Shown here one piece after another: positions 1 to 64,000 of a stretch of DNA of 64,000 nt. The notes beneath the pieces were generated by a model. The model was not told where the DNA came from. It made no database searches and worked only from the letters and a program-made list of their open reading frames with translations. The stretch is from Synechococcus sp. WH 8020 (GTDB lineage: Bacteria; Cyanobacteriota; Cyanobacteriia; PCC-6307; Cyanobiaceae), in assembly GCF_001040845.1 (NCBI RefSeq), contig NZ_CP011941.1:1497676-1561675 (forward strand). Direction: 5' to 3'. A program made the translations under genes and the position numbers. Position 1 is the first letter of the stretch. Each line of letters opens with the position of its first letter.

Positions 1-151
1 CCAGACCAACCTTCACCCAACGCAAACCTTCCACCTGGGCACTGAAAGCAAGCGCTTGATCAGGGGCCATACCGTCGAGAGCCACAATGATCCGTTCCGC
101 GGATTCAGCCGAGAAAGAGGAAGCCACACACCGTCTCTGCACGACCCTCAT
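1..151 (-). CDS. pyrF: orotidine 5'-phosphate decarboxylase, N-terminal part (cut by window edge)
   Basis: Read leftwards, the frame gives the conserved PyrF N-terminus ERIIVALDGM...QALAFSAQVEGLRWVKVGL, which runs off the window start. The enzyme makes UMP by decarboxylating OMP, the last step of de novo pyrimidine synthesis. IVALD contains the first active-site Asp of the family. An ATG at 151 gives a leader MRVVQRRC; a GTG at 127 would start nearer the conserved region, so the true start is uncertain. Only about 50 codons are visible. It follows the lactonase gene in the same direction, 28 bases beyond its stop. Confidence 0.85.
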   Translation of the reverse strand, partial: MRVVQRRCVASSFSAESAERIIVALDGMAPDQALAFSAQVEGLRWVKVGL

Positions 152-179
152 CGTGATGCGTCATGCGCAACCCCTTGGA

Positions 180-1064
180 TCAACCCAGGACTTGAAAATA
201 ATCCGCAGGCAAACCTTTCACGCCCACATCGGCCTGAAACAAGCCACCAGCCAATGGCTCGGCCTTCACTGCAACAGGATCCATCCCCCTTCTCGCGGTT
301 GTAACAAACAGCTGATCCAAATTGGGGCCACCAAAACAACAGGATGTGACCTGACGACAAGGCAACGCCAAGCGGTCGAGCAAGCGACCACGCAACGGAT
401 CCCAACGCGTCACGCAACCACCGCCAAACAGGGCGATCCAAAGCATTCCCTCCGCATCGATGCACATGCCATCCGGAAGGGCATCCCAATCTTCTGGAAT
501 ATGGAGACAGATGCTGGGGTCTCCAGCGATCTCACCAGTAACGGTGAGCGGGAAAGCCATCACACTCAGCGTTGGCGAATCAATGAAATAGAGCGTCCCT
601 CGGTCTTGGCTCCAAGCCAGTCCGTTGGAAATGGTGAGCTGGCTGCGTTGGCGCTTAATGCCTCCATCACCATCTAGCCGCCATAGAGATCCAGCCAGCG
701 GCTCGAAGTCGTAGGCCATCGTGCCGGCCCAAAAGCGCCCCCAAGGATCACATTTACCGTCGTTGAAACGATTACCAGGACGATCCGCCTCAGGATCAGA
801 CAACAAGGTCACAGCCCCGTTGCTCGGATCCATCCTCATCAACCCCGCCGCTGTTGCCAAGAGCAAATCTCCAACCGATGTGGGAACAACAGCACCCACA
901 TGGGCGGGAAGATGCAAAAAATCATTGTTGCCTGTTGCAGGATCAAACAGGCCAATCCTTGAAGCCTCAATATCAACCCAGAGAAGAACTTGACGCTCGG
1001 TCCACCAACAAGGGCCCTCTGCCAATCCTGCCGCAACAGGCAACACACAACGAGATGTCAGCAT
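180..1064 (-). CDS. SMP-30/gluconolactonase-like protein
   Basis: The 294-residue product has the order of the SMP-30/regucalcin/gluconolactonase beta-propeller family: N-terminal AEGPCWW (the metal-ligand Glu and following GP.W), a central RFNDGKCDPWGRFWAGTM stretch with the N-D metal-binding and substrate region, ISNGLAWS and later LPDGMCIDAEG, a typical repeat of the fold. Members hydrolyse sugar or other lactones using one divalent metal. Length is normal and there is no signal peptide, so it is probably cytoplasmic. It sits between a secreted small protein gene and pyrF. The substrate cannot be read from sequence; a sugar-acid lactone is the family default. Confidence 0.85.
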   Translation of the reverse strand: MLTSRCVLPVAAGLAEGPCWWTERQVLLWVDIEASRIGLFDPATGNNDFLHLPAHVGAVVPTSVGDLLLATAAGLMRMDPSNGAVTLLSDPEADRPGNRFNDGKCDPWGRFWAGTMAYDFEPLAGSLWRLDGDGGIKRQRSQLTISNGLAWSQDRGTLYFIDSPTLSVMAFPLTVTGEIAGDPSICLHIPEDWDALPDGMCIDAEGMLWIALFGGGCVTRWDPLRGRLLDRLALPCRQVTSCCFGGPNLDQLFVTTARRGMDPVAVKAEPLAGGLFQADVGVKGLPADYFQVLG

Positions 1065-1094
1065 TCAATTCACAGCACAAGTGGATGGAAGACA

Positions 1095-1481
1095 TCAATA
1101 CAAAACTGGCCTTTCCATACGTTTTCTACCCAAAATCACGCGCTCCACAACACCTTTTTTCTTGGCATAGTGAACTAATTTGTCATTTTCAATTGTATTC
1201 AAGCTCATGACTCCAGCCTGGCGATAGTCACGATCAAATGGCAAGGCCCATGCCTTACCACTTCGCATCACATAGATAACAAAACGACGATCTTGGCTGA
1301 TGCAAAATCGCACGTTGACTTCATCAAAGACGCCAATATCACTTCCATATTCAGCCTGGCTGTAGTCACACTCCTGAGCTCGCTCATATTCATCCTTAAT
1401 CCCGGCATTGGCCGGTGCCGTTAGTCCCACTCCCACCACAAAGGTGAGGAATGCTCCCAAGATTGAGCGCGAAGATTTCAT
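1095..1481 (-). CDS. small secreted protein of unknown function
   Basis: 128 residues with a clear Sec signal peptide: MKSSRS, a hydrophobic run ILGAFLTFVVGVGLTAPANA, and a likely cut after ANA. The mature part of about 100 residues is charged and contains two Cys (QECDYS and RFCISQ) that could form a disulfide in the periplasm. I do not recognise a family. It lies between tyrS and the SMP-30-like gene, all on the minus strand, 30 bases upstream of the latter. Its real-gene status rests on the signal peptide and natural composition. Confidence 0.7.
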   Translation of the reverse strand: MKSSRSILGAFLTFVVGVGLTAPANAGIKDEYERAQECDYSQAEYGSDIGVFDEVNVRFCISQDRRFVIYVMRSGKAWALPFDRDYRQAGVMSLNTIENDKLVHYAKKKGVVERVILGRKRMERPVLY

Positions 1482-1562
1482 ATCAAACAGGTGCCTCCCG
1501 AATTCCAGCTATGGCAGTCATAGCAGCACATCAAGGCTCAGGACACCCACCCCTTTGCCCTA

Positions 1563-2810
1563 TCAAGGGACCAATCGCCTAAATGTCTTTTTACCGAGCT
1601 GAAGGACCTTCCCTTCCAAGTCGGATACCGAACCAAATTCCTGATTGGGATCGGTAATTTTCTCTCCCTCAAGGCGTGCTGCACCCCCTTTGATCTGCCG
1701 GCGCGCTTCACTGCTACTGGCACAAATACCCACCGCACTAAGCAGATAGAACGCCTTGGCGGGGAAATTCACTGCTGAAAGAGAAGCCTCTGGTACATCC
1801 GCTGCTGCTGCAGCCGATCCAGCCACCAAGGTGGCGGCATCCGCCTGTGCTTTTTGGGCCACCTCCATTCCGTAGCGGCTTGCCGTCACCGCCAGAGCCA
1901 TTGCTTTTTGCTTTTCACGGGGATTGTCTGGCAACGCTTCATGGGCCAAATCGGTGAGCAACATCACGTAGTCGTTGATGGCCGCATCACCAACTTTCTC
2001 GAGTTTGGAATACATCGACAACGGATCCTCTTCCAGACCCACCGTGTTGCCAAGGCTCTTACTCATCTTCTGAACGCCATCAAGACCGACAAGGATGGGT
2101 AAGAGCAAGCCGAACTGAGTTCTTTGGCTGAAGTGACGCTGTAAGTCACGCCCCATCGCCACATTGAATTTCTGATCCGTCCCCCCCAATTCCACATCAG
2201 CATCCACAGCCACAGAGTCATACCCCTGAAGCAGGGGGTAAAGGAACTCATGCAGAGCAATTGGGGTGCCGCTCCCATAACGCTTGGCAAAGTCATCCTT
2301 GGCCAGCATTTGGCCCACCGTGGCCGTTCCCAGCAAACCAATTACCTGGGGCAGATCCAGGGCCTCAAGCCATTCACTGTTGCGTCGCACCTCCAGCCGT
2401 CCTGGAGTTTCAAAATCAAGTAGGGCACGCTCCTTGGGCTGTCCTTGCCCTAACTGACGCAAATACGTTGTCGCGTTGGCTTCCACCTGTTCCGTTGTGA
2501 GCTGCACACGCGTGGAGCTCTTGCCCGTTGGATCACCGATCCGGGCCGTGAAATCACCAATGATCAGGACCGCTGTATGCCCCGCATCCTGAAAAGCGCG
2601 CAACTTTCGAAACAAAATGCTGTGGCCCAGGTGAATATCACTTCCCGTTGGGTCAATGCCCAACTTCACCCGCAGAGGACGGCCTTCCAACTCAGCCGCG
2701 GCCAAGCGAGCAGCCAACGCCTGATCCACATCATCCGATTGACCGTCCGGAAACAAATCGGCCATCCCCCGCGCCAACCAGTTCGGCAGTGAATGGGGGT
2801 TGACTGTCAT
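1563..2810 (-). CDS. tyrS: tyrosine--tRNA ligase
   Basis: 415 residues, normal for the bacterial enzyme that charges tRNA-Tyr. The HIGH-type signature is HLGH at residues 60-63 in a [14 protein letters not shown] context, and the KMSKS loop is present intact near residue 248 ([10 protein letters not shown]). A C-terminal S4-like RNA-binding segment ([13 protein letters not shown]...[14 protein letters not shown]) binds the tRNA. The IDPTG start and KMSKS form point to the class Ic TyrS group related to TyrZ. It follows the DUF1825 gene at 36 bases on the same strand. Confidence 0.96.
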
Positions 2811-2846
2811 TACGGGAGAACGTTGTTGTGCGAGGGATCGTACGGC

Positions 2847-3176
2847 TCACTGACCTTCCGATTGCTCGAGCTGACTCTTCATCCGCTCCAAGGTTTGATT
2901 CATCTGCTCGAACATTTGCTCCGGTGTAATCCCAAACTGCCCAAGCTGCGTCCGCAACTGCTCGACCGTGAGCTTGGCTTGGAAGTCTTCCGAGAGCTCA
3001 AAGCGTTTCATAAAAACGCGATAACGCTCCATCAGATCCTCCATCGTGTCGATGAACTTTTTCTTCCCTTCTCGGTCGAACTTTCCATAATCCGACCCCA
3101 ACTGCATCAACTGCTGATAGTCGCCAAAAAGATGCTTGGCCTCCTCCTGCACGATTTCGGAATCGAAGAAGGCCAT
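2847..3176 (-). CDS. DUF1825 family protein
   Basis: 109 residues, highly charged and predicted mostly helical, beginning MAFFDSEIVQEEAKHLFGDYQQLMQLGSDY and ending in a Gln/Glu-rich helix. This matches the DUF1825 family, short cytoplasmic proteins nearly confined to cyanobacteria and plastids, function unknown. No membrane segment or Cys. It precedes tyrS on the same strand and is divergent from the NarL-type regulator, with about 100 bases of shared upstream DNA. Confidence 0.85.
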   Translation of the reverse strand: MAFFDSEIVQEEAKHLFGDYQQLMQLGSDYGKFDREGKKKFIDTMEDLMERYRVFMKRFELSEDFQAKLTVEQLRTQLGQFGITPEQMFEQMNQTLERMKSQLEQSEGQ

Positions 3177-3282
3177 GGTCTTGAAAAAGAGTCATCCATA
3201 TTTTGAACAATTCGCGGAATCCCTCACAGTGCGGATCCACGCCCCCTCACCAAAGTCAACATGAAGAGAGTTTCAGAATGGC

Positions 3283-4011
3283 GTGGATCTCACCTCCCAG
3301 ATCCCCAGACTTCAGACGCGCAGCAAACAGGGGCACAGTCTTCTGCGCACTAGTCGCACAGCGATTGCCAGTGGCGATCGCGTGTTATTAGCCAGTTGGA
3401 TGGGCTGGTTTCAAGACCTTGGGCACCTGGTTGCTGCCGCCACCACGGAAGAGGACTGTCTTCAGAGGTTGCAAACGGATGATGTCAATCTCTTGATCTG
3501 CACAGACCAGCTCGAGGGTGGCAATGGTCCAAGCCTCATTCGGCGCGCCAAACAAAACAAGCCCACTTTGAAAGCGTTGCTACTCGTTCAGCGTCCAATT
3601 CTGCGGACCATCCTCCAGGCGATCGACGCGCCCTGTGATGGATTGTGCTCGCATCAGAATGTCGGGATGGGAGGCGTCACTGCAGCCCTAACCGCAATGG
3701 AATCCGATGGCACCTATCACGATTCAGTGATCGCAGACGTTCTCCGCCACGGTCGACTGGCACGCACAGCCTCGGGCTCCATTCCTCCCGAACTGAGCTT
3801 GAAGGAAGAGGACGTGCTGCGTGGACTTTGCAAAGGAATGAGCAATCAGGAGATCGCAGACAGTCTTGTGGTCTCGATCGACACGGTGAAATCCCACATC
3901 GGCAGCCTTCTGCGTAAGTTGCAAGCCAACAACCGCACCCATGCCGTGGTGGTTGCCTTTCAACAGGGACTGATCGACATCCCAACCTCGCCTCCGCGCT
4001 GGACCCCCTAA
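3283..4011 (+). CDS. NarL/LuxR-type transcriptional regulator with degenerate receiver domain
   Basis: 242 residues. The C-terminal 65 form a standard GerE/LuxR helix-turn-helix: LSLKEEDVLRGLCKGMSNQEIADSL followed by the recognition helix SIDTVKSHIGSLLRKL. The N-terminal half resembles a response-regulator receiver (RVLLASW..., VNLLICTDQLEGGNG, LKALLLVQRP). The acidic triad is incomplete: there is no early DD pair, though Asp in ICTDQ sits at the phosphorylation position. It may be a pseudo-receiver that works without a kinase. No partner kinase is adjacent. Transcribed divergently from DUF1825 and just upstream of the helix-hairpin-helix gene. Target genes unknown. Confidence 0.85.
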   Translation: MDLTSQIPRLQTRSKQGHSLLRTSRTAIASGDRVLLASWMGWFQDLGHLVAAATTEEDCLQRLQTDDVNLLICTDQLEGGNGPSLIRRAKQNKPTLKALLLVQRPILRTILQAIDAPCDGLCSHQNVGMGGVTAALTAMESDGTYHDSVIADVLRHGRLARTASGSIPPELSLKEEDVLRGLCKGMSNQEIADSLVVSIDTVKSHIGSLLRKLQANNRTHAVVVAFQQGLIDIPTSPPRWTP

Positions 4012-4032
4012 CACCACAGGCTTGGGCTCGGT

Positions 4033-4641
4033 ATGGTCCTGGCCAAGAAGAAAGTCCCTAAAGCAATGTCGCGCCAGCACTGGCTTGACCCCCTGGCTCG
4101 CAAGCTCTTGCAGGCCACCGGCGATCTCCCTCCAGACCCTGTCCGAGCGAAACCAAAGCCGAGGGAGACCCCTAACGCAGCGGATACCTGGACCCTGGAT
4201 GTCAATCGGGCGACGCCTGAACAATGGCAAAAACTGCCTGGTTGCAGTGAACACATGGTGGATGTGCTGATGCGACTGCAACGGGGTGGGGTGCAATTCA
4301 GCCAGCTGGATGATCTCGCGCTCTTGCTCAACCTTCCCGCTGATCTCATAGGACTGTGGACGCCTCACCTGGTGTTTCGCTGGCATGGGGATACTCCAGT
4401 GCTGCCTGAACAGCCTCCACTGGATCTCAATGCCGCGGCACCCACCTTGTTAGAGCAGACTCTCAACTGGCCAAAACCCCGCCTCCAACGTTTGATCGAG
4501 GAGCGGCGGCGGAAACCGTTTGAGCATCTCGCTGATCTTCAGGAACGCGTCTGTTTACCGCCTGATGCTGTGGAACAGCTGATTGGCCGCGTGAGCTTTG
4601 GGGCACGGCCATCAGGCCCCAGCCTCCCTCCAAGGAGCTAA
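4033..4641 (+). CDS. helix-hairpin-helix (ComEA-like) protein
   Basis: 202 residues with no signal peptide. Two ComEA/HhH-like segments are visible: LDVNRATPEQWQKLPGCSEHMVDVLMRL near residues 55-85 and LDLNAAAPTLLEQTLNWPKPRLQRLIEERRRKPFEHLADLQE near 130-170. Both show the pattern LN.A....L..LPG......I...R...PF..L.DL. Such motifs bind DNA backbone without sequence specificity. Proteins of this sort are cytoplasmic in cyanobacteria and their role is not established. It ends 7 bases before the GIY-YIG gene, so the two nucleic-acid-type proteins are probably cotranscribed. Confidence 0.75.
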   Translation: MVLAKKKVPKAMSRQHWLDPLARKLLQATGDLPPDPVRAKPKPRETPNAADTWTLDVNRATPEQWQKLPGCSEHMVDVLMRLQRGGVQFSQLDDLALLLNLPADLIGLWTPHLVFRWHGDTPVLPEQPPLDLNAAAPTLLEQTLNWPKPRLQRLIEERRRKPFEHLADLQERVCLPPDAVEQLIGRVSFGARPSGPSLPPRS

Positions 4642-4648
4642 TAACCCC

Positions 4649-5251
4649 ATGGCCACTCCCCCTGGGCAGGGCAACCTATTTGAGCAACCATTGGCAGAGT
4701 CCAGTGGTCTGATCGAACGTTCCCTGCCCCTGAGCTCAGAGCTATTACAGGACTGGCAAGAGCGAGTTCATCAGTTCCAAGCACCTCTGTTTTCTGCTCA
4801 GTTCGGGCATCGGAATCAACACGCAGAACAACAGCACCTGTTTGCCAGTGACAACACCAATCCGCTGAGTAGCTTCCAGCCCCTGCAGCTCAGGCCCTTA
4901 CCTTTGAGCTTCTGGCGCTGGCCCAACAGTCCCCACCGAGGGGCTGCCATCTATCTCGTGATGGATCGGCCGAAAGAACTCGAACACCCGATTCTTCTCT
5001 ACATCGGAGAAACAAAGGCGGCGGATCGGCGCTGGAAAGGCGAGCACGACTGCAAGGCTTACTTGGCGAGTTACCAAGAGGCCTGCATGAGCACAGGCTT
5101 GTGCTGCAGCACAAGCATCCGTTTCTGGGCCGATGTCCCGCAGGAAACCCGTCCTCGACGACGGCTGGAACAAACCTTGATTCGTCTCTGGCAACCGCCT
5201 TTTAACAAGGAGACCCGTGAGCGTTGGTCCACGCCGTTCCATGCCGATTGA
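4649..5251 (+). CDS. GIY-YIG-like nuclease domain protein
   Basis: 200 residues. The C-terminal half carries a GIY-YIG-like core: AAIYLVMD, then ILLYIGETKAADRRWKGEHDCKAYLASYQ, with the YIG replaced by YIGET and an Arg-Trp pair in the catalytic helix, and a late ETRPRRRLEQTLIRLWQPPFNKE supplying the conserved Glu and the PPFN turn. Family members cut DNA or act in repair. The ATG at 4649 is preferred over an in-frame ATG at 4598 because a strong ribosome site AAGGAG lies at 4632-4637 and the upstream start would run into the previous gene. The N-terminal 90 residues are low complexity and unrecognised. Confidence 0.75.
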   Translation: MATPPGQGNLFEQPLAESSGLIERSLPLSSELLQDWQERVHQFQAPLFSAQFGHRNQHAEQQHLFASDNTNPLSSFQPLQLRPLPLSFWRWPNSPHRGAAIYLVMDRPKELEHPILLYIGETKAADRRWKGEHDCKAYLASYQEACMSTGLCCSTSIRFWADVPQETRPRRRLEQTLIRLWQPPFNKETRERWSTPFHAD

Positions 5252-5288
5252 GGGTGCCTCGTAGCATCGGCTCACGCGCCCAATCTCC

Positions 5289-6779
5289 ATGCAGATCTCC
5301 CTCTCTTCGGCCCAACCAGAGGCCTGGTCGGGAACCGTGTTGGCCCTAGGCATTGCAGAGGGTGATCCCAATGGCTGGATACCTGCGATGGAGGAACGCT
5401 TTTCCATCTCCCTTGGCCACTGGTTGGAACAGCGGAAGTTCCAAGGAAAAAAGGGAGAGAGTGCGAGCCTTCAACTCCTAAACCCCAAGTGCATCTCCCT
5501 CGTACTCATAGGCCTGGGGCCTCTTGAAGCACTTGATGTCAATAGCTTTCGAGAGGCGGGCGCTGCGGCGGCCCGAGCGAGCAAGTACCAGACGGGCAGT
5601 CTTGGGTTGTTACTGCCATGGAACGCCGTTGATCCTGCAGAAGCGGTGACCGTTGCAGCGCAAGCGGTGAGGCTTGCGCTCTTCAGCGATCAACGTTTCC
5701 GCAGTCAACCCGAGCCCAGCATTCACCCCGAGCAACTTGAACTGCTCGGCTCCCTCCCCAATACCCTCAACAGCGCCCTCGAAGCGGTGCACCCCATTTG
5801 CGCAGGGGTAGAACTCGCAAGAGAGCTCGTTGCAGCACCTCCCAACAGTGTTACTCCATCAGCCCTTGCCGAAAGCGCTGCTCAGATGGCGCGCGAGCAT
5901 GGCTTGGACTTGAAGGTGCTTGAGCGGAGCGACTGTGAAGCGAGGGGAATGGGGTCATTCCTTTCAGTCTGCCAAGGCTCAGACATGGATCCCAAGTTCA
6001 TCCATCTCACTTACCGCCCTTCCGGTCCTGCCACAAAACGGGTGGTCTTGGTCGGCAAGGGGCTCACCTTTGATTCCGGTGGTTACAACCTGAAAGTGGG
6101 TGCTGCGCAGATCGACATGATGAAATTCGATATGGGAGGCAGTGCCGCTGTGCTTGGCGCGATGCGCTCAATCGCTGAGCTCCGCCCCAAGGGGATTGAA
6201 GTGCACATGCTGGTGGCGTCATGCGAAAACATGATCAACGGCTCTGCCGTGCATCCAGGTGACATCGTCACCGCGTCTAACGGCACCACAATTGAAATCA
6301 ACAACACGGATGCGGAAGGACGGCTGACCCTCGCGGATGCCTTGGTGTATGCATCCGAACTTGAACCCGATGCCATCGTGGACCTGGCCACATTGACCGG
6401 TGCCTGCGTGATTGCCCTTGGCGACGAGATTGCTGGACTTTGGACTGAAGACGACTCACTTTCCAACTCCTTAAAAGGAGCAGCAAAAGATGCAGGTGAG
6501 GGGCTCTGGCGGATGCCAATGCACCAGGCTTATCGCAAGGGCCTCAAATCACTCCTTGCGGATTTAAAAAACACAGGTCCCCGGCCAGGAGGCTCGATTA
6601 CAGCCGCTTTATTCCTCAAGGAGTTTGTTAAGGGCTCCATTCCATGGGCGCACATCGACATCGCGGGCACGGTGTGGAGCGACAAGGGGAGAGGTATGGA
6701 TCCTGCTGGAGCCACTGGCTACGGAGTGCGCACCTTGGTGAATTGGGTGTGCGCGCAAACACATCAGGCCGAGAACTAG
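5289..6779 (+). CDS. pepA: leucyl aminopeptidase (cytosol aminopeptidase, M17)
   Basis: 496 residues, typical of the M17 family, which removes N-terminal residues from peptides with two metal ions in a hexamer. The N-terminal macro-like domain is followed by the catalytic domain: VLVGKGLTFDSGGYNLK (metal-binding Lys and Asp), the signature NTDAEGRL with both metal ligands, then ALVYASELEPDAIVDLATLTGA and late PGGSITAALFLKEFV. Cytoplasmic. Starts 37 bases after the GIY-YIG gene on the same strand. PepA also binds DNA in enteric bacteria; nothing here tests that. Confidence 0.97.
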   Translation: MQISLSSAQPEAWSGTVLALGIAEGDPNGWIPAMEERFSISLGHWLEQRKFQGKKGESASLQLLNPKCISLVLIGLGPLEALDVNSFREAGAAAARASKYQTGSLGLLLPWNAVDPAEAVTVAAQAVRLALFSDQRFRSQPEPSIHPEQLELLGSLPNTLNSALEAVHPICAGVELARELVAAPPNSVTPSALAESAAQMAREHGLDLKVLERSDCEARGMGSFLSVCQGSDMDPKFIHLTYRPSGPATKRVVLVGKGLTFDSGGYNLKVGAAQIDMMKFDMGGSAAVLGAMRSIAELRPKGIEVHMLVASCENMINGSAVHPGDIVTASNGTTIEINNTDAEGRLTLADALVYASELEPDAIVDLATLTGACVIALGDEIAGLWTEDDSLSNSLKGAAKDAGEGLWRMPMHQAYRKGLKSLLADLKNTGPRPGGSITAALFLKEFVKGSIPWAHIDIAGTVWSDKGRGMDPAGATGYGVRTLVNWVCAQTHQAEN

Positions 6780-6811
6780 GTTTTTCAAAGACTGTGCGAC
6801 AACCAAAACGA

Positions 6812-7048
6812 ATGGCTTCCAGACCCTTGCGCTGGTACCTGCGAGCTCAACTTGGCGTTCTGCTTTTACCTGTAGGACTCTGCCTCTTTGGGGAAGCTAT
6901 CAGTCGACGCATTATTCAGATGCTTGGACAAGACCGTGGGCCTTGGTTCTGGTATGGAGCCCTCAGCCTGATCTGTATTAATGCAGGCATCGGCTTAATG
7001 ATCGAAAGCGGTCTTCTCAGCGGTTATCCAGGCCGACAAGCCGATTAG
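6812..7048 (+). CDS. small two-TM membrane protein, conserved-looking
   Basis: 78 residues if started at the ATG at 6812 (MASRPLRWYLR); a GTG at 6794 would add MRQPKR. Two hydrophobic segments, LGVLLLPVGLCLFGEAI and WYGALSLICINAGIGLMIES, make it an inner or thylakoid membrane protein with a short loop IQMLGQDRGP. Family not recognised. It begins soon after pepA and its stop codon overlaps the stop of the opposite-strand 57-residue gene, a tail-to-tail arrangement. Confidence 0.7.
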   Translation: MASRPLRWYLRAQLGVLLLPVGLCLFGEAISRRIIQMLGQDRGPWFWYGALSLICINAGIGLMIESGLLSGYPGRQAD

Positions 7049-7218
7049 GACGCAACCGCAGTCATGGCACGTGGGCACTCAAGCGCATGAATCTGCCAGC
7101 GAGCCCGCTCAGAACAACTTGCAAGCACTCGATCCAAATCATCGGAAGCAAGCTTCGGAGACGGATAAGGACCCACGTGACGCGTTACCAGACCATCCTT
7201 GATCGTCAGCAGATACAT
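7045..7218 (-). CDS. small protein, 57 residues, unknown
   Basis: A short frame on the minus strand: MYLLTIKDGLVTRHVGPYPS followed by KLASDDLDRVLASCSERARWQIHALECPRAMTAVAS. A strong ribosome site, GGAGGGGG, lies just before the ATG at 7218, which supports translation. The first 25 residues look like a short beta-hairpin and the rest helical. No family recognised. The stop overlaps the stop of the plus-strand two-TM gene by a few bases. Codon use is like that of the core genes around it. Confidence 0.65.
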   Translation of the reverse strand: MYLLTIKDGLVTRHVGPYPSPKLASDDLDRVLASCSERARWQIHALECPRAMTAVAS

Positions 7219-7360
7219 ACAGCCCCCTCCACAAATCTTGGACCAATGGTAAGGACAAAATCTGGGAGCGTCGAGAGGGGAAAACCCGCATCTTTACTGA
7301 GAAACGCCTGAAAAAAACCAATATTCAAATTACAGATTTTCTTCAGGTTTCAGAGGTGGA

Positions 7361-7993
7361 TTATGGCTGCGCTTGATTCGCCCACGCTGTACCTGATCTT
7401 GCGCGCTCCCCCCACACAGCATCAAGGCGGCGATCGCGCCCACAACTAAATCGGTAGTAGCGATAGCGAAGCTGATTATTTTTAGCGTAATTTTGGTGAT
7501 AATCCTCTGCAGGCCAGAACCGAACTGAATCACGAATCTGCACTTTTATCTTGGATCTTGACACCCCTAATTCACTTGCAGCAGAGGCAGCACTTGCCTG
7601 AGCAGCGGTGGCCTGCTTGTCTCCAGAAGTGAAAATAACTGGCCGATACGAGTCACCTCGATCACAAAACTGGCCTTTCCCATCAAGAGGATCAATGTTT
7701 CGCCAATAATACTGCAAAAGATTGGCATAACTGATTTTATCGGAGTCAAATCGAACACGTACCACCTCTTGATGCCCACTTTTTTCACTACTTACTTGTT
7801 GATAAGTGGGGTTCTCCACATGGCCACCGCTGTACCCACTTTCAGCCGAGATCACACCTTCAACATCCTCTAAATCATGCTCAAGGCACCAAAAGCAGCC
7901 ACCAGCAAGGACAGCATCCTGGACAGCTGCCATAGCTGACATCGGACTCAACAACATCATGCTGGTCAAAACCAGTGGGATTAATGCACGCAT
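7361..7993 (-). CDS. msrA: peptide methionine sulfoxide reductase A, exported form
   Basis: About 210 residues from the ATG at 7993. The catalytic motif GGCFWC is present in AVLAGGCFWCLEHDLEDVEGV, followed by SGYSGGHVENPTYQQV and GHQEVVRVRFD, all diagnostic of MsrA, which reduces methionine-S-sulfoxide in proteins. Unlike most MsrA it begins with a hydrophobic leader, MRALIPLVLTSMMLLSPMSAMA, so it is probably sent to the periplasm or thylakoid lumen. The longer frame starting at 8041 would overlap lpxB and is less likely. The tail is rich in Arg and ends WANQAQP. It sits 4 bases after the lpxB stop. Confidence 0.93.
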   Translation of the reverse strand: MRALIPLVLTSMMLLSPMSAMAAVQDAVLAGGCFWCLEHDLEDVEGVISAESGYSGGHVENPTYQQVSSEKSGHQEVVRVRFDSDKISYANLLQYYWRNIDPLDGKGQFCDRGDSYRPVIFTSGDKQATAAQASAASAASELGVSRSKIKVQIRDSVRFWPAEDYHQNYAKNNQLRYRYYRFSCGRDRRLDAVWGERARSGTAWANQAQP

Positions 7994-7997
7994 GAGG

Positions 7998-9182
7998 TCA
8001 AGAGGGCTGTTTGATCTGGTCAAGGATGGCTTCCGCCGCACGGTCGGTCACACCCGGTTCACCAAGGGTGTCACGTAAGCGCTGATACCCATCCAAAACC
8101 CTTTGCCGAACCGTTTGGTTGTTCAACAGCGGAATGGCCAATGCAACTAACTGATCGGCGTTGAAATCCTCCTGCAACAGCTCCGGCACCAGTCTCTCTT
8201 TGAGCAGAAGATTGACCGGCGAGATGTGATCCACGTGAAAGCGGAGAATTCTCCGTGCCACCCAAGCAGTGACACGGCTGACTCGATAGCCAACCACTTG
8301 CGGTACACCCTGCAACGCCAATTCCAAATTCACGGTTCCCGATTTACCCAGTGCCAAATCGGCCGCTGCAAACAGGTGGGGCTTCATGGCATCCGCCTGG
8401 TCGGCAGGGATGACGGTCCCGCGAACCCCCGCTTGATCCAGGGCCTGTTGCAGAGGCTCCTCAAAGCGCTCCAATCCGGCAGGCACCATCACATTCAGAG
8501 ATGGGTCACGCGCCTGAAGGGTGGCAGCAGCCTGCACCAATTCAGGCATGAGATAACGCAGTTCCTGAGGCCGCGATGCAGGCATCAAGAGCAAGAGAGC
8601 TCCTTCCAAGGGCAAACCCAACGCACAACGAGCAGCCTGGCGATCGGATGAAACCGGAACCATGTCCAGAAGGGGATGCCCCACCCAGGTGACCTCAGCG
8701 CCTCGACCGGAATAAAACTCAGCTTCTTCAGGGAAAATCGCCAGGATGCGATCTGTGAACTGCAGCAAACTTTTGGTGCCTCCTTCCCCAATGCGCCAAG
8801 CCCATTCCTGGGGGGCGATGTAATAAGTGATTGGCACATCCGGCAGTCGTCCTCTGAGGCTGTGGCCCAAGCGCACGTTGGCGCCCATGTAATCGATTAA
8901 CACCACCCCATCGGGTGGACGCTCCTTCAATACCCGATCCACCCTGGCTTGCAATCGAATCGTGGGAACCACCAAAGGAAGGGCTTCCCACAAACCGATC
9001 GCTCCCATCGGAGAGGTGTCCGCCAGCAACTCAGCTCCGGCGGCCTTCATCCGCTCACCCCCGAGAGCAAGAACTTCTAAATCCAGTCCACGACGCTTCG
9101 CGACACGCCAAAGAGCCTGAATTAGAAGGCTTCCCTGCAAATCTCCTGACACCTCGCCGGTGCTGATGAGCAGACGCACCAT
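7998..9182 (-). CDS. lpxB: lipid-A-disaccharide synthase
   Basis: 394 residues, a GT19 glycosyltransferase that joins UDP-diacylglucosamine to lipid X to form the lipid A disaccharide at the inner membrane. Recognised by the N-terminal [14 protein letters not shown] (the GE.SGD motif), [28 protein letters not shown] and the later [19 protein letters not shown], which forms the nucleotide-sugar site. Its ATG overlaps the lpxA stop by one base (TGATG), showing translational coupling. Last gene of the five-gene bamA-lpxC-fabZ-lpxA-lpxB block, with msrA behind it. Confidence 0.96.
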
Positions 9183-10033
9183 CAGCGACTAGATGGAGGA
9201 GGCATAGGGCCCCGTCGACCTGTCGACAAGGAACCCTCCAAAAACGTGCAGAGATGATTCGCGGCAGGCAGCAAGGCCTGCTGCCTCGCAAGGTTTAAGC
9301 CGTCGGCAATGACGTGATTGGAGCGATAGAGCAACGACCAAATGTCCTGAAGCTGTTTGAATTCCTGGCCCCCCTCGAGGCGGTGCAGGCCCTGACGCCT
9401 CAAGCCCACACGATTAAGCCCCCGGACCCGGCCTGGATGACCTTCAACGAGACAGTAGGGAGGAACATCACGATCCACACGAGTCATGCCGCCAACCATG
9501 GCCATACCACCGATGTGGACGAATTGGTGAATTCCTAAACAACCACCAATTACAGCGCGATCTTCAATCAGCACATGGCCTGCTACTTGGATGCCATTCG
9601 ACATCACAATGTTGTTACCCAGCAAACAGTTATGCCCAAGGTGGCAATAAGCCATGAGCAAGTTGTTGTCACCGATCCGAGTTTGCTCTCCTTCATCAGT
9701 GGCGCGATTAATCGTGACGCATTCACGAATGGTGTTGTGATCACCAATCACAACCTCCGTTGGAGCGCCTTTGTATTTCAAATCCTGAGGTTCTTGCCCC
9801 AAACAAGCGCCGGGGTAAATGCGATTGTGCGCACCAATGCGCAGCAGACCATCGAGTACCACGTGCGGACCGATCCAGGTGTTAGCCCCAATACTCACCT
9901 CAGGGCCGATCACCGCTCCAGGACCGACCACAACTCCATGGGCGAGTTCTGCTCTGGGATCAACCACCGCCATCGGATGAACCTGGGCAGGGCGATCGTC
10001 AGTAATCACTGATGTGGAGAGCTCCTCACTCAT
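9182..10033 (-). CDS. lpxA: acyl-ACP--UDP-N-acetylglucosamine O-acyltransferase
   Basis: 283 residues from the ATG at 10033; a TTG at 10042 would add three residues and overlap fabZ. The protein is a left-handed parallel beta-helix built of hexapeptide repeats ([26 protein letters not shown] and so on), with the catalytic His region in [19 protein letters not shown] and [14 protein letters not shown]. It carries out the first step of lipid A synthesis. Placed between fabZ and lpxB. Confidence 0.96.
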
Positions 10034-10038
10034 CACGA

Positions 10039-10503
10039 TCAATCCACCAGAGAAAACATCAGATCACCAGAACAGACAAGCTGTCCATCCACCGTGGCCT
10101 CCGCTTTCACTTTGCCAAAACGCTTGCGTTTCAGGCTGAGCAACTCGCAAGTAATCCTCAATTGATCCCCTGGAACCACCGGGCGACGAAAACGAACTCC
10201 ATCAATGCCGGCAAACACGAACAGGCCCTTAGGGAGATCTGGCATCTGAGTCACAATCAACCCACCCACCTGAGCCATCGCTTCCACAATCAAGACCCCT
10301 GGCATCAGAGGTCGACCAGGAAAATGTCCCTGGAACTGCGGCTCATTAAAGGTGACGTTCTTGAGGGCAACAGCTCGTTCCCCTGGAACGTGCTCCAGCA
10401 CCCGATCCACCAAGGCAAATGGATAGCGATGCGGCAGCAAACCCATGATCTGCTCGGCATTCAGCACCGCTGCGGGAGTGTCGGTAGAGGCAAGAACGGT
10501 CAA
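10039..10503 (-). CDS. fabZ: 3-hydroxyacyl-[acyl-carrier-protein] dehydratase
   Basis: 154 residues of hot-dog fold. [30 protein letters not shown] contains the catalytic His, and [21 protein letters not shown] the catalytic Glu and central helix. FabZ dehydrates 3-hydroxyacyl-ACP during fatty acid elongation and competes with LpxA/LpxC for the same hydroxyacyl pool, which explains its place inside the lpx block. Five bases separate it from lpxC. Confidence 0.96.
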
Positions 10504-10508
10504 GTGGC

Positions 10509-11360
10509 TCAGCGTTGAGGAACGAGTTGATCGGCAAGTGCCGCGGCCAATTCAGTATGAAGGCCGTGAGATCCGCGATAGACCAGCACTTGGGCTTGAG
10601 GGAAACCTATGAGAGCCAGATCTCCGATTAAGTCCAAGATCTTATGGCGCACTGGTTCATCTGGGAAACGCAGAGGGGGATTCACCCAGGAATCTCCATC
10701 ACAAACGAGAGCGTTATCTAAGGCACCTCCACGAATGAGACCAGAGGAGCGAAGCTGTTCTACTTGCTCGCGAAACCCAAAGGTGCGAGCAGGAGCGATC
10801 TCATCAATAAACGCCTGAGGAGAAAGCTCTAGAGCTAATTGCTGACGACCAATCGCTGCCTGAGGGAAGTCAATCACGCCAACCAGCGTGAAGCGATCAG
10901 CAGGCGTCGCAACGATGGCGCTACTGCCGCGATAAAAAGCCAGCGGTTCAGAGAGCACCAAGGGGGGACGACGTGGTGTCGACGCTGTTGTCAAGCCCGC
11001 TTCAGCGATCGCCTCAACCCAGCCCAAAGCGGAACCGTCCAGAAGCGGTATTTCAGTACCCGATACCTGCAGTTCCAAATGGGACACCCCGCAGCCAGCA
11101 ACAGCAGCGAGCAAATGCTCCACCGTGGAAAGCTTTCTGTCACCAAAATCAAGGGTGGTACACAACTGGCTGTCGCGCACCTGCGAAGGATCGAGACGTA
11201 CGGGCTGTGAGGTTTGATCAAGCCAGCGCACATAGAAGCCCTCCTGCTCCGAGGGAGCAAGGGTGACTTGACATTGCTGTCCGCTATGTAAACCAATCCC
11301 TGAGCGCGACACACTGGATGCCAACGTCCAAGGCCTGTCGTAGTCAGCAGGCCAAGACAT
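10509..11360 (-). CDS. lpxC: UDP-3-O-acyl-N-acetylglucosamine deacetylase
   Basis: 283 residues. The Zn ligands are in [34 protein letters not shown] (first His) and [16 protein letters not shown] (His and Asp, HKILD). It is the committed step of lipid A synthesis. Two adjacent ATGs at 11363 and 11360 follow immediately on the bamA TAA (TAATGATG), so initiation is coupled to the end of bamA; I chose the second. The C-terminus is on the short side but complete. Confidence 0.95.
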
Positions 11361-11362
11361 CA

Positions 11363-13633
11363 TTAGAACTTCCAGCCAACACCCAAATTGAATCGCCACT
11401 CACCGGTGAAATCCTGACTGGCAACCTCTAGACGCAGAGGGCCGACTGGCGTCGTCACAATGACACCTGTACCGACGGAGAAGCCTGATCCTGGCTTTTT
11501 AAGCAATTTACCAGGCTTTCCAGGAACATTATTCTGGGACCCAAAATCAGTACCAGCATCAACAAATAATTCCCCTGCAAATATACTAATCAGTGGGAAT
11601 CGGTATTCCAAAGTTGCTTCGCCATAGCTTCGCCCAACCGCCAAGTCACAATCAAACCAGCCACGAACCGAATTAGAGCCTCCCAGACAGAAGGCTTCGT
11701 AGGGAGGAAGATCGCCAACGATTGACCCAGCCTTAATTTGGAGCCCGATCGATTGCGGGCAATTTAATTTTTCTCCGGGCTTAGGCCGACAACCCTTCGC
11801 GATCTTCAACCAGTTAACTGGAAAGAATTGAGTGTAACTTGCCTTGACTCGATTAAAAGTTGGAGAATTCTCACCAACCGACAAGAATTGTTCGGTTCCG
11901 AGACTAAAGAAATTTCCGGAAGTAGGATTCCGCGGATCGTTTAACGAGTTATACGTTGCAGCAAGTCGTAAGCCAGCAAGATTATTCTCGGATGCGCAAT
12001 TGTAAGCGATGCAAATTATGTTCTCGTTAGGGATATCATTTTTATTGCGCTTATTAGGCGTAGCAAATATACGAGAACTACCTTCGAAATTAATCGGCCT
12101 AACGTTTTGAACATTCATCCCGACAAGGACCTGCCAGGGAGCGTTTTTGTAGGGATCTCCACCATTTAGCGGACGAGCGAAGATAACATTACCTCCAACT
12201 CTCTGCAGGACAACAGTATCTCCCTCGTAATCAAACCAACTATCTTCAGGGAAAAGCTTTGAAGCGTCGTCAACATTATCAAACTTCCGACCAGCAGGAT
12301 TTTTTTTGTTGTTAATTTCGTAAGCACGAGAGGAATTATTGTCCTCATAATCAGTGACCGTAACAATGTCACCCTTGTCTTGACTTTGAAAAACCTGAGG
12401 AACTTCTCGGCTTAGGAAAATAGAAGTACGGAAGGAAGTGCGATGCGAATCACCCTTGATCCATGGGTCAGTAAACGTAAAATTAGCCAGACCACCGAAT
12501 TGCCCGTATGTAAGATTGAGAGCAATATTCCATGCTCTACCGAAGAGATTACTGTCTTGAACTTGAATTTGACCAAAGACTCCCTGACTTTGGCTATAGC
12601 CCAAGCCACCAGAAAGAGAACCGGTGGATTGTTCAACGATCCCCAGAACAATATTGATTTCGCCCGGCTTTCCTGCAACAGGTTTCAATGTGACTTTGAC
12701 GTCGCTGAATAGCGAAGTTCCATAAAGGCGTTTGATATCACCCTCAAGTTGGTTGCGATTGAAGGCCTCTCCTGGCTTGATTGAGATTTCTCTCGTAACC
12801 ACCCAAGGTTTTGTTTTTCCTCGAATCGGCTCACCGTTTTCGTCAGTGGTTTCGCCTTCCTTATTGAGAAACTGCACTTCAACGCCAGCGACCGTGCCAA
12901 CGACAACTTTGAGCTCAACAACTCCATCTGGACTAACTCGCGTTGGACCTGTGACCCTTGCAAGGGCATACCCCTCATTTGAATACCAAGTCTGAAGTTC
13001 TTTCATCCGAAGCTGAAGTTCGGAGAGGTTCAGCGTGCGTCCGTAATCGGAACTGAAGGCATCCTCAATGACCTGCGGAGGGATCTCATTGTCTTCAGGC
13101 AACAGCTCAACTTTTGTGAGAACGGGATTGGGAGCAACTTGAACCACAAGTTGCACGCCAAGAGGGCCGTTAACCGGTTCTATGCGTACATCAGAGAACC
13201 AGCCGGTGGCGTAGATCGCCTCCAAATCAACTTTCAGTTCATCCCTGGTGACGCGACTACCAGGGCGAACGGTCATGGCGTCATAAGCAGCCAGTTCCAA
13301 CCGCTCTTGCTCAGGGTGACCATCGATCCCTTCGATCATCACCTCTGTAATCAGCACTCTGGGCTGCTCAGTGACTTCGTTTTCTGCAGCAACTGGTGCT
13401 TCCTGAGCACCTTCAAACTCCTCCACCTCCACAGATTGAGGTGCAGATTGAGGCGCGTTGGTCTCCCCTGTTAAAGCATCCTCCAGCTGGGTCTGCTCTT
13501 CCGAACTCTGATCGGAGTCAGTCTCAGCTTGCGCTCGAGCTGGAAGGGTGGTCAGAAGCGGCAGGGCCAGAGCAAGCCCCAAAGCTCCTCGCCGAACGGC
13601 GTTCCTGGTTCGGCATGAGGAGGGATTGACCAT
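11363..13633 (-). CDS. bamA: Omp85/BamA-family outer membrane assembly protein
   Basis: 756 residues: a signal peptide (hydrophobic GALGLALALPLLTTLPARAQA), an acidic Glu/Gln-rich linker to about residue 85, POTRA repeats (ITEVMIEGIDGHPEQERLEL..., VNGPLGVQLVVQVAPNPVLTKVELLPE, GEAFNRNQLEGDIKRLYGTSLFSDVKVTL) to about residue 330, then a C-terminal beta-barrel with FSLGTEQF, GGSNSVRGW (the VRGY/F region) and a final aromatic WKF typical of barrel proteins. It inserts proteins into the outer membrane. The barrel half is noticeably AT-richer than the N-terminal half. Upstream gene of the lpx block, as in other cyanobacteria. Confidence 0.94.
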   Translation of the reverse strand: MVNPSSCRTRNAVRRGALGLALALPLLTTLPARAQAETDSDQSSEEQTQLEDALTGETNAPQSAPQSVEVEEFEGAQEAPVAAENEVTEQPRVLITEVMIEGIDGHPEQERLELAAYDAMTVRPGSRVTRDELKVDLEAIYATGWFSDVRIEPVNGPLGVQLVVQVAPNPVLTKVELLPEDNEIPPQVIEDAFSSDYGRTLNLSELQLRMKELQTWYSNEGYALARVTGPTRVSPDGVVELKVVVGTVAGVEVQFLNKEGETTDENGEPIRGKTKPWVVTREISIKPGEAFNRNQLEGDIKRLYGTSLFSDVKVTLKPVAGKPGEINIVLGIVEQSTGSLSGGLGYSQSQGVFGQIQVQDSNLFGRAWNIALNLTYGQFGGLANFTFTDPWIKGDSHRTSFRTSIFLSREVPQVFQSQDKGDIVTVTDYEDNNSSRAYEINNKKNPAGRKFDNVDDASKLFPEDSWFDYEGDTVVLQRVGGNVIFARPLNGGDPYKNAPWQVLVGMNVQNVRPINFEGSSRIFATPNKRNKNDIPNENIICIAYNCASENNLAGLRLAATYNSLNDPRNPTSGNFFSLGTEQFLSVGENSPTFNRVKASYTQFFPVNWLKIAKGCRPKPGEKLNCPQSIGLQIKAGSIVGDLPPYEAFCLGGSNSVRGWFDCDLAVGRSYGEATLEYRFPLISIFAGELFVDAGTDFGSQNNVPGKPGKLLKKPGSGFSVGTGVIVTTPVGPLRLEVASQDFTGEWRFNLGVGWKF

Positions 13634-13680
13634 GAGGTGGTGCGGATATCGGCCGAATTGGCCGGAAATGTCCGGTGACC

Positions 13681-14433
13681 TTACCTGTAGTTGCGGGGTT
13701 TGGGGGTGGCCCCTTGGACCCGTTTGCAGACCTCCCCGTAGGCCTCAATCACTCCGCCAAGGTCTTGGCGGAATCGATCCTTGTCCAAAATTCGTGCTTT
13801 TGCATCCCGACTGTTCATGTCCCAAAGCCGGCAGGTGTCTGGGCTGATCTCGTCAGCCACAAGTAATTCACCCGCTGCGTTGCATCCCAGCTCGAGCTTG
13901 AAATCCACCAATTGAAGGTTGAGACCAGAAAAGAAAGGTGTCAAAACAGCATTGACCCGTCTTGCCAACGTCTCGATTTCCTGACGACGTTCTGGGCTGA
14001 CCAAGTCAAGTAAGAACAGACGCGACTCTGTCAAAAGAGGATCACCAAGGTCATCATCCTTGTAATAAAGATCCAGCAGTGCCGGATCCAAGCGAGTGCC
14101 TTGAGAGATAGGGGTTTGACGGCAGAGTGATCCGGTGGCCACATTGCGCAGCACCACTTCAATCGGAATCACCTTGACCCGTTGGACCACCATCCAATGA
14201 TCCGACTCCAACCCGCAGTAATGGGTTGGTATTCCTTCCCGTTCCAGCAACTCGAACAGACATGCCGAGATCTGACAATTAAGTCGTCCTTTGTCTTCAA
14301 GTTGTGCGCACTTTTGGGCATTAAAAGCAGTGGCATCGTTCTTAAATTCAACCAAAACCTCAGCCTCTTTGTTTGAGGCATAGATGCGTTTGGCCTTGCC
14401 CTCATAGAGAAGCGGCCCACGGGTGCTGGTCAT
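13681..14433 (-). CDS. purC: phosphoribosylaminoimidazole-succinocarboxamide synthase
   Basis: 250 residues. [12 protein letters not shown] (ATP binding), [50 protein letters not shown] and [16 protein letters not shown] are the family blocks. It adds aspartate to CAIR in de novo purine synthesis. Its start overlaps the stop of the preceding helical protein by four bases (ATGA). The purD gene lies 1.1 kb away, divergent. Confidence 0.97.
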
Positions 14434-15416
14434 GGCGTGGCCAAGGGATTGGAAGCAGGAGCTTCGGATGCATCCGATTCTCCCAGGGAGGCATGTCCTC
14501 CTGCAGCGCGAGGAGAGCGGAGCTGGTCCTCAAGGTCTTGCACACGCTGAGGATCCAAATCTGGGGACATCTGTTCCAACTCGAGCAGCGTTAAGCGGTC
14601 ATCAAGCCGGCGCGCCAAACGGCGCAACCGTTCGCGAGGTCGGTCGGCATCGCCACCCTGCTGCAGTGCTAAACGCAACTGCAGGCGGAGCAAATCTTCA
14701 GCAAGACCCCAGGCTTGCTCAGCGGCAGCTTGATCCAAAGCCGCTTCCAGCAATAGATCGCCTCGCTCTGGATCCAACGGCGCCAGCAACTCAGCAACTT
14801 GGCCAAGCCTGCGCGATGCCACAACTCCTGGAGTACGACCCGCCAGGAGAACCGTGACGGCCTCCTCGGGCCGGCCGGCTGCTAACTCATGGTTCGCCAG
14901 CAGATCAAGAGCTGAACGAGTCAGCGGCAAGCCATCATCCGATTGGCCCACGATCAATTGCTCAGTATCGAGACGCGTGAGATCACCATCAGCCAACCGC
15001 CGAAGCGCCAGCACAGCACGATCTTGATCGAGGGCCGCACTGGCGGCTTGCCATGACAGCAGCAACCATTCCCTTCGTTGCAATCCTGGCCCAGGTCCAA
15101 ATCGACTCAGCACGATCTGGGTGCTATCGGGAGCCCTACAGGCCATCAGCGCCCGGGCATTCGCCATCACAACAGCAAACGGTTGCGGAGCAGGTGCCAC
15201 CACCATCAAACGGTTGCGCAGCAGACGAAGGCGCTCTTGCAGACCAAAACGATCCGAATCGGCACACGCCTCCGATAACTCGTTAATGCCACCTTCTTCA
15301 AGGACCGCTTCAAAGACCTCTAGGGTCATCGGCAGGGCGACAGGTGGCACAGGAACCGACTCCAACGGCGGAGCCGCAGCCAATAAAAACAACAGTGGCA
15401 GGGAGGAAAGCCCCAT
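14430..15416 (-). CDS. exported alpha-helical repeat protein, unknown
   Basis: 328 residues from the ATG at 15416 ([20 protein letters not shown]), which gives a good signal peptide or membrane anchor; a longer frame to 15485 would lose it. The rest is Leu/Ala/Arg-rich helix pairs ([50 protein letters not shown]) in TPR style, ending in a Ser/Ala-rich tail. Family not recognised; such Leu-rich exported proteins occur beside purC/purD in marine cyanobacteria as far as I recall. Coupled to purC by ATGA overlap. Confidence 0.7.
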
Positions 15417-15518
15417 GGGCTGACAGTCGTTCAACAAAGATGGATAGGTCAGGGCAACGCGCCGAGCATTGCGCCTGAACTCCAAACCTAGGGGTCACCC
15501 CCCGTTCCGCACCCGCCC

Positions 15519-16856
15519 ATGTCCATCTCCAACACCCGTCCCCTCTCACTGCCGCCGTTGCGCAATGTGCTCGTGGTGGGAGGTGGCGGCCGAGAGCAGG
15601 CGTTGGCCTGGGCCTTCAGACGCTGTCCAGAGATCGAAGGCATCTGGATCAGCCCAGGAAACGCTGGCACAGGCGATTTGGAAGGCTGCACTCCACTGGA
15701 GATCGCAGAAACGGATCACAAAGGCATGGTTGCGGCGTGCAGCGACTACGCCATCGATTTGGTGGTGATCGGTCCAGAAGCCCCCTTGGCCGATGGTCTT
15801 GCTGACACGCTTCGAGGACAAGGCTTTGCAGTCTTTGGCCCGAGTGCGGAGGGTGCACAGCTCGAGGCGAGTAAGGCCTGGGCGAAGCAATTAATGCAAG
15901 ACGCGGAGATTCCCACGGCTGGGTACTGGACCGTGGCCAATGAGCAGGAGGGGATTGCTCTTCTGGAACAACTGCAACGCCCCTTGGTTGTGAAGGCAGA
16001 TGGACTCGCAGCGGGGAAAGGGGTGACCGTCGCGGACAGCGTGGAGGAGACTGCAGCCGCCATTCAAGAGGCGTTTCAAGGTCGTTTCGGACAGGCCGGT
16101 GAGCGGCTTGTCCTGGAAGAACGCCTCACCGGGCCAGAAGTGTCGGTGTTTGCCCTCTGTGATGGCGAAGAGATGGTTCTGCTTCCGCCTGCGCAGGATC
16201 ACAAACGACTCATGGAGGGGGATCAAGGACCCAATACCGGGGGGATGGGGGCTTATGCACCGGCCCCCCTTCTCGATCAAGCGGGCCTCACACAGGTCCG
16301 CGAGCAGATCCTGGAACCAACCCTTGCTGCTTTGCGCAAGCGAGGAATCCTCTACCGAGGGGTCATTTATGCAGGGCTCATGCTCACGGCCGAGGGGCCA
16401 CAGGTGATCGAATTCAATTGCCGCTTTGGCGATCCGGAATGCCAAACCCTGATGCCTCTGATGGGGCCTGAACTCGCACGAGTTCTCCAGGCCTGTGCGC
16501 TCGGACGTCTTGCAGAAGCACCACCGCTTACTCAGCTGGAGCTGTGCAGTGCCTGCGTGGTGACGGCAGCAGCTGGCTATCCCGATAGCCCCCGCAAAGG
16601 CGATCCAATTGCGGTTGCGTTCAATCTCGACCCAACGACAACCGACCCACTTCAGTTGTTCCATGCCGGAACACGTCTCAGCAAGGATGGGGTGCTGGAG
16701 ACCTCCGGCGGCCGCGTTTTAGCGATGGTGGCTCAGGCGACGGATTTTGATCAGGCCTTCGCTAAGGCCTACGAAGGATTGACGCAGATCCGTTACGAAG
16801 GCATGCAATTCAGAACGGACATTGGCCATCAAGTGCGCGCACCTAAGCTTTATTAA
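15519..16856 (+). CDS. purD: phosphoribosylamine--glycine ligase
   Basis: 445 residues, an ATP-grasp enzyme of purine synthesis. VLVVGGGGREQALAWAF at the N-terminus, VVIGPEAPLADGL, VVKADGLAAGKGVTVA, the GARS signature GPNTGGMGAYAP and the metal-ligand stretch VIEFNCRFGDPECQ are all intact. Divergent from the helical repeat gene, and followed after 13 bases by the sensor kinase gene, so it probably shares its transcript. Confidence 0.97.
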   Translation: MSISNTRPLSLPPLRNVLVVGGGGREQALAWAFRRCPEIEGIWISPGNAGTGDLEGCTPLEIAETDHKGMVAACSDYAIDLVVIGPEAPLADGLADTLRGQGFAVFGPSAEGAQLEASKAWAKQLMQDAEIPTAGYWTVANEQEGIALLEQLQRPLVVKADGLAAGKGVTVADSVEETAAAIQEAFQGRFGQAGERLVLEERLTGPEVSVFALCDGEEMVLLPPAQDHKRLMEGDQGPNTGGMGAYAPAPLLDQAGLTQVREQILEPTLAALRKRGILYRGVIYAGLMLTAEGPQVIEFNCRFGDPECQTLMPLMGPELARVLQACALGRLAEAPPLTQLELCSACVVTAAAGYPDSPRKGDPIAVAFNLDPTTTDPLQLFHAGTRLSKDGVLETSGGRVLAMVAQATDFDQAFAKAYEGLTQIRYEGMQFRTDIGHQVRAPKLY

Positions 16857-16869
16857 GCATTGATGCACC

Positions 16870-18951
16870 ATGAGTAGCGGTTCGGCACCAGCTTCTGCGA
16901 ACTCCACTGCATCCTCATGGGCAGGGTCAGTCTCTTCGGATACGGCCCAAGAGCAACAGGGTCTTTGGAGTGGCATCCGCCTCTGGTGGGCCGAATTCAG
17001 CCTTCAGACCAAACTTCTGGCCATCGCCACGCTGGTGGTGAGCCTAATGATGACCAGCATTACCTTTTTCGCGCTCAATGGGATCCAACGCGATGCGGTG
17101 ATGAATGACACCCGCTACGCCAGGGATTTGGGGCTGCTGTTAGCGGGCAATGTCACCGAGTTGGTGGCAGACGGACACGACCGAGAACTGGCCAATGTGG
17201 CCGAACAGTTTTGGCGCTCAAGCCGCAGCCTTCGCTACATCTTTTTTGCAGATCCCGAAGGCGTTGTCTACCTCGGCATTCCCATCAGTGGGAATGACGC
17301 AGATACCAGAGGAGACCTTCGTCTTAATCGACGCCTTGAACTCCCCAGTGAACTGAGATCGAGGCCTAAAAACCCCCTTGTCCGTCAACATCTGACCCCT
17401 GATGGGCAGGTCACCGATGTGTTTGTGCCCTTGATTCAGGAGGGCCGCTACCTCGGTGTTCTCGCCCTAGGAGTGAACCCCAATGACTCGGCTCTCGCGA
17501 GTGCCTCCCTCACCCGAGAGGTCACCGTGGCCGTCTTCATCTCGATCTGGGTCCTGGTGATTCTTGGCGCTGTCTTCAATGCGCTGACCATCACCCGACC
17601 CGTAAAGGAACTGCTTCGCGGCGTTCGCTCGATTGCTGCTGGAGATTTCCAAGCCCGTATCGGCCTCCCTATAGGCGGCGAACTTGGGGAATTGTTGGAT
17701 GGTTTTAATGCGATGGCCTTGCAGCTCCAGGACTACGACGCGGCCAACATCGAAGAGTTGCAAGCTGCCCAGGTGAAGCAGGCCTCGCTGATTGCAACGA
17801 TGGCCGATGGCGCGGTCTTGCTGGATGAAAAGGGTCAAATTGTGTTGGCCAATCCAACGGCTCGTCGCTTGTTTCGCTGGGAGGGACGCAATCTTGAAGG
17901 ACAGGATTTTCTCAATTCGATCCCAGACTTATTAGCGATTGAGCTCCATGAGCCTCTCGATGGAGTCCTGAATCAAGGCCGTGACAGCAATGAATTACGA
18001 AGCAGCATCGGCGAGCCTCCTCGCACCCTGCGTTTCGTACTCCAAGCCGTCCGCGAACCCAGCGGTGAAAACCTAAAAGGGATCGCGGTGACCATGCAGG
18101 ACCTCACCCGTGAAGTGGAGCTCAACGCGGCCCAGAGCCGCTTCATCAGCAACGTGTCCCATGAACTGCGCACTCCGCTGTTCAACATCAAGAGCTACGT
18201 CGAAACCCTCTACGAGATGGGGGATCAACTCAGCGACACAGACAAGCAAGAGTTTCTCGGCATTGCCAATGCTGAAACAGATCGACTCACGCGACTCGTG
18301 AACGATGTTCTCGATCTTTCAAGGCTCGAATCCCATCCCAGCGTTCAGTTTTCTGCACTCGATCTCAGGCCTGGCCTAGAGCAAACCCTTCGCAGCTATC
18401 AACTGAATGCATCCGACAAACAGGTGGAATTAGACCTGGAGGCGTCGATCGATCTGCCTGACATTCTTGGCAATTGGGACCTGATCCTCCAGGTGCTGGA
18501 CAATCTCGTCGGGAATGCTCTCAAGTTCAGCCGCAGCGGAAGCCGCATCGTGATTCGTGCCTACGCCTGGCCCGACAGCTGCTGGATGGGACCTCTTCCA
18601 GACGATTCATTTCAGGCTCCGCAATGCGAAATGATCTCGCCTCTTCCAAAACTACGTGTGGAAGTAAGTGACACGGGTTATGGAATCAGCGAAGACAAAC
18701 AACAACGAATTTTTGAACGCTTTTATCGCGTAGAAAATGCAGTCCATACGGAAGTAGGAACTGGCCTTGGCCTCTCCATCGTGAGAGGAATTCTTGAGAA
18801 ACACAGCAGCGTGATTCGGATGGCAAGCGAACCAGATGTGGGCACAACATTTTGGTTTGACCTACCTCTCGCTCAATCAGATCAAGATGAAATCAAACTG
18901 CAAGCCGAACGGCAAAGTCGTTATGACCAAGAAGAGATCAAGCTAAATTGA
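16870..18951 (+). CDS. nblS: NblS/Hik33-type sensor histidine kinase
   Basis: 693 residues. Order: Ser/Ala-rich N-terminus, TM1 (LLAIATLVVSLMMTSITFF, about 45-68), an extracytoplasmic segment including YIFFADPEGVVYLGIP, TM2 (VAVFISIWVLVILGAVF, about 217-235), HAMP, a PAS-like domain (SLIATMADGAVLLDE...), a HisKA box SHELRTPLFNIKSYV with the phospho-His near 432, then an HATPase with DNLVGNALKFSR and TGLGLSIVRG. This is the layout of NblS/DspA/Hik33, which controls high-light and nutrient-stress genes such as hli and phycobilisome-degradation genes. The purD-nblS order fits. It converges on kaiC with about 50 bases between. Confidence 0.9.
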   Translation: MSSGSAPASANSTASSWAGSVSSDTAQEQQGLWSGIRLWWAEFSLQTKLLAIATLVVSLMMTSITFFALNGIQRDAVMNDTRYARDLGLLLAGNVTELVADGHDRELANVAEQFWRSSRSLRYIFFADPEGVVYLGIPISGNDADTRGDLRLNRRLELPSELRSRPKNPLVRQHLTPDGQVTDVFVPLIQEGRYLGVLALGVNPNDSALASASLTREVTVAVFISIWVLVILGAVFNALTITRPVKELLRGVRSIAAGDFQARIGLPIGGELGELLDGFNAMALQLQDYDAANIEELQAAQVKQASLIATMADGAVLLDEKGQIVLANPTARRLFRWEGRNLEGQDFLNSIPDLLAIELHEPLDGVLNQGRDSNELRSSIGEPPRTLRFVLQAVREPSGENLKGIAVTMQDLTREVELNAAQSRFISNVSHELRTPLFNIKSYVETLYEMGDQLSDTDKQEFLGIANAETDRLTRLVNDVLDLSRLESHPSVQFSALDLRPGLEQTLRSYQLNASDKQVELDLEASIDLPDILGNWDLILQVLDNLVGNALKFSRSGSRIVIRAYAWPDSCWMGPLPDDSFQAPQCEMISPLPKLRVEVSDTGYGISEDKQQRIFERFYRVENAVHTEVGTGLGLSIVRGILEKHSSVIRMASEPDVGTTFWFDLPLAQSDQDEIKLQAERQSRYDQEEIKLN

Positions 18952-18999
18952 AGCAATTCAGATTCAATTTAATATCACCATTTCAAGGACTACTAATCC

Positions 19000-20535
19000 C
19001 TATTCTGGAGAAACTCCACGAGCGATACGCGACAATTCGCTACGCTCATCCATCGTCACACGATGAGGGACGCCGCTAATAATTCTCTCGAAATTCGAGA
19101 ATGAATCTTGAATCTGTGGCCCATTACCCGTGATCAAGAATTCACGAATACCGCGATCATGCCAGGAGCCACGCATCTTGAATACATTGATTGCCCTAGC
19201 CATTTCGCCACGTATCTCGACATACTGGAGCAATAAAATAGTATCAGTAATAGTTGAGATATGAGAGTCAGTGATCGAATGACTTCCCATAAACTCTTCA
19301 GAAGTATTTGTAAAAAATCCAGCAATTTCTTCTTGCTTAGCATATCCGGTCAATGCGATCACAAACTGCCTGAAGGCATTCCGACTTACACCACGGGCCA
19401 ACGCAGACAACGAGTCAATCGCCATTCGTGTTGGCTTGAATTGACTGATCTCAGTTTTAATAATCTGCAAGTGGTCTTCCAAACCGGTGGACTCCGGGTA
19501 GGCGCAAATAATCTTCAGAAGGCCATCTTGCTCCATCTGCTCAAAATCAATGCCCCAACTTGCGCCATTACGCATCAATTGAGCACGTGATTCCTCATAG
19601 GCGAATAAAATTGCTCGCTCTTTATTATTGCAAGCATCCTCAATGAATTTTGAAATCAACAACGTCTTGCCTGTACCAGTTGCTCCCGTCGCAAGGATGA
19701 TTGAATCCTTGAAGTAGCCTCCACCACACATTTCATCGAGCCGCGGCACGCCAGAACTAACCCGCACATTCGATGAACGCTGAGTGAGCCTCATCGCACC
19801 AAGAGGGAAGATGCTGATCCCGTGGACACCCATGGTGAAAGGGAATTCACCCTTCATGTGGGTAGTACCTCGCAACTTGAGAATTTCAACAGTCCGTCGT
19901 CGGCGCTCTCCCTCCAACACATTGCGGAGGATCACAACATTGTCAGAGACAAATTCTTCAACGCCGTAACGAGCGATAGGCCCATATTCATCAATTCTCT
20001 CGGTGGTCATCACAGTAGTGACACCAATCTCCTTCAAGCGTGCGATGAGTCGGAAGATCTCCCGACGCACAACAAAAACCGCATCGTATTGTTGAAAGAC
20101 AGCCGTAATGGAATCGATTGCCACCCTTTTGGCTTTGTACTTTCGTATGGCGTAATTAATTCTTTCAATCAGCCCGGAGAGATCGAAACTGCCAGCCACA
20201 TCCTGACCATCTGGATCTGGCGAAGCATCAAGAATAAAAAGCTTGTCTTGCTCCACCATCTCCTGCAAGTTCCAGCCAAAACTTGCAGCATTACGCAAAA
20301 TATCGAGAGGCGACTCCTCAAACGTGACAAAAATCCCTGGCTCATCGTAATGAGCAATTCCATTGTGGAGAAAATGCAAGGAAAAAACGGTTTTACCCGT
20401 TCCGGACGTTCCGCTAATCAGGGTGCTGCGTCCAATTGGCAAGCCGCCATGGCACACATCATCAAAGCCCTCGATTCCAGTCGGAAGCTTCTGGACCTGC
20501 ATCTGAGGGGAACCGCTTGAGCTAGAAATCTGCAT
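19000..20535 (-). CDS. kaiC: circadian clock ATPase/autokinase KaiC
   Basis: 511 residues from the ATG at 20535, preferred over a TTG at 20556 because an AAGG ribosome site stands 8 bases ahead. Two RecA-like halves: CI with P-loop GTSGTGKT and EE pair VTFEESPLD, CII with GATGTGKT and AYEESRAQL. The phosphorylation pair is in ITDSHISTITDT, near residue 424, matching Ser431/Thr432 of S. elongatus. The protein forms the hexamer whose daily phosphorylation cycle sets circadian time. Third gene of kaiABC, 66 bases behind kaiB. Confidence 0.97.
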   Translation of the reverse strand: MQISSSSGSPQMQVQKLPTGIEGFDDVCHGGLPIGRSTLISGTSGTGKTVFSLHFLHNGIAHYDEPGIFVTFEESPLDILRNAASFGWNLQEMVEQDKLFILDASPDPDGQDVAGSFDLSGLIERINYAIRKYKAKRVAIDSITAVFQQYDAVFVVRREIFRLIARLKEIGVTTVMTTERIDEYGPIARYGVEEFVSDNVVILRNVLEGERRRRTVEILKLRGTTHMKGEFPFTMGVHGISIFPLGAMRLTQRSSNVRVSSGVPRLDEMCGGGYFKDSIILATGATGTGKTLLISKFIEDACNNKERAILFAYEESRAQLMRNGASWGIDFEQMEQDGLLKIICAYPESTGLEDHLQIIKTEISQFKPTRMAIDSLSALARGVSRNAFRQFVIALTGYAKQEEIAGFFTNTSEEFMGSHSITDSHISTITDTILLLQYVEIRGEMARAINVFKMRGSWHDRGIREFLITGNGPQIQDSFSNFERIISGVPHRVTMDERSELSRIARGVSPE

Positions 20536-20601
20536 AACCGCGACCTTGCTCTCCAAGGTTAATAAGGAAAATCCACAGCACCCTCTAGATCACCCCGTGA
20601 C

Positions 20602-20961
20602 TTAAGAATCTGCCTCTTCGATATCCGGGACTTCCAACGCGTCCATCAGGGAAGAGCTGAGGTCGTTGTCAACAAGCTCGTCGTAAAGAAGATCAAGTCC
20701 GATCAGCACGCGTTCGCGATCAGAAAGATCACCAATAATCCGACGCACAGGAGGCGGAAGAATTTTGGACAACGTGGGGGTTGCCAGAATTTTGTCTTCT
20801 TCTGCAAGCTGAGGATTTTTCAAGACATCAATGACCTTTAGGGCGTAGACACCCTTGAATTCAGTTTCAAGAATATTGCGAAGCGTTTTGAGTGCACGCA
20901 TCGAATTTGGTGTGTTTCCTGCCACATACAGCTTGAGGATATAAGTCTTCCTAGGGCTCAT
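20602..20961 (-). CDS. kaiB: circadian clock protein KaiB
   Basis: 119 residues with a thioredoxin-like fold: [74 protein letters not shown]. The metamorphic KaiB region is complete. The C-terminal tail ([12 protein letters not shown]) makes it about 17 residues longer than the S. elongatus protein. KaiB binds phosphorylated KaiC and sequesters KaiA. Its start overlaps the kaiA stop by four bases (ATGA), so the two are coupled. Confidence 0.96.
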
Positions 20962-21854
20962 AAGGTCACCTCCGAATTCTGTAGCTGACGACGTTGAGAC
21001 CCGGCAGGAACTAAGGGAACATCTCCAGGCACTGACCGTCGGTACATTTCGCAGAGGTGAGCCATGACATCCAGCAGTGCAAGGCGGTAATCCTGAAGGA
21101 AGTCGTCTTTATGCCCTTCCACTCTGAGTTGTTTCCAAAAGTCGTCAATCAGATTCATATGGATCTCAACGGTTTGGGTAATGGGCAAGTCGCCAAAAAA
21201 AGCGGTATTCACAAAACTCTCTAGAGCCTGGTTGGCAGCAGCAGGGTCACGGAAATAACCAATCAACAGATCTCGATAGGTGCGCTGCAGTGACTGCAGC
21301 AACTCGCGCTGTTCATTCGGCGGAAGATTGGCCAAAAATCGTGAAGGATCTCGTTTGTAAAAGACTCCTAGGTAGCCAAGCCTCTCCTGCAAGCGGCTCG
21401 ACAACTTCCAAGCACTTCCCTCAGGCTGCCCGCCAACCGGATCGGACTCAGAGGATCCGTCTTCAGGGCGAATGTCTTTCTGCCCGTGACGAAGAAAGCG
21501 TGAAATCGCTGCGTCAACGTTGTAGCCAAGCTGCTCAAGCTGATCACCGGGCAGGTGAACTTCTTCGGGGTGATAATCGACACGCCCCATCAACTCGCCC
21601 ACGACAACGGCTGGAAACAACAAACCTCGAGCCAATAAGTCTTCCCGTGTCTGCTCTTGAAGGAGTGATTGCTCAATCACAACTGCATCAACGGCCTCAC
21701 GTTGTCGTTCCAAGGCCGAGACAACATCAACCGCTGAGTCCTCCAGTCCAAGATCCACAGGCGTGTAGCGATTACCAGGCAACCACTGACAGCAAGCCGA
21801 TTCGAGCTCAGGCGACCTCAACAAGAACGCGATCGTGAGTGCCGGCCTGGTCAT
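20958..21854 (-). CDS. kaiA: circadian clock protein KaiA
   Basis: 298 residues from the ATG at 21854 ([20 protein letters not shown]). A frame open to 21959 gives an unrelated leader and would crowd the divergent rplU promoter. The N-terminal pseudo-receiver ends near residue 130. The C-terminal four-helix domain begins at [24 protein letters not shown] and includes [24 protein letters not shown] and [34 protein letters not shown], nearly canonical. KaiA stimulates KaiC phosphorylation. A full-length kaiA separates this lineage from Prochlorococcus, which lacks it. Confidence 0.96.
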
Positions 21855-21989
21855 CCAAAACGAAAAGTGTGCAATTAAATCTTGACGAAAGACAGCACGA
21901 AGGTCGAAGATCTTTGTTTGTCTTTCGATTGCGGCACAGGCCAAATCGGCGACTCCCAAGTCACCGAGCCTGGTTGCGTCCAGTAGCCC

Positions 21990-22367
21990 ATGGCAGAAAC
22001 CAGCAGCAGCAGCTCACAAACCACCCCAGAGACAGGCTCCTACGCCATCGTCGAGGCCTCTGGACAGCAATTTTGGGTGCAACCCAACCGTTATTACGAC
22101 CTCGACCGTTTGCATGCAGATGTGGACGCCAAGATCACCCTCGACAAGGTGCTTTTAGTCAAGAACGGTGACGTAGCCACTGTTGGCAAGCCCTACGTTC
22201 AGGGCGCCAGCGTGGAACTCAAAGTGATGGCCCATCGTCGGGGTCAAAAGGTCATCGTTTACAAGATGCGCCCCAAAAAGAAGACACGCCGTAAGAATGG
22301 TCACAGACAGGAGCTCACGCGAGTGATGGTCGAATCCATTTCTGTCGGCGGCAAAGCGATCAGCTAA
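21990..22367 (+). CDS. rplU: 50S ribosomal protein L21
   Basis: 125 residues. [52 protein letters not shown] and the basic end [25 protein letters not shown] are diagnostic of L21, which binds 23S rRNA. An extra N-terminal [14 protein letters not shown] is common in cyanobacteria. Divergent from kaiA with about 135 bases between the two starts, so the kai and ribosomal promoters share that gap. Confidence 0.97.
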
Positions 22368-22409
22368 TTGCTTCTACCAGCTTCCCTCTCACCATCTCTT
22401 TGATTTCCC

Positions 22410-22676
22410 ATGGCCCACAAGAAAGGCACAGGCTCAACCCGTAACGGACGCGACTCCAATTCCAAACGCCTTGGCGTTAAGGCCTATGGCGGTGAAACAG
22501 TAACGGCTGGCTCGATTCTCATTCGGCAACGCGGCACCTCCGTGATGCCAGGCGTCAACGTTGGTCGCGGGAAGGATGACACCTTGTTTGCCTTGACCGA
22601 CGGGATTGTCAAGTTTGAGTCGATCCGCCGCGGCCTCCGCAATCGCAAGCGCATCACTGTTGCTGCTGCTGAGTAA
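22410..22676 (+). CDS. rpmA: 50S ribosomal protein L27
   Basis: 88 residues, starting directly [29 protein letters not shown], the universal L27 N-terminus reaching into the peptidyl transferase centre, with no cleavable leader. [26 protein letters not shown] follows. 42 bases after rplU, followed by a strong terminator. In many relatives truB comes next, but here it is about 6.7 kb away. Confidence 0.98.
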
Positions 22677-22720
22677 TCCGAACCAATCAGAAGCGCAAAG
22701 GAATCACAACTTCATCCATC

Positions 22721-22760
22721 AAAGAGCAATGGTCCCTTCTGAGATCATTGCTCTTTTTTT
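22721..22760 (+). terminator. rho-independent terminator of rplU-rpmA
   Basis: An 11-base stem AAAGAGCAATG / CATTGCTCTTT with a 14-base loop, running into seven or more T. It lies 45 bases after the rpmA stop. The minus-strand small gene ends just beyond it. Confidence 0.9.
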
Positions 22761-22770
22761 GTTGGAACAA

Positions 22771-22920
22771 TCATCGAAACAGTTGAGGAGCCGACGCCGC
22801 GAGGCCGGAGTAGACCTCAATGAAAGAGTGAGTCGCGAAGTGCAGGGGGATTGCAATCCAAAGCAAAGCCAAAACAGACACCTGACCAAACCCAAACCAA
22901 ATGATGACCGCCGCATCCAC
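22771..22920 (-). CDS. small membrane protein, 49 residues (tentative)
   Basis: A short minus-strand frame starting with GTG at 22920: VDAAVIIWFGFGQVSVLALL then WIAIPLHFATHSFIEVYSGLAASAPQLFR. One hydrophobic stretch of about 22 residues, a His-containing interface and a polar tail look like a small photosynthetic-membrane peptide. I see no ribosome site and the frame opens only seven codons upstream, so support rests on composition alone. It converges on rpmA. A 148-residue frame over the same stretch in another register looks like noise. Confidence 0.45.
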   Translation of the reverse strand: MDAAVIIWFGFGQVSVLALLWIAIPLHFATHSFIEVYSGLAASAPQLFR

Positions 22921-22975
22921 GGACAGGCTTGAAAACCATTAAGTTTTTTTAACAACTTGTTTTGGGCTTTCCAAA

Positions 22976-23146
22976 ATGTCAACCGAAATCCGCAACTGGG
23001 ACCTTGTAGCCAAAGCGATGGAAGCGGCTGGGTCAACCTCAAGTCAAATGTATGTGCGTGCCAAAGCGCTAGCAGAAGGGAAACCTGATCCAATGCCAAC
23101 GAGCTTCCCTCAAGCACCCCACAGCATCTCTGCCGTTGCTGGCTGA
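22976..23146 (+). CDS. small soluble protein, 56 residues, unknown
   Basis: MSTEIRNWDLVAKAMEAAGS then TSSQMYVRAKALAEGKPDPMPTSFPQAPHSISAVAG. The first 35 residues look helical and the end is Pro/Ser-rich and disordered. No family is recognised. It lies 48 bases before the HLIP gene on the same strand, so the pair may be cotranscribed. The frame is too natural in composition to be chance, but no strong ribosome site is visible. Confidence 0.6.
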   Translation: MSTEIRNWDLVAKAMEAAGSTSSQMYVRAKALAEGKPDPMPTSFPQAPHSISAVAG

Positions 23147-23193
23147 GCAAACGCCCTTCACACACACAATCAAATTCTCATTTTCATAAAATC

Positions 23194-23337
23194 ATGTCTG
23201 ATCAATCAGCCTCCCGCTTCGGCTTCGTGGAATTTGCTGAGACCTGGAATGGACGCCTTGCGATGATTGGATTCGTGATAGGTCTTGGAACAGAGTTACT
23301 CACAGGTCAGGGAATTCTGAACCAAATAGGGCTCTGA
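23194..23337 (+). CDS. hli: high-light-inducible protein (HLIP/SCP, one-helix)
   Basis: 47 residues: MSDQSASRFGFVEFAETWNGRLAMIGFVIG then LGTELLTGQGILNQIGL. The core E.WNGRLAMIGF with chlorophyll-ligand Glu, Asn and Arg in one TM helix is the chlorophyll a/b-binding motif of HLIPs, which protect photosystems and bind chlorophyll under stress. NblS, whose relatives control hli genes, is encoded about 4 kb away. The gene marks the edge of the accessory region before the CA4-type genes. Confidence 0.93.
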   Translation: MSDQSASRFGFVEFAETWNGRLAMIGFVIGLGTELLTGQGILNQIGL

Positions 23338-23577
23338 ATATCAACCAACAAGGGGGCAATTCTGCACGCAAATCAATGCTTGCCAACACCATTACGGTAG
23401 TCAGCATTGCCCCACCACCAACCAAGCAATCCATTAAAAACATTTTTTCAGCCAGTCAAAGCGAACCATGTTTTGACTTAGCATTAACGCAATTCATAAA
23501 AAAGAATTTCGATGTATCACCATTAACCAGCAACTTTAAAAAGAGTCAATCATTATTTGTTTTTTGATTTCAACAAT

Positions 23578-24807
23578 TTAGTGCTGATAATCTAATTGCT
23601 GCTTTTCAACAAGTCTACCCATCACTTGCTGACAAGTCCAACGAAGAGGTCTCCAATAAGCAGACCTGGAAAGTTCATAGATCATGTCCATTTGATCGTA
23701 AAGTTCAAGCTCCAGACATGCCCAAGCTGCTGCTATCCTCGACTTCGTGTATTGAGGAGTGGTTTCTGAGAGAGCAGCTCGAACCAAATCACTTTTTTGT
23801 TGAAATTTACGCAGACCAATAATACATGTAAGATAATAATGAGTCACATAATCAGACCATAACCTTTCTTGCATACTGTTTATTATGTCAAGGCAAGTAT
23901 TTGACTCAATAGTCATGAGACTTAAAGCGGCCCCATACTGACGTGCTTCATCTCGGTGACTAAGGTTCCTTTCGATTTCAGCAGGATCCACATCGCACTT
24001 CCATTCACCTTTAAAGTTGAGATGTTGGGGATTATCAGTTAAAAGTTGTTCTAGAAGCGATTGATTTTTTGCCGTATCCATAGAGTTATTGGCATCAACA
24101 ATCTCCAAGAAACTTTTTGCCCTAAGGGACATAGAGACTGGTGCTCGCACCAGATCGGACAGTCTACTTTCATCACCAGCATCACCTAAATCAATCACAG
24201 CCGAACGTCGCTTCCCAGCCACCAAATCAGTGAGTTGCGGAACCAAAGGATCCAAAAGATCAACCCTCCCGTAGATCTTTGCCTGATACGCTCGAGCTGC
24301 ACCAGACACCAAGGCGCTCTCATGAGAACAAAGCTCATGGATAAGAGACTGAGATTTGGAATTTCTAATTTTTAGTCTGATGTGAGCTTGAATCACTGCC
24401 CGCACAAGGGTCACTTCACCGTTCAATAGTGATAAAAGTAGATCAATATCATCTGGAAGTGGTTCCCAACCAATTCTTACCAAGGAAGTAATGGCGTTAA
24501 TCACAGCCTCAGTATCAGTACAGCTCAAAACACCAACTAAAGCGGGAATTGCTCGCACATCTTTTCTTCTTCCTAATGCTTCAATAGATTTTCGACGCGT
24601 GATCCTGTCATACAATTCATCGGTTGAGAGCCTATTAACAGCATGAAGAAGTAAATCAAGCGATTCCTCAGTAGTACTCAAGCCAAGCCTAGTTGCTGCA
24701 AAATAACGATCTGCGGGTCTCTGAACATTCAGAGTGTTTTCCAATAAAAGTTTTAAGGCGTCATTTTCACTCATCCCTTGAACAAGAACATCAAATCTTT
24801 CGGCCAT
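23578..24807 (-). CDS. mpeZ: MpeZ-like phycobilin lyase-isomerase (HEAT-repeat, CA4 island)
   Basis: 409 residues of HEAT/PBS-lyase repeats: RYFAATRLGLSTTEESLDLLLHAV, RRKSIEALGRRKDVRAIPALVGVLSCTDTEAVINAITSLVRIG, SGAARAYQAKIYGRVDLLDPLVPQL. These are CpcE/CpeY-type bilin lyase features. The N-terminus MAERFDVLVQGMSENDALKLL fits the MpeY/MpeZ/MpeW group, which attach phycoerythrobilin to phycoerythrin-II alpha and, for MpeZ, isomerise it to phycourobilin. The choice of mpeZ over mpeW rests on the neighbouring FciC-like gene, a mark of CA4-A islands; sequence alone does not settle it. The gene is AT-rich compared with the core and has about 350 bases of upstream DNA free of genes. Confidence 0.8.
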   Translation of the reverse strand: MAERFDVLVQGMSENDALKLLLENTLNVQRPADRYFAATRLGLSTTEESLDLLLHAVNRLSTDELYDRITRRKSIEALGRRKDVRAIPALVGVLSCTDTEAVINAITSLVRIGWEPLPDDIDLLLSLLNGEVTLVRAVIQAHIRLKIRNSKSQSLIHELCSHESALVSGAARAYQAKIYGRVDLLDPLVPQLTDLVAGKRRSAVIDLGDAGDESRLSDLVRAPVSMSLRAKSFLEIVDANNSMDTAKNQSLLEQLLTDNPQHLNFKGEWKCDVDPAEIERNLSHRDEARQYGAALSLMTIESNTCLDIINSMQERLWSDYVTHYYLTCIIGLRKFQQKSDLVRAALSETTPQYTKSRIAAAWACLELELYDQMDMIYELSRSAYWRPLRWTCQQVMGRLVEKQQLDYQH

Positions 24808-25156
24808 AAGACAAAGATTAGCTCAACAAACTCTACTCAGACAATCAAATATCCACAGCAAAAACACAATTCATATGTCACACAATATAGACTATTATTG
24901 TCGCAATGATGCACTTCAAAGTGAGCATAGTTTATTTGCATCAATACAACATAAGCATTGCGCATATGCAGCAATTCGGTTTTCATAGATCAATACGTCA
25001 GACAGGAAAGGCCGACTGAAGGCACACCAGGCGAACCCCTTATCAATCGCAAGGAAGAAGGGCTAAAGCTACATCCAAATAATCAAACCAACTAAAAGGA
25101 ATAATTAAAAACAAGGAATATGATGACTTAGCTCAGCACAATACCAAGCACAAAGA
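24808..25156. promoter_or_regulatory. gene-free upstream region of the mpeZ-like gene
   Basis: About 350 AT-rich bases between the lyase start and the FciC-like stop. I see no ORF. It should hold the lyase promoter, which in known CA4 islands is controlled by FciA and FciB. A small palindrome GCATATGC lies near 24961-24968. No convincing AraC-type half-sites can be assigned by eye. Confidence 0.45.
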
Positions 25157-25324
25157 TCACTTCGATCGTTTATCAATTAATTCAATCAAGTGGGCATCAT
25201 GCTTGTCACAGAAGTCGGAAACACACTGCCTAAGAATGTGCCCAATAGATAAAGACTCTGTATAACAAAGAAGCTTGAGCTTTCTATGAAGCTCATCATT
25301 CAACTCAAAGGTGATTCGTTTCAT
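25157..25324 (-). CDS. fciC: FciC-like small ribbon-helix-helix regulator
   Basis: 55 residues: MKRITFELNDELHRKLKLLC, then YTESLSIGHILRQCVSDFCDKHDAHLIELIDKRSK. The opening KRITFELNDELHRKLKLLC is the beta strand and first helix of CopG/Arc-type ribbon-helix-helix DNA-binding proteins. Published CA4-A islands carry a small possible regulator named fciC, absent from CA4-B; position (between the AraC pair and the lyase) and size fit, but I have not compared sequences. Three Cys could be redox-sensitive. A target DNA site cannot be named. Confidence 0.7.
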   Translation of the reverse strand: MKRITFELNDELHRKLKLLCYTESLSIGHILRQCVSDFCDKHDAHLIELIDKRSK

Positions 25325-25521
25325 TCTCAAGCAGGATGTATTTGTCGAAAGCTCGACACAAATTAGATTCAGGATTTTCTCAATTATACTCTTTTTGATA
25401 AAAACCGGATACCCTAAGAAAAATCTTTATATTTGCTTAACCCCTGCCAGGCCTCAGTTCTGAGGCATTAAATGTTTCATCAATACTATATTTTAAATAG
25501 GGCAAATACTTGCTTATAAGC

Positions 25522-26478
25522 TCACAAAAGCTTTGAACGCTTAAGTGTCTGGCTTGGCAACTCTCCAAAACTAGTAAAGTATCTTCTTGAAAATCTACCT
25601 TGATGCTTAAACCCAAATCGAATCGCTATTTCACGAATAGTGTTAATATCACAGCTTGAGTTCGTAGACTTATAAATCATTGCCCTTCTAGCTTCCTCCA
25701 GTCTTACCTGGGTCATCATTTCTATAATTCCCATTCCAAAATAATCTTGGCATACTCGATAGAGAGAAGCTTGGCCAGCATTTAAAAGTTGACAAACCTC
25801 TGATAAGGATAATGGTGGGCTCATTTTTTCAGAATCATGCGAAAGATTAACGATCTCAGCAAGTAATCTCTGATTCTTTACCTGTTTCTTTTTATAGCCC
25901 CTATGAATTCCTTCTTCAAGGCATATAGTCATTAAATCATAGTATTTAGATGGATTCGAAATTCCCTTCACCAAATCCCTTCGGGTGAGTCTTCGCAATT
26001 GGGCAAAAGCTTCATGGTCTATATCTAATCCTATAGATCGACTTAGACTGTCAATGGCATGACTTGCGTTGCAATCTCGAAGATTCTTCAGAAGAATTTC
26101 CTTATCCAACATGCATGCAGTTGAAGAGCATGATTCTGAATATTTCCCCCACGAATCACCTGAATTTGTATGAAACGTATTAAGACCACCAAGACTATTA
26201 GTTTTCATATCATAACCTTCGCAATATCCAAAAGGATATTTTGTTTTCCGCATTGGCGTGATCCAATTAAAATCTACTGACCAACTTGTACCCCATCCCT
26301 CATATAAAAGTGGTTTTGATGCACTGATCTCTGCTATAGCCATGCTAGAGCATTTTTTATGTGACACAGAATAACTACCTTCACCACTTTCAAGTTGTGT
26401 AATTCTCGTCACTTGACCATAGGCCTGAAGAGTCTCAGACAATTGCAATGGATCTGTATAAGCAAATTGTAATTTCAT
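25522..26478 (-). CDS. fciB: AraC-family regulator of chromatic acclimation (FciB-like)
   Basis: 318 residues. The last 100 hold a double helix-turn-helix: SLSEVCQLLNAGQASLYRVCQDYFGMGIIEMMTQVRLEEARRAM and INTIREIAIRFGFKHQGRFSRRYFTSFGELPSQTL, close to the AraC consensus (GF...FSR.F...G..P). The N-terminal 200 residues are shared in pattern with the next gene but match no sensory family I know. In studied strains loss of fciB locks cells in the blue-light state. Start overlaps the upstream gene stop by four bases (ATGA). Which of the two is A and which is B is assigned by order only. Confidence 0.75.
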   Translation of the reverse strand: MKLQFAYTDPLQLSETLQAYGQVTRITQLESGEGSYSVSHKKCSSMAIAEISASKPLLYEGWGTSWSVDFNWITPMRKTKYPFGYCEGYDMKTNSLGGLNTFHTNSGDSWGKYSESCSSTACMLDKEILLKNLRDCNASHAIDSLSRSIGLDIDHEAFAQLRRLTRRDLVKGISNPSKYYDLMTICLEEGIHRGYKKKQVKNQRLLAEIVNLSHDSEKMSPPLSLSEVCQLLNAGQASLYRVCQDYFGMGIIEMMTQVRLEEARRAMIYKSTNSSCDINTIREIAIRFGFKHQGRFSRRYFTSFGELPSQTLKRSKLL

Positions 26479-27509
26479 GCTCTGCTCCCTCGACGCAAGT
26501 CAGAGACAAGAACACTCATCTTGCTTGCCTTATCAATTGTTTCTTCAGGGCTCTCTTGAAACGTCTTAAAATAAAGAAGTTGAAAAGAATTCCAATTTTT
26601 GAAGCCATAATATAAAGCATTATGTTTTTTAGTAAATTGCTTCAATCCAGCAGGGACATATGGATTTAAGTATGACTTCTTAACTTGTTCTAGACGAATA
26701 CTTTTAATGAGATCAAGAATATTCATGTTAAAGGTGGATCTACATACTTGGCCAACAGATTCCTTCTCAGAGTTTAAGTATTTTGTAATTTCTCCTATCG
26801 TCAGGGGTGGTAAACCTTCTCTATCTTCATGCAATAACTTGACAAGATCCTCTATCAGCTCCGTTGATTCAGATCTCTCTGTTATGTCATTCTGCTGTTC
26901 GCAAGGATCCTCTAGGGTTGCTATAGCTAAATCATAGAATTCATCGGCCGATGTCATTCCCTTCGAAAAATGCTTATCAAATAGCCTTTTAAGCTGAATG
27001 CTCGCATTACTATTGGAGTCAATGCCAATGCATTCTTCAATCCTCGCGTATGCATTGTACGCATTCATCTGATTTATTTTCTCTTTCATTATTTTCCACT
27101 TCAGGCTCATACAACAGAGGAGAGTATTTGCCCCAACAATGTCCCAAGTGTTTCCACCAGTTTTGTTTAAACGATTAAACCCTGCTATGCTTAAATCTCT
27201 CATCTTATGGCCGCTGATTATAGTATTGCTGCCTGGCCTTTTGCCTTGATTATTGATCCAACAGAATGCAATTGAATTTTGATTTGCTTCCTCCTCGTAT
27301 AACAATGTTTGATTTGACTTAAATATTTCAAGATGCACATTGTTAATTGGAGCGCAGATTGAACTCGTTTGCAATTCACCTTTGCTTAACTGGGTAATAT
27401 TGCAAGAGAAATTCGAAGTGGAATAGTAATCGTTATAATGATTCTTGCAATATGTTTCCATTCCAAGCAAATTGCTGAAAACATATTCTTTTGCCTTCCT
27501 TGCCTTCAT
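26475..27509 (-). CDS. fciA: AraC-family regulator of chromatic acclimation (FciA-like)
   Basis: 344 residues with the same plan as the coupled downstream gene: about 240 residues of unassigned N-terminal domain, then PPLTIGEITKYLNSEKESVGQVCRSTFNMNILDLIKSIRLEQVKKSYL and a second helix-turn-helix YYGFKNWNSFQLLYFKTFQESPEETI. The second motif keeps only the YGF and F.F..P positions. N-terminal landmarks shared with the partner include SQLSKGELQTSS/TQLESGEGSYS and LLYEEEA/LLYEGWG. In studied strains loss of fciA locks cells in the green-light state. Strongly AT-rich; likely promoter in the 330-base divergent gap at 27510-27839. Confidence 0.75.
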   Translation of the reverse strand: MKARKAKEYVFSNLLGMETYCKNHYNDYYSTSNFSCNITQLSKGELQTSSICAPINNVHLEIFKSNQTLLYEEEANQNSIAFCWINNQGKRPGSNTIISGHKMRDLSIAGFNRLNKTGGNTWDIVGANTLLCCMSLKWKIMKEKINQMNAYNAYARIEECIGIDSNSNASIQLKRLFDKHFSKGMTSADEFYDLAIATLEDPCEQQNDITERSESTELIEDLVKLLHEDREGLPPLTIGEITKYLNSEKESVGQVCRSTFNMNILDLIKSIRLEQVKKSYLNPYVPAGLKQFTKKHNALYYGFKNWNSFQLLYFKTFQESPEETIDKASKMSVLVSDLRRGSRA

Positions 27510-27839
27510 CTGAGTTACTGTCTTGGAGTGGGGTACTCTTTGTGAATTTATTAAGTCAAAATTATAATCTCTTTTGGCTTGTGATTGAAAAATCGTGATG
27601 ATCTATGACATCTTAAGATGAAAGGTTTTCCTTGCTAAGGAGAAGCCTGGAACGGCCAAGCCATAGAAGCGTGACAAATATTTACGACAGGGTCAGCTAA
27701 GTCAGTCTTGCGAAAACCATAAAACCGCAAAAGCACATTCACTATTTCTGCATTGCACTCGATATTATTCGCAGTGAGTATGGTTTTGCCTCAATTTTGA
27801 GTCGATGCAGTGTATAAAAATAAAAGAGATTATTCTGCC
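27510..27839. promoter_or_regulatory. divergent promoter region between fciA-like and Nif11-like genes
   Basis: A 330-base gap between two outward-reading CA4 genes. It contains an 8-base inverted repeat AAAACCAT (27713-27720) and ATGGTTTT (27780-27787), a short direct repeat of AAAACC (27713, 27721), and AT-rich stretches. AAGGAGA-like text near 27637 does not precede an obvious frame. Binding sites for the AraC pair or FciC-like protein would be expected here; this is inference. Confidence 0.45.
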
Positions 27840-28163
27840 ATGTCTAAGTCTCAATTACATGCTTTTATTGATCGAGCACGTAGTGACGAGCAATTTCGTG
27901 CTCGGCTCGCATCAATGAATCCACAACAGATCATAGAGTTTGCCGCGGAGAGTGGCTTTCAATTCTCAGACGAAATCAAAGGGAGATTTATCAATCGCTG
28001 GAAAGGCGTTTATTTCTGCCCTCAGGCCATTGAAGTTGGAAATCTATGTCCAGGATTAGTGCCACCTGGCTATAAAAATTTGATTCACTATGCTCAATCT
28101 ACATGTAGCTCTAAAACTCTTAAGGAAGAAGAATATGATTTCAGAGCAGGAGGCGTTTACTAG
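27840..28163 (+). CDS. Nif11-leader-like small protein of the CA4 island (unk10-like)
   Basis: 107 residues from the ATG at 27840 (MSKSQLHAFIDRARSDEQFR). An in-frame GTG at 27810 would add ten residues. The first 50 match the Nif11-derived leader pattern: L..F...A..D...R..L......IE.A...GF.F. The rest (FINRWKGVYFCPQAIEVGNL...YDFRAGGVY) is a private tail with two Cys and no Gly-Gly leader cut. Nif11 leaders normally guide peptide-modifying enzymes, none of which is nearby. I recall a gene of unknown function called unk10 in CA4 islands; this is the natural candidate by position. Confidence 0.7.
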   Translation: MSKSQLHAFIDRARSDEQFRARLASMNPQQIIEFAAESGFQFSDEIKGRFINRWKGVYFCPQAIEVGNLCPGLVPPGYKNLIHYAQSTCSSKTLKEEEYDFRAGGVY

Positions 28164-28561
28164 TCTTGGGAATTAAACTGGCCCATAAGAGACAAACCAT
28201 TTAATTTTCTCTGTCTTGCTTTTTAAAAAGCAATTCAAAAAATCTGATTTGCACTATTGGCTTCAATCAGCAAGAAGATAGTCACTCTGATTATCATTAG
28301 ATCTCTTAACCCTTAATCGAAACCACCACCAGCAAATAGGCAATGAGTGAATTATTGCTTACTTTTGATTTTCAACGTCAAGGCCTATTGCTCCTAACCC
28401 CAAAGGATAGACATTAAAGCTGTTACCAATAGCCTTAAACATTCAAAAACTGCACTTGATTCTTCATGCGAGATTTGCATTGAAAGGCTTTCTTCAAAGC
28501 AATTGCCAGACTACTCACTGTTATTTTTAAGGCCGTATTACAACGTGATGGATCACACAGA
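28164..28561. other. gene-free stretch after the CA4-like island, with palindrome
   Basis: About 400 AT-rich bases without a credible frame. It holds an 18-base perfect palindrome TTGCTTTTTAAAAAGCAA at 28216-28233, about 50 bases after the Nif11-like stop, which could end transcripts on either strand. It marks the right edge of the AT-rich block. Confidence 0.5.
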
Positions 28562-29344
28562 TTAAGTGTTAACAGCTATTGGCTTGTAGACCCTAGTCGT
28601 AATCAAAAGCGGATGAAAGACTTCGAGAAAGCGAGATTGTAACGTTCGAAAAAAGCAATCAACAAGGTCAGGATCATCAAAGTGAAAAGGATATTCGCCG
28701 CTATATCCTTTAAAGAAATACCAGTTCAATAAGGCCCGTCCGTCAGCATTCATCAATGAATGGAATTGCAGGAGCTGATCCGATGGAACAGGGAGGTGTT
28801 CCAAGACATCAAGGCAAACAACAGTATCGAAACGTTGACCGTTGAGATCGGCAAGATCACGATGAACGGACATTTTTTGATCCAAACCAAGAGCAACAGC
28901 CCTAGACCAGACGAAAGCCCTATTTTGTGGATTCAGATCAACAAAATGAACACGATCAACAGAATTCAATGCCGCTGCAGCCAAGGCATGGGTACCAATA
29001 CCTCCTCCAAAATCAAGGACTGTGCCTCGAGCAAAATCCTCCTGCAAACGAAGCGTGTCCGCGATGTAGTCAGAGCTGCTGAGATGCCATGCTGCTAATT
29101 CAAAGAGATGGCCTGTCCCCACGGTGCTCTCATAAAACTCCGTGGCTTGATCTGGTTGAAACGCCCCCGGATGCAGTGCGGCTAAATCATCCTTCCCATC
29201 GGGGAGGCGCTGATCCACCTGCTCCAACGTGAGCTGAAGGTGTTGAGCCAAATGGTCGCGAACAGAAAAGCCGTTGTCTAAAAAGGTCTCAATGTCCACT
29301 CGGGAAGAATTGCTCAGACTTTGCATCTTCTGCCGGACGAACAT
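28562..29344 (-). CDS. class I SAM-dependent methyltransferase
   Basis: About 260 residues from the ATG at 29344; another ATG at 29326 is possible. Motif I is GTVLDFGGGIGTHALAAA, the acidic end of beta-2 is VHFVDLNPQN, motif III region FDTVVCLDVLEHLPVP. The family uses S-adenosylmethionine; the substrate cannot be told. N-terminal 90 residues are helical and unassigned. It is divergent from truB with only 5 bases between ATG starts, which suggests that one of the two starts lies further downstream. Whether it belongs with the CA4 genes or was already next to truB is unclear. Confidence 0.82.
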   Translation of the reverse strand: MFVRQKMQSLSNSSRVDIETFLDNGFSVRDHLAQHLQLTLEQVDQRLPDGKDDLAALHPGAFQPDQATEFYESTVGTGHLFELAAWHLSSSDYIADTLRLQEDFARGTVLDFGGGIGTHALAAAALNSVDRVHFVDLNPQNRAFVWSRAVALGLDQKMSVHRDLADLNGQRFDTVVCLDVLEHLPVPSDQLLQFHSLMNADGRALLNWYFFKGYSGEYPFHFDDPDLVDCFFRTLQSRFLEVFHPLLITTRVYKPIAVNT

Positions 29345-29349
29345 CGTCA

Positions 29350-30294
29350 ATGTACGTGCAGGCCGGATGCCACATTCAGAACAGCTGCCACTGGACCCCC
29401 TTGGATGCACCACTCGGCTTCGTGGTGATCGACAAGCCCTCAGGTCTCACCTCCCACGCTTGCGTGAGCCGAATGCGTCGCGTGCTCCAAACCAAAAGAG
29501 TTGGTCATGGAGGAACCCTGGACCCAGCTGTGACCGGTGTTCTACCGATTGCCGTGGGCCAGGCCACCCGACTGCTTCCCTACCTGCCAGGCGAGAAAAC
29601 ATATCGAGGTGTGATCCAGCTGGGCACCAGCACCAACACCGATGACCTAGAGGGAGAGGTCGTTGCGATTCAGGCCTGGCCGGATTTAAGCCTGGAGGAG
29701 ATGGATCAGGCACTCAATCCCTTCCGCGGCAAACTCGAGCAGTGTCCTCCCCAGGTTTCAGCGGTTCATGTCAACGGCGAACGCGCCCATGCCAGGGCCC
29801 GCCGCGGTGAGGTGATGGACTTACCAGCACGAAGTGTGACCATCCACTCCCTCTCTCTTCAGCACTGGGATAGGAAGGAAGGCAAGCTCACCCTTGAAGT
29901 GCACTGCTCTGCTGGCACCTACATCCGGTCGTTGGCCAGAGATCTAGGCCAAGCCCTGGGATGCGGCGGCTGCCTGGGCTGGCTACGGCGCACCCAGGCG
30001 CTGGGATTCGTGGAGGCCCATGCAATTGCACTGCCCTTGCATCCCAATGAACAGAGCACTCCAGCAATGGAGCCACTAACCCTCATCCCTCCCCAACTCG
30101 CCTTGACCCACCTACCAATCCGAACGCTCTCCAAGCTCGAACGCAATGACTGGAGCTGCGGACGCACAATTCCCCATCAAAATGGTGATGGGCCCACCGT
30201 TGTTCTCAGTGAAGACAACATCATGCTGGGTATTGGAATCGCCAACGGCGAAGACCAGCTCAGACCCAAGGTCGTGTTTGAAGCGCGCGGCTGA
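29350..30294 (+). CDS. truB: tRNA pseudouridine(55) synthase
   Basis: Up to 314 residues; the family core starts [22 protein letters not shown], so a TTG at 29401 (giving [11 protein letters not shown]) is a strong alternative to the ATG at 29350. The catalytic Asp lies in [59 protein letters not shown] and [18 protein letters not shown] complete the signature. It makes pseudouridine 55 in tRNAs. In related genomes it usually follows rplU-rpmA; here an accessory block intervenes. Confidence 0.95.
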
Positions 30295-30311
30295 TCCCAA
30301 TCCTTCTCCCT

Positions 30312-31052
30312 ATGGCTGGCCACAGCAAATGGTCTCAGATCAAACGCACCAAGGCGGTGATAGATGGGAAGCGAGGTGCTCTTTTCACCAGGCTTGGGCG
30401 CGAGATCACCGTGGCCGCCCGCAACGGAGCTGACCCCAACGGGAATTTTCAACTCCGAACAGCCATCACGAAAGCCCGTTCGGCAGGATTACCAGCAGGC
30501 AACATTGAGCGGGCCATTGCCAAAGGATCGGGCCAAGGGGAGGCAGGATCCAGCCTGGAATTGATTCGATACGAGGGGTATGGCCCTGAAGGCATGGCAG
30601 TCCTAGTGGAAGCACTCAGCGACAACCGAAATCGCACGGCGGCCGAAGTGCGTCTGGCGTTCAGCAAACACGGAGGAAAGCTCGGTGAAACCGGTTGCGT
30701 GAGTTATCTCTTTGAACATCGCAGCGAGGTGCGACTCGAAGGACATTGCGAAGAAGAACCACTGTTAGAGAATCTTCTCGAACTCGAGGCAGAGGGATAT
30801 ATCTTGCAAAGTGATGGAAGCACCATGGTTCATGGTGGCTTCGAGGCTCTCGAACAGCTTCAACAAGGGCTGCATGATCGTGGGTGGAACGTATTGGATT
30901 GGGAGCACTGCTGGCACCCCTTGGCACTTTTGGAGATCGAAGACCCAGATCTTGAAGAAAGCTGCCAACGCTTACAAGAAGCCTTGGAGTCGCTCGATGA
31001 TGTCTGCAACGTGAGCACCAACCTTGCACCAATCGAATCGTCCCAAAATTAG
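30312..31052 (+). CDS. yebC: YebC/PmpR/TACO1-family protein
   Basis: 246 residues. The N-terminus [38 protein letters not shown] is the universal YebC block, then [18 protein letters not shown] and [29 protein letters not shown]. The family is described as transcription regulators and, more recently, as ribosome-associated factors easing polyproline translation. Only 17 bases behind truB, so likely one transcript. Confidence 0.95.
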
Positions 31053-31731
31053 AAAAACTTGTTTGTCAATAACTTGTCCTAAAAGTGAAAATTCAGCGAA
31101 GGTGCATCGATGGAGAACGGGTTTACGCAACCAAAGCAAGAACCAAAATCACGAACGCCCCAATACTTCGATCTCCCCATTACAAACAAACTGAAGGCTG
31201 AAACCCAGCAGCTATTTCCCTTCAAAGCCGTGCAATGCAAACCTCTTGCCAAGCCCTGTAGCCTTCAGCATCATTGGCTGATTTGTGCGATAGAGCACCA
31301 CATGCATCTGTGATCATGGAATCATCATCGCTTAAATAAACAGGTCTAGTGACCACCAAATTCCTTGACAAGGTTTAATCCAAGCACATGAACAGCCAGA
31401 AAAGCATTGGACAGTCAAAGCAGGAGCGGATAGCTTTGCTGCTTATTTGATTCACATACCGGTTCTGGCTGGAGCCATGATTAGATTGTATTCATTAGGA
31501 GTAAAGAACATCTGGTCACTCGGGTTGTGATCAACTGCAACAGCTATCTTATTCTCATTTTTTATAAGCAACCAGCTGTGTAAAACCCTGTCGTTAGAAC
31601 AATCATCCAATCACTTTTCGTGCGTGACCATAAACCGCAAAACGCAGCAACAACGCCAATCGCTGTATCACAGGCTACACGTGCTCTCGGCAAACCATGC
31701 AAAATGAAGACGTCTTCATTAATGAGCATTC
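31053..31731. other. 680-base stretch without a convincing gene
   Basis: Contains a 67-codon frame at 31110-31313 (MENGFTQPKQEPKSRTPQYF...) with a weak GAAGG ribosome site and a poor, His-rich end; I consider it doubtful. Otherwise only short frames of about 20 codons are seen. The base composition is AT-richer than the flanking truB-yebC. Confidence 0.4.
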
Positions 31732-32004
31732 ATGACCTTTTTGATGCATTGGACATTCAAAACTGGTTACCACGCAATTGCGGCGAAAAAGTTTTTATCA
31801 ACAGGTGCGCCATTCCCGGAATGCAAATCATGGAAGCGGTTTCACGGTCCTGGCTCGGTAGAAGGCTGGATTTTGGTTGAAGCAGATAATGCTGATGCCT
31901 GCTACGAACACGCGGCTGAATGGGCAGAGTGCTTGGACTGGGAAGTAACACCTGTTCATACTGACGACCAGGCAGGTCCCTTCATGGCCAAGGTTTACAG
32001 CTGA
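31732..32004 (+). CDS. DUF3303-like protein
   Basis: 90 residues: MTFLMHWTFKTGYHAIAAKK, then FLSTGAPFPECKSWKRFHGPGSVEGWILVEADNADACYEHAAEWAECLDWEVTPVHTDDQAGPFMAKVYS. It matches DUF3303, a small ferredoxin-like alpha/beta barrel fold common in marine picocyanobacteria, function unknown. His and Trp residues line the predicted core. Good core-like codon use in a sparsely coding stretch. A frame in another register upstream looks like noise. Confidence 0.8.
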   Translation: MTFLMHWTFKTGYHAIAAKKFLSTGAPFPECKSWKRFHGPGSVEGWILVEADNADACYEHAAEWAECLDWEVTPVHTDDQAGPFMAKVYS

Positions 32005-32147
32005 TCTCCACCCTAAGAAAGGAACGCCCGCCAACAGCTGATCCTTTGTTGTGCGGGATCTATTCCTTCCGATGGGCCGCCTCCAGATATCATTTGATCT
32101 ACAAAAGATTTTGCATTAGCATGATTAAAGACAGCTAAGACCAAGAA

Positions 32148-32648
32148 ATGAACACTGCCTCAACAACAAAATATTTCAGAAGTAGACGAACAACTCAAAT
32201 ATTCTCCTCTTTATCTTTATCCCTTACATTATCACTATTGTCACCATTACTTGCAAAAAGCCATGACGAGCATTCTACAAGCCATGGAGTCAAGATTGAA
32301 GAATTAGCAAACTCCAGCAAAATGTGGAATGGCAACATGCTGCCTAATTATCCCGATGGGCAGCCCAAGATCAAAATCCTTCGGATCCAAGTGCCAAGCG
32401 GAATGACCTTACCCTGGCACTACCATCCTGTGATCAATGCAGCAGTGATTCTAGAAGGGACATTAGAACTCAAATTAAAAGATGGCAGTCAAAAGATTTA
32501 CAGAAAAGGTGATGCTTTGATTGAAGTCGTCAACACGATTCATGCCGGGACAGCCTTAGGCAATGTAGATGTAGATCTAATTGTTTTTTATGCGGGAGAG
32601 AAGGCAATGCCCACAACAGTTCTCACTCATCCGCAGACCAGTCCGTAA
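32148..32648 (+). CDS. exported cupin-domain protein
   Basis: 166 residues. Leader: basic start SRRTTQIF then SSLSLSLTLSLLSPLLAKS, a signal peptide. The mature part is a single cupin: LPWHYHPVINAAVILEGTLELKLKDG (HxH and Glu metal ligands), IYRKGDALIEVVNTIHAGTALG (second motif with His). Periplasmic cupins may act as dioxygenases, isomerases or sensors; no substrate can be assigned. Stands alone with about 140 bases upstream. Confidence 0.85.
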   Translation: MNTASTTKYFRSRRTTQIFSSLSLSLTLSLLSPLLAKSHDEHSTSHGVKIEELANSSKMWNGNMLPNYPDGQPKIKILRIQVPSGMTLPWHYHPVINAAVILEGTLELKLKDGSQKIYRKGDALIEVVNTIHAGTALGNVDVDLIVFYAGEKAMPTTVLTHPQTSP

Positions 32649-32782
32649 CAAGCAGCACTGGGTACTGGTCAGCAATCCTTGATAGAAATCTGCATCTGCA
32701 CAGATAGAAACAATCACCGGTTAAAAACATAACAGTCCATGGAACTTAGGGATGGAATGGCATCACCGAACAGGAACACCCC

Positions 32783-32932
32783 TTATTCATCACACTCCTG
32801 CTCATCAGCTTTCAAGTGTTCAAGCAAATGTGAATACCAATTACCATAGGCAATGGCATCCTCCTTTGCAACTTCATTGGCTTCTATTGCCGCAAGTAAT
32901 CGATATGCAGCGGCCCGTTGTTTTTGATCCAC
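32783..32932 (-). CDS. small protein, 49 residues, GTG start
   Basis: Reads VDQKQRAAAYRLLAAIEANE, then VAKEDAIAYGNWYSHLLEHLKADEQECDE, an amphipathic helical protein. A ribosome site AGGGGG lies about 8 bases before the GTG at 32932 and overlaps the stop of the upstream minus-strand frame, so the two are probably coupled. No family recognised. Confidence 0.6.
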   Translation of the reverse strand: MDQKQRAAAYRLLAAIEANEVAKEDAIAYGNWYSHLLEHLKADEQECDE

Positions 32933-32938
32933 TTTCGC

Positions 32939-33199
32939 TTACCCCCTAATCATGGAGAGAAAACGAAGCGAAGTAGGTGCTGTCATCTCAGACACAAAAT
33001 TCGCGAAACAGATCTCCATCTGGCAATCATTGGGTTCACACTTAAAGGGAACAGACATCAACTCAATGAGCTCTCTTCGCTCTTTCTTCACAACAAAGAA
33101 TGGCAATTCAGACATCAAAGACAAAAATTTAGCCGTACAACTATTATCGCCCAAGGCCCTCCAAAAAGGCTCCCCCAAACGGGTGACAACAAACACCAT
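32939..33199 (-). CDS. small protein, 86 residues, unknown (tentative)
   Basis: From the ATG at 33199: MVFVVTRLGEPFWRALGDNS, TAKFLSLMSELPFFVVKKERRELIELMSVPFKCEPNDCQMEICFAN. Natural hydrophobic/charged alternation and three Cys. An opposite-strand frame of 83 codons covers the same DNA, but its composition is worse. Support comes from the tight coupling with the 49-residue gene behind it. GGGTGAG stands before the ATG as a possible ribosome site. Confidence 0.45.
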   Translation of the reverse strand: MVFVVTRLGEPFWRALGDNSCTAKFLSLMSELPFFVVKKERRELIELMSVPFKCEPNDCQMEICFANFVSEMTAPTSLRFLSMIRG

Positions 33200-33389
33200 T
33201 TGACTCACCCATTCAGGGGAGAAAGAACCATTGCGGCATCAAAGCAACCCTGGTTAGAGCTTAGAGCTGACACCTAGAATTCAATCAACCATTAAAATTA
33301 AATTCCACAAACAACATCAAAGACAGGCAATGAAGACCGCTAAACTTGACACAAGCAAAGACGCATTCAGCTGAAATGGGAGAAGAACA

Positions 33390-33545
33390 TTGAAAATCAG
33401 TCAACGAATGCAAGCCAAGATCAGTGATCTGCTCGACAAAGTCAGACGAAGAATTGCCTACGTACCAGCCGTGGCTGATACAATTTCAGCCATGAAAGAT
33501 CTTGGCATAGACCTGAAAGAGGAGAACAACAACAACAACACATGA
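33390..33545 (+). CDS. small helical protein, 51 residues, TTG start
   Basis: Reads MKISQRMQAKISDLLDKVRR, RIAYVPAVADTISAMKDLGIDLKEENNNNNT. The TTG at 33390 is preceded by GGAGAAG at good spacing; an ATG at 33408 is the alternative. Helical, basic then acidic, with a (AAC)n run giving five Asn at the end. No family recognised. Confidence 0.5.
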   Translation: MKISQRMQAKISDLLDKVRRRIAYVPAVADTISAMKDLGIDLKEENNNNNT

Positions 33546-33613
33546 GCTTCTGTAGGGGCAAAGCATCTGGATAAACGCTTCAATCTTGGTCTTGCCATCC
33601 TCATTCCAAGTAT

Positions 33614-34159
33614 TCAGCAGTCAATCTCAAGCTCTCCAAAAACCCCAGATCCATGCAGTTCCTTGAGAAACCAACTATCACAACCACCGTGTCCTGTTTG
33701 ACCAAGGGGCTTTTCGATCTTTAGGAATCCCCAAGTCCGATAAAGCCGTTGAGCCGCCACCATTGCTGAAAGAGTTTCGAGATAAATCCAGCGATAGTTC
33801 AACACGCGAGCCTGTTCCAACAGGTTCGCCATAAGCCGGCAACCAACACCCTTCCCCCGTGCTGAAGGAGCTAAGTACATTTTCTGCAATTCGCAAGTAG
33901 CTTCCACACCACTTAAAGGGCCAATTCCAGCTCCTCCGAGAATATTCCCACCCTCTACTGCCACGTAATAAATCCATCCAGAGGCGGCGTAGGTCTTGCT
34001 CATGGCATCAAGCTCCGGATCTTGCCAAGCAAAACCGGGGCGATCAGCACCAAATTCAACAAGTGCGGCCCGAATCACTCCGGACAAGGCCGTTTCATCC
34101 AAATGATGTATCGGCCGAAGCTCTATATCTTGCCCTTCACTCAAAAGGATGACCTCCAA
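33614..34159 (-). CDS. GNAT-family N-acetyltransferase
   Basis: 181 residues. The acetyl-CoA motif A is MYLAPSARGKGVGCRLMANLLEQAR (R.KG.G), followed by WIYLETLSAMVAAQRLYRTWGFLKIEKP, typical for small-molecule or protein acetyltransferases. IYYVAVEGGNILGGAGIGPLSG precedes it. Substrate unknown. Isolated on the minus strand. Confidence 0.9.
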   Translation of the reverse strand: MEVILLSEGQDIELRPIHHLDETALSGVIRAALVEFGADRPGFAWQDPELDAMSKTYAASGWIYYVAVEGGNILGGAGIGPLSGVEATCELQKMYLAPSARGKGVGCRLMANLLEQARVLNYRWIYLETLSAMVAAQRLYRTWGFLKIEKPLGQTGHGGCDSWFLKELHGSGVFGELEIDC

Positions 34160-34412
34160 AATGCGTGACCTCCAAGAGGTTCATCAGGACAACCTCAATG
34201 AGCAAGCTCTGATGGAAGACAGCATCGCCAAAACAAACACTCATAGAAATCAATGACAAAACTATATGCAAAACAGCCAAAGCCCGAGGAAATCAATCAT
34301 GGATCCCATGCATTCAGTAGTTTTAGTATGACAAGTGCTTCCAGAGCAACAAAAGCTGGAGCACTAGACCCCAAATGCCTTTCATGCTAGGTTCTTGAAA
34401 CATATAATCAAC

Positions 34413-34589
34413 ATGCTGGATATTTTACCTGGATATTATATTGTTTTCTTGGCTTTGGGGCTGGCAGCAGTTCTAGTGGTCTTTTTCTATTCTTTTACAC
34501 GAAATTCCAAGTACGAAGTGCAGCAGCGAGCCAAAAAAATTCAGCAAAAGAGGCAAGAAGAGAATCAAATCAAATCAGACACTGAATGA
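34413..34589 (+). CDS. small single-TM membrane protein
   Basis: 58 residues from the ATG at 34413: MLDILPGYYIVFLALGLAAV, LVVFFYSFTRNSKYEVQQRAKKIQQKRQEENQIKSDTE. One TM followed by a highly basic/acidic cytoplasmic coiled helix. A TTG at 34395 could add six residues. No family recognised; small peptides of this shape often dock to photosystem or respiratory complexes. Confidence 0.65.
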   Translation: MLDILPGYYIVFLALGLAAVLVVFFYSFTRNSKYEVQQRAKKIQQKRQEENQIKSDTE

Positions 34590-35438
34590 TCTCCAAGGGA
34601 TGAGTGGGCCAGAACACCAATTGCCGCTCAGAACGAAAGCAGCCGTTCCATTCCTGGTCTTGGATGCCTGTGCTCCGCCCTTTCCCTGAGAAGAACGCTT
34701 TACTCGGTCTGCGTTTGACCTGAGCCGGGCCAGGCAATAATGCCATCCCACTATTCAAGCGAGAACAAAATCCGAGCCATTCCTAATCTCATCGGTTTTG
34801 GCTCTGATAGCAACGCGCCACACTTGCTGTATCGAGATCGGAGGAGCCATGACGGCCGATACTCCATCTGCACCGAAACAGGTGCCCTAAGGAGTTCAAC
34901 CACTCACCACTTAGGAACCAGGCCCCAGGCGCCAGACGCTTCGCACTCCTCTTTCAGTTCACTGTTGTCGTTTCGAGGTTCACGCTTCTCCGATACACAT
35001 TCACTGAAGATTGGTTAGCGATATGCACAAACGAGCGAGCTAGGCCGTCTCTTCCATCCGGGAGGTGCGGCCTCTCAAATTTCGAAATTCCAATCAAATT
35101 CATAGACTAATATTTGGGTGCTTTCTTGTTAATTAGGCATCAGCTCCAAACCAAAAGCAACAAAAGACAAGGCGAGCTTTTCATGATCAAGCAAGCAACA
35201 TACTGATCAGCAATAGATATAAACTGATCCGCAACCCTAGGCATGTAGACATGCTAGACAGAGTCGCAAAGCTCAGTCAATACAGACCCCTAAAATCAAA
35301 ACCCTCTCGAAAGCTGTCAAAGCAATAGGTAAAATAGAACCAACGAATAGGATCAAGCAGAAGCTCTACACTGCATTATCACCTCACTTCCTTTCACTTT
35401 GTGAATACAAACAATAAACCCCTGCGCGTGCAAAGCGT
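34590..35438. other. 850-base stretch with no convincing gene
   Basis: Several weak frames occur: minus-strand 34570-34758, 62 codons, ending PTHPLEIIQCLI, the most protein-like; and plus-strand 34740-35018, low complexity Ser/His-rich. Neither has a clear ribosome site. Around 35042-35076 an imperfect hairpin AGGCCG...CGGCCT is present with no T-run. The rest is AT-rich. Confidence 0.4.
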
Positions 35439-35642
35439 TTATTTTCTTCCCGTCAGCTCATCCCAGCTAACCTCAGTCGCAACATCTTCAAACTCTTGAC
35501 TCAATCGATGGCGAGGAATCTGAGGACAATCAGAGAGGGAGGACTGCTCAATGGCCTTGGAATGGCTTAATACGAACCTACTTAGAGGCACCTGTTTTGC
35601 ATCAATAGAATCAAACTCATCGCTATATTTACCGGGAGCCAT
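35439..35642 (-). CDS. small acidic protein, 67 residues (tentative)
   Basis: MAPGKYSDEFDSIDAKQVPL SRFVLSHSKAIEQSSL...FEDVATEVSWDELTGRK. Soluble, acidic, no known family. It sits 45 bases after a better-supported helical gene on the same strand and could share its transcript. No strong ribosome site seen. Confidence 0.45.
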   Translation of the reverse strand: MAPGKYSDEFDSIDAKQVPLSRFVLSHSKAIEQSSLSDCPQIPRHRLSQEFEDVATEVSWDELTGRK

Positions 35643-35686
35643 AAATCCAGCCTCAAAAAAGTGTAGGACAACTAGTGGGTATTGGA

Positions 35687-35983
35687 TTATTGAGCCTGCT
35701 CAATTCCATCGCGATAGTCATCTAACAGTAAGGACACTCCATTAAAGTAAGCACACAGTTCACCACGCAACTGTGCATAATAGCTCAAAGCCTCGTTACT
35801 GTAGGCCTTACTCATTTCCTTCAAAAGGTTGTCAGTAATTCTATCCAATGCCTGATGGGCGACCACAAGGTCTACATGGATCAGGTCCCTCCTTTCATTC
35901 GAAGAGATTGGATCATTACTACCAGAAGAACAGCGAGAATTAGCCTCTAACAACTGCTGTCGAAATGCTTCAATTTCGCTCAT
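35687..35983 (-). CDS. helical protein, 98 residues, unknown
   Basis: From the ATG at 35983: MSEIEAFRQQLLEANSRCSS, then RRDLIHVDLVVAHQALDRITDNLLKEMSKAYSNEALSYYAQLRGELCAYFNGVSLLLDDYRDGIEQAQ. Three predicted amphipathic helices. An ATG at 36007 would add MKQRVHDP. I do not recognise a family, but composition supports a real gene. Confidence 0.6.
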   Translation of the reverse strand: MSEIEAFRQQLLEANSRCSSGSNDPISSNERRDLIHVDLVVAHQALDRITDNLLKEMSKAYSNEALSYYAQLRGELCAYFNGVSLLLDDYRDGIEQAQ

Positions 35984-36007
35984 CGGATCATGAACCCGTT
36001 GCTTCAA

Positions 36008-36502
36008 AAAAATATGACATCGGTTTCTACCATCCTGGTTAATTCAGATACATAACAAGGTGTTAGAGAACACGCATCATAAAATATCCGAGGCCCATAG
36101 CTGCCTGTCCAGAGCATCCGGCCAAGACTGGGCTGGCCATGCCTTATTTCGTAGATCAAACCAGACTGAATCGGACCCATTCACCGAACATTGAATCAAC
36201 AAAGCCAAAGGGGGCAACCACAATATTTTCCTCTAAAGGCCCTGTTTCAAACGGTTCATTGCTTTATTAAGGAGTGACAACCTCTCTCCTGAAGGCAGTT
36301 TTCGCTTTTCAGGCGAGAGGCATAAGAGCCACTCCACCACACAAATCAACTCCCAAAAAGCAGAGCACAATTTGCATCAATAGCTACAAATTCACCAAAG
36401 GTCAAAATACTCATCACAGAGATTCAGCATCAGGCTTAACCAAAAACGATCATCCGGGTAACAACCAATACGCCCCCTTATGACGATCACGGGGCATGGT
36501 GA
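36008..36502. other. 500-base stretch with no convincing gene
   Basis: A 69-codon plus frame at 36274-36483 is Thr/Ser/His-rich without a ribosome site and is not credible. A short inverted repeat GGCCA...TGGCC lies near 36120-36140. Nothing else seen. Confidence 0.4.
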
Positions 36503-36622
36503 ATGGACAACAGTATTAGCTCTATGGAATTATTCGTTGGCATCTGCATCATCCCATTCCTGAGCGCTCTATTCATTCAAGCCGGTCAAGATGAAAACTC
36601 TGAAGATCATGATTTCCTCTAA
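36503..36622 (+). CDS. small membrane peptide, 39 residues (tentative)
   Basis: MDNSISSMELFVGICIIPFL, SALFIQAGQDENSEDHDFL. A single short TM of about 18 residues with an acidic tail. The internal ATG at 36524 is an alternative start. The shape is that of small photosynthetic subunits, but I cannot assign one. No clear ribosome site. Confidence 0.4.
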   Translation: MDNSISSMELFVGICIIPFLSALFIQAGQDENSEDHDFL

Positions 36623-36738
36623 ATAATGCCGTTAAAAACTTTTTTCAAGCTGGTTTTCATAATACATTTTAATCCAACTTGACCCCGCAAAAGGGGGATG
36701 CCGTCTAAGCGACTCGAAAACATTTACTCTTTGATGGA

Positions 36739-39700
36739 TCAGGTTGGTTCTGCCATTCCCCAACCACCGCCACCGGGCGTTGCAATCCAAAATCGATCAC
36801 CCGTTTCCACCCTCTGCTCGAAACAGCCTGGTTGTTCTTGCCAAGGGCCGTCACCTTCACTTATCCAAGTCATCCCCAGAGCACCTGGCTGCCCACCAGC
36901 CAAACCAAATGGCGCCACACGGCGAGACCCAGACAGCAAAGCCACCGTCATCGGAGCAAGAAAACGAATCTGACGCTCAAGTCCATCACCACCTGACCAG
37001 CAACCTTTCCCCCCACTACCCCGGCGTAGCTCAAAGCGTTCCAAACGCACAGGGAATCGTTGCTCGAGGATTTCCGGATCCGTGAGTCTGGAGTTGGTCA
37101 TGTGGGTTTGTACGCCGGATGAACCGTGAAATCCCGGACCTGCCCCACCACCCCCAGAAATCGTCTCGTAATACTGAGATCGTTCATCCCCAAACGTGAG
37201 GTTGTTCATCGTTCCCTGCGCCGCGGCCATCACACCCATCGCTGCGAATAACAGGTTGCAGAGCGCCTGAGAAGTCTCCACATTGCCTGCCACCACTGCA
37301 GCTGGGGGGAGGGGATTCAACAGTGAACCCTGCGGAACCACCAAAGTAAGCGGCTCAAAGCAACCCGCATTGAGGGGTATTGCTTCATCCACCAAGCAGC
37401 GCAGGACATACAACACAGCTGCTTTGGTGACCGCTAGCGGAGCATGAAAGTTGTGGTCTCCTTGGGGGCTCGTCCCAGTGAAATCAAGGCAAGCCGTTCG
37501 CGCTGTGTGGTCCACATGCAAAGCAAGCTGCAAACGGCCGCCATGGTCTAACTCCACAGTGAACTGCTGATCCGCCAAACGACTGATCACACGACGCACC
37601 GTTTCCGCCGCATGGGTTTGAACAAAGCGCATGTAACGACTGACGCGCCTAGGTCCCTCTCGCTGCATCAACTGTTCAAGATGCTCTACGCCGAGGCGGT
37701 TGGCTGCCACCTGAGCCTGCAAATCCGCCCAAAGCACATCGGGAGAGCGCGGCGACTGCCGCTCTGCCTTCAAAATCGCGTTCCAGCCATCCACATCCAA
37801 GACGCCACCACGCAGGAGTGACCAGTTGCGGAGCCGTAGGCCTTCCTCTCCGATCTCACGACTGAAAGGAGGCATGGACCCAGGCGTGAGGCCACCGACA
37901 TCAGCGTGATGTCCGCGACAAGCAACGTAGTAACTCGGCCGTTCCCCCTCTCCGAAGACAGGGGTCATCACCGTGATGTCTGGGAGATGGGTGCCCCCGT
38001 GATAGGGGTCATTACTCAGCACTGTTTCGCCCGGTTCCAAAGGCGGGCGTTCACCGCGTTGGATCTGGTGCAGCAGGTCCACCACCGCCTCACCCATAGA
38101 GCCCAAATGCACAGGGATATGGGGAGCATTGGCAACCAATGCCCCGTGGTGATCAAACAGCGCACAGGAAAAGTCAAGCCGCTCGCGAATATTCACTGAA
38201 CGACTCGTCTGCCGAAGTCGCTCCCCCATCTGCTCAGCAATCACCATGAAACGGTGATGAAACAGGCTTAGGTCCACCGGATCTGGAACATCAACAACCT
38301 GATCCCAAGATGACCTTTGGACCGGCAGCTCAGCAGCAGTGAGTAGCAAGCTTCCTGCGGAGTCGCAGTGGGCCGACCAGCCAGGCTCCAGCACGGTGCA
38401 GCCCGTGGGGTCAAGGATCAAGGCTGGGCCTTGCAAGGACTCTTGCAACACAGCATCGCAACGCTGCACCACCGGAACTTGTCGCCAACCAACCCCAGCC
38501 CAGTGAATGGTGGCTGTTGTGCTGAAAGCTTCAGACACCGACTGTGGCGCTGATGCCATGAGGGTGTCGTTATGAACGTGTGCTGGTGCCGTAAAAACCT
38601 CAACCTCCAATCGCTCCAGAATCAAGGCTGTAGTGCGGGGAGGCTTGTAGCCAAAGCGCTGCCGGTGGGCTTGATCGAAATCACCTTCCAACCTTGAAAG
38701 GTGCAAATTGGAGGTGAGATCGGTGATCGGGATCAGCAATCCCTGTTCGGAGGCAGCATCGCGAAGTTCAAGCCGAATGCGGTGCTCAAATAGGGACGCA
38801 TGGCCTGCCCCAGCGGCCTGCAGCTTCTCCTCTGCAAAGGCCAACTCCTGGCGAATCCTTCCAGGAATGGAAGCCAACACTTCTTCTCTGAGAGCACGGC
38901 GAACAACGACCTGACGCCATTCCCGCAGGCGTGCCTGACCCAGGCCAAAAGCCGACAACACGCCAGCGAGTGGATGGATCAACACTTGACTGAGCCCAAG
39001 CACTCCCGCAACTCGGCACGCCAATTGGCCAGCAGCTCCGCCATAGGCCACCAGCGTCCCAGCACGGATGTCGTGACCACGAAGCAACGACACCTGCTGT
39101 ATGGCACCCGCCATCATTTCCACGGCGAGGTCAAGAGCGCCCTCCGCAAGCGACTCAGGATCACGTCCCAACCGGCAAGCAAGCTCCCCAAAGCGCTGCC
39201 GGACCACCTCAAGATCCGGACGCAAATCCGCAGCTGGCCCAAACACGGGGGGAAAGGCCTCCACCTGTAATCGACCGAGAAAAAGATGGGCGTCGGTGAT
39301 CGTTAAGGGGCCGCCACAGCGATAGCAAGCTGGTCCTGGGCTAGCACCTGCAGAGCGAGGGCCAACCTGTAAACGATCGCCATCACCCCGAATAATCGAG
39401 CCCCCACCTGCGGCGACGGTATGGATCGGCAGTCGTGCAGCAGACAACTCGAGGCCTGCAATTTTGGTCTCAGCGCTGCGCTCCCAGTCCTTGTCAGAGG
39501 CACCTGCTGGCAAACAGAACACATCGGTGCTGGTGCCACCCATGTCGACCCCCACGAGCGGCTGATCTGCCAGACCAGCCGCCTCTGCTGCTGCAACGGC
39601 ACCGACCATTCCTCCAGCAGGCCCGGAGAGAATGGTGTCCTTCGCCAACAGTTGTTCAAGACCTTGCAAGGCGCCACTCGAGGTCATCACCCGCAGTCGT

Positions 39701-40419
39701 ACCTTCCCTCCAAGTGACTGCATCACTTGCTGGAGATAGCGAAAGAGCAGCTCTTCCAGCGCCGCCTCAACAACGGTGCTCTGAGACCGGGGGACTAAGC
39801 GCGGCAGTGGGCTTACCTGGTGAGAGCAAACCACCGTGGTGAACCCCATCGTTTGCGCCAACTGAGCCAGTTGCCTCTCATGGCACGGCTCTCGCCACGC
39901 ATGCATCAGTGCAATGGCGCAGGCGTTGATACCAGCACTCCGATGAGCGCGCAGCGTTGCCTCAAGCTCTTCATCGACGCAAAGAGGTTCCACCTCCTCC
40001 CCGTCGGCATTCAATCGCCCCCCGGATTCAACAACGGCCACAGCCAACGACGTCGGAGCAGGAATCTCCAGCGCGAACAGATCAGGGCGATGCTGATCAC
40101 CAATCAACAACAAATCCGCCAGACCCTTGTTGGTGATCAACAGAACAGGCTCCCCTGCCCCCTCAAGCAGGGCATTGGTCGCGACTGTTGTCCCCAATCG
40201 CACCTCCTGGATCAAACCTGGCGGGATTGGGGCCGCCGCAGGCAAACCCATCACCTCACGGATGGCACAAACCGCGGGATCACCACGATTGATCGTTGGC
40301 TCTGAGAGCACTTTGCGAACCACAAGCTCACCACTGGGGGCGCGACCCACCAGATCCGTGAATGTTCCGCCACGGTCAACCCAAAATTGCCACGACCCTT
40401 CAGAGCCTAGTGATTCCAA
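36739..40419 (-). CDS. 5-oxoprolinase (ATP-hydrolysing), HyuA-HyuB fusion
   Basis: 1226 residues, the usual length of OXP/OplaH. The N-terminal HyuA half (about 1-680) has [40 protein letters not shown] and [20 protein letters not shown]-binding blocks of the ASKHA fold. The HyuB half (about 700-1226) has [34 protein letters not shown] and [20 protein letters not shown]. The enzyme opens 5-oxoproline to glutamate with ATP, part of glutathione turnover and repair of cyclised glutamate. No partner genes are beside it. Intact with no frameshift. Relatives acting on hydantoins are usually split into two proteins. Confidence 0.92.
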
Positions 40420-40553
40420 GGGGTTTTAGCGATGTGTAGTCCGAGAATCGGCATGTATTAGGAGCAGGCGTTTGCAGTGAAATCACTGGTAAGCCACAGC
40501 TAGCAGATCCATCAGTCGCAGCCCTCAGCCCATCAAACAGAAGACTTGCCTCT

Positions 40554-40730
40554 TCAAATTCCGAAATCGATGTATTGGAGGCTCAAATCGACGGAAACAC
40601 CTGAATCAATATCGATTATTTCCAGAGAGAACAGATCAAGAATGCCTAGGCACAGAGCAACAGTGGAAGCACCTACGCAAACAAGGTTGATCACAAACGA
40701 CACCTGTATGGGGCGATGGTGTTGAGCCAT
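40554..40730 (-). CDS. small membrane protein, 58 residues, starting inside a T-run
   Basis: MAQHHRPIQVSFVINLVCVG, ASTVALCLGILDLFSLEIIDIDSGVSVDLSLQYIDFGI. One hydrophobic segment of about 24 residues. Its ATG directly follows a hairpin plus six T (minus strand), leaving no room for a ribosome site, which is odd. A decayed relative lies at 40953-41043. No family recognised. Confidence 0.45.
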   Translation of the reverse strand: MAQHHRPIQVSFVINLVCVGASTVALCLGILDLFSLEIIDIDSGVSVDLSLQYIDFGI

Positions 40731-40764
40731 AAAAAAGAACGGGCGTCTTCACAACCGACCGTTC
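40731..40764 (-). terminator. hairpin + T6 element, copy 1 (just before the 58-codon ORF)
   Basis: On the minus strand GAACGG...CCGTTC (stem 40737-40764, one inner mismatch then CG/CG) is followed by TTTTTTATG. The first 36 bases after and including the T-run match copy at 41043 (GTTTGGGGY.. pattern read CCCATACAGGT). It has the form of an intrinsic terminator. Confidence 0.7.
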
Positions 40765-40862
40765 AAAGCAGGACGCTTCCCAACATCCTGGCCCTAACCA
40801 ATACAAGCGTGTGACTGTGTCGGTGTCCGTAGAGATACATACTCATCTCCGTTGAAGGACAT

Positions 40863-40892
40863 AAAAAACCCCGTAAGGCAGATGCCTTGCGG
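40863..40892 (-). terminator. hairpin + T6 element, second type, copy 1
   Basis: Minus strand: CCGCAAGGCA tc TGCCTTACGG hairpin (40871-40892), two G, then TTTTTTATGTCCTTCAA. The text after the T-run matches that at 41204 (ATGTCCTTCGA). The frame it opens, MSFNGDEYVSLRT..., stops after 22 codons. Confidence 0.7.
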
Positions 40893-40938
40893 AGTGGGTG
40901 ATGGGGAAATTGGATTTTATTAAACCTTGTGAGTTTTA

Positions 40939-41043
40939 TTACCACTTACTCATCAAATACTCAGCAAAGCAACTCTGGAAACACCTAAAGCAAGCAGGGA
41001 TGGAAGCAGGCGGAACCTGTATGGGGAGATGCTGTTGCCCCAT
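40939..41043 (-). pseudogene. frameshifted relative of the 58-residue ORF
   Basis: Starts MGQQHLPIQV, matching MAQHHRPIQV of the ORF at 40554-40730. After CATACAGGT one extra base shifts the frame. In the restored frame LGVSRVALLSI matches VGASTVALCLGI, ending at a stop at 40953. DNA similarity (TAGGTGYTTCCA.WGTTGCTYTG) continues across the shift, so it is a degraded duplicate. The raw frame encodes 34 residues. Confidence 0.55.
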
Positions 41044-41070
41044 AAAAAACAGAGGGGTTTAATCCTCTGT
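41044..41070 (-). terminator. hairpin + T6 element, first type, copy 2
   Basis: Minus strand: ACAGAGG attaaacc CCTCTGT (41049-41070) then TTTTTTATGGGGCAACAG. Perfect seven-base stem. The T-run and the 30 bases after it resemble the copy at 40730. Confidence 0.75.
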
Positions 41071-41204
41071 CTTGGTGTGTGTGAGGTTGAGCCACTCTTC
41101 CCAGCAATGGCTCCCTTTGAAGATGGCTCGGGTGAATGTTCGATGTCCTTGAAACTCCAGTTAGCCGCAAGACCTCAAAGCCTCAACGACTGTTCGAAGG
41201 ACAT

Positions 41205-41232
41205 AAAAATGGGAGGGTGCTTACTCCTCCCA
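41205..41232 (-). terminator. hairpin + T5 element, second type, copy 2
   Basis: Minus strand: TGGGAGG agtaagcac CCTCCCA (41210-41232) followed by TTTTTATGTCCTTCGAA. Perfect seven-base stem. The frame behind the ATG stops after nine codons (MSFEQSLRL). Confidence 0.75.
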
Positions 41233-41652
41233 CAATGACTGCTTTCGACTTCTCAACGATGTCCCGAGAGGACGCAAAAGGTGTGACCCATCCGTATCTC
41301 TCGTGTGACTGAATGCTCCTGTGGTCTAGCGGTAGCAGTGCCAACCATTGCATCAGCCTGCCGTGCAGCAAAAAACACAGAAGTGTTTCCACTTCAAGCG
41401 ATCACATGCAAGACCCATGAACGGACTATTAATTAACTTAGCAATTCAAAAATCTAGTTACAGAACATGCAGAAACCTCTAACAACCCATTTGCCTCGAC
41501 TGTTCAGCAACCCCAATCCCTCTCCATGACTGTGATCTTGAGATTTGACTTATAGAGCAGAGAGCGCAAGCCCTTCAGGTCTTCTCTTCTTCCGAAGACC
41601 ATGCGACCAACGAAATCAGGAGAGGAATGAGAAGCAATGTCTTTTTCATTAT
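41233..41652. other. 420-base gene-free stretch
   Basis: No credible frame. A short stretch at 41314-41345 (GCTCCTG TG GTCTAGCGGTAG) resembles the 5' acceptor and D-arm of a tRNA but no 3' half follows. The lipoprotein gene ends at its right edge. Confidence 0.4.
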
Positions 41653-41865
41653 TTATTTTGTATAGGGCTCACAGAACTCATCAATTTCAAAAACTTGTTC
41701 CGGCAAGTCTTGTTTCCCCAACTTTTCAATTGCTTCCGCAGTTGTCAATTGTCCGGAATTTTTAAGAGCACAGGTGGTCTTAATTCTCTGCTCCTCATCC
41801 TCCGAAGAACAGGAGAGCATGAGTAAGAATAGTGACAGTGTTTGAAGCAGTTGAAACGTTTTCAT
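41653..41865 (-). CDS. mini-lipoprotein, 70 residues (paralogue of 54403-54618)
   Basis: MKTFQLLQTLSLFLLMLSCS then SEDEEQRIKTTCALKNSGQLTTAEAIEKLGKQDLPEQVFEIDEFCEPYTK. The lipobox is LMLSC, so Cys19 is probably lipid-modified after signal peptidase II. The mature part of about 50 residues has two further Cys (TCAL and EFC) that could pair. The same TCAL.N..Q....EA...LG......FE..E..C plan occurs at 54403-54618. Its ATG overlaps the nagB stop by four bases. Confidence 0.75.
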   Translation of the reverse strand: MKTFQLLQTLSLFLLMLSCSSEDEEQRIKTTCALKNSGQLTTAEAIEKLGKQDLPEQVFEIDEFCEPYTK

Positions 41866-42665
41866 TGGTAATCGTTTTGGGTGCACGCCCCCCCCTCAAC
41901 CCATGCTGCATCGTCCACCCACAACCAAAGTTTTGGGTGACGCCGTAGCCAGCTGGCAGGCACCTCTGGATCACCATCAAGATCCAAAGCCTTGCGCAGG
42001 ATCCCCGCCTTAGGAGCACCGGTCACGATCAAGTGAAGTTCCTTTGCCGCGAGGATCTCGTGGAGGCCCAGGGTGATCGCTTCCTCCGGAACCAACGCTG
42101 GACTGCCCTGGAACGAAGAGGCATTTTGCGATCGCGTAGCGGGGCTGAGTCTGACCACACGACAGCGCTCATCTGGACCACATGGGGGCTCGTTAAATCC
42201 CACATGTCCATTGCTGCCCAAGCCCAACAGCTGCGAGCCAATCCCCCCAGCAATGTGGATCTCGGCCGCAAAGCGATCAGCGGCCGCGTGAGGATCGGCA
42301 GCAGCTCCATCTGGTAACAACACTTGGGCAGGATTAAGCCCTAGGGGCCGCACTAGGTGATGCCCCATAAAGGAAGAGAAAGAGCTGGGATGCTCCTGTG
42401 CCAAACCCACATATTCATCAAGATTGAAACTGAGCCAGCGCTGACGCAAACGCGTCAGACGACCCGTAGGCCAGTTGCTTAAACGCGAAACCAATGCGGC
42501 GTAAAGCGGCTCCATGGTGCGTCCCGTCGCCAAACCCAGGGGCCGAAACGCCTGGTGCTCAAGAGAGTCCTGCAGGCCTTGCTCAAGCTGATCAACCACA
42601 GCCTCCATGAGCTGCAGCGGATTGCGCCTGCGCACGATGGTGATCGTGTCTGAAATCTTGAGCAC
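41862..42665 (-). CDS. nagB: glucosamine-6-phosphate deaminase
   Basis: 267 residues. GLATGRTMEPLY (sugar phosphate loop), FNLDEYVGL with the catalytic Asp, LGLGSNGHVGFNEP with His and Glu of the active site, and HLIVTGAPKAGILRKAL support NagB rather than the related 6-phosphogluconolactonase. It converts glucosamine-6-P to fructose-6-P and ammonia. Follows the SpoIID-like gene by 18 bases on the same strand, which suggests a link to amino sugar or cell-wall recycling. Confidence 0.92.
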   Translation of the reverse strand: MLKISDTITIVRRRNPLQLMEAVVDQLEQGLQDSLEHQAFRPLGLATGRTMEPLYAALVSRLSNWPTGRLTRLRQRWLSFNLDEYVGLAQEHPSSFSSFMGHHLVRPLGLNPAQVLLPDGAAADPHAAADRFAAEIHIAGGIGSQLLGLGSNGHVGFNEPPCGPDERCRVVRLSPATRSQNASSFQGSPALVPEEAITLGLHEILAAKELHLIVTGAPKAGILRKALDLDGDPEVPASWLRRHPKLWLWVDDAAWVEGGACTQNDYQ

Positions 42666-42683
42666 GATGAACTGCCACTGACG

Positions 42684-44120
42684 TCAACCCCACCAGGCTG
42701 ACTCTGAACGGAGCCGAAGCGCCACAGCTGGGTCATCACTAGAGCGGTAGGGGCGAATTTCTGCACCGCGGTAGTAGTGCAAAAGAATCTGACGAAAATC
42801 AGCACCTTGAAGCGCCAGACCATGGGCTCCCCACTGACTCATCCCAACCCCATGGCCAAAGCCTTGACCACGAGCTTCGAGAACCATCTCACCCACCCTG
42901 AAGCCAGGACGTGGCTGATTAAAAGCTGACTGGTTGAGAGGGGGGAGAGGGGGAGGTGGCAGGAGAGACGCCAGTCGACCGGAGGGCCTGGCTGGGGTGG
43001 CAAGACCACTTGCAGAGTCTTGCCAGAGACCGATCAAAGGTGGGGCTGCCTGCGTTGATGCTTGAGGAACTGATTGGCGGGCTCTCTGAGCAGATGTGGC
43101 TGAAGACGCACTGGAGCCATTGATGAGCTCGAATTGAACCATCGTGCTTTTGAGGCCGAGACGCTTGCGCAGCTCTCTCCCCGTCAATACCAAAGAACCA
43201 CGGGGGCCTTGCACACGCGCCGTACGCACCCGACCGGTTGAGCTTGTCTTGAGCACCTGCAAGCTCTTGACGCCTCCGGTTTCACGGAAGAGGCCACGCA
43301 GCTCATCATCATTAAAACGTTTGTTCCAGCGATGCACAGGACTGTGCTGATCGTGATCCGCAACGCTGACCAGGTAGGGAAGTTGATTGCGCCAAACCTC
43401 ACCACTGGGTTCCGTTGCACCACCTGAGCTGCTGTGAAACACAGCATTGATCAGCCTGCCAGCATGTACTAAGACCAAAGAGCGCGTACTTTCTACCGCT
43501 TCGATCGTGCTGGGGGTTTCGGATTCAACCCCGCGGTACACCTGGCTGGACACAGTGGCCTTCACATCGAAGTCTCCAGCCTTCCCACGCTGCCTGAGGG
43601 CATAAGTGCGCGCCGCGACCGCCTGAGCTTGCAAGGCTGGTAAGGGCCACTTGTGGGGCATTTCGCTCCCCACAACACTCGCCAAATAGGTTTCGATACC
43701 GAGGTGATTCACCACCTGGACCTGGCCGGCACGCACCAAAAATTGCAACCTGCCCCGATAGCGGCGGGAACCCAGCCAAACCCCCCGTGGATCGTTGCTG
43801 TTCACCTCAATCGCCGAACGAGCTGAGAGCTGGAGATCCGAACCGTTGCTCGTTTGACCGCTGATCAAGAGGCGCCCCGCTCTCAGGCTCACGTCCATGG
43901 AGCGCATGCGCTGATCGCCGCGGCCAAGACCACGGACCAGGAATGGCTGCTCTCCATCAGCTCTTAAACGCACCAACGAAGCTTGTGACAGGAGCACTCG
44001 CATCGAGGGCTCCTGTGCAGCCTGCACAGCCCTCTGGTCAAAGCCAACCGCCATGACAGCCATCGGCATGGTCAGGGCGGCAGTCAGGACGGAACAGAGC
44101 GCTGACGGACGGGAGACCAC
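42684..44120 (-). CDS. SpoIID/LytB domain protein, exported
   Basis: 478 residues with a signal peptide (VLTAALTMPMAVMAVG). VGSEMPHKWPLPALQAQAVAARTYAL, VYRGVESETPSTIEAV, VFHSSSGGATEPSGEVWRNQLPYLVSVADHD and GFGHGVGMSQWGAHGLALQGADFRQILLHYY are the SpoIID signature. SpoIID proteins cut denuded glycan strands in the periplasm. About residues 325-400 form a Ser/Ala/Pro-rich insertion. The neighbour nagB fits a peptidoglycan-related context. Confidence 0.92.
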   Translation of the reverse strand: MVSRPSALCSVLTAALTMPMAVMAVGFDQRAVQAAQEPSMRVLLSQASLVRLRADGEQPFLVRGLGRGDQRMRSMDVSLRAGRLLISGQTSNGSDLQLSARSAIEVNSNDPRGVWLGSRRYRGRLQFLVRAGQVQVVNHLGIETYLASVVGSEMPHKWPLPALQAQAVAARTYALRQRGKAGDFDVKATVSSQVYRGVESETPSTIEAVESTRSLVLVHAGRLINAVFHSSSGGATEPSGEVWRNQLPYLVSVADHDQHSPVHRWNKRFNDDELRGLFRETGGVKSLQVLKTSSTGRVRTARVQGPRGSLVLTGRELRKRLGLKSTMVQFELINGSSASSATSAQRARQSVPQASTQAAPPLIGLWQDSASGLATPARPSGRLASLLPPPPLPPLNQSAFNQPRPGFRVGEMVLEARGQGFGHGVGMSQWGAHGLALQGADFRQILLHYYRGAEIRPYRSSDDPAVALRLRSESAWWG

Positions 44121-44211
44121 TGCAAGCTGAAACTAGGGAGCTCAGTGTGACCTGACGATTCGAAAGCGGCCAGGTCCACATGGCAGATTTGATGGCTTAG
44201 CGCGTTGAGAC

Positions 44212-45156
44212 GTGCAGGTCACCTTTCTTGGAACCAGTTCAGGCGTGCCCACCCGTGGTCGCAATGTCTCGTCTGTGGCGCTGCGTTTGCCGCAGAGATC
44301 GGAACTGTGGTTGTTCGATTGCGGGGAGGGAACTCAACATCAATTTTTACGCTGCGACTTGCGCCTGTCCCAACTGAGGAGGGTGTTCATCACCCATATG
44401 CATGGTGACCATGTCTTTGGCCTCCCAGGGCTGTTGGCAAGTTTGGGGCTTGGCAGCACAAGCAAAGGTGTAGACCTCTACGGCCCTGACCCCTTGGATG
44501 CCTATCTCCAAGGGGTTCTGCGCACGAGTTCCACTCGCATCGGCTACCCGCTTGCAATCCATCGTGTGCGTGAAGCAGCTGAACAGAACTCCGTTGTGTT
44601 TGAAGACGACGATCTGATCGTGACCGCGGCCCCTCTCAACCATCGCGTTCCGGCCTACGCCTATCGAGCCGAACAAAAACCAAAAGCAGGTCGCTTTGAT
44701 ATCGACAAGGCGCGAGAGCTAGAGATCCCTCCGGGGCCTGTCTACGCAGCTCTGAAGCGCGGCGAATCGGTCACGCTGGACGACGGTCGAACCATTGATG
44801 GCAGGACCTTATGCGGGCCAGAACAACCTGGTGTAAGCGTTGTGTATTGCACCGACACCGTCTTCTGCGAAGCAGCTGTGCAGTTGGCTCAGGGTGCCGA
44901 CCTCCTGATCCATGAATCGACCTTCTCCCATGCTGAAGCCGACATGGCTTTCAAGAGGCAACATTCCACAAGCACCATGGCGGCCCAGACCGCTGCGGAA
45001 GCCGGTGTTAAGCAGCTAGCACTGACCCATCTCAGCCCTCGCTATGCCCCTGGAAACGCAGTCACAGCCGACGATTTAGTCGCCGAGGCCCGTGCCATTT
45101 TCCCGAACACAATTTTGGCCAAGGATTTCCTCAATGTGGTCGTGAATCCCTCGTAA
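44212..45156 (+). CDS. rnz: ribonuclease Z
   Basis: 314 residues from a GTG at 44212 ([18 protein letters not shown]). Metallo-beta-lactamase fold: [28 protein letters not shown] (HxHxDH Zn site), [27 protein letters not shown] and [10 protein letters not shown]. It trims tRNA 3' ends where CCA is not encoded; the tRNA-Val gene in this window indeed lacks CCA. Divergent from the SpoIID-like gene. Confidence 0.95.
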
Positions 45157-45272
45157 TGAGGGACGCGCGCTGCAACAGTTCGTGATCACTAGACCCTCTA
45201 GTGCCTCATCCGCATCCCACCCCGTGATACAAGGACTTGGTGCGCTGTCTACGTCAGTCTCTGACATCTTTC

Positions 45273-45785
45273 ATGGCCTCTTTTTTCTCCACATTGCGTC
45301 GATCATTGAATCGACTGCTGATCGCCCTGCCAGTGCTGCTTGGACTGTTGATCAGTACCCCCGCCCAGGCCGCCCAGTGGGATGCCGAGATCCTCACGGT
45401 GCCAGCTGACGGCGATGGCGCCCTGGTCACCTTCAGTGAGCAGGAAATCAAGACAGGTCGGAAGGTGTTCAACGTCAGCTGCGGCACCTGCCACGCCGGC
45501 GGTATCACCAAAACCAACCAGAATGTTGGCCTGGATACGGAAACGCTTGCACTGGCCACTCCAGCCCGTGACAACGTTGCGTCTCTCGTGGATTACCTGC
45601 AAGACCCCACGTCGTATGACGGTGAGTACAGCATCGCCGATTTGCATCCCAGCATGCGCAGCCGCGATCTCTATCCCGCCATGCGCGATCTCACCGACGA
45701 GGATCTTCGCCTGATGTCTGGATACATCCTTGTGGCTCCGAAAGTCTTGGGTGTGGAATGGGGCGGCGGAAAAATTTACTTCTAA
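45273..45785 (+). CDS. psbV: photosystem II cytochrome c-550
   Basis: 170 residues. Signal peptide LRRSLNRLLIALPVLLGLLISTPAQA, mature start AQWDAEILTV, length about 137, normal for PsbV. Heme site CGTCH in NVSCGTCHAGG, later LVDYLQDPTSYDGEYSIADLHPSMRSRDLYPAMRDLTDEDL. It stabilises the oxygen-evolving Mn cluster on the lumen side. The ATG at 45273 is preferred over an in-frame upstream start at 45237. A strong terminator follows. Confidence 0.95.
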   Translation: MASFFSTLRRSLNRLLIALPVLLGLLISTPAQAAQWDAEILTVPADGDGALVTFSEQEIKTGRKVFNVSCGTCHAGGITKTNQNVGLDTETLALATPARDNVASLVDYLQDPTSYDGEYSIADLHPSMRSRDLYPAMRDLTDEDLRLMSGYILVAPKVLGVEWGGGKIYF

Positions 45786-45826
45786 ATCTTTTGATTAGAT
45801 AATTACCCCACACAAATAATCGGCCT

Positions 45827-45854
45827 AAGGCCTCAGGCTTGCCTGAGGCCTTTT
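45827..45854 (+). terminator. rho-independent terminator of psbV
   Basis: Nine-base stem GGCCTCAGG cttg CCTGAGGCC followed by TTTTATTTAT, 40 bases after the psbV stop. Confidence 0.92.
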
Positions 45855-46070
45855 ATTTATGCGTCGATCACGCATGCCATCCAGCGACAAAAGAATCCCG
45901 AACCTTGAGCCGAATACCTCCAAAAACGAGAAGCCAATAAACACATATCAACCCACTTTAAACAAAATGTTACTACCTTGCGAAACAAAAATTTTAATCA
46001 GACTGCCTAACGATACAAGCCATTCAAGATAAATTAATTCAAGCAAAAGAAATTTGGAGTCTTTTCAGCA

Positions 46071-46976
46071 ATGCTGTCTTCCACCTCAGTCATCACAAGC
46101 TTTGGCGGTGAACGCGAAACGAAGCCTTCTATCTCATTCAAGAGCGGTCAGACTAAATCATCCAAGTCCGCAGCACTAAGCAATAGCGAATTCCAGCGAA
46201 GACAGTGCGAGGGAATGAAACTAGCGATCGGCCCTCGCCTGCACGATCAATGCGGGACCAAAGTCACTTTCGAGGAATTCCCAGACATCTCTCAGGAGGC
46301 ACTAGAGAACGCGATAAGCGCTGCCTATCAACATGTCTATGGCAATGCACACGTCATGGACAACGAGAGATCCACTTCTCTTGAAGCAGAATTAAAAGAT
46401 GGACGCATTTCGATTCAAGATTTCGTGCGTGGGCTCGCAAAATCCGATTTCTACAAGAAAAACTTTTACGACAAATGCTCACCAGAAAGAACGATTGAAC
46501 TTGATCTCAAACATATTTTAGGCAGAACACCTCATGATCAGCGCGAGATCACAAAATACATTGAGATCCAAGCAGCGAACGGGCATCAGGCTGTGATTGA
46601 TTCAATGGTGGACTCAGCCGAATATTCAGAGACTTTCGGACGGCATACAGTTCCTTACATGAGGTCTTGGCGTTCGCAAGCAGGATCAGCTCAATCAGCA
46701 TTCAACAGAACGGCTGCGATTTGTCTTGGATACGCCTATAGCGACAAAGCGATCGGCATCAACTCAAAGTTGAGCCAAGGCTTAAAAACGGGAAAAGCAG
46801 AGAGCATTGCCTTCCCGCATGCATCAACACTGAATTTCTCAGGAGCAAACATGATCCTGAAGAGAGGAAAGCCAGCAGCGTGGATCAGAAAATCAGCAAC
46901 TGTTCTAACAATCGCGGGCACAATCGAAATCACCCGCATCATTCTCACGATTGCCTATAACGCTTTTTCTTCTTAA
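46071..46976 (+). CDS. phycobilisome-type linker with hydrophobic C-terminus
   Basis: 301 residues. Residues about 75-210 are a PBS linker (Pfam CpcG/ApcE-type) domain: AISAAYQHVYGNAHVMDNERST, LKDGRISIQDFVRGLAKSDFYKKNFYDKCSPERTIELDLKHILGRTPHDQREI, DSMVDSAEYSETFGRHTVPYMRSW. The first 70 residues are Ser/Lys-rich with no family match. The last 30 (SATVLTIAGTIEITRIILTIAYNAF) form a likely membrane helix, as in CpcL (CpcG2) linkers that dock rods to photosystem I. Longer N-terminus than CpcL, so equivalence is inferred. Stands alone behind psbV. Confidence 0.85.
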   Translation: MLSSTSVITSFGGERETKPSISFKSGQTKSSKSAALSNSEFQRRQCEGMKLAIGPRLHDQCGTKVTFEEFPDISQEALENAISAAYQHVYGNAHVMDNERSTSLEAELKDGRISIQDFVRGLAKSDFYKKNFYDKCSPERTIELDLKHILGRTPHDQREITKYIEIQAANGHQAVIDSMVDSAEYSETFGRHTVPYMRSWRSQAGSAQSAFNRTAAICLGYAYSDKAIGINSKLSQGLKTGKAESIAFPHASTLNFSGANMILKRGKPAAWIRKSATVLTIAGTIEITRIILTIAYNAFSS

Positions 46977-46987
46977 GGAAGCCAATC

Positions 46988-47031
46988 AGAGGCACATATC
47001 CTGCATTTTTGCAAACAGGATACGTGCCTCT
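46988..47031. other. long near-perfect hairpin after the linker gene
   Basis: AGAGGCAC-A-TATCCTG / CAGGATA-C-GTGCCTCT, a 16-base stem with one mismatch and a 12-base loop, 12 bases past the linker stop. No T-run follows, so it may be an mRNA 3' stabiliser or a bidirectional stop. Confidence 0.75.
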
Positions 47032-47189
47032 CTGGACAAGAAAACCTCTCAACCAGAGGGAGAAGAGATTTGCGGAATCCTTAGACCTGTTAAAATTATT
47101 GTTTATCACAGTGCATAACTTCCTGCTCAGTTCCTTTCGGTACGCCTACAAGGCCTGAGAGAAATTATGCTTTTCCAAACTTTAATTCC

Positions 47190-47483
47190 ATGGCAAAAGG
47201 CTATTGGGTTGTGACTGGCACTATTCACACCCCATTGGGAATGGTTCCCTTCATCAACAAGTTCAACGCTTGGCTACCAACAGTGGGCGCACGTTTACTC
47301 ATTCGCGATCTTGAAACTGACGTGCGGGAAGGGACTCCCGGCTCAGTGAATATCATTGTTGAATTTGATTCAAAAGAACAAGCAGTCACTGCATACGAAT
47401 CAAAAGAATACCAGGAGTTAATCAATCTCAGGCTTCAGCATTCAGACATCAACCTCACCATCACAGAAGAACTAACAAACTAA
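47190..47483 (+). CDS. DUF1330 family protein
   Basis: 97 residues: KGYWVVTGTIHTPLGMVPFINKFNAWLPTVGARLLIRD, then VNIIVEFDSKEQAVTAYESKEYQELINLRLQHSDINLTITEEL. This is the dimeric ferredoxin-like alpha/beta fold of DUF1330, small cytoplasmic proteins of unknown function, some annotated as stress or monooxygenase-like. The leader of about 100 bases contains a small GCCT...AGGC hairpin near 47147. Confidence 0.82.
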   Translation: MAKGYWVVTGTIHTPLGMVPFINKFNAWLPTVGARLLIRDLETDVREGTPGSVNIIVEFDSKEQAVTAYESKEYQELINLRLQHSDINLTITEELTN

Positions 47484-47774
47484 GACAGCAATCAGAAACA
47501 ATCAGCCAACAAATGCCGCCTGATTGGATTACCCTAAAAAAGAAAATTAGCTTTTGACAAGGGTTAGGATTAAGGCATTCAGAGCCATGTCGAACGAGCT
47601 TGTTGAAGCAAAGGATATCCCTAGCAATCAACCCTACGCTCCAAAAAGTATATTACATCAGCCAATAACAAAAATATTTTAACGACAAATTCGCTTCAAA
47701 AGCACAACAACGATCAAGCCCATCTCTCTTCATAACATCTATCCAAAAAATGAAGCCTGCCTAGCAGAGTCATT

Positions 47775-48212
47775 TCAACCCCTTCCTTCAACAAAAGGCT
47801 CCGGGGGTGAGTCATTCAAATCGACCATTGATTTTGGCAAACGGCTATACCACCACTCCTGCAACTCAGGTGTCAAACGCATCGAGAAGAGAGTTAGGAG
47901 CGTAGCCGTAGGGCGAGAGCCGGGCTGGAGCAACTCAACGGAATATGAGGGGCAGCGCCGCGAGGCCAGATCTGGCACAAACCTGCGCCCCACCCGGCGC
48001 CAACTCGGCTCTTTGCTGCGCCAAGCCAAGCGACAACAGGGCCAGGGCAGCTCCTCACGATCAAACAAACGACAACAGGGACCAATCACCCGAAAGCTGT
48101 ACTGTCCGCCTGGACTGGCGTGCACAGATCCATGCTCCAGCAGTGCCTGAACATCAGAACGCAGTGCAGGAACAGGTGTCACAGAATGACCAAAGCCAAG
48201 AGCCGTACTCAC
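47775..48212 (-). CDS. conserved-looking hypothetical protein, 145 residues
   Basis: MSTALGFGHSVTPVPALRSD, then VRALLEHG-type text, RVIGPCCRLFDREELPWPCCRLAWRSKEPSWRRVGRRFVPDLASRRCPSYSVELLQPGSRPTATLLTL. It is Arg/Trp/Cys-rich, with two CC pairs, and soluble. No family recognised. Codon use is that of core genes and it begins immediately after the ferredoxin terminator, on the same strand. The opposite-strand frame over the same DNA is poorer. Confidence 0.65.
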   Translation of the reverse strand: MSTALGFGHSVTPVPALRSDVQALLEHGSVHASPGGQYSFRVIGPCCRLFDREELPWPCCRLAWRSKEPSWRRVGRRFVPDLASRRCPSYSVELLQPGSRPTATLLTLFSMRLTPELQEWWYSRLPKSMVDLNDSPPEPFVEGRG

Positions 48213-48213
48213 A

Positions 48214-48239
48214 TTAAAAAGCCACCCGCAAGGGTGGCG
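48214..48239 (-). terminator. rho-independent terminator of the ferredoxin gene
   Basis: Minus strand: GCCACCC ttgc GGGTGGC followed by TTTTTAATG. Seven-base perfect stem, about 45 bases past the ferredoxin stop. The TTTTTATG-like tail recalls the elements at 40.7-41.2 kb. Confidence 0.9.
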
Positions 48240-48281
48240 AAAGGATCGGCCAAGGGCGACCTCAACTCAAAGCCAAAGGGC

Positions 48282-48581
48282 TCAATAGAGCTCTTCTTCA
48301 GCGTGAGTCTTGATGGTGCAATCAGAGGTTGGATAGGCCACGCAGGTCAGAACGAAACCAGCTTCAATCTGATCGTCGTCCAGGAAGCTCTGGTCGGACT
48401 GATCAACAGTACCGGCAGTGATTTTGCCTGCGCATGTGGAACAAGCGCCTGCACGGCAGGAGTAGGGAAGATCGATACCTTGCTCTTCAGCAGCATCAAG
48501 GATGTACTGATCGTCAGGAACTTCGATGGTCTTGTTGAGGCCTTCGCTCTCGCTGACCAGGGTGACCTTATAAGAAGCCAT
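48282..48581 (-). CDS. petF: [2Fe-2S] plant-type ferredoxin
   Basis: 99 residues from the ATG at 48581: [54 protein letters not shown] and [17 protein letters not shown]. The cluster ligands are CxxxxCxxC plus a distal Cys in LTC, as in photosynthetic PetF, the soluble electron acceptor of photosystem I. An upstream frame start at 48671 adds an unrelated leader. Transcript ends at the terminator at 48214-48239. Confidence 0.95.
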
Positions 48582-48725
48582 GGATGGATGTAATGCGCAG
48601 AGATCGAATCGATCTGAATCTGCTGGACCAAACCTTTCTATATCGGACAGACGCCTTGGTACGGGATTCATCAGGGTTTTCCATTCAAGCCCAATGAAAG
48701 ACGGAGTATTAATAAGAGGGACTTA

Positions 48726-49619
48726 TCAAAAAAGGGGGCTGATTTCGAGCAAACCCCAGCGCCCTTGTTCGCCGATTAGCTTTGCCTGCCAGCCACATTC
48801 AGCCAAAACCTCGATCAACCGAGGTGCCTGATCCACCAAAAGGCCACTCAACAGTCCACGACCAGTGGACTTGATCACGGAGGTGAACTGCGGGGCTAAC
48901 GCTTCGATCACCGGAGCCAGAATGTTGCAGAGGAGCAAATCCGCCGCGTCTCCGTTCAACAAAGTCGCAAGCGTGTCGATCGATCCATGGCTAACGCTGA
49001 GTTGCTCGGCCTTCAAACCATTGAGAGCAGCGTTGTCTGTCGTTGCTCGAACCGCCAGTGAATCGGTATCGGCAGCTAAAACCTCATCCGCGCCAAGCGC
49101 CAAGGAAGCCAAGCCCAAAACTCCACTCCCACAGCCCAAATCGGCCACCCGCTGGTGGTGTGGCGGCATCGCCTGAAGAGCTTCAAGGCAGAGCCGGGTG
49201 GTTGGATGGCTGCCGGTCCCAAAAGCACTTCCTGGGTCCATCTTCAAAACCAAGCGGTGGGCGTGCTCATCGGGGACCTGTAGCCATGCAGGAAGGATCA
49301 ACAAACGCTGACCCACGGGATCCGGTTGCCAGTGCTTTTTCCAACTAAGACTCCAATCTTCGTCGGCCAGCTCCTCCCAAAGTGGATCTGCCAAGGCAAG
49401 TCCGAACGTATCCGCCATCGGGCGAAGACTGTTCAGCAACTGCTCCCGTTGATCCTGCGGCCATTCAGATGCCGGTAGCCATGCGAGCAACGTGCGCTGA
49501 TCTGGCGACTCCGGGGCATATTGAACAGCCAGGCGATACAGCCCTAGGGACTCCAACTTCCAAAGGAGAGACTCCTCAAGGAGGGGAGGCAGGGGTAGGG
49601 AGAGACGCCACCACATCAC
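48726..49619 (-). CDS. prmA: ribosomal protein L11 methyltransferase
   Basis: 297 residues. GSAFGTGSHPTTRLCLEAL, VADLGCGSGVLGLASLALGADEVLAAD (SAM motif I) and LLLCNILAPVIEALAP are the family blocks. It trimethylates L11. The ATG overlaps the serA stop by four bases, so the two are coupled, an order common in cyanobacteria. Confidence 0.95.
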   Translation of the reverse strand: MMWWRLSLPLPPLLEESLLWKLESLGLYRLAVQYAPESPDQRTLLAWLPASEWPQDQREQLLNSLRPMADTFGLALADPLWEELADEDWSLSWKKHWQPDPVGQRLLILPAWLQVPDEHAHRLVLKMDPGSAFGTGSHPTTRLCLEALQAMPPHHQRVADLGCGSGVLGLASLALGADEVLAADTDSLAVRATTDNAALNGLKAEQLSVSHGSIDTLATLLNGDAADLLLCNILAPVIEALAPQFTSVIKSTGRGLLSGLLVDQAPRLIEVLAECGWQAKLIGEQGRWGLLEISPLF

Positions 49620-51202
49620 AACGTGACGGGGTGAGCTTCCTGAATGCCGTTAATGCCGTGGATGGTAGTCAAGAGAGCAGGCGGAATCGGGTCATCAATA
49701 CTGAGAACCATCACGGCATCACCACGAACGATGCGACGCCCAACCTGCATGGAGGCGATGTTGACGTTGTGCTCTCCAAGAAGAGAGCCAAGGTGGCCAA
49801 TGATGCCAGGCATGTCGCGGTGCCTGGTGAACAGCATGTGACGACTCGGCGGAACATTCACTGGGAATTCATCAATGCTGGTCACACGCAAATCACCGTC
49901 TGCGAACACCGCACCGGTCACGCTGTGACCTCCCTGACCACCGCGCGTGGTGAGCTGCAGCGACCCACCTGCAAAATCGCGACTGGCATCGTCCTTAATT
50001 TCCAGCACATGAATGCCGCGGCCTTTCGCCTCCAGCGATGCATTCACGTAGTTAATCCGATCTCCCAACGCCGTGCTCAGCAAACCCTTAAGAGCAGCGA
50101 CCACAAGAGGTTGTGAGGGGTGGCTGGCGAATTCACCTTGCAAGCGCACCTCCAACTCCTGAATCTGCCCACCACTGAGTTGGCTCACCAGCAAACCGAG
50201 GGTCTCCGCCAGTTGGAGATGGGGCTTGAGACGCTCCATGATCTCGGCACTGAGACCAGGGATATTCACGGCGCTACGGGCAGGAAGCCCCAGCAAGACA
50301 TCTCGAATTTGTTCGGCGACATCCACCGCCACATTTTCTTGAGCCTCTTCCGTGGATGCTCCGAGATGAGGGGTTAGAACAAGTCCTCGCTCCACGGCGC
50401 GCAGGGGTGAGTCCTGAGCAAGCGGTTCAGACGCAAACACATCCAAACCTGCCCCGGCGATCACCCCCGATTCAATGGCTTCCGCGATCGCAGGCTCATC
50501 AACAATTCCACCACGTGCACAATTCACAATCCGTGCCGTACTTTTCATCGTGCGCAGCAGCTCGGCATTCACCAAATTTTCAGTATCAGGTGTGCGAGGG
50601 ATGTGGAGCGTGATGTAATCGGCCTGCTGGAACAGCGATTCCAGAGTGGTGAGCCTCACCTGCATCTGCTGCGCACGTTCTGCAGAGATGAATGGATCAA
50701 AGGCGATCACCTCCATGCCCATCGCTTTTGCGACGCGAGCAACATGAGACCCAATCTTGCCTAACCCCACCACGCCGAGAATTTTTTTATAGAGCTCATT
50801 CCCCACATATTTTTTGCGATCCCAAGCCCCTGAACGCATCGAACCATGGGCTTGAGGCACGTGACGAGACACCGATAGCAACATCGCAAGCGCATGCTCA
50901 GCCGCTGCGATCGTGTTGCCCTCGGGTGAATTCACCACCAACACCCCGCGTTGCGTAGCCGCTGGCACATCAACGTTGTCGACCCCCACGCCTGCACGGC
51001 CGATGATCCGCAACCGATCAGCAGCCTCAATGACATCGGCTGTGACCTGGGTCCCTGAGCGGATCATTAGGGCGTCGTATTCACCAATGATCGATTTGAG
51101 CTCTTCCGGTGACAATCCAGTGCGCTCATCCACTTGAGCCACTTGGCCAAGGATGTCGAGCCCCGCCTGATCAATGGGGTCTGAAACGAGAACTTTTGTC
51201 AT
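49616..51202 (-). CDS. serA: D-3-phosphoglycerate dehydrogenase
   Basis: 528 residues from the ATG at 51202 ([18 protein letters not shown]). NAD-binding [30 protein letters not shown], catalytic region [14 protein letters not shown] and [13 protein letters not shown] (His). A long C-terminal intervening domain and an ACT domain ([28 protein letters not shown]) follow, the type I long form with serine feedback. It begins phosphorylated serine synthesis. The ATG at 51226 is less likely. Confidence 0.96.
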
Positions 51203-51348
51203 CCAGCGGCGGGAGAAAGCCACCATTAACTGTAGAGATCAGCCCGAAGGTTCTTCTTCAAGTGTCTTCCAGCCCGAACAGTTCTAAAAGAATCGGCTCC
51301 AAGAGCAACTGTTCCGAGAGAGAATGATCATTCGGCTGCTGTTGTTTC

Positions 51349-51906
51349 ATGCCCGTTTGCGTTCTGGTATTCAATGAGCGCACTGCTGCCGACCGTCTTC
51401 GCCTCTCGCTCCAAGACAAAGGCACGCCATTGCTTCGCGTCGCCCTCGTGGCACCAGCCCCCGGGAAAGGATCCGACCCACCGCAGCAAGACTCCGACTC
51501 AGAGTCGGATCTGCCCGCTGAGGGGATGGACGATGTCGACCTGCTCAACCCCAGCCTGGCGCGCCGTCGACGTCAGAAGTCGATGGCGCGCTGGTTGATG
51601 CCCTTCGGGTTTTTTGCCGGCTGCACCTTCACCCAGATCACCACGCTCGACACCTTTGCAAGCTTTGGCCCCTGGGGAGAAGCCTTTATTGGAGGATTGC
51701 TCGGCATGGGGTCAGGCCTGATGGGTAGCTATGCAGCCGCCGCCAGCGTCCCTTCTGAAAATGAGGACGGTGTCAGGATCCTGCGCAATCGCAACCTCGA
51801 AGGCTGCTGGCTACTACTCCTAGAAACGAGGCCCGGGATGGAATTGCCTTGGCAAACCGTCCAAAAGGCGCGTCCACAACAAGTGGTTCGACTCAGCGAA
51901 CTGTGA
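51349..51906 (+). CDS. cyanobacterial membrane protein, unknown
   Basis: 185 residues. A basic segment SLARRRRQKSMARW precedes two hydrophobic helices LMPFGFFAGCTFTQITTL and GEAFIGGLLGMGSGLMGSY. The N-terminal 55 residues look like a small soluble alpha/beta piece (VCVLVFNERTAADRLRLSL) and the end is again soluble (CWLLLLETRPGMELPW). I do not assign a named family. Divergent from serA and close upstream of the S4 gene. Confidence 0.75.
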   Translation: MPVCVLVFNERTAADRLRLSLQDKGTPLLRVALVAPAPGKGSDPPQQDSDSESDLPAEGMDDVDLLNPSLARRRRQKSMARWLMPFGFFAGCTFTQITTLDTFASFGPWGEAFIGGLLGMGSGLMGSYAAAASVPSENEDGVRILRNRNLEGCWLLLLETRPGMELPWQTVQKARPQQVVRLSEL

Positions 51907-51953
51907 GCCTTCCGAGAGACAATCTACTTCGATCCTGCAGGCATCCCACAACG

Positions 51954-52682
51954 ATGACCGCATTGATCGACCTGGCTGAAGATGTTCTGCGGACCTGGCA
52001 ACCGCGATGGAGTCCCTTCCTGTCAGCTTTAATGCTGGAAGATGCCAACCAGCTTGAGTCACTGGCAGAACTGCAGATCAGCCGAGATGGCGGCTACCCG
52101 GGAGCAGAGCGCAAACGGTTGCTCATCCAACACGCAGCGACCACAGAGCCTGAGCCCCCTTGCCCTCTAGCTGGTCTCAACGTGGAGGGGAACTTCCTGT
52201 TCGATCCAACCTCACCCGACGAGATGCGTCTGGCCCTGCAACGCATCGGGGTGGCTGACGAGTCCCTCGGTGATCTATGGATCCGTGGAGATAGAGGTGC
52301 TCAAGCCATTTGCACACCGGAAGCCGCGGCCCTATTGCAGGGACAACGAGGCAGCCTGCGGGAGGTGATCATCACCTGCGAATCCTTGCCACTCGAGGCA
52401 CTGCAATGGCCTGTTCAGAGAGTCGCTCGGCGGTTGAGCAGCGTTGAAGCCTCATGCCGTCTTGATGCCATTGCCTCTGCAGGCTTCGGAATCTCTCGCT
52501 CGAAGGTCGTCAAACAAATCAAGGAAGGGCGCTTGCGGCTCAACTGGGAACCCGTGCGGCTAGCAAGTCGGGATTTAAAAGTGGGTGACCGCTTGCAACT
52601 TCAAGACAGAGGCAGTATCGAGATCTTGAACATCGAGCGCACAAAACGCGAGCGATGGCGCGTCGACATCCTCCGCCAGTGA
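51954..52682 (+). CDS. S4-domain RNA-binding protein (YlmH-like)
   Basis: 242 residues from the ATG at 51954. The C-terminal S4 domain is RLDAIASAGFGISRSKVVKQIKEGRLRLNWEPVRLASRDLKVGDRLQLQDRGSIEIL. The N-terminal 130 residues fit the YlmH/photosystem II S4 group (GYPGAERKRLLIQ, GNFLFDPTSPDEMRLALQRIGV). YlmH homologues bind ribosomes in Gram-positives; the cyanobacterial form has been tied to PSII by name only. A longer frame to 51849 overlaps the upstream gene. Confidence 0.88.
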   Translation: MTALIDLAEDVLRTWQPRWSPFLSALMLEDANQLESLAELQISRDGGYPGAERKRLLIQHAATTEPEPPCPLAGLNVEGNFLFDPTSPDEMRLALQRIGVADESLGDLWIRGDRGAQAICTPEAAALLQGQRGSLREVIITCESLPLEALQWPVQRVARRLSSVEASCRLDAIASAGFGISRSKVVKQIKEGRLRLNWEPVRLASRDLKVGDRLQLQDRGSIEILNIERTKRERWRVDILRQ

Positions 52683-52778
52683 GCGGAGTGGATTCAAACG
52701 GCACTCCAACTGCTAACTTCAGTTCCTGGTTGAGTCATAGATCAACCACCCATCTCAAACGACAAACTTGAGAGCTGG

Positions 52779-52850
<72 letters not shown>

Positions 52851-52877
52851 CTTCCCTTTAGGGACAGGAGTTCGACA

Positions 52878-54278
52878 ATGGCATGCAGCTTGATCGTGGG
52901 GCTTGGCCGCTCCGGGGTCGGCGCAGCGCGCCTCCTTCATGCCCAAGGCCATCACGTCGTTGTACTCGAGCGAGATGAAGGTCCCGAACAACAATCCAAA
53001 GCACAGCAACTAAGGGATCAAGGCATCCAAACCGAATTGGGATGTCCTTTGGAGCTCTCAAGCTTTCAACCCTGGTTGGATGAAGTTGAGCAAGTGGTCA
53101 TCAGCCCAGGGATCCCCTGGGATCATCCCACCTTGATGCAGCTCCGCGACCACGGCGTGATTGTTAGAGGAGAAATGGCTGTGGCATGGCAAGCCCTCTG
53201 TGATTGCCCTTGGATTGGAATCACCGGCACCAATGGCAAAACCACCGTGACGCATTTACTGCATCACGTTCTTAACCAAGCGGGACTGCACGCTCCGATG
53301 GCTGGAAATGTGGGCCATTCCGCCGCCGAATTAGGTCTGCAGTGCATGGATCCATCCCAATCCAAACCGGATTGGATCGTGATGGAGATGAGTAGCTACC
53401 AAATCGAATCAGCGAATGAGGTCAGACCCACCATTGGCATTTGGACCACGCTGACTCCCGACCATTTGGAACGGCACGGCTCAATGGATGCCTACAGAGA
53501 CATCAAACAGGGCCTGCTTCAACGCTCCAAGCATGCCGTTCTCAATGCCGACGACGCAGATCTTCAGAGCAGGCACACTGACTGGCCAGATGCCCAGTGG
53601 GTTAGCTCTGCACAAACGACACGGGAGCCAGCAGACCTTGAGCTTTGGATTAATCCGGAAGGCTTGGTTTGCGGGAAACAAGGGTCACTCTTTCCAGCCA
53701 ATGCTCTCGCCATGCCTGGAGAGCACAATCGCCAAAACCTGCTGCTCGTCACCGCAGCTGCGTTGCAAGCTGGATTAGAACCGCAAGCCATCGAGCGTGG
53801 GTTACGCAGCTTCCCAGGAGTGCCACATCGCCTAGAAAATCTGGGGTCGCTCCACGGAATGAACGTGTTCAACGACAGCAAAGCCACGAATTACGACGCG
53901 GCCGCGGTTGCAATTCAAGCCGTTCCTGGCCCGATCATTCTGCTTGCCGGTGGACTATCGAAGCAAGGCGATGCCAGTGGTTGGCTACAACTTCTACAAG
54001 AGAAGGTTTGCGCAATTGCTCTATTTGGAAGCGATCGAGATATTTTATTGAGCCTAATTCGTGGCTCCGGCTATACAGGAGAGGTGATGTCTCACCCCAA
54101 CATGGCGGACGCCGTGACGGCAGCAATCGAGCAGGGGAAAAACGGCAATGCAGCCTCTCTGTTGTTATCACCAGCCTGTGCGAGCTTCGATCAATACAAA
54201 GATTTCGAAGCCCGAGGAAATCATTTCAGGGACATCATTCAGCACCACTCCTGCTACCAATCGACGGGTTCAAATTAA
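52878..54278 (+). CDS. murD: UDP-N-acetylmuramoyl-L-alanine--D-glutamate ligase
   Basis: 466 residues. LIVGLGRSGVGAARLLHAQGH (nucleotide-sugar site), ITGTNGKTTVTHLL (ATP P-loop), GNVGHSAAELGL, MEMSSYQIE, TLTPDHLERHGSMDAY and FNDSKATNYDAAAVAI are the Mur ligase blocks. It adds D-Glu in peptidoglycan synthesis. Starts 27 bases after tRNA-Val. Confidence 0.97.
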   Translation: MACSLIVGLGRSGVGAARLLHAQGHHVVVLERDEGPEQQSKAQQLRDQGIQTELGCPLELSSFQPWLDEVEQVVISPGIPWDHPTLMQLRDHGVIVRGEMAVAWQALCDCPWIGITGTNGKTTVTHLLHHVLNQAGLHAPMAGNVGHSAAELGLQCMDPSQSKPDWIVMEMSSYQIESANEVRPTIGIWTTLTPDHLERHGSMDAYRDIKQGLLQRSKHAVLNADDADLQSRHTDWPDAQWVSSAQTTREPADLELWINPEGLVCGKQGSLFPANALAMPGEHNRQNLLLVTAAALQAGLEPQAIERGLRSFPGVPHRLENLGSLHGMNVFNDSKATNYDAAAVAIQAVPGPIILLAGGLSKQGDASGWLQLLQEKVCAIALFGSDRDILLSLIRGSGYTGEVMSHPNMADAVTAAIEQGKNGNAASLLLSPACASFDQYKDFEARGNHFRDIIQHHSCYQSTGSN

Positions 54279-54402
54279 GCAACACCAAATAGTATCTTCG
54301 TGCAATGAAGATCCAATCAAGGTCACGGTGAATCAAAAACCTCACCAGACAAGCATCATCAAGCCAGCCTCAAACACCAGATGCATGCCCTAAATTCGCT
54401 AC

Positions 54403-54618
54403 ATGAAGACATTGAAACGGCTTTTACCCTTCGCTCTCATCGCCCTCTTGATGTCTTGCGACTCCCAGGGAGCCAGAGATCAACAGACCTGCGCTCTTTA
54501 CAACGCTGACCAAATTGATGCTGTCGAAGCACTCAAACGCTTAGGGCTTCAACCCAAGAATGGTCAAAGGTTTGAACCAGTCGAAAGAGCCTGCGCTCAC
54601 TCCAAAAAGTCTTCTTAG
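54403..54618 (+). CDS. mini-lipoprotein, 71 residues (paralogue of 41653-41865)
   Basis: MKTLKRLLPFALIALLMSCD then SQGARDQQTCALYNADQIDAVEALKRLGLQPKNGQRFEPVERACAHSKKSS. Lipobox LLMSC. After it, TCALYNADQ....EALKRLG....QRFEPVERAC aligns with the other copy, including both Cys. Located behind murD on the same strand. Function unknown; the pair define a small family in this genome. Confidence 0.75.
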   Translation: MKTLKRLLPFALIALLMSCDSQGARDQQTCALYNADQIDAVEALKRLGLQPKNGQRFEPVERACAHSKKSS

Positions 54619-55450
54619 AGAGCCAACAAGATGGATCTTAGTCCAACAAAAGGAAGAGCAGTGATCACCTGACTTTCACCTGGAGTTGTCCTACCGATTA
54701 CAGGAAACTTATTGAGCAATCATCCTTAGAAAAAGTTGAGGAGGATTGCATGGCCTAGCAACAAACAGGCCAGGTCCATCCGTCGCTGACTGAAGACGAC
54801 AGAACAGCAACATGGGCCCCTCAGCTACAAACAGTTGACCCAGTGATCCCCTCATTAGGGCGGAGATTCAGCAATCAGCTCAAGCGGAAGAGCCTTGTCC
54901 ACTCAAGGCTTTGCATCAATGGTCGCTCAAAGAACGAGATCATTGGGACCATCAAAACAGCAATGGAAGAGGGAACATGGTCCAGGCAAAACAACTGCAT
55001 CTACAAAGCCAGCTCTTACCTCCATTACTAGACAAACACTCTCAATCAACTTATCGCGTTGATCAACAGCAAAATAAAAACCTGATGCCCAGAACAACAA
55101 TACAAAACGCCGGCATCAAAGCCACTAGCAGCGGAATCAAATTACCACCAATCACAGAGCAAAGCCAACAGCCAACAAAGCAATGGCATCAACAAATAAA
55201 GAGTCATTTTCGATTAACTTGGCAGAGAGATACGCCTCCCAGAGCCATCGACATGAATTTTTAAATATAACTCCAAGCATCCAGGGCAAAAGGGCTCTTC
55301 CCCGGGCAATCAACCAGAAAATCCACCCTCACTGGCATTGCCAACATTGGCAGTTAAAATCGCATGGCTACTAGGGCAATTTTCAGAGCATGCCCTGAAT
55401 GCGATACCGACAATGCACCTCCATCAGACCTTCCCTTTAAGCCTCTTATC
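54619..55450. other. 830-base stretch with no convincing gene
   Basis: Two overlapping plus frames (54843-55031 and 54911-55264) are Gln/Ser/His-rich without ribosome sites, probably noise. Short Ala/Asn-type AT repeats (CAACA) are frequent. An in-frame upstream extension of the EVE gene begins at 55364 but looks non-coding. Confidence 0.4.
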
Positions 55451-55921
55451 ATGACTAGTGCTTCTTACTGGCTGATGAAAAGCGAGCCAAATGTTTATGG
55501 CATTGAACATCTGAAGGACGAGAAAATTACTCTATGGGATGGCATCAGAAATTACCAGGCTCGTAATTTCATGCGAAAGATGAAGGTTGGAGATCAAGCT
55601 TTTTTCTACCATTCCAATTGCAAGCCTCCTGGGATTGTTGGTCTAATGGAGGTCACAGAAACTGGCCTCGTTGATCCAACGCAGTTTGATAGCAGCTCTA
55701 AGTATCACGATCCAGCCTCCAAGCAGGACTCTCCACGTTGGGATTGCGTGAAACTTGCCTATCGCGGCCAGTTTTCCAACATGTTGACCCTTGACGATCT
55801 TCGCCAGTCCTACGAAGCAGACCAACTGACTGTTGTGCGTCGTGGTAATCGACTTTCGATTCTTCCGGTTGACACAGAAATCGCGATGGATTTATTAAAG
55901 AGGCTTGGACCACTTCAATGA
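55451..55921 (+). CDS. EVE-domain protein (THYN1-like)
   Basis: 156 residues from the ATG at 55451: YWLMKSEPNVYGIEHLKDEKITLWDGIRNYQARNFMRKMKVGDQAFFYHSN and PPGIVGLMEVTETGLVDPTQFD...SPRWDCVKLAYR. This is the EVE fold, related to PUA and YTH, which binds modified bases in RNA or DNA. Bacterial members are often found singly as here. Its stop overlaps the next gene's start by 17 bases. Confidence 0.92.
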   Translation: MTSASYWLMKSEPNVYGIEHLKDEKITLWDGIRNYQARNFMRKMKVGDQAFFYHSNCKPPGIVGLMEVTETGLVDPTQFDSSSKYHDPASKQDSPRWDCVKLAYRGQFSNMLTLDDLRQSYEADQLTVVRRGNRLSILPVDTEIAMDLLKRLGPLQ

Positions 55922-56675
55922 TCCGCTCGCAAGTATTTCTGCTGAGCGACTGCCGATTGCCACCATTATTCCAAGGGCCTGGATCGGCTTCAGGAAAGCG
56001 CCTTGGTCCTTCATCGGGCTCACTGCATTGATGCTGTGCTGCCTGATGGGCTTAGGCGTGGTCGCACGAGATCTCCAGCTCAGCAGCAATCGCTTCCTTC
56101 AATACACCGGCGATCTGGTGCTCGTGATGGCGGCACTTGTTCCATTAGCACCCTTGATGGCACTGCTGCAGCTGGCAGACGAACACCTGCCCGGGGGATT
56201 GGATCGAAACCCAGAGCAACCGGCTGCAAGACACCGATTTCTTTGGCTGCTGAAGCAGACCTGCGGCCTTGCGATTTTAGAAGTCCTCATTGGCATTGGC
56301 GGAATCAGTTCGATTCGTCTTTTAAGTCAATTTTTGGCACCCCACAGCGGTGTGCTCGCCAGCCTGGTTGTCGTGTTGGGTGGTGTCGGCATCGCCATCT
56401 GGTTGATTGGCCAACTCCTCTCCATTCCATTGCTGATTCATCACGGCTATCGCCCACTCCGAGCCATGGAGCACAGTCGCAAACTTGTTCAAGCCAATCG
56501 CCTCAAAGTATTGGCATTGCTTGGACTTCTTCTAGGAATCAACTTGCTTGGCCTCATGGCTGCGAGCCTCGGACTGCTCTTCAGTGTTCCGTTTAGCGCC
56601 CTTCTATTGATGGCCAGCTGCCGGACTCAAACACCTTGGCGAAGAGAGTCGCGACGAAACATGTTGCCGACGTAG
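55905..56675 (+). CDS. multi-TM membrane protein, unknown
   Basis: 256 residues from a TTG at 55905, the only plausible start in the open frame before the conserved-looking N-terminus IPRAWIGFRKAPWSFIGL. Five to six TM segments: ALMLCCLMGLGVVA, LVLVMAALVPLAPLMALL, LAILEVLIGIGGI, VLASLVVVLGGVGIAIWLI, LLGLLLGINLLGLMAASLGLLFSVPF. The plan resembles DUF975/BPSS1780-like membrane proteins (HGYRPLRAMEHSRKLVQANRLKVL). Converges with the DUF2811 gene and overlaps it by 49 bases. Confidence 0.75.
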   Translation: MDHFNDPLASISAERLPIATIIPRAWIGFRKAPWSFIGLTALMLCCLMGLGVVARDLQLSSNRFLQYTGDLVLVMAALVPLAPLMALLQLADEHLPGGLDRNPEQPAARHRFLWLLKQTCGLAILEVLIGIGGISSIRLLSQFLAPHSGVLASLVVVLGGVGIAIWLIGQLLSIPLLIHHGYRPLRAMEHSRKLVQANRLKVLALLGLLLGINLLGLMAASLGLLFSVPFSALLLMASCRTQTPWRRESRRNMLPT

Positions 56676-56947
56676 AGACGGGTGAGCTCTCTGGAGTCGG
56701 CACCGTTCTGAACAAGAAATCCAGCCAATGCCGCCTGAACGAGTCGGTACTGATCCCAATTTGGGCAGCGCTCAATAAAGTCAGCCATGGCCTGGTGCAA
56801 AGGCAAAGGCATCTCCGTTTGAAAGCTCACGACGTCATCACCCTGAACCTGTTCAGGCGCTTCTTCACCTGTAAGAACTGCTGAGGACTCAACAATCTGA
56901 TCGGTCGCCAATTGGCCGTGAAACACTCCGGACTCCTTCATCACCAC
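56627..56947 (-). CDS. DUF2811 family protein
   Basis: 106 residues; the family core is VSFQTEMPLPLHQAMADFIERCPNWDQYRLVQAALAGFLVQNGADSRELTRLYVGNMF. This small helical domain is common in cyanobacteria, function unknown. The N-terminal 40 residues may be spurious if translation starts at a later ATG. The 3' end overlaps the opposite-strand membrane gene. Confidence 0.8.
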   Translation of the reverse strand: MVMKESGVFHGQLATDQIVESSAVLTGEEAPEQVQGDDVVSFQTEMPLPLHQAMADFIERCPNWDQYRLVQAALAGFLVQNGADSRELTRLYVGNMFRRDSLRQGV

Positions 56948-57133
56948 GGCCTGAATCTATGGCCTGTTCTCCACAACCACAAGGGGCCACCCAGAGAAGC
57001 GAATCCACCAATCGACAACCGCTCTCTCCATGAGATTCAGGCCATAAACGCAGTGAGGAACAGGAGTTACGCTTTCCCAAGGAGGTCCGCACGCCGTACG
57101 CCGTTAATACCACACAAATCCCAAATCCTATGT

Positions 57134-57187
57134 TTTTCCACAGGATGAAGCCCGCAACTCAAAAACAAGGCGGCACCCTGTGGAAAA
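57134..57187. promoter_or_regulatory. inverted pair of DnaA-box-like sequences
   Basis: TTTTCCACAGG at 57134-57144 and its exact reverse complement CCTGTGGAAAA at 57177-57187, 32 bases apart, in the 312-base gap between DUF2811 and DUF1818. TTTTCCACA is the cyanobacterial DnaA-box consensus. No further boxes are obvious nearby. It could be a DnaA site, or an operator hairpin. Confidence 0.5.
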
Positions 57188-57259
57188 GCTGTGCAGTTTG
57201 CCCTGAACTTCGTGGAGAAATCAATAAAGACTGATTGATTAGACCAGCTAATCTGATGT

Positions 57260-57628
57260 TCAATCCCACACTGTTCTCAAAGCGGCCAAAAAAGCTTGAG
57301 CCGCTGGAGCAGGCCAACCGCCTTCCATGCCTCTACATGGCATGCCAGTGCCTTGAAGCACAACCTGCAGCCCCCAGCGATCACGCGTGCCATCAAGACA
57401 CCCCCACCACTCCTGCTGTTCCAACTCCAGAGTGATGGATTCTTCCTCCATCAACTGATCGCGAATCAGCGTGTACTGCTTGTCGAGCTCGTCGAGAAGG
57501 GCATGGAGCCCCTTTGCTTCCATCTCGGTGAGCTCGACAGCCCAGTACTCCCCTCCAATGAGGAAAGGAAAGCCTTGACGTCTGAAGTCTCGGGCGAGAC
57601 GCCAGCCAGGCCCCTCCTGTTGGATCAT
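57260..57628 (-). CDS. DUF1818 family protein
   Basis: 122 residues: [92 protein letters not shown]. This is the cyanobacterial/plastid DUF1818 family with a single-stranded-DNA-binding Whirly-like fold in published structures. Coupled to rpoZ by a four-base overlap. Confidence 0.85.
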
Positions 57629-57852
57629 CCAGGCAGGAGATCAGGCTGATCCTGCTCGTCGGAGAGCTCAACAATTGCGCGATGGACCGGCTTCACACTG
57701 GATTCTTCTAGGAGGCCGTCGAAGTCATCAAAACGACGCTGCTTCGCGCGAAAAGCAATCTTGACCGTAGTCAAATAACGGTTGGTGGACTGACGAATCA
57801 GGCTCTCGCCCCGCTTCGCGAGGTCCTTTGAGTCCACACCTGCAGAAATCAT
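57625..57852 (-). CDS. rpoZ: RNA polymerase omega subunit
   Basis: 75 residues: [62 protein letters not shown]. The cyanobacterial form of omega, which helps assemble the polymerase and favours the primary sigma factor. Upstream of DUF1818 with ATGA overlap, an arrangement usual in cyanobacteria. Confidence 0.94.
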
Positions 57853-57878
57853 CTCTGTCTGATCATCGACTCTTCACT

Positions 57879-58163
57879 CTAAGTGAGCAAATCGCTGTGA
57901 AACGGAACCTGCATGGGATACGTACGCTGAGGGCGACCCGGCACTCGCAAAACAATCTGGCGGCCTAATCCCATCGCAAGCAGTGGACGTCTCAGGTGCG
58001 TCATCAAACCACTGACCTCCTCAAGGTGTTTACCGTCAATGCACTCAATCCGAATGCATCCCCAACTACGGGACATGCGGCAATCACGCAATGGTTCCAA
58101 CTCGGCCTCAATTTCCGGATCCTCTCTATAAAAGGAAAAAACCAGGCGTCTCAACCGATCCAT
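57879..58163 (-). CDS. small conserved-looking protein, 94 residues
   Basis: From the ATG at 58163: MDRLRRLVFSFYREDPEIEA ELEPLRDCRMSRSWGCIRIECIDGKHLEEVSGLMTHLRRPLLAMGLGRQIVLRVPGRP. A small alpha/beta protein, no family recognised. The longer frame to 58331 would run across the divergent Hsp70-like gene. Likely cotranscribed with rpoZ-DUF1818 (26 bases). Confidence 0.72.
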   Translation of the reverse strand: MDRLRRLVFSFYREDPEIEAELEPLRDCRMSRSWGCIRIECIDGKHLEEVSGLMTHLRRPLLAMGLGRQIVLRVPGRPQRTYPMQVPFHSDLLT

Positions 58164-58196
58164 CGCTAGGCCCCGTAGCCTGAACTTCTTATCAAG

Positions 58197-59834
58197 ATGG
58201 CCATGGCTGAGGTTCAGCCCCCCAAGGAAGAACAAAACCTTCATCTTTCCGCTCAAGGAACACTTGCGATCGACATTGGGAGCACCAATACGGTGGTTGC
58301 CTTTCAGGACGGCAGCGCGTCGCCCCCTCAACTCCTAGACCTGGCACCCATCAGTCAACGACCGGGAGAAATCCCAAGCCTCATCTGGAGCAACTCCCCA
58401 ACCAACCACCAACCTCTCGTGGGCCGGCAAGTCCTCGACAGCGGCCTCTCCGATGGGACGTCCCTAGAACTTCATCGCGACTTCAAACGCTGGATCGGAG
58501 TTTTGGACAAATCCGACCTGCCATCTCATCCCCTCAGTCCTGAGCAAGCTGGCGAAATTCTCTTGCACCAGATCTGGAAACGCCTGCCACCGACAGTGTC
58601 GGTGAAGCGGCTGGTGCTCACGGCTCCTGTTGATCAGGCGCTTGGTTATCGCCAGTGGCTCTTGCAAGCCTGCTCGAGGCTTCCTGTTGATGAGGTGGCG
58701 CTCGTGGACGAGCCAACTGCAGCGGCCATGGGCGCAGGACTGCCTGCAGGCTCGAAGTTGTTGGTGGTGGATCTAGGGGGCGGCACGTTGGACCTCTCCC
58801 TTGTCGCCTTAGAAGGCGGCGAGGGAAAAGCAGCGCCACTGGCGCAGCTGCTGCGCTTTCGTGGACGCGACCTCAAAAACAGCAAACAGACCCTGCGCTC
58901 GGCAAGGGTCTTAGGAAAAGCCGGCATCGCCCTTGGCGGCAGAGATCTGGATCACTGGATCCTGGATCATCTGCTCCCAAACGATCCCGGCCTGATCCTG
59001 AGAAATCAGACGAGCCTTTTAAATGCGGCTGAACGTTTGAAATGCAACCTCAGCGATCCCAATCTCGGAAATGAAGAGACCCTCACGGAGTTAGCCAGCG
59101 GCATCGATCTGGCTCAACCGATCACCTTGTCGCTCAATCGAAACCAATTCCACGCGCTGCTTGAGCGCCGAGGATTGCTCAAGGTTCTTGAGGGACTGCT
59201 CGATCGCACGTTGGCCTCGGCCCGCCAGCAGGGCTGCAGACCAGATGACCTCAACGCCGTCGTCGCAGTTGGTGGTGGAGCCTATCTTCCGCTAATGCGC
59301 CAGTGGTTGTCAGAGACAATGCAGCCGGTGCCGTTGCTGACACCACCACCTGTTCAAGCCGTGGCAACCGGTGCTCTCAATCTCACCCCTGGGGTAAGGA
59401 TCCGAGATCTCCTCCAAAAAGGCGTCTATTTGAGGTGCTGGGATCGTCGTAGTAGTTCCCATCACTGGCATCCCTTATTCCTCTGCGGCCAGCCATGGCC
59501 TTCTCTTCAACCCCTGGTCCTGAACCTGAGCGCAAGTCGCAGCAATCAACAGGATCTTGAGCTTGTACTCGGTGAACCCCACGGCGACCGACGACACGAA
59601 GTGGTGTTCGTCGGAGGGATCCCCACCGTTAGGGATAACAGCAACGTTCCGGAAACCATTCGGCCTCTGTTGAGCAAGACCATTCGCCTTGAGCTCCATC
59701 CACTGGGTCAACCAGGAGAAGACTGTGTGCGCCTAGCTTTTCACCTTGATGACGACGCTCAACTTGTCATGAGCGGAGAAGATCTAAGAACGGGGTTAGC
59801 CATCGAACCGTGCACGCTGATAACGGTGCAGTGA
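58197..59834 (+). CDS. Hsp70-family (DnaK-like) ATPase, divergent
   Basis: 545 residues, shorter than DnaK. Nucleotide-binding domain motifs: LAIDIGSTNTVVAFQDG (phosphate 1), LVDEPTAAAMGAG, LLVVDLGGGTLDLSLVAL (phosphate 2), and AVVAVGGGAYLPLMRQWL (adenosine). The C-terminal half is a reduced substrate domain without the helical lid. Such short Hsp70 relatives in cyanobacteria are poorly studied. Forms a probable operon with the following anchored protein (75 bases). Divergent from the 94-residue gene. Confidence 0.88.
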   Translation: MAMAEVQPPKEEQNLHLSAQGTLAIDIGSTNTVVAFQDGSASPPQLLDLAPISQRPGEIPSLIWSNSPTNHQPLVGRQVLDSGLSDGTSLELHRDFKRWIGVLDKSDLPSHPLSPEQAGEILLHQIWKRLPPTVSVKRLVLTAPVDQALGYRQWLLQACSRLPVDEVALVDEPTAAAMGAGLPAGSKLLVVDLGGGTLDLSLVALEGGEGKAAPLAQLLRFRGRDLKNSKQTLRSARVLGKAGIALGGRDLDHWILDHLLPNDPGLILRNQTSLLNAAERLKCNLSDPNLGNEETLTELASGIDLAQPITLSLNRNQFHALLERRGLLKVLEGLLDRTLASARQQGCRPDDLNAVVAVGGGAYLPLMRQWLSETMQPVPLLTPPPVQAVATGALNLTPGVRIRDLLQKGVYLRCWDRRSSSHHWHPLFLCGQPWPSLQPLVLNLSASRSNQQDLELVLGEPHGDRRHEVVFVGGIPTVRDNSNVPETIRPLLSKTIRLELHPLGQPGEDCVRLAFHLDDDAQLVMSGEDLRTGLAIEPCTLITVQ

Positions 59835-59909
59835 ACGGTCCGTCCACACACAGTTGAGAGTCCTTTCTCCCCTCCATAGAAAGGAGTTCGTCTAAAGAGG
59901 CTTTGGATT

Positions 59910-60752
59910 TTGGCGCTGCGTCGCCATCTGCCCCATTTTTGGATCATCGCGACTCTTGGTGGAGTCGCAGCACTTTGTACTGGAGCTTATTTATGGGAGC
60001 AACAGCTGCCGCGGAAATTAAGTCAGGCGCTCTTAACGGATAACCTCCCAGCCTGCTTGCGCTACGGAGAGCAGCTAGCTGCCCTGCGTTGGCTCGGGCA
60101 GAAAGCGCCTGAAGAGCTTGCCATTTGTCGTCGAAGACTGGCTCAACAGGCTTGGGATCCAGCTGATCCAGGTCAGGCTCTGCTTCTTCAAGAGCAGCTC
60201 GTCAATTCAGGTGTTGGCTCCCTGCAGCAACAAGAGCAAGATCAAAAGCAGCTGAAACTCTGGAGAGATGAGCTCCGCGACCAGGCTCTCTCTCAATTTC
60301 GAGCGGGCCAATTAAACGAGGCCTTGACCATGCTTCGTCCCCTGGAGAAGCACGATGGTCGACCCGGAAGTCGCTTAAGTGACAGCCTCAAGGAAAGCTG
60401 GAATCGCAATCGCCATCAGCTTGAACAGCTGAGAGAGCATGTGAACCAAGATCAGTGGTGGGAAGCCCTCAGCGCGCTCAACCAGCTCGATCATCCCTGG
60501 TGGCAACGCCAAGCCGAACCCATGCGTCAGGAAGTAGAGCAGGCCATTGACGATCTAAGGGATCGGAAAGAACACCAAAGCCATGGAGCCTTGCCGGCTC
60601 ACACTGTGGCAAGAGATCTGTTGAACGAGGCGGTGGAGGCATACATCCTCGAAGGAATGCCTCCTTGGGAAGCCTTCATGGCCGGTTGCCGCGATCTAGG
60701 TGGAACCATCGTTGAAGACGGCCCTGAGACGCTGTGTCAGGCCAAGCACTAA
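59910..60752 (+). CDS. membrane-anchored helical protein beside the Hsp70-like gene
   Basis: 280 residues from TTG at 59910 (MALRRHLPHFWIIATLGG); no ATG is available near. One N-terminal TM (FWIIATLGGVAALCTGAYLW), then Gln/Leu/Trp-rich helices (LSQFRAGQLNEALTMLRPLEKH, WWEALSALNQLDHPWWQRQAEPM) in TPR-like pairs. The C-terminal FMAGCRDLGGTIVEDG is compact. Position suggests a partner or client adaptor of the Hsp70-like ATPase; this is inference. Confidence 0.75.
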   Translation: MALRRHLPHFWIIATLGGVAALCTGAYLWEQQLPRKLSQALLTDNLPACLRYGEQLAALRWLGQKAPEELAICRRRLAQQAWDPADPGQALLLQEQLVNSGVGSLQQQEQDQKQLKLWRDELRDQALSQFRAGQLNEALTMLRPLEKHDGRPGSRLSDSLKESWNRNRHQLEQLREHVNQDQWWEALSALNQLDHPWWQRQAEPMRQEVEQAIDDLRDRKEHQSHGALPAHTVARDLLNEAVEAYILEGMPPWEAFMAGCRDLGGTIVEDGPETLCQAKH

Positions 60753-60805
60753 GGGACCTTGATCTAACTCTCCGTGAGACAATCGCCTGACTTGAACGGA
60801 CGTCC

Positions 60806-61027
60806 ATGCAGCCGGGTGACAAGGTTGTCGTCTCCACCAGTGTTGTTGTTTTCAACCACCCCCAACATCGTGGAGAAAGTTTCGATATGGAAGGAAGTGA
60901 GGGAGAGGTTTTCAAGGTGCTCGACGATTGGAAGGGACGTCCAATCAGCCCAACTCTTCCCGTCGTTGTGGCTTTTGGCCGTTACAAGGCCCACTTCCGA
61001 GCGGACGAGCTGACCTCGGCGAGTTGA
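60806..61027 (+). CDS. ftrV: ferredoxin-thioredoxin reductase variable chain (FtrV-like)
   Basis: 73 residues: MQPGDKVVVSTSVVVFNHPQ HRGESFDMEGSEGEVFKVLDDWKGRPISPTLPVVVAFGRYKAHFRADEL. The beta-barrel SH3-like chain with HP.HRGE and WKGRPISP that stabilises the catalytic subunit of FTR, passing electrons from ferredoxin to thioredoxin. The catalytic chain is not in this window. Confidence 0.9.
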   Translation: MQPGDKVVVSTSVVVFNHPQHRGESFDMEGSEGEVFKVLDDWKGRPISPTLPVVVAFGRYKAHFRADELTSAS

Positions 61028-61038
61028 GGCAAGCCAGA

Positions 61039-61608
61039 TTATTCGGGGATGTTTTCATTCACGCGGCGAAGGAAAACTCCCTCCTCTCCATCCAAGCCAA
61101 GAAGACGCAGTTCGATGGTTTCCGATCGACGCGTCGGCACGACCCTGCCACAAAAATCCGGCTGAATGGGCAATTCCCGATGGCCCCGGTCCACCATCAC
61201 CAGCAATGAAACTCGGCGTGGTCTGCCCCAGGCCTGGATGGCCTCCAACGCTGCTCTGACGGTTCGCCCAGTGAAGACAACGTCATCCACGAGCACAACA
61301 TCTCTTCCTTCCACGCTCACGGGTAGATCGGTGGCCTGGACCATGCGCACACCCACTCGACCTAAATCATCACGATGAAAGGTGGGGTCGAGGGTGCCAG
61401 TCGCCACAACGTGTCCGCTCTGATCTTGTAAGGAGCTGGCAATGACACCAGCCAATTGAACGCCGCGGGTTGGGATCCCCAAAAGCACCAGAGATTCAAC
61501 GGTTGGCACAGACTCCAAAACCTGAGATGCCAGGCGCGTTACGGTTTTTCGCAACTCATCCGCAGAGAGAATTTCAATCCGATCATCACCAACGTTTCGA
61601 TCAGCCAT
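61039..61608 (-). CDS. pyrR: PyrR-like uracil phosphoribosyltransferase/regulator
   Basis: 189 residues. The PRPP site is DVVLVDDVVFTGRTVRAAL. LVLLGIPTRGVQLA, GTLDPTFHRDDL and LLVMVDRGHRELPIQPDFCGR are PyrR-specific. In Bacillus PyrR is an RNA attenuator of pyr genes and has weak UPRT activity. No pyr attenuator is seen here, so the enzymatic role may dominate. Converges with ftrV. Confidence 0.93.
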   Translation of the reverse strand: MADRNVGDDRIEILSADELRKTVTRLASQVLESVPTVESLVLLGIPTRGVQLAGVIASSLQDQSGHVVATGTLDPTFHRDDLGRVGVRMVQATDLPVSVEGRDVVLVDDVVFTGRTVRAALEAIQAWGRPRRVSLLVMVDRGHRELPIQPDFCGRVVPTRRSETIELRLLGLDGEEGVFLRRVNENIPE

Positions 61609-61753
61609 CGCTTTTTTTTAAGGCGATCAGTGTATGAACGATTTTCCCCAGCACGATCAGCTTTTGCAAACCTGAAAGGCAAGAATCAGAAGCATTGGGC
61701 TGCAGGGAGGTAACTTGATTCTGTAGAGGGACTTAAGAACTGAGATTGACGGA

Positions 61754-63385
61754 GTGAACGTACCGAACGACCTCGAAGGAAATCTTCTCCGCAACGCTCC
61801 CGTTGCACCTGTGGTTCTTGCGATCCTCGATGGATGGGGATTTTGTGACTCCACTGAGCACAACGCCATCCGCAGCGCTTCAACTCCGGTCATCGATGCG
61901 CTCTGGCATGCCTATCCCCACGCCCTTATTGAAGCGAGCGGATCCCATGTGGGACTCCCCGACGGTCAGATGGGGAATTCAGAAGTAGGGCACCTCACCA
62001 TTGGAGCCGGTCGGATTATCCGTCAAGAGTTAGTGCGTATCAGTGAAACTGTGCGCGAGCGCCGACTTGGCAGTACCTCAGCTCTTCAATCAGTCGCCGA
62101 ACGTCTACGCAGGACTGGTGGCACCCTGCATCTGCTTGGTCTCTGCTCCGATGGCGGCGTACACAGCCATGTAGAGCACGTTTGTGGGCTTCTCGAATGG
62201 GCGGCAGAGGAGGGTCTCAAGAACGTGGCCATCCACGCGATCACCGACGGACGAGACACCCCGACCCAAAGCGCACCAACACACCTGAGCAAAATCCAAG
62301 CGGCAATCAACACCCATGGAATTGGCCGAATTGCCAGTCTCTGTGGGCGCTACTGGGCGATGGATCGTGACCATCGATGGGAGAGAACAGAGCGGGCTTA
62401 TGACTTACTGACCGATCCTGATTTGGACCTTCAAGAGGATGACCCCGCGTCCGTATTAGCCAGCAGCTACGCCAAAGGCATCACCGACGAATTCTTGGAA
62501 CCCGTTCGCTTCTCCGATGATCCACTTCGAGATGGTGATGCGTTGCTGATGTTTAACTTCCGTCCAGATCGGGCCAGACAAATTGTTCAGGCCCTCTCAC
62601 TACAGGAATTTGAAGGCTTCAAGCGCGCTCATCAGCCAACGCTTGACGTGGTGACATTTACTCAATATGAAACTGACCTACCTGTCTCTGTGGTCTTTCC
62701 ACCCGAATCACTCGACCAGCTTTTGGGTCAGGTGGTCGCTGATGCCGGCCTGAAGCAGTACCGCACAGCAGAAACGGAGAAATATCCCCATGTCACCTAC
62801 TTCATGAATGGGGGAATCGAACAACCCCTTAAAGGGGAAAAGAGGCACCTCGTTCCCTCTCCCCGTGTCGCCACCTACGACCAGGCTCCAGAAATGTCTG
62901 CCGACACTCTCACCGAAAGCTGTGTTGCCGCGATCCAGCAGGGTGAGCACTCACTTGTTGTGATCAACTATGCAAACCCAGACATGGTGGGGCATACCGG
63001 CATGATGGAAGCAGCAACGAAAGCGATTGAGACCGTTGATCGCTGCATCGGCAAACTGCTGGATGCCGTCGGGCGAATGGGTGGCACCTTGCTGATCACT
63101 GCAGACCACGGAAACGCAGAGCGCATGCAAGGACCGGATGGTCAAGCCTGGACAGCACACACCACCAATCCAGTGCCGGTCATTTTGATCGAGGGAGAGA
63201 AACGCAAGGTTCCGGGGTTGGGGAATTCCATTCGTCTGCGTGAGAATGGCGGTCTTGCCGATATTGCGCCAACGCTTCTTCAGCTGCTCAATTTGGACAA
63301 ACCAGAAGCCATGACGGGCATCTCCTTGATTGAACCGATCGAAGCCTCAGCTCCAGCCACGACCAAGCTGCCTCAACCCGTTTAA
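61754..63385 (+). CDS. gpmI: 2,3-bisphosphoglycerate-independent phosphoglycerate mutase
   Basis: 543 residues from a GTG at 61754. [36 protein letters not shown] with the catalytic Ser, [28 protein letters not shown] and [11 protein letters not shown] complete the alkaline-phosphatase-like Mn site. It interconverts 3- and 2-phosphoglycerate. Followed 13 bases on by secG, the order usual in cyanobacteria. Confidence 0.97.
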
Positions 63386-63398
63386 GTAAGATCAATCC

Positions 63399-63629
63399 AT
63401 GCTTACGACTGTTCTCTCTTGGGTTTGGATCGGCAGTGGCGCCGTTCTGATTCTTCTTGTTCTCTTGCACAGTCCCAAAGGGGATGGAATGGGGGGTATT
63501 GCAGCAAGTGGAAGTTCATCGTTCACCAGCTCTAGCAGTGCAGAAGCAACCCTCAATCGCATTACCTGGACAACCCTTTCATTTTTCCTCGCACTAGCTG
63601 TGATTTTGAGCGCTGGCTGGCTCGGCTAA
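63399..63629 (+). CDS. secG: preprotein translocase subunit SecG
   Basis: 76 residues with two TMs: TTVLSWVWIGSGAVLILLVLLHSPKGDGMGG and TLNRITWTTLSFFLALAVILSAGWLG. LHSPKG.G.GG after TM1 and the Ser-rich loop are typical of SecG of the SecYEG channel. Confidence 0.94.
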   Translation: MLTTVLSWVWIGSGAVLILLVLLHSPKGDGMGGIAASGSSSFTSSSSAEATLNRITWTTLSFFLALAVILSAGWLG

Positions 63630-63940
63630 AAAGTAAAAAGCCCATCGAACCTCATCGGCAATTCAAAGTATTCAAAAAAATTGCCGCAAAAACGAACGCC
63701 CCTTAATCTTTATCAAACTCAGAAATATTAACCTTGTCAGATATTCTGTTTCTCCAAAAACCTTGCAGTAGAATTACACAAACAGTTCAGCCTAGACAGC
63801 AAGGTTGAAAAACAGCCGAATTCAAAGAGCACTCACCGGAACCGAAGTGAACACGAGCAAAGCAAGATATCGCTGGCTGCCAGAGCACCTGATATCAGTG
63901 GCGCAGAACCAGCAAAGCAGTTCTGGGAGACTCAAGCCTG
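63630..63940. other. 310-base stretch after secG
   Basis: AT-rich at the start; no frame of note and no clear terminator (only a loose A-rich run). GAA-rich segments near 63830. It leads to a possible gene start at 63941. Confidence 0.35.
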
Positions 63941-64000
63941 ATGAGCGCTGATTCGGCCACCCTGAATCAACAAAAACAGAGTAAATGCTTTGCTGTCGTC
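63941..64000 (+). CDS. possible gene start, cut by window edge
   Basis: An open frame MSADSATLNQQKQSKCFAVV runs off the end. GGAGA lies about 10 bases before the ATG. Twenty codons are too few to judge. Confidence 0.3.
   Translation, partial: MSADSATLNQQKQSKCFAVV

Follow-up and report, generated by a model that had tools for sequence, protein, structure and literature searches.

The DNA analysed here (the window: 64,000 nucleotides, G000:C1:1497676-1561675, from a complete genome of 2,661,066 bp) carries a locus that we read, with a probability of about 0.93, as a complete and intact CA4-A (type IV) chromatic acclimation island from a marine Synechococcus of clade I, with genotype 3dA and the proposed MpeZ/MpeY mechanism. 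It is an island of an already published kind, and it confirms known biology rather than revealing a new system. The five open reading frames named in the initial annotation are confirmed at the coordinates in Table 1 and are beyond chance. Four of them, mpeZ, fciC, fciB and fciA, lie on the minus strand, with mpeZ downstream of fciA-fciB-fciC; unk10 sits at the 5′ end on the plus strand, divergent from the rest. The two AraC-type genes do overlap by ATGA (four bases, 26475-26478), and the ribbon-helix-helix-like protein has the proposed 55 residues when read from the conserved ATG at 25324, within an open reading frame that spans 25157-25330 of the minus strand; its domain matches are weak (ribbon-helix-helix/ParG, 0.004-0.09). 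In unk10 a conserved ATG at 27840 gives a product of 107 residues. The block is also AT-rich, as had been claimed, with 38.9% GC versus 52.1% for the window, and equally GC-poor stretches of 4.6 kb make up 1.7% of those in the window. An Rfam scan of the window returned nothing besides one tRNA.

Table 1. Features of the island and its flanks, in window coordinates
Feature	Coordinates	Strand	Evidence
rpmA, left flank	22410..22676	+	TIGR00062
Segment missing from the empty site of G295	22765..28584		blastn
mpeZ, predicted phycoerythrobilin lyase-isomerase, 409 aa	23578..24807	-	HEAT/PBS-lyase repeats 8.5e-11; MpeZ clade 100/100
fciC, small ribbon-helix-helix-like regulator, 55 aa from conserved ATG	25157..25324	-	weak RHH/ParG matches
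fciB, AraC-type regulator, 318 aa	25522..26478	-	HTH_18 3.4e-16
fciA, AraC-type regulator, 344 aa	26475..27509	-	HTH_18 5e-4
Putative divergent promoter region, fciA/unk10 gap	27510..27809		inferred from gene layout
unk10, Nif11-domain protein, 117 aa	27810..28163	+	Nif11 2.6e-11
Methyltransferase gene, right flank	28562..29413	-	Pfam Methyltransf_23 6.9e-13
truB	29350..30294	+	TIGR00431 3e-66

The island, at 1.52 Mb, lies away from the phycoerythrin genes, as first stated: the phycobilisome rod genes are at ~2.61-2.64 Mb, ~1.1 Mb off. This rod region has cpeA/B, mpeA/B, mpeC, cpeY, cpeZ and mpeY (PEI and PEII), together with two intact E/F-type lyase genes, one adjoining mpeC and the other adjoining cpeA, which we assigned as mpeU and mpeV, respectively, by gene neighbourhood and not by tree. 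MpeY is A-type. MpeA Cys75/83/140 and CpeA Cys82/139 are all present, among them the CA4 target cysteines (MpeA 83 and 140, CpeA 139), and residue 141 is His in CpeB and Leu in MpeB, which is the state reported for WH8020, type 3dA. The genome thus has the gene set that defines 3dA (mpeU plus mpeV, here by neighbourhood, and MpeB Leu141; PMC5318389, PMC7948978, PMC9705338); every CA4-A strain is reported to have mpeV and mpeU together (PMC7948978). Similarity figures for MpeV, CpeB and MpeB agree with those published for WH8020, but G213 matches them equally well.

A genetically complete CA4-A island may nevertheless be silent, as in pigment type 3aA (MVIR-18-1-like), and natural cases have been published in which strains with complete islands acclimate barely or not at all, among them RCC307 and MVIR-18-1, the latter without mpeU (PMC3877281, PMC5318389). 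For MVIR-18-1, published as non-acclimating, the absence of mpeU has been proposed as one reason, and its genotype fits that of G101 in our comparison, which has a full island, no mpeU beside mpeC, distant CpeY/CpeZ and MpeB His141. The window genome differs in having mpeU; its two lyases, MpeB Leu141, A-type MpeY and the five unbroken frames of the island make a silent island improbable here. Because it has the target cysteines and, unlike G101, both lyases and MpeB Leu141, the genome of the window is predicted from its genes to acclimate.

Judged by its sequence, the lyase of the island is MpeZ. A maximum-likelihood tree of 84 lyases places it inside a 19-member MpeZ clade (100/100), which upholds the earlier assignment to the MpeY/Z/W group; clustering with CpcE/CpeY, set beforehand as refuting, is not seen. 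The clade takes in the MpeZ of RCC307 and an RS9916-like MpeZ, has MpeQ, with the crystal structure PDB 7mc4 among its members, as its sister group, and stands apart from MpeY, MpeW and CpeY. The window protein is 93% identical to the MpeZ of G213 (the nearest genome), 65% to that of the RS9916-like G253, 64% to that of RCC307, and 49% to its own MpeY. It has the HRDE motif, at 284, that is found in all MpeW, MpeY and MpeZ sequences. Its Tyr320-Val321 align with Tyr318-Val319 of MpeQ, a pair credited in published work with activating phycoerythrobilin and forcing its isomerisation (PMC9705338), and the second position of this pair is Gly in all MpeY and MpeW sequences. Six positions, including window Val321 and Tyr325, are invariant in MpeZ and MpeQ and never common to MpeY. 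MpeQ resembles the window enzyme in being its sister clade and in having the same isomerase pair, but differs in its gene location: CA4-B strains have the gene within their phycobilisome region, where it takes the position of mpeY.

A CA4-B island with an MpeW-type lyase, as in the A15-62-type genome G249, has fciA, fciB, unk10 and an E/F-clan lyase in common with the window, but it has mpeW in place of mpeZ, no fciC and a different gene orientation, and it lies inside the phycobilisome region. In the window the lyase is only 37-38% identical to MpeW, fciC is present, and the island is not beside mpeU/cpeZ. The lyase tree and fciC refute the CA4-B reading, to which we give almost no weight, and the initial annotation's choice of CA4-A over CA4-B is borne out by fciC, the MpeZ clade and the gene order. 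Just as negligible is a chance placement of a general CpeY/CpcE-type lyase beside AraC regulators that have nothing to do with CA4: the sole NCBIfam matches are to the CpeY, CpcE and CpcF models, all under cutoff, but the tree position, the HRDE motif (in none of 30 CpeY sequences) and 25% identity to the genome's own CpeY refute it.

The regulators point the same way as the lyase, to CA4-A. The AraC pair has the proposed similarity to FciA/FciB, with 72% and 64% identity to its counterparts in RCC307, a published CA4-A strain. Intact fciA-fciB pairs, always adjacent, occur in 28 of 400 family genomes, with one further remnant; they are confined to three genera, those with CA4 islands, and every fciB orthologue in this set sits in such an island. 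Among genomes with intact fciAB, a term used here for any pair recovered at full length, fciC is present in 19/19 of A type and 0/9 of B type; fciA of G231, one of the 19, is interrupted by a stop codon, and two of the 19, G231 and G147, are without mpeZ. The nine genomes without fciC are CA4-B with MpeW-type lyases, and in the six of these that were mapped the island is inside the phycobilisome region. Identity of Unk10 is 73-93% in CA4-A islands and 50-53% in CA4-B islands. Named records that carry fci genes include RCC307, UW105, UW140 and the SP2 metagenome assembly, and the single-cell records AG-683-C23 and AG-686-F08. Outside its island, G213 encodes a second FciC-like protein (C1:674258-674416), 51% identical.

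FciA and FciB are paralogous over their full length (hhalign probability 100%, 306 columns) and have a common N-terminal region of ~200 residues that has many invariant Cys, Trp and His and, outside the HTH, no Pfam match. AlphaFold models of the two proteins, made from 10 sequences, reached pLDDT 45 and 50 and are too poor for use. Quite speculatively, the N-terminal region could be a blue/green sensor or a redox relay, which would make the island a colour switch complete in itself. Neither k-mers nor spaced dyads rose above shuffled controls when the fciA-unk10 and fciC-mpeZ gaps were compared across 8 representative genomes, and no binding site of FciA/FciB was found.

The island was originally described as lying between rpmA and truB, genes said to be adjacent in relatives. 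The first part of this holds; the second does not, as a methyltransferase gene intervenes in 22/22 neighbourhoods, and the island is located between rpmA and this gene. Homology to the empty site of G295 (L147, blastn) stops at window position 22764, at the rpmA terminator, and restarts at 28585. The intervening segment also carries a 56-aa open reading frame (22976-23146) and an hli-like gene (23194-23337); hli genes have been seen beside such islands before. Complete islands occupy the same locus in G213, G101, G332, G034 and G283, and remnants of it are found there in G231 and G075. In G231, fciABC and unk10 are kept, mpeZ is absent and fciA has a stop, a state that matches the published WH8016; G075 has fragments only, and in G295 the site is empty. 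No direct or inverted repeats of at least 12 bases were found at the island edges. Neither FciB nor MpeZ was found on viral contigs, so transfer by phage is unsupported by these scans. Outside clade I (L116, L121, L123, L128), the gap between rpmA and the methyltransferase gene is ~500 bases and has a conserved small membrane-protein-like open reading frame; clade I carries the island in the gap where these four have the small frame.

Compared with known islands, the closest match is the clade I CA4-A island of Humily et al. 2013 (PMC3877281), which has the same five genes, arranged and oriented alike, and likewise an hli-like gene alongside; the rpmA-side site is common to the five other complete islands, and we see no difference of substance. 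WH8020 and CC9311 are among the clade Ia CA4-A strains of that study. The CA4-A islands of RCC307 (L039) and of G253, likened to RS9916 by its flanking psbA copies and unk14 (DUF2237-like), have the same gene content and order but differ in chromosomal site and in the MpeZ identities given above, and the psbA copies and unk14 of G253 are a further difference from the island in the window. CA4-A islands have been reported never to lie in the phycobilisome region (Humily et al. 2013, PMC3877281); in contrast, that of AG-683-C23 (L038 8333-12896 onward; G297 contig C4) adjoins the phycobilisome rod genes, with linkers from ~300 bases past mpeZ and mpeY ~9 kb off.

Several other genomes have partial islands. 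G289 (C1:1012601-1014233) and G271 (C9:33329-34956), large genomes of 3.3 and 3.1 Mb, still have fciC and mpeZ but no fciA, fciB or recognisable mpeY, which matches the published loss of fciA/fciB in BIOS-E4-1. G147 (C1:2125641-2127975), G231 and G075 have fci genes or remnants and no mpeZ, and mpeY is of the low-phycourobilin (3a) type in all three; this suggests that mpeZ is lost in genomes with a 3a-type phycobilisome region. Fragments of Synechococcus CA4 islands also occur in metagenome-assembled genomes labelled Aliivibrio, Crocinitomicaceae and Flavobacteriales (L034, L044, L047), most likely through binning contamination.

The proposed mechanism draws its enzyme activities, blue-light induction and activator/repressor roles from the published relatives RS9916 and A15-62, which we infer the window strain to resemble in behaviour. 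MpeZ and MpeY compete for MpeA Cys83, the former in blue light and the latter in green (PMC7948978; PMC10904595); mpeZ is induced by blue light (PMC3877281), and each CA4 island encodes one activator and one repressor (PMC9705338). In this strain, FciA/FciB would raise mpeZ expression in blue light. FciC, whose part, like that of Unk10, is provisional, would probably adjust the direction in which the response runs. MpeZ would then put phycoerythrobilin on PEII alpha Cys83 and isomerise it to phycourobilin, out-competing MpeY, which would add plain phycoerythrobilin at Cys83 in green light. The blue-to-green absorption ratio would thereby track light colour.

These results indicate that the genotype of a chromatic acclimater can be identified from sequence, by simple checks of the MpeZ Tyr-Val pair, FciC, mpeU and MpeB residue 141, and the comparison places the island at a single fixed site in clade I.
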